Shown here piece after piece: positions 1 through 33,414 of a stretch of DNA of 33,414 bases. The position numbers and the translations under genes are program-made. The notes beneath the pieces were generated by a model, which was not told the DNA's origin, did not search any database, and saw nothing but the letters and a program-made list of their open reading frames with translations. Origin of the DNA: a virus. How positions within the stretch are numbered: the first letter of the stretch is position 1; each line of letters starts with the position of its first letter. Where the stretch lies: the IMG/VR virus record IMGVR_UViG_3300043395_000286, positions 1 through 33,414 of that record; one strand, written 5' to 3'.

Positions 1-216
1 GACCTGTCAAAGTTAACAGAATTAAGGAACGCAGCAGCACACTACGGTGAGCCAGATGGAGAGGCTGTATTTTTTGCGGGACTAAGTAGAATCTCAGATG
101 AAGAGTATTCAGAACAAAAGCAAAGAATGTCAGAGGGATTAATTCCAAACCTAAATGATCTTGGCGCAGTACATGCAGCGCAGCAAACAATAAAGAAGTA
201 CGGGGCAGACGACTAA
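1..216 (+). CDS. 3' end of an unidentified phage gene (partial)
   Basis: An open frame enters at base 1 and stops at TAA 214-216, giving 71 C-terminal residues. The visible part is hydrophilic and mostly helical-looking, with the segment HYGEPDGEAVFFAGLSRIS and a charged tail ending KKYGADD. I do not recognise the family. Its stop overlaps the portal ATG (TAATG), so the two are probably translationally coupled and belong to the packaging/head module. A terminase large subunit often lies upstream of a portal, but nothing here shows terminase nuclease or ATPase motifs, so that identity is not claimed. Confidence 0.75.
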   Translation, partial: DLSKLTELRNAAAHYGEPDGEAVFFAGLSRISDEEYSEQKQRMSEGLIPNLNDLGAVHAAQQTIKKYGADD

Positions 217-1811
217 TGGAAGAAAATGAATATATTATAGGTGCAAGGGTTGACGATTTAGTTAATCCACTAGATCAGTTTAAGGCAGATGATCCATTTA
301 ATAAGGCATGGTCTGAACTAAAGTCCTACAATGGTTTGGATAATAATTTTAGAAGAAGAACTACACGGCTTGTAGAAAAAGCAGACAGAAATAATCCAAC
401 ACAAGGTTATCTTGATAGTGCAAGAGCAGAGCAGTCAGGTATTGATGGAGCAAAGTCAAAAGAGATTAATCCTGGCACGGTATATAGAAATGGTTACGGA
501 CTATTTGATGTAATTACTCCACCATGGAATGTTTATGAACTTGCAAATTATTATGATACATCATTTGCTAACCATGCTGCCATTGATGCAAAAGTAGAAA
601 ACATTGTGGGTTTGGGATATGATTTTGAAGTTTCTCCAGCAACAATGCTTAGACTTGAATCAAATCAAGATAAAGAGCAGGTAGCAAGAGCAAGAAATAG
701 AATTGAAAGAGCAAAGATCGAAATGCATGGTTGGTTAGAATCATTAAATGACGATGATTCTTTTACAACAACAATGATGAAAGTTTATACAGATGTACAG
801 GCTGTAGGTAATGGATATCTAGAAGTCGGTAGAACTATTCGTGGTGAAATAGGATATATCGGACACATACCAGCAACCACTATGCGTGTTCGCAGACTAC
901 GTGATGGATTTGTTCAGATTATAGGACAGAAAGTTGTTTACTTTAGAAATTTTGGTGCGAAGAACGCTAATCCCGTTACTTCAGATCCAAGACCTAACGA
1001 AATCATACACTTTAAACAGTATTCGCCTTTAAATACTTTTTATGGTGTACCTGATATCATGTCGGCAATAAACTCGCTCCATGGAGACCAGTTAGCGTCA
1101 CAATATAACATCGACTACTTTAGCAATAAGGCTGTCCCTCGTTATGTTGTGACACTAAAGGGTGCAAGGCTTTCTGCAGAAGCAGAAGATAAAATGTTTA
1201 GATTCCTTCAGACAAGTTTGAAAGGGCAGTCTCACAGAACACTATACATACCACTTCCTGGAGATAGCGACACTAATAAAGTAGAGTTTACAATGCAGCC
1301 CATTGAAAACGGTGTTCAAGAAGGTTCTTTTGAAAGATATCGTAATCAAAATCGTGATGATATTTTAGTAGCACACCAAGTGCCATTATCTAAAATTGGT
1401 GGAGGGGACTCGGGATCTATAGCAGCAGCACTTGCTCAAGATCGCACATTTAAGGAGCAGGTTGCCAGACCAGCACAAAGAGAACTAGAAAAAACATTAA
1501 ATAAGATTGTTAGAGAAAAGACTGACATTCTTGTTTTAAAGTTTAACGAACTAACTCTTACAGATGAAATAGCACAATCTCAAATTCTAGAAAGATACGT
1601 AAAGACTCAAGTTATGCTTCCAAATGAAGCAAGATCAGCGCTTGGTCTTCCACAAAGGGAAGGAGGGGATGAGCCATTCCAGCCTAAGCCAGAAATGCAA
1701 AATAATGAAGCAGATAGGGCGAGGGACGGAGAAAGAACTAACAATCAGTCCGATGGGTCTGCCACAATTAGTGGAAGAAATCCAAAAGGCGAGGGTAGAT
1801 CTTCACAATAG
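216..1811 (+). CDS. Portal protein (PBSX/SPP1-like phage portal family)
   Basis: The 531-residue product should form the dodecameric ring at the capsid vertex through which DNA enters and leaves. Length and composition fit the family. Portal-like segments include YYDTSFANHAAIDAKVENIVGL near residues 108-130, the wing/stem stretch around NEIIHFKQYSPLNTFYGVPD (about 262-281), and the region around VPLSKIGG followed by a long helix with RTFKEQVARPAQRELEK (about 405-430). The C-terminus is a polar, Gly/Arg/Gln-rich tail, probably disordered. The start overlaps the upstream stop (TAATG) and has no strong Shine-Dalgarno, suggesting coupling. The downstream protease and capsid genes give the standard head-gene order. 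The PBSX-type assignment is from remembered family patterns. Confidence 0.9.
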   Translation: MEENEYIIGARVDDLVNPLDQFKADDPFNKAWSELKSYNGLDNNFRRRTTRLVEKADRNNPTQGYLDSARAEQSGIDGAKSKEINPGTVYRNGYGLFDVITPPWNVYELANYYDTSFANHAAIDAKVENIVGLGYDFEVSPATMLRLESNQDKEQVARARNRIERAKIEMHGWLESLNDDDSFTTTMMKVYTDVQAVGNGYLEVGRTIRGEIGYIGHIPATTMRVRRLRDGFVQIIGQKVVYFRNFGAKNANPVTSDPRPNEIIHFKQYSPLNTFYGVPDIMSAINSLHGDQLASQYNIDYFSNKAVPRYVVTLKGARLSAEAEDKMFRFLQTSLKGQSHRTLYIPLPGDSDTNKVEFTMQPIENGVQEGSFERYRNQNRDDILVAHQVPLSKIGGGDSGSIAAALAQDRTFKEQVARPAQRELEKTLNKIVREKTDILVLKFNELTLTDEIAQSQILERYVKTQVMLPNEARSALGLPQREGGDEPFQPKPEMQNNEADRARDGERTNNQSDGSATISGRNPKGEGRSSQ

Positions 1812-1854
1812 TTTTCCACAAGTTTATTCACAGTTTATTAACATTTGTGTAAAA
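1812..1854. promoter_or_regulatory. Cluster of three DnaA-box-like 9-mers
   Basis: In the 66-nt gap between portal and protease genes three 9-mers fit TTWTNCACA: TTTTCCACA at 1812-1820 (+), TTATTCACA at 1824-1832 (+) and TTTTACACA read on the minus strand at 1846-1854. They lie in an AT-rich stretch. The third box sits in the spacer of the promoter at 1838-1867. The bases are directly visible. Binding by host DnaA, or an origin function, is inference. Confidence 0.5.
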
Positions 1855-1867
1855 AAGGCTCTATAAT
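1838..1867 (+). promoter_or_regulatory. Promoter for the protease/scaffold gene
   Basis: TTAACA at 1838-1843, an 18-bp spacer and a perfect TATAAT at 1862-1867 form a sigma-70-like promoter. Transcription would begin near 1874-1878, so the mRNA would start at or just before ATG 1878, which has no Shine-Dalgarno. Bases 1852-1867 share an AAAAAGGCT-n-TATAnT element with the region before the major tail gene (7464-7479). Confidence 0.55.
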
Positions 1868-1877
1868 ATATTCTAGT

Positions 1878-3218
1878 ATGACTATATCCAAAGCCCATTG
1901 GGACACCACTGGCGACTCAGTAAGACTTTCCCTTCCATTTGCGAAGGTTGATAAGGAGAGACGTATCGTCTCAGGTTTTGCCTCACTCGATAACCTTGAT
2001 AAGCAAGGCGACATAGTTACATCAGAGGCATCAATGAAAGCATTTTCAAAGTTTCGTGGAAACATTCGTGAAATGCACCAACCACTAGCAGTTGGTAAAA
2101 TGGTTAACTTTAAAGAAGATAGATATTTTGATCCAGAATCTAAAAAGTTTTATTCTGGAGTTTTTGTATCAGCATATGTTTCTAAGGGCGCACAAGATAC
2201 ATGGGAAAAAGTTTTGGACGGTACACTAACAGGATTTTCAATAGGTGGAAGAATGAATAAGTGGGATGATGGTTATGATGAGAAGTCAGACTCAACAATT
2301 AGAATTATTAAAGATTATGATTTAGTAGAGTTGAGTCTTGTAGACTCACCAGCAAATCAATTTGCAAATATTATGTCAGTTGAAAAAGTTGATGGAGTAG
2401 AAATTGTTAAGGGTGCAGACGTTGCACTCGAAAATGTTTTTTATGATGAAGAATCTGGAATAGTAATGGTTTCAGATCAAGAAGCAGTAAAAAGCCCAAT
2501 TACTGGAAATGAAATGAAGAATATAGGTTTCGTTGAAAAAGAAGACAACGAAAAAATGGATATAGTAAAATTCTTAGTAGATAGTGCTAAAGGCATTGAT
2601 GCTAAGATTTCAAAGGAGGAAAATCCTATGGCAAAAACAAAGAAGGTTGCTGAAGAAGTAACCGAAATTGAAAAGTCAGAAGAGATCGCTCCAGAGGCAG
2701 TTGCTGAAACTCCAGTAGTTGAAACTGAAAAAGCAGATGAAGTTGTTGTAGAAACAACAGAAGTTGCTGAAACAGAAAAGGCTGCAGCATCATCCTCATC
2801 ATCAAAGGAAGAAGAAGATTCTTCAGAAGATGAAATGGAAGATGAAGAAGAGATGAAGGCAAAGAAGAAATCAGATGATGTTATTGTTGAATCAATAGCA
2901 GAATTAAAGAATACAATCACATCAGCCTTTAGCGATTTAACTGAAACCGTCAAGTCTTTGCAGGCAGAAGTAGAAGTACTAAAGTCTTCAAAGGTTGACA
3001 CAAATGCAGTAAAAGATTCACTTGATGCAGTCGCCAAAGACATTGCTGCAACAATTGAACAAGTTAATAAGTTTGGTAAGCGAGTAGACGCAGTAGAAGC
3101 AGATACCGCTTTCCGAAAGTCTGGCGATCTAGGCGAGATCGTACAGGAACAACCAGAAATGGTTGAAAAATCCCTATGGGGCGGACGTTTCCTCAAAACA
3201 GCCGACTTATTTAATTAA
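1878..3218 (+). CDS. Prohead protease (XkdF-like) fused to scaffold domain
   Basis: The 446-residue product should mature the procapsid. From ATG 1878, residues 15-185 resemble the XkdF-type phage serine protease: FASLDNLDKQGDIV near 34-47, a likely catalytic His67 in EMHQP, a likely catalytic Ser121 in TGFSIGG, and the closing motif ELSLVDSPAN. Residues from about 250 onward are different. They are Glu/Val/Thr-rich, then a Ser/Glu/Asp/Lys low-complexity block, then a heptad-like helical region, as in scaffolding proteins. An in-frame TTG at 1845 would add 11 residues, but it lies inside the promoter, so ATG 1878 is preferred. The start lacks a Shine-Dalgarno, which suggests leaderless translation. 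Catalytic assignments are inferred from family pattern. Confidence 0.85.
   Translation: MTISKAHWDTTGDSVRLSLPFAKVDKERRIVSGFASLDNLDKQGDIVTSEASMKAFSKFRGNIREMHQPLAVGKMVNFKEDRYFDPESKKFYSGVFVSAYVSKGAQDTWEKVLDGTLTGFSIGGRMNKWDDGYDEKSDSTIRIIKDYDLVELSLVDSPANQFANIMSVEKVDGVEIVKGADVALENVFYDEESGIVMVSDQEAVKSPITGNEMKNIGFVEKEDNEKMDIVKFLVDSAKGIDAKISKEENPMAKTKKVAEEVTEIEKSEEIAPEAVAETPVVETEKADEVVVETTEVAETEKAAASSSSSKEEEDSSEDEMEDEEEMKAKKKSDDVIVESIAELKNTITSAFSDLTETVKSLQAEVEVLKSSKVDTNAVKDSLDAVAKDIAATIEQVNKFGKRVDAVEADTAFRKSGDLGEIVQEQPEMVEKSLWGGRFLKTADLFN
2628..3218 (+). CDS. Nested in-frame capsid scaffold protein (internal start)
   Basis: Within the protease gene and in its frame, AAAGGAGG at 2612-2619 lies 8 nt before ATG 2628. 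This would give a separate 196-residue protein equal to the C-terminal part of the fusion. It starts MAKTKKVAEEV, continues with an acidic Glu/Val/Thr-rich region and a Ser/Glu/Asp block, and ends with a coiled-coil-like segment (ELKNTITSAFSDL, VKSLQAEVEVLKSS) and a basic/hydrophobic tail. That is the usual makeup of an assembly scaffold. In lambda, Nu3 is likewise nested in frame in protease gene C. The capsid protein has only a short Gly-rich leader instead of a delta domain, so a separate scaffold is expected. Independent expression is inferred, not shown. Confidence 0.65.
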   Translation: MAKTKKVAEEVTEIEKSEEIAPEAVAETPVVETEKADEVVVETTEVAETEKAAASSSSSKEEEDSSEDEMEDEEEMKAKKKSDDVIVESIAELKNTITSAFSDLTETVKSLQAEVEVLKSSKVDTNAVKDSLDAVAKDIAATIEQVNKFGKRVDAVEADTAFRKSGDLGEIVQEQPEMVEKSLWGGRFLKTADLFN

Positions 3219-3241
3219 GTAATCACTTAGGAGGTGACAAT

Positions 3242-4369
3242 ATGTCGGAAGAGATTAAGAAAAACCAGCCAGGAGAATCTGGCGAACTAGGCGGAACAGC
3301 CCCTGGTCTTTATCAAGGTCAAGGTGCATTCGCTTCAGGTGGTATTGGTGGTGTAACAGATCCAGGTGCAGATACACTTGGAAACATCCCTAATGCTAAC
3401 TTTGGTGTTACCACTGGTCCAAATGCCGTTAATCCTTCGGGTGATGCTGCAAGCGGAATCCTACGCCCTGAACAGGCACGTCGTTTTATTGACTACGTTT
3501 GGGATGCTACCGTTCTCGCCCAAGATGGTCGTCGTGTGACGATGAGAGCAAACACCATGGAACTAGAGAAGATCAATGTTGGAGAGCGTGTTATTCGTGC
3601 TGCTGCTCAAGCAGTCGGTGACTACACCAACACTGGTGCTCAGTTCTCAAAGGTAGAACTTACCACAAAGAAAATCCGTTTGGATTGGGAAGTTTCTGCT
3701 GAAGCACTAGAAGACAATGTCGAGGGTGGTGCATTAGAAGATCATCTTGTTCGCTTGATGACCAATGCATTTGCTAACGATATTGAAGATCTAGCAATTA
3801 ATGGTGATGGTTCAACAGCACCATTCCTTTCAATTATGCCTGGCTTCATCAAGAAGCACAAGGATAATGGAGATTCTCATGAAGCAGCAGTAACTGTTGC
3901 TAATGATGCATGGACACCTGCAGTAATGCAGGATATCATTCTCGCTATGCCACGTAAGTATCGTGCACTTAAGAACAATCTTAAGTTCTATGCAGGTACA
4001 GATGTATTCCAGGGTATCGTTAAGAATAACGGTACTTTGTCGGATGCTATCGCTGAAGCACTTGGCAAGAATGGTAACACATACGCTAACACCCAGTCTT
4101 ATTTAGACGGTGCTGGCCAGACATTCGGTGGAGCACGTACAACTCGTGTTCTAGGTATCGATGTCCAAGAAGTTCCTTACTATCCAGATGGATATGTCGA
4201 TTTGACATTCCCTCAGAACCGTGTTTGGGGCTTCCAGCGTGATATCGTCGTAAACCGTGAATATGTTGCGAAGAAGGATACAATTGAATATACTGTATTC
4301 GTTCGCTTCGGTATTCAATGGGAAGAAGAAGACGCTATTGCGTGGGCAGACGCTGCTTCAGATGCATAA
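3242..4369 (+). CDS. Major capsid protein (HK97 fold)
   Basis: The 375-residue product should form the icosahedral shell. The first 72 or so residues are Gly/Pro-rich and flexible-looking; the folded part begins near LRPEQARRFIDYVWD (74-88). Later segments such as KIRLDWEVSAEALEDN, the helix AFANDIEDLAINGDGS and the C-terminal EYTVFVRFGIQWEEEDA are typical of HK97-type capsids, and position just after the protease/scaffold supports the call. AGGAGGTGA is an ideal Shine-Dalgarno upstream of the ATG. Arginine is almost always CGT or CGC here, against mostly AGA in minor tail genes, as expected of a very highly expressed gene. A terminator follows directly. The leader may be trimmed by the protease, but no cleavage site can be fixed by eye. 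Confidence 0.9.
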   Translation: MSEEIKKNQPGESGELGGTAPGLYQGQGAFASGGIGGVTDPGADTLGNIPNANFGVTTGPNAVNPSGDAASGILRPEQARRFIDYVWDATVLAQDGRRVTMRANTMELEKINVGERVIRAAAQAVGDYTNTGAQFSKVELTTKKIRLDWEVSAEALEDNVEGGALEDHLVRLMTNAFANDIEDLAINGDGSTAPFLSIMPGFIKKHKDNGDSHEAAVTVANDAWTPAVMQDIILAMPRKYRALKNNLKFYAGTDVFQGIVKNNGTLSDAIAEALGKNGNTYANTQSYLDGAGQTFGGARTTRVLGIDVQEVPYYPDGYVDLTFPQNRVWGFQRDIVVNREYVAKKDTIEYTVFVRFGIQWEEEDAIAWADAASDA

Positions 4370-4386
4370 TCTGTAATCAGTAACCT

Positions 4387-4430
4387 TTGAGAGGGGGCAG
4401 GGGCTAGATCTCCTCCCCCTCTTAATCTTT
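4387..4430 (+). terminator. Intrinsic terminator after the capsid gene
   Basis: TTGAGAGGGGG (4387-4397) pairs with CCCCCTCTTAA (4415-4425) with one G-U pair. An inner AGG/CCT adds three pairs past a bulged C. A T-rich tail, TCTTT, ends at 4430. The tail is short, so read-through into the next gene is likely. Confidence 0.65.
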
Positions 4431-4437
4431 AGTATTC

Positions 4438-4446
4438 TGTTATAAT
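4438..4446 (+). promoter_or_regulatory. Extended -10 promoter after the capsid terminator
   Basis: TGTTATAAT is a perfect TGn-TATAAT extended -10. No convincing -35 lies 16-18 bp upstream. It sits just after the capsid terminator and would start transcription near 4453, before the AGGAGG and ATG 4469. Confidence 0.5.
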
Positions 4447-4468
4447 AGTTCACATAGGAGGTTAAATA

Positions 4469-4936
4469 ATGGAAGAAAATAATTTAAACAATGAAGCACC
4501 AGTAGAAACACCAGTTGTTTCTGAACCAGTTGTAGAGGCTCCTATGCCAGAAGCAAAGGTAGAAGAGACAACACAAGAACCAAGTGCTTGGGAAAAATAC
4601 AAGATTTCAGCAGCACAAGAGTCTCAGGATGCTGGAACAATCACAACAGCAGATTTGGGCAGAGGATCTGGAACAGTTAATGCTGTAGGCCAGGTTGCAA
4701 ACGGTGTAATTGGTGTAACACAAGTAGAGCGCAAGGTTGAACAACCATCTACTATCGCAAAGAAGTCAAACAAGACAGTTGCTATTCATTCTACAAAGAA
4801 TGTAAGTTGGGGCGGAGTTGGCAAGGTATATCGTGGATATAACATTGTCACACCAGAACAAGCAGAGCAATGGTTGACTCGTAACCACATTCGTCTCGCT
4901 ACTCCAGAAGAAGTAGCCAAGGAGTTTGGTCGTTAA
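4469..4936 (+). CDS. Hypothetical head-associated protein
   Basis: The 155-residue product has a Glu/Pro/Val-rich, probably disordered N-terminus (about 1-45), a middle rich in Gly/Val/Thr, and a compact C-terminus from about 110 with YRGYNIVTPEQAEQWL and ATPEEVAKEFGR. It is preceded by AGGAGG and its own extended -10, and the next gene begins immediately after its stop. I do not recognise a named family. Its place between capsid and connector genes suggests a minor head, decoration or neck protein, but no motif proves this. Confidence 0.8.
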   Translation: MEENNLNNEAPVETPVVSEPVVEAPMPEAKVEETTQEPSAWEKYKISAAQESQDAGTITTADLGRGSGTVNAVGQVANGVIGVTQVERKVEQPSTIAKKSNKTVAIHSTKNVSWGGVGKVYRGYNIVTPEQAEQWLTRNHIRLATPEEVAKEFGR

Positions 4937-5815
4937 ATGCAAATTCTGAGAGTCCCGCCATATAATTTAAGTGTAACTTTAAATGTTGGATCTGCATCCA
5001 CAGAATACGATTACACAATTACCGATATGGCGGACTTCTCAGTTATAGAAGATTCAGTTACTTCTAGCACAGACTCTAAAGCAGTAATATCCCTATCATC
5101 AAAATACGATACAGAATATAAAATAGAAATTGATGGAGACGAATACTTTATTGATGTTATTCGTCCATACGTAAACCCAAATGACCACGGAAGTACTGCA
5201 AGCGAAGTTGCAGCATATGCATCTAACGAAGAATTAGCCAGAGCAATCATAGACTCTGTATGCGATGTAGAATTTTATTATAAGAAGAAAGTAATCCAGA
5301 CAACTGGTCAGGGGTTAGACTATTTACCTATTTGGGTAGATGCTAAAAAAGTTTTAAAGGTTTATGAAAACAATGTTTTGCTTTATGATGCAGATGACTT
5401 AGAAAATTCTGTTTCTGCATTTGAGATTATTCCAGATGGATCTGCAATTACAATGACATTTAGTGATGCAATAAACAGAGATGAGTCTGCTCGTATTTTA
5501 TTACCATCATCTCCAACAGACATTACAGAACTTGATTATTCTGCAAGAGGATTTCCAAAGACATGGGATTATACAGTTGTATTAGAAGTAGGATATAACA
5601 AAGTTCCAGCAGATATTGTAAAAGCCACAGAGTTGCTTATTCATGATATTGATTGTGGCAAGTTAGATTATTATAAGCGCTATATCGGTGCCTACAATAC
5701 AGATCAATTTAGAATTCAATTTGACAAGACAGTGTTTGATGGCACTGGTAATTTAATTGTAGACAAGATACTTGATAAATATCGCAAACCGATTGAGTTC
5801 GTTGGGGTACTGTAA
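4937..5815 (+). CDS. Head-tail connector / adaptor protein
   Basis: The 292-residue product follows the capsid block without a gap (TAA then ATG), with AAGGAG a little far upstream (4919-4924). Residues 1-75 look like a small beta domain (ITDMADFSVIED, YKIEIDGDEYFIDVIRPY). The part from about 90 is mixed helix and strand, with ELARAIIDSVCDVEFYY, a beta-rich middle, and a late helix KATELLIHDIDCGKLDYYKR. Helical gp6/gp15-type adaptors that dock under the portal often have this helix-rich arrangement, and the position is where that gene lies. The fused N-terminal beta domain is unusual for the shortest adaptors. Function rests mainly on gene order. Confidence 0.65.
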   Translation: MQILRVPPYNLSVTLNVGSASTEYDYTITDMADFSVIEDSVTSSTDSKAVISLSSKYDTEYKIEIDGDEYFIDVIRPYVNPNDHGSTASEVAAYASNEELARAIIDSVCDVEFYYKKKVIQTTGQGLDYLPIWVDAKKVLKVYENNVLLYDADDLENSVSAFEIIPDGSAITMTFSDAINRDESARILLPSSPTDITELDYSARGFPKTWDYTVVLEVGYNKVPADIVKATELLIHDIDCGKLDYYKRYIGAYNTDQFRIQFDKTVFDGTGNLIVDKILDKYRKPIEFVGVL

Positions 5816-6264
5816 TGGTAATATGCGAAACTCCAGACTTCGCATTTCCTATGCAAGCAGATGTATATCACCCAATAGTTGAACAAGGTGTATACGGAGA
5901 AGTTAAAAAGACTTGGATTTTAGATAGAACTATTGCATGTTCTTTTGCAGCAGCAGGAACAGCATTTAAAGAAGAGGTAACTCCAAATATTAATATTACT
6001 CAAGATAAAATATTGTTGGGTAGATGCAAAACAGATATCCGCATATCAAGTCTTGAAGCACGTAACTCTATAACAAATGTTATTGTTACAAACATTAAAG
6101 ATAAAAATTGTAATGATATCTATATCGAAACATCTGGACCCCGTGCAGGAAAATCTACAATATTTGAAATAGCAACACAAGATCCATTTACTGGACCTTT
6201 TGGAAATATTGAGTACTATAAACTTATTCTTCGTAGGTCTGAAAATCAGGCGGTAGATGTATGA
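5815..6264 (+). CDS. Head-closure-like connector protein
   Basis: The 149-residue product starts on a TAATG overlap with the adaptor gene and ends in an ATGA overlap with the next. It is beta-rich, with MQADVYHPIVEQGVYGEVKKTW near the N-terminus and NIEYYKLILRRSE near the C-terminus, resembling small head-closure proteins (SPP1 gp16/Hc1 class) that cap the connector after DNA packaging. The N-terminal pattern of a beta strand followed by a reagent-like loop and W is common in that class. Similarity is by general pattern and synteny; no diagnostic residues are known to me. Confidence 0.55.
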   Translation: MVICETPDFAFPMQADVYHPIVEQGVYGEVKKTWILDRTIACSFAAAGTAFKEEVTPNINITQDKILLGRCKTDIRISSLEARNSITNVIVTNIKDKNCNDIYIETSGPRAGKSTIFEIATQDPFTGPFGNIEYYKLILRRSENQAVDV

Positions 6265-6932
6265 GAGTAGTAATAAAGTCACAAAAATTTAAAAGGGATA
6301 TGGATAACATAATGAAATACTCCTTTGGGTTTTTAGATGGAACACAGCAAGGAAAGACAGCAATGTATACTGCACTTGCTCCAGAGATTGCAGAATTAGC
6401 ATCACAATACATAGATGCAAATGCTAGAATTAGCCCAGAAACATTACATCATATTTATGAGTGGTATCAGACTGGTAGTCCAAAGGCAAGACTATTTGAT
6501 ATTGACTTTTCTGTTAGTAAAATAGGAATAACCTTTACATCCAACTTTAAACAATCAACAACAATAAAAGATGGGTCTAATGTTCCATTTTATAATAAAG
6601 CAGAAATAATGGAGCAGGGTGCATCAGTTATAATCAAACCTAAAAGATCAAATGTCCTGGCATTTCAGGTTGATGGAGAAGATGTTTTTACATCAAATCC
6701 AGTTATTGTAAATAGGCCAGGCGGAGATACTCAGGGTCAGTTTACAAAAGCAATTAATGAATTTTTTGGTTTATATTTTAAACAATCATTTTTAACAACA
6801 AGCGGACTCGGTAGATATTTTAGTAATCCAATGGTTTACAAAAAGAATATAGGATATGGCAAACGCAGTGGAAGGTACGCAGGAATTAAAACTGGATTTC
6901 AGTGGGTTGCTAAAGCGGGGGCAATGAGATGA
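6261..6932 (+). CDS. Neck / tail-completion protein (HK97 gp10-like, tentative)
   Basis: The 223-residue product overlaps both neighbours by ATGA. It has an N-terminal helix-rich part (KFKRDMDNIMKYSFGFLDG, ALAPEIAELASQYIDANA), a central beta region and a basic Gly/Tyr-rich C-terminus (KKNIGYGKRSGRYAGIKTG). Genes at this position in siphoviruses encode proteins that join the connector to the tail tube. The length is greater than a minimal gp10 protein. The assignment is from position and the long N-terminal helix, not from a diagnostic motif. Confidence 0.5.
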   Translation: MRVVIKSQKFKRDMDNIMKYSFGFLDGTQQGKTAMYTALAPEIAELASQYIDANARISPETLHHIYEWYQTGSPKARLFDIDFSVSKIGITFTSNFKQSTTIKDGSNVPFYNKAEIMEQGASVIIKPKRSNVLAFQVDGEDVFTSNPVIVNRPGGDTQGQFTKAINEFFGLYFKQSFLTTSGLGRYFSNPMVYKKNIGYGKRSGRYAGIKTGFQWVAKAGAMR

Positions 6933-7465
6933 CAGATTCCTTATCAGCAAGAAATACTCCAGTACTATGGATTAACCAATACCTAAAAGAAAAGATAGAA
7001 GAGTTTAGTAATGGATTATTAATAGTTCCTTTTTTCCCAACAGGGCCATCAACGCTTGATACTTTAACTAACCAGTTTCCAGAAAGTGGGACAATGGCTG
7101 TTTGGGATAGAATGTTTAGAATGCGTCGTGGATCATTTCCTCATATAAAATGTGAGCAAGTTTTGTACTATTTTTATGCAAATGGAGAAAGTCCACAACT
7201 TAAAATGATTGATATACAGGAATCAGTTTTGAGGTACATGGATCGAGGAGATGAGACTGCCCAAGAAATAAATGCTTGGGCTAAGGGAAAAACATTTGAT
7301 GGCATGGAGTGTAAGTTTTACTTCCACGATTTTAAAATATATCATTTAGAAGAGGCACGGGATATAGTCGACTTTGGTACAGCCCGAACATATGCGGGGA
7401 ATAAGATAATTATCGACTACGACTACCATCAAATGCAAGACGTAATAGACTCAGTAAATTCATAA
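6929..7465 (+). CDS. Tail terminator-like protein
   Basis: The 178-residue product starts in an ATGA overlap. Tail terminators cap the tube once the tape-measure length is reached and lie directly before the major tail gene, as here. Visible features are an N-terminal helix (VLWINQYLKEKIEEF), a central stretch with FPHIKCEQVLYYFYANG, a helix DIQESVLRYMDRGDETAQEINAW and a C-terminal beta segment ending in a YDYHQMQD-type strand. This alpha/beta order is compatible with the lambda gpU class. Family membership is inferred from order and fold-like pattern only. Confidence 0.55.
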   Translation: MTDSLSARNTPVLWINQYLKEKIEEFSNGLLIVPFFPTGPSTLDTLTNQFPESGTMAVWDRMFRMRRGSFPHIKCEQVLYYFYANGESPQLKMIDIQESVLRYMDRGDETAQEINAWAKGKTFDGMECKFYFHDFKIYHLEEARDIVDFGTARTYAGNKIIIDYDYHQMQDVIDSVNS

Positions 7466-7510
7466 AAAGGCTGTATACTTGTCGATGAGGAAACACGCCT
7501 TTTATTTCTA
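7464..7510 (+). promoter_or_regulatory. Hairpin plus -10-like element before the major tail gene
   Basis: AAAAGGC-TGT (7465-7474) can pair with ACA-C-GCCTTTT (7493-7503), loop about 18 nt, followed by ATTTCT: a weak terminator-like hairpin. TATACT at 7474-7479 lies inside it, in an AAAAAGGCT-n-TATAnT context shared with 1852-1867, and could start an mRNA near 7486 that uses the GAGGTGA before ATG 7534. Terminator and promoter readings are not exclusive. Neither is strong. Confidence 0.4.
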
Positions 7511-7533
7511 ACACAAAAAAGAGGTGAAAAAAT

Positions 7534-8175
7534 ATGCCATATACACGTGGTACTAGCAATAATATCATCGTTGGTGCAGCAGCGCTCTTCACACACGAAG
7601 CAGGCGTTCTAGCCGAAGGTGATCTTCCAGATTACGAAGTGAATAAGTCTTTTAAGGAATCCCTTACATCAGACTCAGCATTCCGTAACGTTGGTTATAC
7701 AATGAATGGTTTGGAACTTCAGTTCCAGCCAGATTTCGGTGAAGTTGCAGTAGATCAGGTTCTTGACGTTGCTAAGTTATTTAAGCAAGGTATGCAGGTA
7801 AACCTAAATACTACATTCGCAGAATCAACACTAGAAAATCTTCTTTTTGCACTCGCATCTAAGGATGAAAATCTAGGCTCAGTCACAGGAACAGGTCTTG
7901 GTGCAGGTTCTGCATCACTAAACCTTTCTGCAGGTGACATCGGAGAATGCCCAGTTGAGCGTGGTCTCGTAGCAGTCGGTCCTGGAACAGGTGACTGTGC
8001 CGAGTCTGAATCAATTGAAAGAATCTATGTTGCATACCGTGCACTCTCAATCGAGAATGTAACAGTATCAGCAAAGCGTGATGAAGCAACAATGTTTGAA
8101 GTTTCATTCCGTCTCCTTCCAAACGACTCTGGTTCATACGGTAAGATCGTAGATCGTACCATCCCAGCAGTATAA
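7534..8175 (+). CDS. Major tail tube protein
   Basis: The 213-residue product should polymerise as hexameric rings into the tail tube. It begins MPYTRGTSNNIIVGAAALF, a common tube-protein opening, and is beta-rich throughout with a central Gly/Ser/Ala loop (LGSVTGTGLGAGSASLNLS) and a C-terminal strand pair (EATMFEVSFRLLPNDSGSYG). A GAGGTGA Shine-Dalgarno precedes it. Arginine is nearly always CGT, as in the capsid gene, pointing to high expression. No sheath gene is adjacent, so the tail is non-contractile. A strong terminator follows the stop. It sits directly upstream of the chaperone and tape-measure genes, which supports the call. Confidence 0.85.
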   Translation: MPYTRGTSNNIIVGAAALFTHEAGVLAEGDLPDYEVNKSFKESLTSDSAFRNVGYTMNGLELQFQPDFGEVAVDQVLDVAKLFKQGMQVNLNTTFAESTLENLLFALASKDENLGSVTGTGLGAGSASLNLSAGDIGECPVERGLVAVGPGTGDCAESESIERIYVAYRALSIENVTVSAKRDEATMFEVSFRLLPNDSGSYGKIVDRTIPAV

Positions 8176-8194
8176 TACAACTTAATATCAGAAG

Positions 8195-8230
8195 GCCCAG
8201 TCATATTTGAAAAGGCTGGGCTTTTCTGTT
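8195..8230 (+). terminator. Intrinsic terminator after the major tail gene
   Basis: GCCCAGTC (8195-8202) pairs with GGCTGGGC (8214-8221) over 8 bp with one G-U pair and an 11-nt loop, followed by TTTTCTGTT. This is a classical rho-independent terminator. Confidence 0.85.
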
Positions 8231-8239
8231 TGATATAAT
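8231..8239 (+). promoter_or_regulatory. Extended -10 promoter, probably leaderless
   Basis: TGATATAAT is a TGn-TATAAT element starting directly after the terminator tail. Only six bases separate the -10 from ATG 8246, which matches the normal distance to a transcription start, so the message would begin at or next to the ATG. No Shine-Dalgarno precedes the ATG. No -35 consensus is visible. Confidence 0.6.
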
Positions 8240-8245
8240 GAAGTA

Positions 8246-8932
8246 ATGGCAACACAGGTATACGAAACAGATAATATTATTTTAATTAATGGCACTAGTG
8301 TATTTTTGACACCATTAAAAATAAAATATCTAAGACAATTTATGACTGCTTTTGAGGATGTTAAAAAAGCAAAAGATGATGCAGAAGCAATAACTGCACT
8401 AGCACACTGTGCCTTTATAACTATGCAACAATACTATCCATCAATTACAACTATAGAAGAGATGGAAGATTCAATAAATTTACCAAACATTTATAAATTA
8501 TTATGGATTGCTGCGGGAATTAAGATTAATGAAAAGGCAGAAGAGTCTGTTAAGAAACAGGCTACAGATAGCGGATCTAGTTGGGAAAATCTAGATTTAG
8601 TTAAATTAGAGTCTGAACTATTTTTGCTGGGCATATGGAAAGATTATGAAGAATTGGAATCATCATTGTCTATGCCAGAAATATTAACCACTCTAAGTAT
8701 AAAAAGAGAACTCGATTATGAAAGTAAAAAATTTCTTGCTGCCATGCAAGGCGTAGACTTAGACAAACAGGCAGGCAAAAACAATGCATGGGAAGAAATG
8801 AAGGCAAGGGTATTTAGTAAGGGTAAGACTGATAATCCAAACGACATAACAGCCCTACAAGGAGTAAACGCCCAAAGAGCAGGGTTTGGTATTGGTATGG
8901 GGCTAGACTACGAAGACCTTACTAAAAAATAA
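8246..8932 (+). CDS. Tail assembly chaperone, long form (gpGT-like)
   Basis: The 228-residue product lies where siphoviruses encode tail-assembly chaperones, between tube and tape-measure genes. Residues 9-92 align almost without gaps to the next gene: PLKIxxLRxFMTxF at 23-36, Cys55, QYxP near 62-65 and a shared ED-x-I-x-LPxxYKL block at 74-85. Residues 93-228 are an extra helical, charged domain with ESELFLLGIWKDYEELE and IKRELDYESKKFLAAMQ, ending in a Gly-rich tail. This mirrors the lambda GT protein, whose G part is extended by a T domain that contacts tube protein. Here the long form is a continuous gene needing no frameshift. It is probably read from a leaderless mRNA. Confidence 0.75.
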   Translation: MATQVYETDNIILINGTSVFLTPLKIKYLRQFMTAFEDVKKAKDDAEAITALAHCAFITMQQYYPSITTIEEMEDSINLPNIYKLLWIAAGIKINEKAEESVKKQATDSGSSWENLDLVKLESELFLLGIWKDYEELESSLSMPEILTTLSIKRELDYESKKFLAAMQGVDLDKQAGKNNAWEEMKARVFSKGKTDNPNDITALQGVNAQRAGFGIGMGLDYEDLTKK

Positions 8933-8941
8933 AGTCTGGTA

Positions 8942-8950
8942 TGGTATAAT
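8942..8950 (+). promoter_or_regulatory. Extended -10 promoter for the short chaperone
   Basis: TGGTATAAT is a TGn-TATAAT element in the 44-nt intergenic gap. Transcription would begin near 8957, ahead of AAGGAGG (8966-8972) and ATG 8977. No -35 consensus is seen. Confidence 0.5.
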
Positions 8951-8976
8951 TATTTCACTTACCTTAAGGAGGAATA

Positions 8977-9309
8977 ATGGCAGACAAAACTCAGCCATCA
9001 GATATTAAATTAATCGACGGAACAATACTAAAAGCAGTACCGCTAAAAATCTCTCTATTGAGACCTTTTATGACAAGGTTTGCAGATTTAACAAAAGTGG
9101 CGGAAGATAATGATAAGTCAATGGACGTTCTACTAGACTGTGTTCAGATTGCGCTTAAGCAATATAAGCCAGAAATTGCTGATGATCGTGAAGCATTGGA
9201 AGACAATATCGATCTCCCTACAGTATATAAACTAATCGACGTAGCGTCTGGTGTAAACCTACAAGGCGTTGATACAAACGATATTCTAAATACTGTTGGT
9301 AGAAAATAA
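8977..9309 (+). CDS. Tail assembly chaperone, short form (gpG-like)
   Basis: The 110-residue product is a paralogue of the N-terminal domain of the preceding gene. It shares PLKIxxLRxFMTxF (22-35), Cys55, QYxP (62-65) and the ED-x-I-x-LPxxYKL block (75-86), and ends soon after the shared region with a Gly/Asp/Asn-rich tail. It therefore corresponds to the short G form that coats the tape measure before tube assembly. It has its own extended -10 and an ideal AAGGAGG Shine-Dalgarno, so it is probably made in excess of the long form, as G exceeds GT in lambda. The tape measure follows after 23 nt. Chaperone function rests on position and on the paralogy. Confidence 0.75.
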   Translation: MADKTQPSDIKLIDGTILKAVPLKISLLRPFMTRFADLTKVAEDNDKSMDVLLDCVQIALKQYKPEIADDREALEDNIDLPTVYKLIDVASGVNLQGVDTNDILNTVGRK

Positions 9310-9332
9310 AGGATAAAGAGGTGCTATGAAAA

Positions 9333-12300
9333 GTGTCAGATGTTAATGCTCGTATCGGCATAGATTTTGACACTGGTAGTGCGCTTGCTCAACTAAGACG
9401 ACTTCAAGCAGGATTAAGTAAGTTTCATCAAACTCTTGCTGAAGGTAATCTTGCTGCAGCGCAGGCCCAGAGGGGGCTAAACGCTACCCTAGCACAGAGC
9501 ATTGCTGCAAATGGTAAATTTGCGGTAAGTCAAAAAGCAGTAGCAACAAGTACATTAGCATTTACAACTGCTTTAGAAAAAAATAAATTAAGCATGAAAG
9601 AGTACTTTAGGTACTCTGCTGCTGCTGCTACTGCAAATACAAAAACATTCTCTAGAATGTTTGCTCAAGAGCGAGAGATTATTAATCGTGCTCGTAGAGA
9701 TAGAGTAAAAGCATTACAGGCACAATACATCCAGATGTCCAAGGCACAGGGTGGATTTGTAGATGCAATGCGTATTATGCCAAGAACTCTAATGATGGCC
9801 AACGGTCAGTTCACAGAACTTGGTACAAGAATTCAGTATGCAGCACAAAGACAACAATTTTTAAATCAGTTATTAAAACAAGGATCAACAAACCTACTAA
9901 ACTTTGGTAAAAATATGCAGTGGGCTGGTCGTCAGTTGATGGTTGGTCTTACCATACCTTTGGGGATGTTGGCTGGATATGCATCTAAAGCATTTCGTGA
10001 ACTAGAAAAATCAACAATTAAATTTAAACGTGTTTATGGAGATGCCTTTACTAGTGATGCTGAAACTGCTGCTGCCGTACAAAATGTTAGAACAATTGCA
10101 AATGAGTATATGAAGTTTGGCGTTGCAGTAACAGATACTATGGAGATGGCAGCAAATGCTGCTGCTGCAGGTTTTCAGGGGGCAGACTTAGATAAACAAA
10201 TAAGATCTGCAACAAAACTAGCAGTCTTAGGTCAAATTGAACAGCAACAAGCACTAGAGACAACTATTTCATTACAAAATGCTTTCGGTTTGTCTGCAGA
10301 TGAATTAGCACAAAAGATTAACTTTTTAAACGCAGTAGAAAACCAAACAGTTCTTTCTATTGAAGATTTAACAATTGCAATTCCCAAGGCTGCTCCAGTA
10401 GTTAAACAACTAGGTGGAAACGTAGAAGATCTTGCATTCTTCCTTACTGCTATGAAAGAAGGCGGTATCAATGCATCAGAAGGCGCTAACGCATTAAAAT
10501 CTGGTCTTGCATCTATTATTAATCCAACCAAAAAAACTTCTCAAATGCTTGCAGACATGGGAATCAATATAAAGGGTCTTGTTGAGGCAAATGCTGGAGA
10601 TTTAAAAGGAACAATTGTTGGATTTTCTAGAGCACTAGATGCTCTTGATCCACTTAACCGTGCCCGTGCTATTGAGCAAATGTTTGGTAAATTCCAATTT
10701 GCTCGTCTATCTACCTTATTCCAAAATGTTGCAAAAGATGGAAGTCAAGCATCAAGAGCACTAGACTTGGCTGGAAAGTCTGTAGAAGAATTAGCAATAT
10801 TATCTGAACGAGAAATGAAAAAAATTGAAGAATCAACTACTTTTAAATTCCAGGCAGCAATGGAAAAATTTAAACAAGATATCATGCCTTTGGGTAAAGC
10901 ATTTCTAGAAGCCCTAACCCCAGTAGTTCAATTCTTTGGCAAGGTTTTTGAAAAGTTTAATAGTTTTAGCGACGGAACTAAAAAGGTAATTACAGTAGTT
11001 ACTGCTATTATTGCTGGTATAGGACCGATTGCTCTTATGACATTTGGTTTGATGGCAAACGGTATTGCAAACTTAATTAAGTTATTTGCCACTCTTCGGG
11101 GAGGCATTTCTAAACTCAATGGACAGAATAGTATATTGGGTGGAGGCTTTGATTATGTTACTCAACAAGAGTTAGAAAATCAAGCAGCATCACAAGCCTT
11201 GCACAATACACATACTAGATTAACTGAAGTCTTTAATGTTGAGAAACTTGCAGTAACACAATTAGCATCTTCTTATGCTCAGTTAAGCACTCAAATGAGA
11301 GCAATGGCACAACAAAATCCAGCGCTATTTGCAGGTGGAGCAGCAGGAGCCAAGTCAGCAGTTAAGGGATTACCACCAGTTCCAAAGGTAAAAAAGTTCT
11401 CAGACGGTGTGCTTAGTGTTCCAGGACCAAAGGGTGCAGGAGATGTAATACCAGCACTTGTTTCTCCAGAAGAATCAATTATTCCTGTAGACATGTCTAA
11501 GAAGTATAGAGGTCTGATTACTGCAATATTTAATGACGATGTTCCAGGTTTTGCGACAGGAAGGCTACCTTGGGGAAATAACCATCCAGTTAGACAAAGT
11601 GGACCAATTGATATTAAGGGTCCAAGAAGTTTTAAGGACACACAGTCACAAAGATTAGTTTCAGAACAAATAGCAGACGCAGTAAAGAGCGGAAGATTTG
11701 GCAAGATGAAACCGACAGATTTTGGTCAATTGGTTCAGCCATTTTCTGGTCGCAGTTTCCCAATACCAGGTGTTGGCGGGGTATATAAAAAACCAAATGG
11801 AGAAATGGTAGTAGTAAAGCCAACGATGGATGAAAAAACCGCATTGGCAGAAGTACGTGCAACTCAGATTGCAAGAAATGTACATGGTTTGATATCTCCA
11901 AAGCAAGCCATAAAGACCATGATAGATCCAACAGACCCTGCAGGTAAAAGAAAAATTATTGTTCTTGAGTCTCCATACGATAAAAGAATTGCTGAGTCTA
12001 CTGGTAAGTTTAGTCAAAAAGATATGGTTACTCAGTTGGTTGCGTCAACATTAAGAGCAGACAAAGATTTGTCGTCAGCAAATGTATTCGGAAAGGTTTT
12101 AGCAGATCCTGGAACTGCTGGTGTGTTTGCAAGAGCATCTGGTTTTAGAGATTATCAATCCACACTTCCTGGAATGGGAGAGATGGGGCTAATAAATCTA
12201 TTAGGTGTTAAGGGTGGTGCCAAGAAGTTCTTTGCACAAGAAACATCTTCTATTGCAGCAAAAATGACACCTGCACAATATCAGGCTAGTGTAATTAAAG

Positions 12301-15300
12301 AGATTGATAAGTCATTGCCAAAATTAAGAAAACTTATTGATAGTTGGAATCTTAACCCAGTAGAGAAGCAAGTTTATGAAAGTATGTATGCAAGGCTTGA
12401 GGCTGGTAAAAAAGTTGATTGGGAAAAATTACATTCAGTTCATATTGCTGCAGGTAAAAATGTTAAAAAGTTTGAAGGGGGCAATCTTCCATCTAAGAAT
12501 GAAGAAGTAATGAGAAAAGCACTTAGCAAGTTTATGGTTGCCGATACTCAATCAGGTAGATATACTTCGTCGCTTGTAAATGATTTTGATAGTGCATTTA
12601 GTAAAGAAATAGAAGGACTGAAAAAGACAAATCCAGAAAGGGCTAGAAAGATAGAGGCAGCCTGGACAGGATTTGATCCAGAGACTAAGGCAGCAACAAG
12701 AGGAACTAAGAGACAAACACAATTTCATCAAATAATGAAAGATATGGTTCCAGTTAGAGTTGGAGATGAAATTAGATATATTTCTAAAAAAGATTTTGAC
12801 AAGTTTTCTTCAAATCCAGATCAACAAATAAAGAATGCCAGAACAAAAGAACAAATTATAAGTAAAGGCTTATATCGCATGGGACTTCGTCCAGATGTGA
12901 GTGGAAGATTTGTTGGCGGAGGAGACTTAGCAGCAAGTAGAGCATTAAGCGCAAAGCATTTTGCTTTTGATATGCAATATTCAGACAAGGCTGCTGGCGG
13001 TGGAAAGGCTGTATTGAGTTCAATTATTAAGCCTGAAGATATTAAACAAAGAAAAATTTTAGATGATAAACTGAATAAAATATTTGGCAAAGATGGATTA
13101 ATGGGTTCCAAGTATGCTCAAGAACTAAAGGCAATGGGACTTTCTGATTCAGACATTCGCAAGAAACTATCATACGAACTTTCACACAGAGAGTCGACAG
13201 GTTTTGGCGGAAGAGATCCAAGAAAGTGGACAACTGGCCAAGCGCTTCATGACTTGCAAATTATTAATAGATACATGACCACAACAGATAGAGCATCAAA
13301 ACTACTTGCATGGAATGATAAGCAACTTGCTAAAGGTAAGCCAGGATTTTTAAGCAAAGAGCAGGCTAATGAGTTTAGGGCAGCAGCCAAGTTTATGTCA
13401 TTAGAACAACATCCAGTGACTGCAGCAGAAAGAGCACTTGCTGCTAAAGCAGCACAACTAGATCAATTAGCATATCAAAATGGAGTTCCAGGAGTAACAC
13501 AAAAGCAAGCACAAAATGCTAAAGTCGTTCAAATGATTTTAGAAGATCAGATTGGCAAAAAACTACCAACACCTAAAGCAATTTTAAATCTTGCTGCAAC
13601 AGATAAACGTGGTGCCTATACTCCAGTTACTGCTGTTAAGCCAAGTGAAGCACTTGCATTTCCTGGAGGAAAAGTTATACCATTTACTGGATCTAATACT
13701 ACAAGACGAGGTAGTAATGTAGTAACTGATACTGGTAATAGAGATACTAGAATAGCAGCAACACCACCTGGAAGTACTGTATTAAAATCATCACAGGCTA
13801 AACAGTTAATAAGGATGCGTGGTGCTGCAGATGCTCCAGAGGCTAATAAGTATCTAAAAGAGCAAATGCGAAAAAGACTGCAAGCAAATTATCCAGGAAT
13901 GAGTTCAGCAGATATTGAGAAGGCTATAGAGAAAAAACTAAAAGCAGATGCTAGAAGTGCTAGAGCAGCAGAAAAAATAGCAGCAGCCCAAGAAAAAGAG
14001 GCAAGAAGACAAGAACAATTGCCTAAGCAAAAAGCAGCAGAACAAAGACAAACTGATAGAATAAATAAGGCACACACCGAGGCATTGGCAATGCATGCTA
14101 AGTATAAAGAAGCAGAAGCAAAGGCAGCCAAAAAAGAACATATAAAGCAACAAAGAATGCTACGTCAGGAAAAGGTTGGAAGGTGGTCTGGCGGTGCATC
14201 AATGGCTCTAGGAACTGCTGGTATGGGTGCTATGATGGCTGGAAACCAGGGACTAGGTATGGGCCTTATGGGCGCTTCTGCAGTGGCTGGTATGGCACCA
14301 ATGCTAACAAATCCATATATTGCTGCTGGTACTGCTGTTGCAGCACTTGCTGCATCTTTTTGGATTGCAGATAAAAAGAGTAAACAACATGCCGAAGCAA
14401 CATCTAAATTAGTTGATGCAACAACTGCAACCACTGAAAAGATGAAGTCAATAGGAGAAATGACCAATAAAGTTGGCGCTTCTGAATTAATGGCAAAGAG
14501 AAGAACTCAAGGCTCTGCTGATAGATACACTACTGGTTTTGAAAGAGGCAAGCAACAATTTGGCACAACATTTTTAGAAAGCGATGTAGGAAAAGGTGTT
14601 CTTCAAGGATTTAAAGATAACATAGTTAGAAATGGTACAGAAATTTCTGCTAAACAAATGGCAGTTCAACTTGCTGGATACGTTTCAGACGGTATTTTAT
14701 CTGCAGAACAAGCACATAGCGTTGCAGAGTCAATAGGTTTAAACTTAAAAAATACAGCATTAGGTGCACAGATAAGTGGTCAATTATTAGACTTAATTGG
14801 TCCAAACGGAGAAGATCTTCTTAAAAATCCTTTAGAGGTAAGAGTAAATTTAGTTAATCAACAAAGAGATGTGTCTGCAAGTTTAAATAATCAATTACAA
14901 GGTTCAGTTACAGATACACGAAATAGTTGGGATAGCAGACTGTCTCAAGTTGCTAAATTCTTTTCTCCGTTTATAGGAGCAGCAAGACTTGGACAAAACG
15001 CACCAGGATTTACTGCCTATTCTGCTGGAGAAATGTTTGGGCAAACTGAAGCAGAACTAAAGGCATCTTCTAGTGCTGCGTATGGCGCACAAAATCTTGA
15101 ATTTAATCAAGCACAATTGGATTCTTTAAATTTACAATATGAAAAAGAAATTGCTATATTAGAAAAACAAAAGGCTGCAACAACCGATAAAGCAAAACAG
15201 GCGGAGTTAGATGAAAAAATTGCAAAGTTAAAATCTGATCAATCTTCACAAACCAATGAATTAAGATTAGTCAATAAAGACATTATGAAAGATCAGTTAG

Positions 15301-18300
15301 CGTCATTTAGAGTAGCACAACAAAGAGGTGCAGTAGAGGATGCATTTTTTGATTCACTAAAGAATCAGGTAAAAACAAAGTGGGCAAATGATCCAATGGC
15401 AGAAGCCTTTTTAAAACAATCTGCTGATCTTGACAGTAAAGAACTTGAAGTTACAATTGATACTATAGTTGCTTCTGGACAATTAAGCCCTATGGCTGCC
15501 ACATCACTTATGACAATGTTTGCTAGTGATGAAACTGGATTACAAAAAACATTAAAAGCAGCACTTAAATTCCAAGATCCAGGAAAGTTTATGGAAATAA
15601 TTAATTTCTTTGGCGGTATGGACCCAAAGGTTGGTAAAAAGAATATTAAGATGCTTGTAAAGATGTCAAAAGAAAATCCAGAGCAAGCAGATAAATTAAT
15701 GTCTGCAATTGCATTAATGCAAAAAATGGATGGTAAAGAGGTAGACTTAAAAGCATTTTTTGAAGGAGAGGGCGCAACAGAAAGATTAAATGATTTGGCT
15801 GACTCCCTGCAGGCAGTAGAAGATCATAAGGGTCCATTTACACTTAAGGCATTAACAGAAGTTAAAGAATTAGGCGGAGTTACATTAGACGGAATTCTTT
15901 CAAGATGGTCTGAGTTTGAAAATCTTCCAGACTCAACCAAGAAAACAGTTATTCAAGAATACATAACTTTATATAAAACTATTGATGATAATGCTGTAAA
16001 TGCTGAAGCAAATAAAAGATCTAAAGGTCAGGGAGATTCGGTTTATCAGTACTGGCATTCAGAGGCTGGCAGAGAAAAGATAAGACAAGACATGGCTGGC
16101 GAAAAAACAATGCAAAAGGTTAAGCAAGATATTAGTAGCAAAGAAGCGGCTGCTGGATCTCAAGACGGTAGCGGAAGCAAGAAAAATCCTTTTGCAGATA
16201 TTCTTACTAGATTAAAGAATGTTAGAAATGCAGCAATAAATGCAGCAGGGGGATTTAAAGAATTACAAAAGGCCATCGCTGCGTCTGGAGATAAATCAGT
16301 AGCAAACAAGTTTGTTGGTATAGAACAGCAACTAATGAAAAAGGGATATAACAGAGATTTCATAAATTATGTAACTGGTCTTGATCCAGAAGAACAAAAG
16401 AAATTTGGTTCTGTAGCAACAAAGAAAGGAAAAAGAACATACAACGAGTTTAACTATGAAACTGGCAAAATGCAAAAACGAACTGTTAAGTATAAGAAGG
16501 GAGACTTTGTACTAACAGAACAAGGCAATACAATGCGTCAAGCCTACGACAAGGCAATAGTCGGAGATTTCCAGATAGCACAAAAAGAAGTAATTAAAAA
16601 TATTAATGAGCAAGAAAAGGCTTATAGAATACTAAAAGGTTTAGGTTTATCAAATCTTGAAATTGAAAAGGCTATGGAAAATCAATCCTACGTTACTGCC
16701 ATTGCTACTGGACAAATAACCAAAAAAGAATTAGAGACAAATGCTGCTTTACAAAAACAAGCATTGTTAAGAGAACAAATTAAATCTATTACAGATAAGA
16801 CTAATCAAAGTCAGACAAGAATTGATGCATTAAAGAAAGCACCAGACTTAATAAATTTCCTTAGTGGCCTTAAAGCAATTGACTCTGAGGGTAAAGAGGT
16901 AGGCCTAACAATTACATCTATCTATGATGCAATACAAGATCCAGAAACATTGATTGAGATGATTGCTGTTATGGAAGCAATTAAATCAGGAACTGGCGAT
17001 GTTGAATCACAAATGAAGATTTTGTTTGATTTAATTAGCAAGGGTGAAGCAGCAAAAGACTTAGAGAAAAACTTAATGACACCTTTGGAAAAATTCCAAA
17101 AGGCTTACGATGCAGCACAAAAAATATTTGATGCATATAAGACCATGGATCAATACACTATTAAATCACAGACATCTGGGTTTGCACCAGAAACTGGCGT
17201 ATCTCAGTTTGATGGTAAAAACTTTAAGCAATTAGAAAGACTAAAAACTGAAAGCGATGAAAGACTTGCAGAAATAAATGCAGAGTTGGCAATTTATGAA
17301 CATCAGATTTCTATGATTCGTGCAGAGATAGAGCAAATTGAAAGATCTGTAGAAAATATGGATGTTTCAGAACTTAATCTAAGTATTGATGGAAAGAAAG
17401 TAACTGGAAAACTAAAGTATGTATTAGAAGATCTTAAAGAACAGATAAGTGACTGGGAACGTGAAATAGAGATGAAGTATGAGCGTCCTATTAAAACTTT
17501 ACAGGATGAATCTAATGTTCTATCTCATGATCTTGAAGTCATGGACTACCAAGCAAAAAAGATAAATGAAAAATATGACGATCAAGTAAAGGCACTTGAA
17601 GAAGTTCAAAAGGTTAATGATGCAATTATTAGACAGCAACAACAACAGTTAGGTCTTGCGGATGCGTTAACACAAGGTGATATTGCTGCTGCAGCACAGG
17701 CTGCCCAAGAAATGAGAGCATCTAACGCTGCAGACTTTGCTACAAGCCAAACTGATGCCCTATCTCAAGCAAGAGACAATGCAGTTAATGCGTTAACTAA
17801 CTCTAAGGGAATGACCAAAGATCAGATAGATGAGCGTCGTTGGCAGATCTCTCAACAAATTTATGCATTAGAAAATGACCCAGCAAGACTTGCTCTTGAG
17901 AATAGTATCCAGCAGGCTAAGGATGCTATCTATAACATAGAAGAAGCAAGAGAACAAAAACTTCTTGCAATTAGAGCACATGAAGAAAGAATCTATACGA
18001 TTGAACAAGAGAAAATTTTCCCACTACAAAAACAGGCAGATTTAGAAACAGTTAAAAATCTTGCTCTAGATTATCAATTAATTAAACTTGGAAACATTAT
18101 TGAGGCTAACGATAGAAATAGAACTGTATCTGGAATGACAAGAGAACAATGGGAAGAAATGTTAGCAAAGATGACCTTGATTGATGAAAAATTAAAGAAA
18201 GAACTTGCAGACGGACTTGCAGCATTTAATTCTTCAAGCGCAGCAACTCTTGCAACCTGGGAGGCAATTAGGGCAGCATACGATGCTATTAAAGATAAGA

Positions 18301-19181
18301 AAGTTACGATTACAACAATTAACGTTATAAAGACAGTAACAGATGGATCAGGAGACGCAGGAGACAACGGAGATGGCGGAGATAATGGAGATGGCGGAGA
18401 TAATGGAGATGGTGGAGATACAGGAACCAATCCTTACGGTGGTCAAGATAGAGACTATGATGCAAAGTATGGTGTGCTATCTAAGGGTAGTGGATTTAGC
18501 GGAAGCACGAGCAGTGGCTCTACAACAACTTCAGGAAATAATAAAACAAATACTTCAACTAGCAGTTCGTCAAATTCAACTAGCAGTTCGTCAAAATTCA
18601 CTGGATCAAATACAGTTCCAACGCAGTCTTTGCCAGACGGTCTACAAAAAACTCTTAGAATAAACGCAGGTGCAAACACTGTTCCAACAGCATCTCTACC
18701 AAGCGGACTTCAAGCACAAATGAAAAAGGATGCTGTTAATAAGGGTGCTAACACTGTACCAAAGTCAAGCATGCCTTTTGGCGGTAAGCCAATCGTTATA
18801 CCTAAGCCTAAGTCTACAGGATCAAACACTATACCAGCATCTAGTATGCCTTTTGGAGGAAAGTCAATAATTCCTAAAAAGAAGTCAATGGGCGGTCTAA
18901 TAAAGAGATATGCTTTGGGTGGTTCTGTCATTGGAACAGATATTATTCCAGCCATGTTAACTCCTGGAGAGTTTGTTATGAGCAGGTATGCTGTAGAAAA
19001 ATTGGGTGTAGAAAATATGAAGGCTTTAAATAATGGAGATTCAGTTGGCGACTCAGTGTATAATTATAGTATTAACGTAAACGTTAAGTCTGATGCAAAT
19101 CCTGACGAAATCGCAAAGACGGTAATGACACACATACAGAGAGTAAATTCTCAAAATATTAGGAGTGTTAAAATATCATGA
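9333..19181 (+). CDS. Tape measure protein, 3282 residues
   Basis: This sets tail length and is probably ejected with DNA. GTG 9333 follows GAGGTG by about 9 nt; ATG 9326 is out of frame and too close. Order: helical N-terminus with Ala-rich repeats (1-200); TP901-type core around KAFRELEKSTIKFKRVYG (about 220-450); a hydrophobic segment (about 551-585); a tape-measure end motif GAGDVIPALVSPEE (701-714); a kinase-like stretch (813-940); charged helical regions; a second hydrophobic Gly/Ala/Met block (about 1620-1683); coiled coils (about 2640-2770 and 2865-2890); a GDNGDG repeat (3010-3027); four NT(V/I)P repeats (3091-3175); and a final GTDIIPAMLTPGEF motif (3201-3214). At the usual 1.5 angstrom per residue the tail would approach 490 nm if the whole chain were helical. 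Arginine codons are mostly AGA. Confidence 0.93.
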   Translation: MSDVNARIGIDFDTGSALAQLRRLQAGLSKFHQTLAEGNLAAAQAQRGLNATLAQSIAANGKFAVSQKAVATSTLAFTTALEKNKLSMKEYFRYSAAAATANTKTFSRMFAQEREIINRARRDRVKALQAQYIQMSKAQGGFVDAMRIMPRTLMMANGQFTELGTRIQYAAQRQQFLNQLLKQGSTNLLNFGKNMQWAGRQLMVGLTIPLGMLAGYASKAFRELEKSTIKFKRVYGDAFTSDAETAAAVQNVRTIANEYMKFGVAVTDTMEMAANAAAAGFQGADLDKQIRSATKLAVLGQIEQQQALETTISLQNAFGLSADELAQKINFLNAVENQTVLSIEDLTIAIPKAAPVVKQLGGNVEDLAFFLTAMKEGGINASEGANALKSGLASIINPTKKTSQMLADMGINIKGLVEANAGDLKGTIVGFSRALDALDPLNRARAIEQMFGKFQFARLSTLFQNVAKDGSQASRALDLAGKSVEELAILSEREMKKIEESTTFKFQAAMEKFKQDIMPLGKAFLEALTPVVQFFGKVFEKFNSFSDGTKKVITVVTAIIAGIGPIALMTFGLMANGIANLIKLFATLRGGISKLNGQNSILGGGFDYVTQQELENQAASQALHNTHTRLTEVFNVEKLAVTQLASSYAQLSTQMRAMAQQNPALFAGGAAGAKSAVKGLPPVPKVKKFSDGVLSVPGPKGAGDVIPALVSPEESIIPVDMSKKYRGLITAIFNDDVPGFATGRLPWGNNHPVRQSGPIDIKGPRSFKDTQSQRLVSEQIADAVKSGRFGKMKPTDFGQLVQPFSGRSFPIPGVGGVYKKPNGEMVVVKPTMDEKTALAEVRATQIARNVHGLISPKQAIKTMIDPTDPAGKRKIIVLESPYDKRIAESTGKFSQKDMVTQLVASTLRADKDLSSANVFGKVLADPGTAGVFARASGFRDYQSTLPGMGEMGLINLLGVKGGAKKFFAQETSSIAAKMTPAQYQASVIKEIDKSLPKLRKLIDSWNLNPVEKQVYESMYARLEAGKKVDWEKLHSVHIAAGKNVKKFEGGNLPSKNEEVMRKALSKFMVADTQSGRYTSSLVNDFDSAFSKEIEGLKKTNPERARKIEAAWTGFDPETKAATRGTKRQTQFHQIMKDMVPVRVGDEIRYISKKDFDKFSSNPDQQIKNARTKEQIISKGLYRMGLRPDVSGRFVGGGDLAASRALSAKHFAFDMQYSDKAAGGGKAVLSSIIKPEDIKQRKILDDKLNKIFGKDGLMGSKYAQELKAMGLSDSDIRKKLSYELSHRESTGFGGRDPRKWTTGQALHDLQIINRYMTTTDRASKLLAWNDKQLAKGKPGFLSKEQANEFRAAAKFMSLEQHPVTAAERALAAKAAQLDQLAYQNGVPGVTQKQAQNAKVVQMILEDQIGKKLPTPKAILNLAATDKRGAYTPVTAVKPSEALAFPGGKVIPFTGSNTTRRGSNVVTDTGNRDTRIAATPPGSTVLKSSQAKQLIRMRGAADAPEANKYLKEQMRKRLQANYPGMSSADIEKAIEKKLKADARSARAAEKIAAAQEKEARRQEQLPKQKAAEQRQTDRINKAHTEALAMHAKYKEAEAKAAKKEHIKQQRMLRQEKVGRWSGGASMALGTAGMGAMMAGNQGLGMGLMGASAVAGMAPMLTNPYIAAGTAVAALAASFWIADKKSKQHAEATSKLVDATTATTEKMKSIGEMTNKVGASELMAKRRTQGSADRYTTGFERGKQQFGTTFLESDVGKGVLQGFKDNIVRNGTEISAKQMAVQLAGYVSDGILSAEQAHSVAESIGLNLKNTALGAQISGQLLDLIGPNGEDLLKNPLEVRVNLVNQQRDVSASLNNQLQGSVTDTRNSWDSRLSQVAKFFSPFIGAARLGQNAPGFTAYSAGEMFGQTEAELKASSSAAYGAQNLEFNQAQLDSLNLQYEKEIAILEKQKAATTDKAKQAELDEKIAKLKSDQSSQTNELRLVNKDIMKDQLASFRVAQQRGAVEDAFFDSLKNQVKTKWANDPMAEAFLKQSADLDSKELEVTIDTIVASGQLSPMAATSLMTMFASDETGLQKTLKAALKFQDPGKFMEIINFFGGMDPKVGKKNIKMLVKMSKENPEQADKLMSAIALMQKMDGKEVDLKAFFEGEGATERLNDLADSLQAVEDHKGPFTLKALTEVKELGGVTLDGILSRWSEFENLPDSTKKTVIQEYITLYKTIDDNAVNAEANKRSKGQGDSVYQYWHSEAGREKIRQDMAGEKTMQKVKQDISSKEAAAGSQDGSGSKKNPFADILTRLKNVRNAAINAAGGFKELQKAIAASGDKSVANKFVGIEQQLMKKGYNRDFINYVTGLDPEEQKKFGSVATKKGKRTYNEFNYETGKMQKRTVKYKKGDFVLTEQGNTMRQAYDKAIVGDFQIAQKEVIKNINEQEKAYRILKGLGLSNLEIEKAMENQSYVTAIATGQITKKELETNAALQKQALLREQIKSITDKTNQSQTRIDALKKAPDLINFLSGLKAIDSEGKEVGLTITSIYDAIQDPETLIEMIAVMEAIKSGTGDVESQMKILFDLISKGEAAKDLEKNLMTPLEKFQKAYDAAQKIFDAYKTMDQYTIKSQTSGFAPETGVSQFDGKNFKQLERLKTESDERLAEINAELAIYEHQISMIRAEIEQIERSVENMDVSELNLSIDGKKVTGKLKYVLEDLKEQISDWEREIEMKYERPIKTLQDESNVLSHDLEVMDYQAKKINEKYDDQVKALEEVQKVNDAIIRQQQQQLGLADALTQGDIAAAAQAAQEMRASNAADFATSQTDALSQARDNAVNALTNSKGMTKDQIDERRWQISQQIYALENDPARLALENSIQQAKDAIYNIEEAREQKLLAIRAHEERIYTIEQEKIFPLQKQADLETVKNLALDYQLIKLGNIIEANDRNRTVSGMTREQWEEMLAKMTLIDEKLKKELADGLAAFNSSSAATLATWEAIRAAYDAIKDKKVTITTINVIKTVTDGSGDAGDNGDGGDNGDGGDNGDGGDTGTNPYGGQDRDYDAKYGVLSKGSGFSGSTSSGSTTTSGNNKTNTSTSSSSNSTSSSSKFTGSNTVPTQSLPDGLQKTLRINAGANTVPTASLPSGLQAQMKKDAVNKGANTVPKSSMPFGGKPIVIPKPKSTGSNTIPASSMPFGGKSIIPKKKSMGGLIKRYALGGSVIGTDIIPAMLTPGEFVMSRYAVEKLGVENMKALNNGDSVGDSVYNYSINVNVKSDANPDEIAKTVMTHIQRVNSQNIRSVKIS
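18360..18413 (+). repeat. Three tandem 18-bp repeats in the tape measure gene
   Basis: Three near-identical 18-bp units of the pattern GGAGAyAAyGGAGATGGy lie head to tail and encode GDNGDG three times (residues 3010-3027). A partial unit flanks each side. The segment is an acidic, flexible linker. Asp/Gly spacing could bind calcium, but the classical RTX nonapeptide is not matched. Confidence 0.9.
18554..18595 (+). repeat. Perfect 21-bp tandem duplication in the tape measure gene
   Basis: The same 21 bases, starting TTCAACTAGCAG, occur at 18554-18574 and 18575-18595 without mismatch. They encode part of a Ser/Thr-rich linker. A perfect copy implies recent duplication by slippage. Confidence 0.9.
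18603..18866 (+). repeat. Four degenerate NT(V/I)P protein repeats in the tape measure
   Basis: Units begin at residues 3091, 3113, 3138 and 3163 with G(S/A)NT(V/I)P, followed three residues later by (L/M)P and a Gly. The first two continue with GLQ and the last two with FGGK. Spacing is 22, 25 and 25 residues. The bases have diverged more than the peptide, so these look like older, selected repeats rather than slippage. Confidence 0.8.
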
Positions 19182-19816
19182 CAACCAGTGCCTATATGAC
19201 GGGTAGAAAGAAATATGGAAGACCACAAGCAATGCTATGGTCTGAAAATTCTGGTAAGTTGATAAATGGGCTATACGTCCCCAATGGTTTAGAAATAAAT
19301 GCCGATCCTGGATCTGAGGTAGACCCTGCTAATATAGATCAATTTTTAATACTATCAGATGATAATAGATCTCCTATAGATTTTGGATATAATCGTATTG
19401 AGAAAAAAGAAAGAATGATTAATGGAAGAATGAGATCTTATCATATTGCAGATAAACTGACAATATCTCTTTCATATAATAATCTACCATCAAGGGGTGC
19501 AGCCCTTCCAAATCTTTTTGGCTCAGATGGAAAAAATCGTGATGAACTAAACGGAAATAATTTACAGCATACAACTGATGGCGGTGCTGGCGGTGTTGAA
19601 CTTTTAGACTGGTATGAAAAGCATCAGGGTTCGTTTTGGTGTTATTTAGCATATGATAAATATTCTGTATTTGGAAAAGACGACAGTGCTTATGGACATC
19701 TTCCACAATATAATCAATTAGTCGAAGTTTTCTTTTCAGACTTTTCTTATACAGTAAATAGACGTGGAAACAACTTTGACTTTTGGGACATTTCAATTGG
19801 TTTAGAAGAGGCATAA
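19178..19816 (+). CDS. Distal tail / minor tail protein
   Basis: The 212-residue product starts in an ATGA overlap with the tape measure and has TTAGGAG upstream. It directly follows the tape measure, the place of Dit-like proteins that join the tube to the tip. It is beta-rich with conserved-looking aromatic segments: GRPQAMLWSENSGKLINGLY near the start, a Tyr/Ser-rich strand KLTISLSYNNLPSRG, LDWYEKHQGSFWCYLAYDKY near 140-160, and a closing strand NFDFWDISIGLEEA. The C-terminal half resembles a domain also used in other tube-like proteins. Dit function is inferred from order; the sequence is not a close match to a Dit I can name. Confidence 0.65.
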   Translation: MTTSAYMTGRKKYGRPQAMLWSENSGKLINGLYVPNGLEINADPGSEVDPANIDQFLILSDDNRSPIDFGYNRIEKKERMINGRMRSYHIADKLTISLSYNNLPSRGAALPNLFGSDGKNRDELNGNNLQHTTDGGAGGVELLDWYEKHQGSFWCYLAYDKYSVFGKDDSAYGHLPQYNQLVEVFFSDFSYTVNRRGNNFDFWDISIGLEEA

Positions 19817-22800
19817 TGTTTGATGATATTGATCTAAAAAAACATCTAGAAACATCTTCTGTAGTAAAAACAAAAACAGCAGTAATTGCTGAGTGGAATC
19901 TAAACTCTCCAACCAATATCTTAAAGATTGGAAACTATAGGTATAGACCTACTCAGCCTGACTCTTTATATAAGTTACTTCCAAATACTTTTGATCCATC
20001 AGAAAATGTAAACACATCTATTCCTTTTTATTTTAATGCAACTGACTCAGATGTAGTTATAGATGGCGGATATGATGATGATGGTTTGCCAGTAACTCTT
20101 AAGCCTAAAAAAGACAAACTTAAAATGCTTTATTCTTTAGAAGATTGTTTTAAAATGTTTAGACCAAGATCTGGAATTAATAAAGCAAGATTTATTCCAG
20201 GAAGTTATTTGCATCATCCAAACATAAATATGGCAAATAGACCAAGATATTATATGCCAGATAAAAAAGATTATTTTAAATACTGGACATCTTTTAGAAC
20301 AGAAAACGGATTAGAGTATGGAATTTCTATTGCAAAAAACGGAGAGAATGCAATTGAAGATACAGTTCCGTTTGTTGTTTATAATGAAGAAGTTGCTGCA
20401 AATAGAATTATTATTAAGATGCAAACTCATGTTGGTAACAAAGACTTAGGCACTTTTTCTTCGGCATCTAAATCAATATCAGACCCATTCTACGGAGACT
20501 CTAAGAAGTCAACCCCTGTAAGATGGAAGGTTCAAGGGCTAAAAAATAATTCGTGGTCTGACATAATTTCGTTTACACAGTCATCTACAAGAAGCGACGG
20601 CACACCAATAATAGGATCTGACGGCTATGTGGAGTTATCATATGGCCTAAAGGTGCCAAAACAATACCGTGATATTTTTATATTTGCTGAAAAGTATTCT
20701 TCAGAAACTCTTTTGCCAGAAAAATCTATTAATGGGTATTCATATTTAATTGCTGAAAACGAAAGTGACATTGGAACATTTCATATTTGGATTGATGAAA
20801 TTGAAGACTACAGGACATTCACCCCAGATTATGGATGGTATTTAGAAGAGTCTGAGGTAGATAGATTAACAAACTTTGTTACAGATATGACTAATCCACC
20901 AAAGTTTACTACTACAAATAATGTATATAAGTTTAGAGAGTTTGAAAAAATAAAAGGTTTGAGGATTGTTGTTGATACAATGAATAAGCCTAATGCTACA
21001 TTTGATTTGATAGAAATGTCACCCCGCCTTTGTGCAGACTTATCAGATAAGACTACAAATTTTTCTATTAAAAAGAATGCTTCTGACTTAGGTATTAGTG
21101 GAATGCCAGTAGGTCAGTTGTTAGCGTCTACAGGATCAATAACTATTTTTGATTATGATGATGCCTTTAACTATAATAATAATGACAGCATAATTAAAAA
21201 CTTAATTGATAAACATATTCAGTTTAAATTTTATGACATTATATTTAATGTAGATGGATGGGATTACTATGTTCCACTAAAAACATTATACTCAGATGGA
21301 TTCCCTCAAATAAATAATACAGATCAAACAGTCTCTATAGAACTTAGAGATATGTTTTTTTATTTTGAAAACATAACCGCTCCACAAACACTAATGACAC
21401 GTGTCTCAATAAGTTCTGCAATATCAATGTTGCTTGACTCTATAGGATTTTCCAACTATGTATTCAAAAGAGTAAGCGGAGAAACAGAGTTAATTATTCC
21501 ATATTTTTATATTGAGCCAGATACAAGCGTTGCTGAGGTTTTGCAAAATCTAGCAATATCTACACAGACAGCAATGTTCTTTGATGAATACAACAATTTT
21601 GTTATGATGAGTAAAGATTACATAATGCCAACACAAGATCAAAGACCTACGGACATAGTTTTCTCTGGAAATGAAAAAGAGTCTTCGGATGATATTTTGC
21701 CAAACATAGTTGAGATTTCTTCGCAGGAAAATAAAGTTTATAATGATGGAAAGATTAATTATTCTGAACGGTATATTCAAAGATCTGTTGGAACAATTAA
21801 GCAAGCAAGCATGATTGATATGGAAAGATCTTGGATCTATAAGCCAGTGTTATTATGGGAAGTCGCAGGAACAGAAAATACAAAATCAATTAATGGAGAA
21901 ACGGCATCACAATCAAGTTATACCCTATCCGCTATTCCATTAAACTCAGACTTATCTATAGAGCCTCCTTCAGTTGTTAATAGACAAGTAACAAACAATG
22001 TTATTGATTTCGGTGAAGGCATTTATTGGATAGCCAGATACAATGGATACTTTTATTCAAATGGCGAAATAATAAAATATGATGCTGTACAGTTCAATGT
22101 ATCTGGAGTTGGCAATGTTTGGATTAGTAGCAATCAAGAGTATCAGTATTATTTTTCAAATCTTCCATTTAACGGAAAGATATACCCAACTGGATTGGTC
22201 AGAATATATTCGGTTCCTAACTACGAAGAAGTTAATGGTTTTCTAAAACTAAAAAACGGATCTGTTGCTGTACATGGTAGAGGTCAGTTTGGAACAGCAA
22301 TCACTGCACATAGTGCAGGATTATCAGAATACTGGATGGACAATAACAATGTTCGTGGTTGCATGATGCAGTCTAAGTATTTGTTTGAAAATAACTTAAC
22401 TGTACCAACAACTATTGTTGGGGCTGCAGGACAAAATACTGAACTTGCAAAAAAGACTACTAGAACGGGCGTTATAAGAAATTTTATGTCTTCGGCATAT
22501 ACTGCAGAGTCTGATATAAATCAGTTTAAGCAAACAAAGCCTGGAACAATTCAGTCTTCTGCTTTGGTAATGCAAGGCCCAGCCTTCTCTGTAACAGATA
22601 AGCCAAGAGACTTTGTGTCATATTTATATAAACCATTAGATAATAGATACAAACATTTTGGCACCAGAATGAGAATTATTGGAAAAATAGAGAACGGGTT
22701 TAGCAAGGGTCAAACGGCAAATGGTAGTACAAACTACTTTGTTGTTCCAGGACTAACGCCAGATAAAGATATTACAATTTCTGGTGGCGGTGGTGGAATG

Positions 22801-24069
22801 GCCATAATGATAAATCCAGAAACTAATAACGGATATTATTTAGAACTAAGCACTTTAGGTAGTGCAAACATAACTACTCTTGAAAAACAAAATGTTCATA
22901 ATGTTATGTTTTACAAAATAAAAAAAGACTCATCTTCTTCTGATGCTATTCCAGTAAAAATTTGGGAGGGCCTAGGAAATATTATTGTCGATGATGGAAA
23001 GTTCACTGGTCAGTATAGGATGGTAGCAGAACAGAATCCTACTGTTTATGACATAGGCGTAGAGTACGAAGACATAGGAAGTGCAAGAAGATTCCATATT
23101 TATATGAATGGCTCTTTATTGACCACAGTTGTTGATCAAGATCCACTTCCAGTCTACAACAATATGGCACTCTTTGTTCGTGGGTCTTCAAGGGTTATGT
23201 TTGAAAATATATATGCCTTAACAAATAACTATAGCCAAAATACACAGTTTGCTTTAAACACTCCAGTTAATTCTATTTTTGACGATGAGATTGATGCCAC
23301 AGAGTCTTTTAGAAAGTATGCTATGAGTGGTGTAGTTCAGGGAACATACTTATCTGGAATAAGTAATTCTCAACCACCTAAGTATAGTATATACTTTGAA
23401 GAGTTTGGAACCATTATGAGAGAGGCTGCAACCTTTAATATTAAATATGATAAGGCTTATCCAGCCTTGTATGCAAAATTGTCCCCAACCTTTAATAGAA
23501 TTAAAGGATATACTGTGTCTGGATTTAGAGCAGGATCGTACGGTGCAGAGTTTATAATATTTAATGCCACAGATACTGCACTAAGTTTAGATGAAACAAC
23601 TGGCAATTATTTACGAATTCAGGGTGTAACATTTACACAACAATCTAATAATGAATTAACTGTGGATGACTATTTTACAAAAAACAGTTCGTTGTCTGAT
23701 CCAGTTATAGATGGGTCTGATGTTGTTATTTCTCCATTTAAAGTTAAAAAAGATTACGAAGATATTAAGTTGAGCAGAATGACCTATGGCAAAAAAGATT
23801 TTTCAATTTCTACGTCTTACATACAAACACAAGACGATGCAAATAATTTAATGAAATGGCTTATGTCTAAAATAAGTAAACCAAGAAAGGCAGTGGGGGT
23901 AAAGATTTTTAATAATCCTACAATACAATTAGGCGACATTGTTTCTATTAAATATACAGACAACAATATTGAAAAAATAGAAAACACCAGATATGTGGTT
24001 TATTATATGGAATATTCAAAAGACGTAGGCGGACCTGAAATGACCGTCTATCTAAGCGAGGTAATGTAA
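19816..24069 (+). CDS. Large minor tail protein / hub-like (1417 residues)
   Basis: ATG 19816 overlaps the previous stop (TAATG). An upstream in-frame ATG at 19783 would add 11 residues but lies inside the distal tail gene without a better ribosome site. Residues 1-450 are beta-rich with lectin-like or discoidin-like character (KSTPVRWKVQGLKNNSW, LKVPKQYRDIFIFAEKY). The middle has a Gly-rich loop (ISGGGGGMAIMINPET) and a jelly-roll-like segment near 1010-1140. The last 80 residues (MTYGKKDFSISTSYIQTQDD, IQLGDIVSIKY) resemble the hub domain of Tal/gp27-type proteins. It may combine tail-tip hub and carbohydrate-binding roles. Arginine is mostly AGA. No peptidase or lysozyme motif is visible. 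Domain calls are inference. Confidence 0.7.
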   Translation: MFDDIDLKKHLETSSVVKTKTAVIAEWNLNSPTNILKIGNYRYRPTQPDSLYKLLPNTFDPSENVNTSIPFYFNATDSDVVIDGGYDDDGLPVTLKPKKDKLKMLYSLEDCFKMFRPRSGINKARFIPGSYLHHPNINMANRPRYYMPDKKDYFKYWTSFRTENGLEYGISIAKNGENAIEDTVPFVVYNEEVAANRIIIKMQTHVGNKDLGTFSSASKSISDPFYGDSKKSTPVRWKVQGLKNNSWSDIISFTQSSTRSDGTPIIGSDGYVELSYGLKVPKQYRDIFIFAEKYSSETLLPEKSINGYSYLIAENESDIGTFHIWIDEIEDYRTFTPDYGWYLEESEVDRLTNFVTDMTNPPKFTTTNNVYKFREFEKIKGLRIVVDTMNKPNATFDLIEMSPRLCADLSDKTTNFSIKKNASDLGISGMPVGQLLASTGSITIFDYDDAFNYNNNDSIIKNLIDKHIQFKFYDIIFNVDGWDYYVPLKTLYSDGFPQINNTDQTVSIELRDMFFYFENITAPQTLMTRVSISSAISMLLDSIGFSNYVFKRVSGETELIIPYFYIEPDTSVAEVLQNLAISTQTAMFFDEYNNFVMMSKDYIMPTQDQRPTDIVFSGNEKESSDDILPNIVEISSQENKVYNDGKINYSERYIQRSVGTIKQASMIDMERSWIYKPVLLWEVAGTENTKSINGETASQSSYTLSAIPLNSDLSIEPPSVVNRQVTNNVIDFGEGIYWIARYNGYFYSNGEIIKYDAVQFNVSGVGNVWISSNQEYQYYFSNLPFNGKIYPTGLVRIYSVPNYEEVNGFLKLKNGSVAVHGRGQFGTAITAHSAGLSEYWMDNNNVRGCMMQSKYLFENNLTVPTTIVGAAGQNTELAKKTTRTGVIRNFMSSAYTAESDINQFKQTKPGTIQSSALVMQGPAFSVTDKPRDFVSYLYKPLDNRYKHFGTRMRIIGKIENGFSKGQTANGSTNYFVVPGLTPDKDITISGGGGGMAIMINPETNNGYYLELSTLGSANITTLEKQNVHNVMFYKIKKDSSSSDAIPVKIWEGLGNIIVDDGKFTGQYRMVAEQNPTVYDIGVEYEDIGSARRFHIYMNGSLLTTVVDQDPLPVYNNMALFVRGSSRVMFENIYALTNNYSQNTQFALNTPVNSIFDDEIDATESFRKYAMSGVVQGTYLSGISNSQPPKYSIYFEEFGTIMREAATFNIKYDKAYPALYAKLSPTFNRIKGYTVSGFRAGSYGAEFIIFNATDTALSLDETTGNYLRIQGVTFTQQSNNELTVDDYFTKNSSLSDPVIDGSDVVISPFKVKKDYEDIKLSRMTYGKKDFSISTSYIQTQDDANNLMKWLMSKISKPRKAVGVKIFNNPTIQLGDIVSIKYTDNNIEKIENTRYVVYYMEYSKDVGGPEMTVYLSEVM

Positions 24070-24587
24070 TGGTCAATCCAACACCACAACTACCACTATC
24101 TGGTAGTCCAAGCCCAACAGTTCAGCCAGTTAAGATAGCAACTTCAGATTTAATATTGATGCCAGATGAATCTGTGCCTATTGAAATAATGACAGACCTA
24201 GTATTTGAAGATATAGGCGGACACGAACTAATTAATATATCTAGAAGTGATTTGGTTAATGGACAAGATGTTATTTATAAACCAATTAAAAATTTAAGTT
24301 CTATATTTTTTCAATATAACCCTCAAAATATTTTAGCATTACAAAAAACATCAGAATCTTACTTTAGAAACTTTCCAATTAAACTTGGAGATAGGGTGCC
24401 AGACTGCGGAACTGGGTACACAATCGTAGATGGCAATGAGGTTCCAAATTGTAAAATAGTATACTGTGATCCAGTGGATGGTAATATAATTATTAATGTT
24501 ATCAATATGGGTAAAGAAGAGCAGGTAGAAGTCCAGATTCTTCAGCAGGGAATTGTACTTAGTGATACAATACATGAGGAGGAATAA
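24069..24587 (+). CDS. Minor tail protein, hypothetical
   Basis: The 172-residue product overlaps the hub gene stop by TAATG. It starts with a Pro/Ser-rich stretch (TPQLPLSGSPSPTVQP), then beta segments with acidic turns (LILMPDESVPIEIMTDLVFED) and a small Cys-containing region, VPDCGTGYTI and EVPNCKIVYCDPVDG, whose three cysteines could form a disulfide or bind metal. The end is a beta strand and an acidic tail. I do not recognise the family. Position among tail-tip genes makes a structural role likely. Confidence 0.65.
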   Translation: MVNPTPQLPLSGSPSPTVQPVKIATSDLILMPDESVPIEIMTDLVFEDIGGHELINISRSDLVNGQDVIYKPIKNLSSIFFQYNPQNILALQKTSESYFRNFPIKLGDRVPDCGTGYTIVDGNEVPNCKIVYCDPVDGNIIINVINMGKEEQVEVQILQQGIVLSDTIHEEE

Positions 24588-24589
24588 CT

Positions 24590-25741
24590 ATGATAACTAA
24601 TAACGGTAAGTCTATAATTGCTAAGTACTTGGTAGGTCAGTCTCCTGCATATGCTTCATTTATTGCAGTAGGGTGTGGACCAACACCACTTGAGCCAGAT
24701 GCAAATTTTGGGAATTATTCAGAAAAAAAATCATTAGATTTTGAGATGTTTAGAGTACCAATAACATCCCGTGGCTTTGTTAAAGATGATGATGGAACAG
24801 CAAAGGTTGTGCTAACAGCAGAATTGCCCACAGAGGAAAGATATGAGATTTCTGAAATAGGAGTGTACTCTGCTGGAGCAAACCCAACTGCTGGAGCATA
24901 TGACAGTAAAACATTATTTTCATTTTCAGAAGCAGAGAATTGGAAATATAATAATCAGATATCTTTAGTTCCTAAATATGCTCCACTCGATACAGGCGGA
25001 TCTAGCGGTGAGATTTATGTTAAAGATGCTGAAGAAAATGACATAATGGCATTTCAAACAAATGCTAATAATAGAATTTTTACTAACCCAGAGCGGGTAG
25101 CAAGATATGAAAGATGCAGATTTTTAAATAATATAGTAATTACTAATGGATCTATGTCTAATATTTCAACCGAGTTAGTGGATGGAGTCACAAGGCTAAA
25201 GGCAAATACTGGAAGTAATTATATTGGCATAACTGGAACATCTATGGCATTAAATAAAAATGCTCCAACAGATCAAATGAAACTAGCGTTTTCTGTAGTC
25301 AACAAAAATAAAGCAGACATTTCTCCAATAAATCCAGACAAAGTTTATATTCTTATAGAGTTTTCTGATAGCGATACATATGGAACTGGTCAGTGGGCAA
25401 GATTGGAAGTAATTTTAGATAGTTATGATTTCGCTACTAACAGATACTTAGTTATAACAAAAGAACTACAAGATTTAAGAAAGAGCACAACTGGCTTTGA
25501 CTGGAGTGCAGTAAATACTGTAAAGGTTTATACAACTGTAATTAAAGATAATAATATCTCTGATGATTTCTATGTATGTTTTGATGCAATAAGATTGGAA
25601 AATGTTACATCTATAAACCCACTTTACGGACTTGTTGGCTATACAGTTATCAAAAATAATGACGCTGAAACAATTATTAAGTCTGCAAACAGCACAAGTT
25701 ATATAGAATTTAGGTTTGCTCTTGGAGTAAATAATGGCTGA
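24590..25741 (+). CDS. Minor tail / fibre-like protein
   Basis: The 383-residue product is preceded by GAGGAGG and by TGATACAAT (24563-24571), a weak extended -10. Residues 1-125 resemble a domain common in tail-fibre attachment and baseplate-wedge proteins (NNGKSIIAKYLVGQSPAYAS, AVGCGPTPL, ERYEISEIGVYSAGA), where a fibre is anchored to the tip. Residues 150-383 look like a beta-sandwich of carbohydrate-binding type with WARLEVILDSYDF and FYVCFDAIRLENV. It overlaps the next gene by 8 nt. Fibre or receptor-binding function is inferred from domain character and position. Confidence 0.65.
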   Translation: MITNNGKSIIAKYLVGQSPAYASFIAVGCGPTPLEPDANFGNYSEKKSLDFEMFRVPITSRGFVKDDDGTAKVVLTAELPTEERYEISEIGVYSAGANPTAGAYDSKTLFSFSEAENWKYNNQISLVPKYAPLDTGGSSGEIYVKDAEENDIMAFQTNANNRIFTNPERVARYERCRFLNNIVITNGSMSNISTELVDGVTRLKANTGSNYIGITGTSMALNKNAPTDQMKLAFSVVNKNKADISPINPDKVYILIEFSDSDTYGTGQWARLEVILDSYDFATNRYLVITKELQDLRKSTTGFDWSAVNTVKVYTTVIKDNNISDDFYVCFDAIRLENVTSINPLYGLVGYTVIKNNDAETIIKSANSTSYIEFRFALGVNNG

Positions 25742-26156
25742 TCAAGGAATTAAAAAAGTTATTATTCCAAAGGCATCATTGCCTCCAGCAGGTAAAAATA
25801 GAGAGTATTTAGTTAGATATAGAATTGCATCTCAAGATAAAAACAGATACTCGCACTGGTCTCCTATATATAAAGTTATAGGAAAAGAACTAACCTTAGT
25901 TGAGGGAGTTATTCAAAAAGTAGGGTCTATAATTATGGTCGCTTGGGCGGGAGCACAAGACGTTTCATCATATGATATTTTTGTTAAATATGACGATCAA
26001 ACAACCTACACGTACCACGGCTCTTCAACATCAAATAATTATTCTATTATAAATCAAGGAACTTCAATAGCGTATATTGCTGTTCAAATAGGCGGAATTT
26101 TTAAAGAAAGAAAAGACTCTAATACAATCTATACTGATAGTATAAGTTTGGTATAA
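25734..26156 (+). CDS. Small tail protein with Fn3/Ig-like fold (tentative)
   Basis: The 140-residue product starts inside the previous gene with GGAG 9 nt or so upstream. The sequence is beta-rich with the Fn3-like pattern YLVRYRIASQDKNRYSHWSP and a following IIMVAWAGAQDVSSYDIFVKY, which reads like strands B to E of a fibronectin type III domain. Fn3 and Ig-like domains are common on phage tail and capsid surfaces and help weak adhesion. Its stop (GTATAA) lies inside the promoter-like TGGTATAAT. The fold call is tentative. Confidence 0.6.
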   Translation: MADQGIKKVIIPKASLPPAGKNREYLVRYRIASQDKNRYSHWSPIYKVIGKELTLVEGVIQKVGSIIMVAWAGAQDVSSYDIFVKYDDQTTYTYHGSSTSNNYSIINQGTSIAYIAVQIGGIFKERKDSNTIYTDSISLV

Positions 26157-26157
26157 T
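26149..26157 (+). promoter_or_regulatory. Extended -10-like element before gene 26173
   Basis: TGGTATAAT matches TGn-TATAAT and has the same flanks (TTAT, then AGGAGG) as the element at 8942. It overlaps the codons Leu-Val-stop of the preceding gene, so part of the match may be coincidence. No -35 is seen. Confidence 0.4.
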
Positions 26158-26172
26158 TATCCAGGAGGAATA

Positions 26173-26616
26173 ATGTCAAGAATACCCTTGCCCGAAAGAG
26201 GCCAACCGTTAGATGTAAATTATATATTTGAAATGGCTAATGCCATCAATGATGTGGCACAACAAATATCGCCATCATCTTCTAAATATGTAACGATAGA
26301 TGTTCCAGGAGCAGATCGTCAGTCTGTCAAGGCTTCTGAGGCAAGAGTTATTGGTGCATATAAGATGGTTGTAACTAATTCATCAAAGAATATTGGTGAC
26401 GAAGAGCCTTTTGAATATGTTTATCCAGCAGAGTTTAAGTTTCGTCCGATAGCAGTTGCTACCGCAGAAAATATAGGTCAGACTCCAGCAGGAGAGAATG
26501 TTTCTGTAGTTTTAAAAAGCGTTGGAACATCACGAGTAGAGGGGTTAGTAAGATTTAACGAGACTGGAAATTTATCAGTAGCAGTTAATATCTTAGTCAT
26601 TGGCATACCGCTTTAA
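26173..26616 (+). CDS. Hypothetical virion-associated tail protein
   Basis: The 147-residue product has a strong AGGAGG Shine-Dalgarno. Residues 1-35 are helical with a polar N-terminus (LPERGQPLDVNYIFEMANAI). The rest is beta-rich (KYVTIDVPGADRQSV, EPFEYVYPAEFKFRP, NVSVVLKSVGTSRVEGLV), typical of small tail-tip or fibre components. I do not recognise a family. It is the last gene of the tail block; its stop overlaps the zinc-ribbon gene start (TAATG). The similar ribosome site and promoter context to the chaperone genes suggest co-regulation with late genes. Confidence 0.65.
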   Translation: MSRIPLPERGQPLDVNYIFEMANAINDVAQQISPSSSKYVTIDVPGADRQSVKASEARVIGAYKMVVTNSSKNIGDEEPFEYVYPAEFKFRPIAVATAENIGQTPAGENVSVVLKSVGTSRVEGLVRFNETGNLSVAVNILVIGIPL

Positions 26617-26807
26617 TGATAAAATGCAAAAAATGTTTTCGACAAATGCTTGTAGACAGAGTTTACAATTCTGTATCTCATTTAGAAATATATTGTTTGG
26701 TGTGTGGATCAAGAAAGTTTTTTCATCCGCCGTCTGATTCGGAGGAAGGTAGATGGCTACTAAAAAAGGAAATAGAACGAGCGAAGAATACAATCTCGCC
26801 CCTGTAA
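26616..26807 (+). CDS. Small zinc-ribbon protein
   Basis: The 63-residue product has two CxxC knuckles, Cys4/Cys7 and Cys27/Cys30 (KCKKC and IYCLVCG), spaced as a small zinc ribbon, followed by a charged helix EEGRWLLKKEIERAKN. Such proteins often bind nucleic acid or a polymerase subunit. It begins on a TAATG overlap with the last tail gene and its 3' end overlaps the next gene by 55 nt in another frame. It sits exactly at the tail/replication junction, so a regulatory role is possible but unproven. Confidence 0.7.
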   Translation: MIKCKKCFRQMLVDRVYNSVSHLEIYCLVCGSRKFFHPPSDSEEGRWLLKKEIERAKNTISPL

Positions 26808-27295
26808 TTCCTGGCAACAAAAAGGTTTGGTTTTTAAATAAAGATCTTGTTAGAGTCGTGCATTATAACAGATCAAATGGCATAATGTCAATATATAACA
26901 TTAATAAAGATCAGTTAGAAAGTTGCTTAATAAATGATTTTAAAAATAAAAGAGAACGAGCATATACTGTAGGAGAGACTGCTGATTTAGTTAATAGACA
27001 TAAAAAGTATATGCCTTCACTAATGAAGCGTGGAGTAATCCCATTTCCAACAGGCTCACAAAAAGGTGGGGCAAGAGGATGGCAAATTAGATCATATTAC
27101 TCTGAGTCGCAAGTTAGAGAGATTCGTGATATACTGGCTACGTATCATATTGGCAGACCAAGAAAAGATAATTTAATAACAAATGATATTACTCCCACTA
27201 AGGCTGAGTTGACTAGACGAATGGGAGATGGTATACTAACATATACGAAGACCGAAGATGGAAGATTCATTCCAATTTGGACAGAGTCGATCTAA
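26753..27295 (+). CDS. Helix-turn-helix DNA-binding protein (MerR-like, tentative)
   Basis: The 180-residue product starts inside the zinc-ribbon gene, and GGAGGAAG just upstream of ATG 26753 supports that start. Residues about 69-125 resemble the MerR/excisionase winged helix: AYTVGETADLVNRHKKYMP then a turn, LMKRGVIPFP, and RSYYSESQVREIRDIL, matching the order helix-turn-helix, wing, helix. The N-terminal 65 residues are basic and beta-rich (KVWFLNKDLVRVVHYNRSN). The C-terminus after a GRPRKDN hinge is short and mixed. It could be a phage transcription regulator. The binding site and target are unknown. Confidence 0.65.
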   Translation: MATKKGNRTSEEYNLAPVIPGNKKVWFLNKDLVRVVHYNRSNGIMSIYNINKDQLESCLINDFKNKRERAYTVGETADLVNRHKKYMPSLMKRGVIPFPTGSQKGGARGWQIRSYYSESQVREIRDILATYHIGRPRKDNLITNDITPTKAELTRRMGDGILTYTKTEDGRFIPIWTESI

Positions 27296-27309
27296 TAGAA
27301 GGGTATGAA

Positions 27310-27516
27310 ATGGAAGAAACAAAAGTATCAGTAACGCTAGGCTATACACTTAACCTTGGTAATTTTCAGTCATTGAGACTGGACCTGGGTGTTGTAGATT
27401 CAAAGCGTGACGGAGAAAATACAGATCAAGCATTTGAGCGTGTGTATAAATTCGTTGAAGATAAACTAACTGAAAAAATAGCAGAAGCGAAAGTTGAACT
27501 AGCAGAAAGCGAATAG
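27310..27516 (+). CDS. Small hypothetical protein, replication-module border
   Basis: From ATG 27310 the product has 68 residues, with a GAAGGG Shine-Dalgarno-like stretch about 7 nt upstream. An earlier in-frame ATG at 27277 would overlap the HTH gene end and has no ribosome site. The sequence is a beta hairpin (VTLGYTLNLGNFQSLRLDLG) followed by a charged helix (AFERVYKFVEDKLTEKI). I remember similar small proteins beside phage replication genes, but no function. It may assist the helicase or recombination genes; that is a guess from place only. Confidence 0.65.
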   Translation: MEETKVSVTLGYTLNLGNFQSLRLDLGVVDSKRDGENTDQAFERVYKFVEDKLTEKIAEAKVELAESE

Positions 27517-27517
27517 T

Positions 27518-27826
27518 ATGACCGACAAACAGAAGCGATTGGCTCTGTTAAGTAGGTTTGATAAACACTATAAGTTTAAACTAGGACAGAAGCCACAATA
27601 TAATAAGTGGATTGAACAGTGGTCTGCAGATGCCCTTATTGAGTCGTATGGTTTAGATCAATGCTATGAACTATTAGAATATTATTTTGAGATTACTCAA
27701 AATCCTACGTGGAATCATTTTGCATATATATCACATGATATACTTGAAAGAATACAGGAACAAGAAAAAGATCTTAAGGACAGACATGAGCGTAGACAGA
27801 AGGCAAAGGAATGGCTAAGTGAATAA
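27518..27826 (+). CDS. Putative helicase-loader-like protein
   Basis: The 102-residue product is all-helical, with WSADALIESYGLDQCYELLE, a YYFEITQNPTWNHFAYISHD stretch and a long charged C-terminal helix (LERIQEQEKDLKDRHERRQK). It lies directly before the DnaB-like helicase, whose GTG start overlaps its 3' end by 8 nt, implying linked expression. Small helical proteins in this position are often loaders or DnaD-like primosome factors. No ATPase motif is present, so it is not a DnaC-type loader. The call is from position and composition only. Confidence 0.5.
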   Translation: MTDKQKRLALLSRFDKHYKFKLGQKPQYNKWIEQWSADALIESYGLDQCYELLEYYFEITQNPTWNHFAYISHDILERIQEQEKDLKDRHERRQKAKEWLSE

Positions 27827-29045
27827 CTCAGAATCAAAGTTAATCTCAGCAGTTCTTAAAGATAAACAAGCCCATGTTATGCTTCAGGCAAATGTTGAGA
27901 GTATATTAAAAACACATTTAGATGTTTGGCAATTCATTAGAAAATATTATGAACATAATTCTACAGTTCCGCCCGTAGAGTTAGTTGTTGAAAAGTTTAG
28001 AGATTTTGAAATTGCTGATGGTGTTGGATCAACTAAGCATCACCTTGAGGAATTGCAGGCAGAGTATCTTGTTAATAGTCTTAAGGATATTTTAAGATCT
28101 GCTGCTACAGATGTGCAGGGTGGTCTTGGGGTAGAGGCTCTTGAAACTTTGATTAGCAAGACTGCAGAACTTAGAAAAAATACAGCAGCCATTCGTGATA
28201 TCGATGTAACGGATCTTGACTCTGCTGTTGCATACTTTGAAAATCTTAAGAAGCAACAAGAAGCAGGTGCACTTGGCATTAAGACTGGACTTCCAGGATT
28301 TGATAACTATTTACCTTCTGGAATCATGCCAGGACAGTTAGGAGTCTTCTTGGCATATCCAGGTATAGGAAAGTCTTGGTTGTCTCTCTATTTCGCTGTA
28401 CAGGCCTGGAAACAGGGTCGTAGCCCAATGATCATAAGCCTTGAAATGTCTGAGGTTGAAGTACGTAATCGTGTATTTGCAATTATGGGTGAAGGCATCT
28501 GGTCTCATCGTAAATTAAGTGCGGGACAGGTAGAGATGGATATGTTAAAGTCATGGCATGCCAAGAGTGTTAAGGGTAGACCAGAATTTCATATTATCTC
28601 AAACGATACAGGTGGAGACATAACACCACTAGTTCTTCGTGGAAAGATTGATCAATATAAGCCAGACTTTGTTATTGTTGACTACTTACAACTAATGAGT
28701 CCAAACAGTAAGTCTGATAATGAAACTATTCGTATGAAGAATCTATCTCGTGAATTAAAGTTAATGGCTATTGCAGAAGAAGTTCCTATTATTGCTATTT
28801 CTTCTGCTACCCCAGACGATGTTACTAAACTTGATACCGTACCCACTCTTGGTCAAACTGCATGGTCAAGGCAGATTGCTTATGATGCTGACTGGGTCCT
28901 TGCTTTGGGCAGGGCTTCAAATAGTGACATTATAGAGTGCGTATTTAGAAAGAACCGTAATGGTTTTATGGGTGAATTCTTAGTTCAGGCTGATTTTGAC
29001 AAGGGATACTACAGATATAAGGATTATGAAGATAAGACAGTATAA
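27819..29045 (+). CDS. dnaB: DnaB-like replicative helicase
   Basis: The 408-residue product should unwind DNA at the phage fork. The GTG start overlaps the previous stop. An N-terminal helical domain (about 1-110) is followed by a linker with FENLKKQQEAGALGIKTGLP. The RecA-type core starts near GFDNYLPSGIMPGQLGVFLA. Walker A is YPGIGKSW with Lys185, and Walker B is FVIVDYLQLM with Asp288. MIISLEMSEVEV is the DnaB H1a-like region, and RKNRNG near the end fits the expected basic motif. Length is a little below bacterial DnaB. The neighbouring primase, SSB and polymerase make a replication cassette. Its stop lies inside a TATAAT. Confidence 0.92.
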   Translation: MNNSESKLISAVLKDKQAHVMLQANVESILKTHLDVWQFIRKYYEHNSTVPPVELVVEKFRDFEIADGVGSTKHHLEELQAEYLVNSLKDILRSAATDVQGGLGVEALETLISKTAELRKNTAAIRDIDVTDLDSAVAYFENLKKQQEAGALGIKTGLPGFDNYLPSGIMPGQLGVFLAYPGIGKSWLSLYFAVQAWKQGRSPMIISLEMSEVEVRNRVFAIMGEGIWSHRKLSAGQVEMDMLKSWHAKSVKGRPEFHIISNDTGGDITPLVLRGKIDQYKPDFVIVDYLQLMSPNSKSDNETIRMKNLSRELKLMAIAEEVPIIAISSATPDDVTKLDTVPTLGQTAWSRQIAYDADWVLALGRASNSDIIECVFRKNRNGFMGEFLVQADFDKGYYRYKDYEDKTV

Positions 29046-29046
29046 T
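29041..29046 (+). promoter_or_regulatory. TATAAT close upstream of gene 29054 (leaderless candidate)
   Basis: TATAAT overlaps the helicase Val-stop codons and lies 7 nt before ATG 29054, which has no Shine-Dalgarno. This would fit a leaderless message. No TGn and no -35 are present, so it is weaker than the other elements. Confidence 0.3.
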
Positions 29047-29053
29047 ATGCGGT

Positions 29054-29380
29054 ATGGAATCATATCAGCACAAGCCTATCAAAAGGTTTGGTTTGGACGG
29101 AGTTATCAATGATGACTCTGCCATATATAGGTTACAGCAGGAATATATCAGACTGCTGGTATCTGAAATGCGCCTATCTGGATATGTTCCAAGATTTGAC
29201 ATTGATCCACAATTTACAATAGAATATAATGAAAAAAATAATACATACAACTTTATACTAAGCATATACGGAATATACATAGGGAGAAAGAAAAGCGAAT
29301 GGACACTAGGAGTAGACGGCACGAAGCCAATTCATATACAGCCAACCAAATTAAAAGAGTACTCGCAGGATCTGGCTTAA
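29054..29380 (+). CDS. Small hypothetical protein between helicase and primase
   Basis: The 108-residue product has a helical middle (AIYRLQQEYIRLLVSEMRLSG) and a beta-rich part (YNEKNNTYNFILSIYGIYIG) with a short C-terminus. No Shine-Dalgarno precedes ATG 29054. The 3' 82 nt overlap the primase gene in a different frame. I do not recognise a family. The dense placement within the replication cassette suggests a replication or nucleotide-related accessory protein, without direct support. Confidence 0.6.
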   Translation: MESYQHKPIKRFGLDGVINDDSAIYRLQQEYIRLLVSEMRLSGYVPRFDIDPQFTIEYNEKNNTYNFILSIYGIYIGRKKSEWTLGVDGTKPIHIQPTKLKEYSQDLA

Positions 29381-30243
29381 ACATAGAAAAAGAAGCAGAG
29401 TCTGAGTATGTCGTATTCTGTCCATTCCATGCAAACCATAGAACCCCTGCTGGAGAAATAAATAAATATAGCGGTCTGTTCTTTTGTTTTTCTTGTAGTC
29501 ACACCGCAGACTTAATAGAGTTAGTAATGCACTGCTCTAATAGAACATATTTTGAGGCTGTTAGATTTATTAAAAGTAAAGAAGTAGAAACAGATATTGT
29601 TTCTGATATTTCTTCTAAGTTAGTTGAAAAAGAAGAATGGCCAGAGTTAGATATGGCTATAGTAAATAAACTATATGAGCAAGCATTAAAAAGCGACAGA
29701 GCAATTCAATATTTTACTAAAAGAAAAATAACTCAGGATTCTGTAAAAAAGTTTAAACTTGGGTATTCTGAGAATCAGGACATGGTAACTATTCCCGTAC
29801 AAAACCACGAAGGCTTGTGTGTGGGCTTTGTTGGAAGATCCGTAGAAGGCAAAACATTTAAAAATACCAATGGGCTTCCTAAGTCAAAACTATTGTTTAA
29901 CTTAAATCGTGTTAAGACTGCAAGTCGTGTTTATGTTGTAGAGTCATCGTTTGATGCTATAAGACTTGATCAGGTTGGACTACCCGCAGTCGCTACCCTT
30001 GGTGCTAATGTGTCATCAAAACAAATAGGTTTGCTTCAGAAATACTTTAGCGATATAATGATTATTGCTGATAATGATGAGGCAGGCGGTAATATGAAAG
30101 ACAAGATAATCGAAAGATTAGGCTCTCAGGTTACTGTAATAAATATAGAGAAACAATATAAAGATATAGGCGATATGGATGATATGTCAATAAAAGAACT
30201 GGACTTACAGTTTGACAAATCAATACTGTCTATGCTAAAATAG
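29299..30243 (+). CDS. dnaG: DNA primase (CHC2 zinc finger + Toprim)
   Basis: The 314-residue product should lay RNA primers. The N-terminal CHC2 zinc finger uses Cys41, His44, Cys63 and Cys66 (CPFH and CFSC). The Toprim core has Glu215 in VVESSFDAI and the Asp258-x-Asp260 pair in IIADNDEAG. It is primase only; the C-terminal helicase domain of T7-type fusions is absent, in line with the separate DnaB gene. The start lies 82 nt inside the previous gene; later Met codons would remove the zinc finger, so the overlap is required. AGGGAGA is upstream. The last bases contain the promoter for the SSB gene. Confidence 0.92.
   Translation: MDTRSRRHEANSYTANQIKRVLAGSGLNIEKEAESEYVVFCPFHANHRTPAGEINKYSGLFFCFSCSHTADLIELVMHCSNRTYFEAVRFIKSKEVETDIVSDISSKLVEKEEWPELDMAIVNKLYEQALKSDRAIQYFTKRKITQDSVKKFKLGYSENQDMVTIPVQNHEGLCVGFVGRSVEGKTFKNTNGLPKSKLLFNLNRVKTASRVYVVESSFDAIRLDQVGLPAVATLGANVSSKQIGLLQKYFSDIMIIADNDEAGGNMKDKIIERLGSQVTVINIEKQYKDIGDMDDMSIKELDLQFDKSILSMLK
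30212..30241 (+). promoter_or_regulatory. Near-canonical promoter for the SSB gene
   Basis: TTGACA at 30212-30217, an 18-bp spacer and TAAAAT at 30236-30241, with TGC directly before the -10, make the best sigma-70-type promoter in the window. It lies in the 3' end of the primase gene and would serve the SSB gene at 30266 (AAGGAG upstream of its ATG). Confidence 0.65.
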
Positions 30244-30265
30244 AAAAGAACAAAGGAGAAAAACT

Positions 30266-30928
30266 ATGAGCGTTATTAAGGGACTAAAAAATATTAATGC
30301 CCTGCTCGATAAGAAAAATGATGAAAGCGCACCAAAGGTACGCTGGTTAAAGTTAGCAGATGGACAATCTGTAAAGATTCGTTTCATTGAAGAACTTGAT
30401 GAAGACTCTGCACACTATAAGGAAGAGCGTGGTCTTGCACTAGTTGTTAAAGAGCATACTAATCCAAAGGACTACAAGCGTAAGGCTGTAGACACAATGG
30501 AATCAGAAGGCCGTGACTGGGCAGAAGAAATGTATCGTAAAGATCCAAAGGGTAATAGCGGATGGCGTGGTCGTCTTCGTTTTTACTGTAATGTACTTGT
30601 TGATGATGGCATGGAAGAAAAGCCATATGTTGCTATCTGGTCAATGGGTGTAAGCAAGCAATCTGCATTCAACACAATCCGTGAGTATGCCCTTGAAACA
30701 GGAAGCATCTCAAATGTGGTTTGGAAGTTAAAGCGTAATGGTCAGGGAACTGAAACATCATACACTTTGATTCCTTCTGCTCCAGATAAGGAGCCATTTA
30801 AGTGGGAAGGAATTGAGCCATATCCATTAGAAAAGGCACTTCGTCGTGTTCCTTATGCGGAACAAGAAGCGTTCTATCTTGGATTTGATTCTCCATCTAC
30901 AACATCAGCGACGAATATCGACTGGTAG
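30266..30928 (+). CDS. Single-stranded DNA-binding protein (gp32-like, tentative)
   Basis: The 220-residue product has a basic/hydrophobic N-terminus (VIKGLKNINALLDKK), an OB-like beta region (VRWLKLADGQSVKIRFIEEL, RGRLRFYCNVLVDD, KPYVAIWSMG), a long helix-turn segment (SAFNTIREYALETG) and a short polar C-terminal tail ending NIDW. Proteins of this length and position, next to primase and polymerase, are commonly the ssDNA-binding protein. No T4 gp32 zinc cluster is visible. Arginine is almost always CGT and the promoter is the strongest seen, as expected for a protein needed in bulk. Identification is mostly from context. Confidence 0.65.
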   Translation: MSVIKGLKNINALLDKKNDESAPKVRWLKLADGQSVKIRFIEELDEDSAHYKEERGLALVVKEHTNPKDYKRKAVDTMESEGRDWAEEMYRKDPKGNSGWRGRLRFYCNVLVDDGMEEKPYVAIWSMGVSKQSAFNTIREYALETGSISNVVWKLKRNGQGTETSYTLIPSAPDKEPFKWEGIEPYPLEKALRRVPYAEQEAFYLGFDSPSTTSATNIDW

Positions 30929-30931
30929 TAG

Positions 30932-33414
30932 ATGAATTACGTTCCATTACATTTACATACTCACTTTTCACTATTCGATGGTATTGGGTTGCCGTCTGAA
31001 TATGTTGACCGTGCTACGAAGTTGGGTATGCCTGCAATAGCGATTACTGACCATGGCTCCCTTTCTGGCCACAGAGAAATGTATCGTGTTGCTAAATCTA
31101 ATGGGATAAAGCCGATTCTTGGCATAGAAGGGTACATGTGTGAAGATAGATTTGATCAGCGAGACAAGGCAGATCGAACAACTCCACTCGATATGGTTTA
31201 TAATCATATTATCCTTCTTGCCAAGAATCAGGTAGGATTAGAAAATCTTAATAAATTAAATGAGATAGCGTGGACAGAAGGTTATTATAAAAAACCACGG
31301 ATTGATTTTGAAGTATTGTCTAAATATAAAGAAGGAATCATAGTTTCTTCTGCATGTCCAAGTGGAATTATTGCTAAGTCTATTGAACTTGAAGAACTTG
31401 GAATGGCAAAGAAGTATATTAAATGGTTTAAAGAAGAGTTTGGCGATGACTATTATTTAGAGGTTATGCCACATAATGATGAGTCAATTAACAGAAACAT
31501 TTTATTGTTAGCAGACGAGTTTGGTGTTAAGCCAATCGTAACCCCAGACTGTCACCATGTTGACCAGTCTCAGAGAGAGATCCAAGAACTTAAACTTATT
31601 CTTAATACTTATGCAAATAAAATTCAGAAAGATGCTACATACGAAAAGTCCAAAAAGCAGGGGGACTTAATGAAGCGTCTTGATTACCTTTATGGTGCAG
31701 ATAGACAGATGTCATTTAATAAGTTTGATATTCATCTATTATCATATGAAGAGATTCAGGCTGCTATGGAAAAGCAGGCAATTTGGAGAACTGATATTTA
31801 TGAAAATACTATTGACCTTGCAAACAAAATTGAAGACTATGACATTAAAGATAATCTAAACCTACTGCCTGTTCAGTACAAGAATCCAGACAAGCAGTTA
31901 TCTGATCTTGCCTATGAAGGGTTAAAGGCAAAGGGTTTTGCAGATAATAAAGAGTATGTAGATAGACTAGAAGAAGAACTAAAGGTTATTAAGGATAAAA
32001 AGTTTGGTCCGTACTTTCTTGTTGTGCAAAGTATGATTGCATGGGCAAAGAAGGAAGGTATTATGGTTGGTCCAGGTCGTGGATCATCTGCTGGCTCATT
32101 GCTTTGCTATACTCTTGGCATTACGGATATAGATCCTATTGAGCATGGACTATTGTTCTTCCGCTTTATTAATCCAGAACGTAATGACTTTCCAGATATT
32201 GATACAGATATTCAAGATTCTCGTCGTGATGAAGTAAAAGATTATCTTGTTAGACAATATAAGCATGTTGCATCTATTGCTACATTTCTAGAATTTAAAG
32301 ATAAGGGTGTTGTCCGAGATGTCGCTCGTGCATTAAATATCCCTTTGGTAGATGTAAACAAGGTTTTAAAGTTAGTAGATACTTGGGACGAATACTGCTC
32401 ATCTAAAACTACTGCTTGGTTTAGAGAAAAATATCCAGAGGTGGAGCAATATGGGGAACAACTTAGGGGTCGTATTAGAGGTACTGGCATACACGCTGCT
32501 GGTGTTGTCACTAGTAAAAATCCTATTTTTAGGTACGCACCGATGGAGACACGTAATTCTCCTGGCAGCGATGATCGCATACCAGTTGTGGCGGTTGACA
32601 TGGAAGAGGCTGAAAAGATTGGTCTCATCAAAATCGACGCACTTGGTCTTAAAACCTTAAGTGTCATTAATGATACATTAAAGATTATTAAAGAGCGTGA
32701 AGGTACAAATATTGATTTACTTAAAATTGATATGACCGATCAAAAGGTTTATCAAATGCTTTCTGAGGGGTATACAAAAGGAGTCTTCCAGTGTGAAGCA
32801 ACTCCATATACAAACCTTCTTATTAAGATGGGCGTAAAGAATCTTGCAGAACTATCTGCCTCAAACGCTCTGGTTCGTCCAGGTGCTATGAATACTATTG
32901 GCAAAGATTATATCGAAAGAAAACATGGTAGACAGGCTGTTAATTACCTGCATCAAACCATGAAGCCTTTTACAGAAGAAACATATGGGTGTATCCTATA
33001 CCAGGAGCAGGTTATGCAAGCCTGCGTTCAATTAGGAGGGATGTCTTGGTCTGAAGCCGATAAGGTTCGTAAGATTATTGGTAAGAAGAAAGATGCAAGA
33101 GAGTTTGATGCGTTTCAGGAACAGTTTGTTAAGGGTGCTTCTCGTTTTATTAGTCCTAATCAGGCTCGTGATTTATGGCATGACTTTGAAGCGCATGCGG
33201 GATATTCGTTCAACAAGAGTCATGCGGTTGCTTATTCTACGCTCTCGTATTGGACGGCATGGCTAAAGTATCACTATCCAATTGAGTTTATGTACTCATT
33301 ATTAAAAAATGAAAGGGACAAAGATGCACGAACTGAATATCTTATTGAAGCGAAAAGAATGGGGATTAGCATTAAACTACCTCACATTAACGATTCGGAT
33401 ATTGATTTTAAAAT
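30932..33414 (+). CDS. dnaE: DNA polymerase III alpha subunit, DnaE-type (partial)
   Basis: The frame is open from ATG 30932, 3 nt after the SSB stop, to the window edge (827 codons seen, C-terminus missing). The PHP domain at the N-terminus keeps metal-ligand-like residues: His7 and His9 in HLHTHFS, Asp40-His41 in ITDHG, Glu66, and a late DCHHV. The polymerase core shows GPGRGSSAGS near 382-391, catalytic-like Asp424 and Asp426 in PDIDTD, and Asp569 in KIDALGLKTL, then HAAGVV and a finger region with YGCILYQEQVMQ. It should be the phage replicase with the adjacent helicase, primase and SSB. The kept PHP ligands suggest possible proofreading. Confidence 0.93.
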   Translation, partial: MNYVPLHLHTHFSLFDGIGLPSEYVDRATKLGMPAIAITDHGSLSGHREMYRVAKSNGIKPILGIEGYMCEDRFDQRDKADRTTPLDMVYNHIILLAKNQVGLENLNKLNEIAWTEGYYKKPRIDFEVLSKYKEGIIVSSACPSGIIAKSIELEELGMAKKYIKWFKEEFGDDYYLEVMPHNDESINRNILLLADEFGVKPIVTPDCHHVDQSQREIQELKLILNTYANKIQKDATYEKSKKQGDLMKRLDYLYGADRQMSFNKFDIHLLSYEEIQAAMEKQAIWRTDIYENTIDLANKIEDYDIKDNLNLLPVQYKNPDKQLSDLAYEGLKAKGFADNKEYVDRLEEELKVIKDKKFGPYFLVVQSMIAWAKKEGIMVGPGRGSSAGSLLCYTLGITDIDPIEHGLLFFRFINPERNDFPDIDTDIQDSRRDEVKDYLVRQYKHVASIATFLEFKDKGVVRDVARALNIPLVDVNKVLKLVDTWDEYCSSKTTAWFREKYPEVEQYGEQLRGRIRGTGIHAAGVVTSKNPIFRYAPMETRNSPGSDDRIPVVAVDMEEAEKIGLIKIDALGLKTLSVINDTLKIIKEREGTNIDLLKIDMTDQKVYQMLSEGYTKGVFQCEATPYTNLLIKMGVKNLAELSASNALVRPGAMNTIGKDYIERKHGRQAVNYLHQTMKPFTEETYGCILYQEQVMQACVQLGGMSWSEADKVRKIIGKKKDAREFDAFQEQFVKGASRFISPNQARDLWHDFEAHAGYSFNKSHAVAYSTLSYWTAWLKYHYPIEFMYSLLKNERDKDARTEYLIEAKRMGISIKLPHINDSDIDFK

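Follow-up and report, generated by a model that had tools for sequence, protein, structure and literature searches.

Few recoding events of tailed phages are as well conserved as the frameshift in the genes of tail assembly chaperones (TACs); in lambda the slippery heptamer is GGGAAAG. From the region between the tail tube and tape measure genes, lambda produces gpG, which consists of the N domain alone, and gpGT, in which N is joined to a T domain (PMC5009743). The ratio of the two forms is about 30:1 (PMC5009743) and has been described as crucial both in lambda and in TP901-1 (PMC5009743; PMC4493119), and a permanent G-T fusion in TP901-1 gives particles that appear complete and are non-infectious (PMC4493119). 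The BK1 phages have likewise been described as -1 frameshifting (PMC10793280).

The principle of a two-gene TAC is already known, as T4-like phages have been reported to encode a short TAC and a long, fused one in two genes instead of using a frameshift (Vladimirov et al., 2022, as summarized in PMC10885494 and PMC12859696). For some Microbacterium EA phages, two chaperone ORFs are said to be expressed separately, with no evident frameshift, in a passage that is silent on whether both ORFs are paralogues (PMC7302621).

Here, we describe a linear 33.4-kb virus record from IMG/VR (hereafter the window, meaning the whole stretch of DNA that was analysed), in which a long chaperone (GT) and a short one (G) are encoded by neighbouring genes. 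As in T4-like phages, two paralogous genes provide the short form and the long fused one. The T4 genes, 26 and 51, are however divergently transcribed whereas GT and G are arranged in tandem; gp26 and gp51 show weak similarity to each other (E 2e-6), and alignment of the window family to the single T4 sequences with hhalign gives a probability of ~1%. T4-like phages further represent a different lineage, while the split between a leaderless and a Shine-Dalgarno (SD)-led start and the close frameshifting sisters are features of the window's group. Lambda shares with the window the N and N plus T forms and their location (PMC5009743), but the window has two genes and two promoters, lacks the slippery site and has an N domain without sequence similarity to that of lambda. 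With the Microbacterium EA phages, which are phages of actinobacteria and are compared by description only, it has in common a chaperone locus for which no frameshift is recognised (PMC7302621). Within the open-access literature searched, which yielded no report of a leaderless start in a two-gene TAC, four features appear to be new: the separate lineage, the tandem order of GT and G, the conservation of the leaderless/SD split and the existence of living sisters that frameshift.

Organization of the locus

The structural module of the window has the order MTP, GT, G and tape measure gene, and the GT/G pair sits between the major tail protein (MTP) and tape measure protein (TMP) genes in the related loci as well. 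The features of the region are as follows.

7534..8175, + strand: MTP gene (context); phrog_2175, E 2e-29; 44-47% identity to annotated MTPs of Streptomyces phages
8191..8232, + strand: terminator-like hairpin with T-run in the gap between MTP and GT; GAAGGCCCAGTC / GGCTGGGCTTTT
8231..8239, + strand: extended -10 of GT, TGATATAAT, 6 nt upstream of the ATG; leaderless arrangement
8246..8932, + strand: GT, long TAC with N and T in frame; ORF of 228 aa
8246..8536, + strand: N (G-like) domain of GT; phrog_10504; 42% identity to the 110-aa protein
8582..8929, + strand: T domain of GT; phrog_10474; aligns with the T ORFs that Streptomyces phages and locus L157 have in the -1 frame
8942..8950, + strand: extended -10 of G, TGGTATAAT; conserved in relatives
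8966..8972, + strand: SD of G, AAGGAGG; conserved in relatives
8977..9309, + strand: G, short TAC with the N domain alone; ORF of 110 aa
9333..19181, + strand: TMP gene (context), 3282 aa; adjoins G; its N-terminus aligns with the tape measure proteins of relatives

A preliminary description of this DNA had proposed that its 228-aa and 110-aa ORFs, which are present at 8246-8932 and 8977-9309, are related along residues 9-92 and that an additional C-terminal domain is confined to the first. The relationship itself is confirmed, but the limits given for it were too narrow, since BLASTP aligns residues 1-94 of GT with residues 1-95 of G (42% identity and 64% positives over 96 columns, E=2e-21), and the profile-profile comparison covers residues 1-99 (E=5.7e-39). 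Both proteins match phrog_10504 (GT, E 6e-21; G, 8e-17), while phrog_10474 is matched by GT alone, at residues 130-218, so that the N domain is common to both forms and the T domain is found in the long one only, as had been proposed.

Two layouts among related loci

The locus was compared with 313 loci fetched from IMG/VR and from a genome scan, many of which are near-copies or overlap, including Streptomyces phages of the Stanwilliamsviridae that were found by tblastn in phage records. Two layouts are seen. About 240 of the 313 loci, the window among them, have the order MTP, fused N-T, N and tape measure (237 complete loci plus partial ones and locus L143), whereas in about 60 a single N gene follows MTP, with T behind it in the -1 frame and then the tape measure gene (57 loci, some partial ones, and the contig L247, which belongs to a metagenome-assembled genome). 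A frameshift gene accompanied by a second G occurs in none of the 313 loci, nor does any of them show a fused GT devoid of G: the two loci in which G is not detectable, L012 and L039, are contig pieces that stop shortly past GT, and a separate G is kept in every fused locus that is long enough to reveal one. The need for a separate G beside a fused GT would be explained by the non-infectious particles of the TP901-1 fusion mutant.

In L143, two unrelated genes separate GT from G, and G has nevertheless retained a -10 and an SD of its own, as would be expected if both genes are expressed as separate units. The insert itself (L143:3794-4865) comprises one gene with a sub-threshold match to 2OG-Fe(II) oxygenases and one DUF6817 gene.

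The Streptomyces phages Annadreamy, BillNye, JimJam and Tomas have homologous N and T domains in the same gene order as the window but, unlike it, a single G gene that is overlapped by T in the -1 frame; their shift region contains CCCAAAT or CCCGGAA. In the Streptomyces phages L001-L004, the T ORF has often been deposited as a separate "hypothetical protein" with a start of its own and is not joined to G, although a -1 shift fits. From the kinship with these phages one might guess that the host of the window virus is an actinobacterium.

Origin of the two-gene state

In quick trees rooted on the Streptomyces phages, the fused loci form one clade both for the T domain (support 98, and 87 with wider sampling) and for TMP (support 93), while they are not a single clean clade in the MTP tree. 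As all outgroups frameshift, parsimony suggests that the two-gene state is the derived one, and a single origin is favoured, as it most simply arose once. With wider sampling the frameshifting T domains may, however, also form one clade (AU 0.71), so that the direction of the change rests mainly on the outgroups.

We consider it well supported, with a probability of roughly 0.8, that a one-gene frameshifting ancestor gave rise to two genes, GT and G, whose ratio is set by two expression signals instead of by the efficiency of a slip. The ancestor would have made gpG and gpGT from a single gene via -1 frameshifting; one copy would then have lost the slippery site and the stop and would now be read in frame into the T domain, while the other would have retained the N domain alone. 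The preliminary description had suggested that duplication took the place of recoding here, and the paralogous tandem genes, the frameshifting relatives and the loss of the slippery site in the two-gene group all agree with this suggestion, which was made without mention of the two-gene TAC of T4-like phages.

The N-domain tree adds a complication. All G proteins form one clade (98) within the G proteins of the frameshifters, whereas all N domains of GT (GT-N) form one clade (82) outside of them, a position that does not fit a simple late duplication. One could thus imagine that the extra copy does not stem from a local duplication but that G (or GT) was acquired by recombination from a related frameshifting phage, and the far higher identity of G than of GT-N to the frameshifting G proteins (0.61 vs. 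0.44) would be in line with this. However, fast evolution of GT-N can push it outward in the tree, AU tests reject neither a grouping of GT with G (p 0.31) nor one of GT with the frameshifters (p 0.43), and the T domain of GT sits with the aquatic frameshifters and not outside of them. From our point of view, recombination is hence unlikely, albeit a serious alternative, and the result would be identical either way, namely two genes without a frameshift.

The mean identity among loci is 0.68 for G and 0.53 for GT-N (257/276 pairs), and together with the identities to the frameshifting G proteins these sequence comparisons identify G as the conservative copy and GT-N as the faster evolving one. 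Once the two forms no longer had a coding sequence in common, GT-N could have diverged from G. With moderate confidence, we also propose a more detailed scenario, in which duplication replaced the frameshift, a leaderless GT with a weaker promoter and an SD-led G with a stronger one set the stoichiometry, and the divergence of GT-N led to a specialised coat of mixed chaperone subunits around the tape measure protein.

Loss of the slippery site

Among the 41 distinct single-gene sequences, G and T overlap in the -1 frame in all cases, and 39 carry a perfect X_XXY_YYZ heptamer ~37-46 nt upstream of the G stop, which is GGGAAAC or GGGAAAT, as in the lambda type, in 29 sequences and CCCAAAC or CCCAAAT in 10. 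The two remaining sequences, of the JimJam and Tomas types, have CCCGGAA in the shift region, and L247 has CCCAAAC. The single-gene state with a -1 slippery site at the homologous position is hence present in relatives of the window. The lambda-type combination of a T in the -1 frame with a conserved heptamer is found in 39 of the 41 single-gene relatives and is absent from the window.

In the fused group, GT runs through the linker in the former T frame, and SGSSWENLDL of the window corresponds there to GGSWEELDL of the frameshifting phage Annadreamy. No conserved slippery heptamer is present in the linker of 109 fused genes, which contain 13 AAAAAAA runs and a few other heptamers at scattered places, and the 43 representatives have just 4 in-frame heptamers of the GGGAAA or CCCAAA type. 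The 3' end of G likewise lacks a conserved heptamer in this group, and a slip at the G stop would extend the product by a median of only ~7 codons. A hidden frameshift within the fused GT or at the G stop was rejected on these grounds, and the proposal that the window's locus works without a frameshift is borne out by the in-frame fusion of GT and by the lack of a conserved heptamer in the linker and at the 3' end of G. We also considered whether CTAGA in the GT linker is a vestigial G stop that has been kept as a signal; this was rejected as well, as the Leu-Asp codons vary freely, with TTAGAT being the commonest form.

The AAAAAAA runs, which lie in frame in the linker region of 13 of the 109 fused genes, could mean that the GT gene still makes a short form by slippage, similar to the termination in dnaX, with G being an extra or specialised copy. 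As the runs are neither conserved nor present in the window's own linker, and as every locus of sufficient length has retained a separate G, we consider this very improbable.

Expression signals of GT and G

Signals were counted in 43 diverse representatives and in 122 distinct loci, with shuffled sequences as control. In 38 of the 43 representatives, the spacing between an extended -10 and the ATG of GT is exactly 6 nt (shuffle mean 1.5, maximum 6), and the -10 is preceded by TG in 41/43 for GT and equally in 41/43 for G. The hexamer is perfect in 46 of the 122 loci for GT as opposed to 120 for G, where TATAAT is located 20-38 nt upstream of the gene. None of the 122 loci has an SD of at least 4 nt upstream of GT, whereas one of at least 5 nt precedes G in 115 of them; among the representatives, the SD of G comprises at least 4 nt in all 43 and at least 5 nt in 39, and SDs are also found at the MTP genes and at most TMP genes. 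GT can therefore be classified by sequence criteria as a putative leaderless gene, given a -10 spacing that fits a transcript start at the start codon and the absence of an SD. Within the window alone the leaderless motif, like the other signals, does not exceed chance frequency, and its strong conservation is seen across the relatives.

In frameshifting relatives, the -10 is placed further upstream and an SD is present. The gap between MTP and the next gene measures 91-120 nt in the frameshifters, except for one outlier, but 59-84 nt in fused loci, as if the leader of GT had been lost. All 43 representatives have a terminator-like hairpin between MTP and GT (shuffle mean 1.65), and none has one between GT and G. 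The suggestion that GT and G each have a promoter, GT being leaderless and G led by an SD, is thus substantiated by the conservation of both extended -10s and of the SD split across the relatives.

Taken as a mechanism, the terminator would end transcription from MTP, and the weaker extended -10 would then yield a leaderless GT mRNA at a modest level. G would exceed GT because it has a near-perfect promoter and a strong SD of its own and, as no terminator lies between the two genes, would also gain from read-through from the GT promoter. By analogy with lambda, many copies of G and few of GT would coat the tape measure protein, with the T domain recruiting MTP. The protein ratio of G to GT is in this way inferred to be set by the signals described, while paralogy, in-frame fusion, loss of the slippery site, frameshifting relatives and outgroups, and conserved separate promoter motifs are shown by the sequences themselves. 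In mycobacteria, ~14% of the genes are leaderless, and a reporter study found similar translation but lower predicted transcript production for leaderless constructs (PMC7148126). A low output of GT is not certain, as translation of leaderless mRNAs can equal that of some mRNAs with a leader.

Recoding has thus been abandoned in nature, and the control of the ratio has apparently passed to a pair of promoters and to translation starts of two different kinds. The change has been retained across a large and diverse clade of aquatic phages, with frameshifting sisters still present, which makes it testable whether the ratio alone matters or the shared N domain as well.

Chaperone identity

Homologues of the window proteins in Streptomyces phages carry a TAC annotation, and within the family phrog_1932 ("tail assembly chaperone") is reached by 7 of 66 members (best 3e-4) and phrog_344 by one. 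When AlphaFold2 models were compared with predicted viral structures, Foldseek matched them to an annotated TAC with a probability of 1.00, and for the G model this match has a TM of 0.73 and an rmsd of 2.0. A sequence search against solved structures gave nothing notable, Foldseek returned no significant match of the GT model in the PDB, and the HK97 TAC (2ob9) came joint first among solved chains with Z 4.3, tied with unrelated folds. Synteny, family membership and predicted fold together support the assignment of both GT and G as tail assembly chaperones. That the 110-aa protein could instead be a diverged paralogue with another task, e.g. a regulator, is conceivable since its direct matches to solved structures are weak and its chaperone role is a predicted one, but seems highly doubtful to us for the more conserved copy, which is closer to the frameshifting G proteins, directly precedes the tape measure gene in all complete loci and has a model that agrees with an annotated TAC.

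The families phrog_10504 and phrog_10474, which are listed with "unknown function", correspond to the N and T domains of the window's chaperone family. Many aquatic virus contigs thereby gain an interpretable chaperone locus in place of such an entry.

Further features of the window

Behind the tape measure gene lies an ORF of 1428 aa (19783-24069) with zero Pfam matches at E 0.01. Downstream of the tail module, a DnaB-like helicase is encoded at 27819-29045, and a primase that combines a zinc ribbon and a Toprim domain at 29299-30243. A possible further leaderless start is located at 29038-29056, where CAGTATAAT ends 7 nt before the ATG of an ORF at 29054 that lacks an SD.
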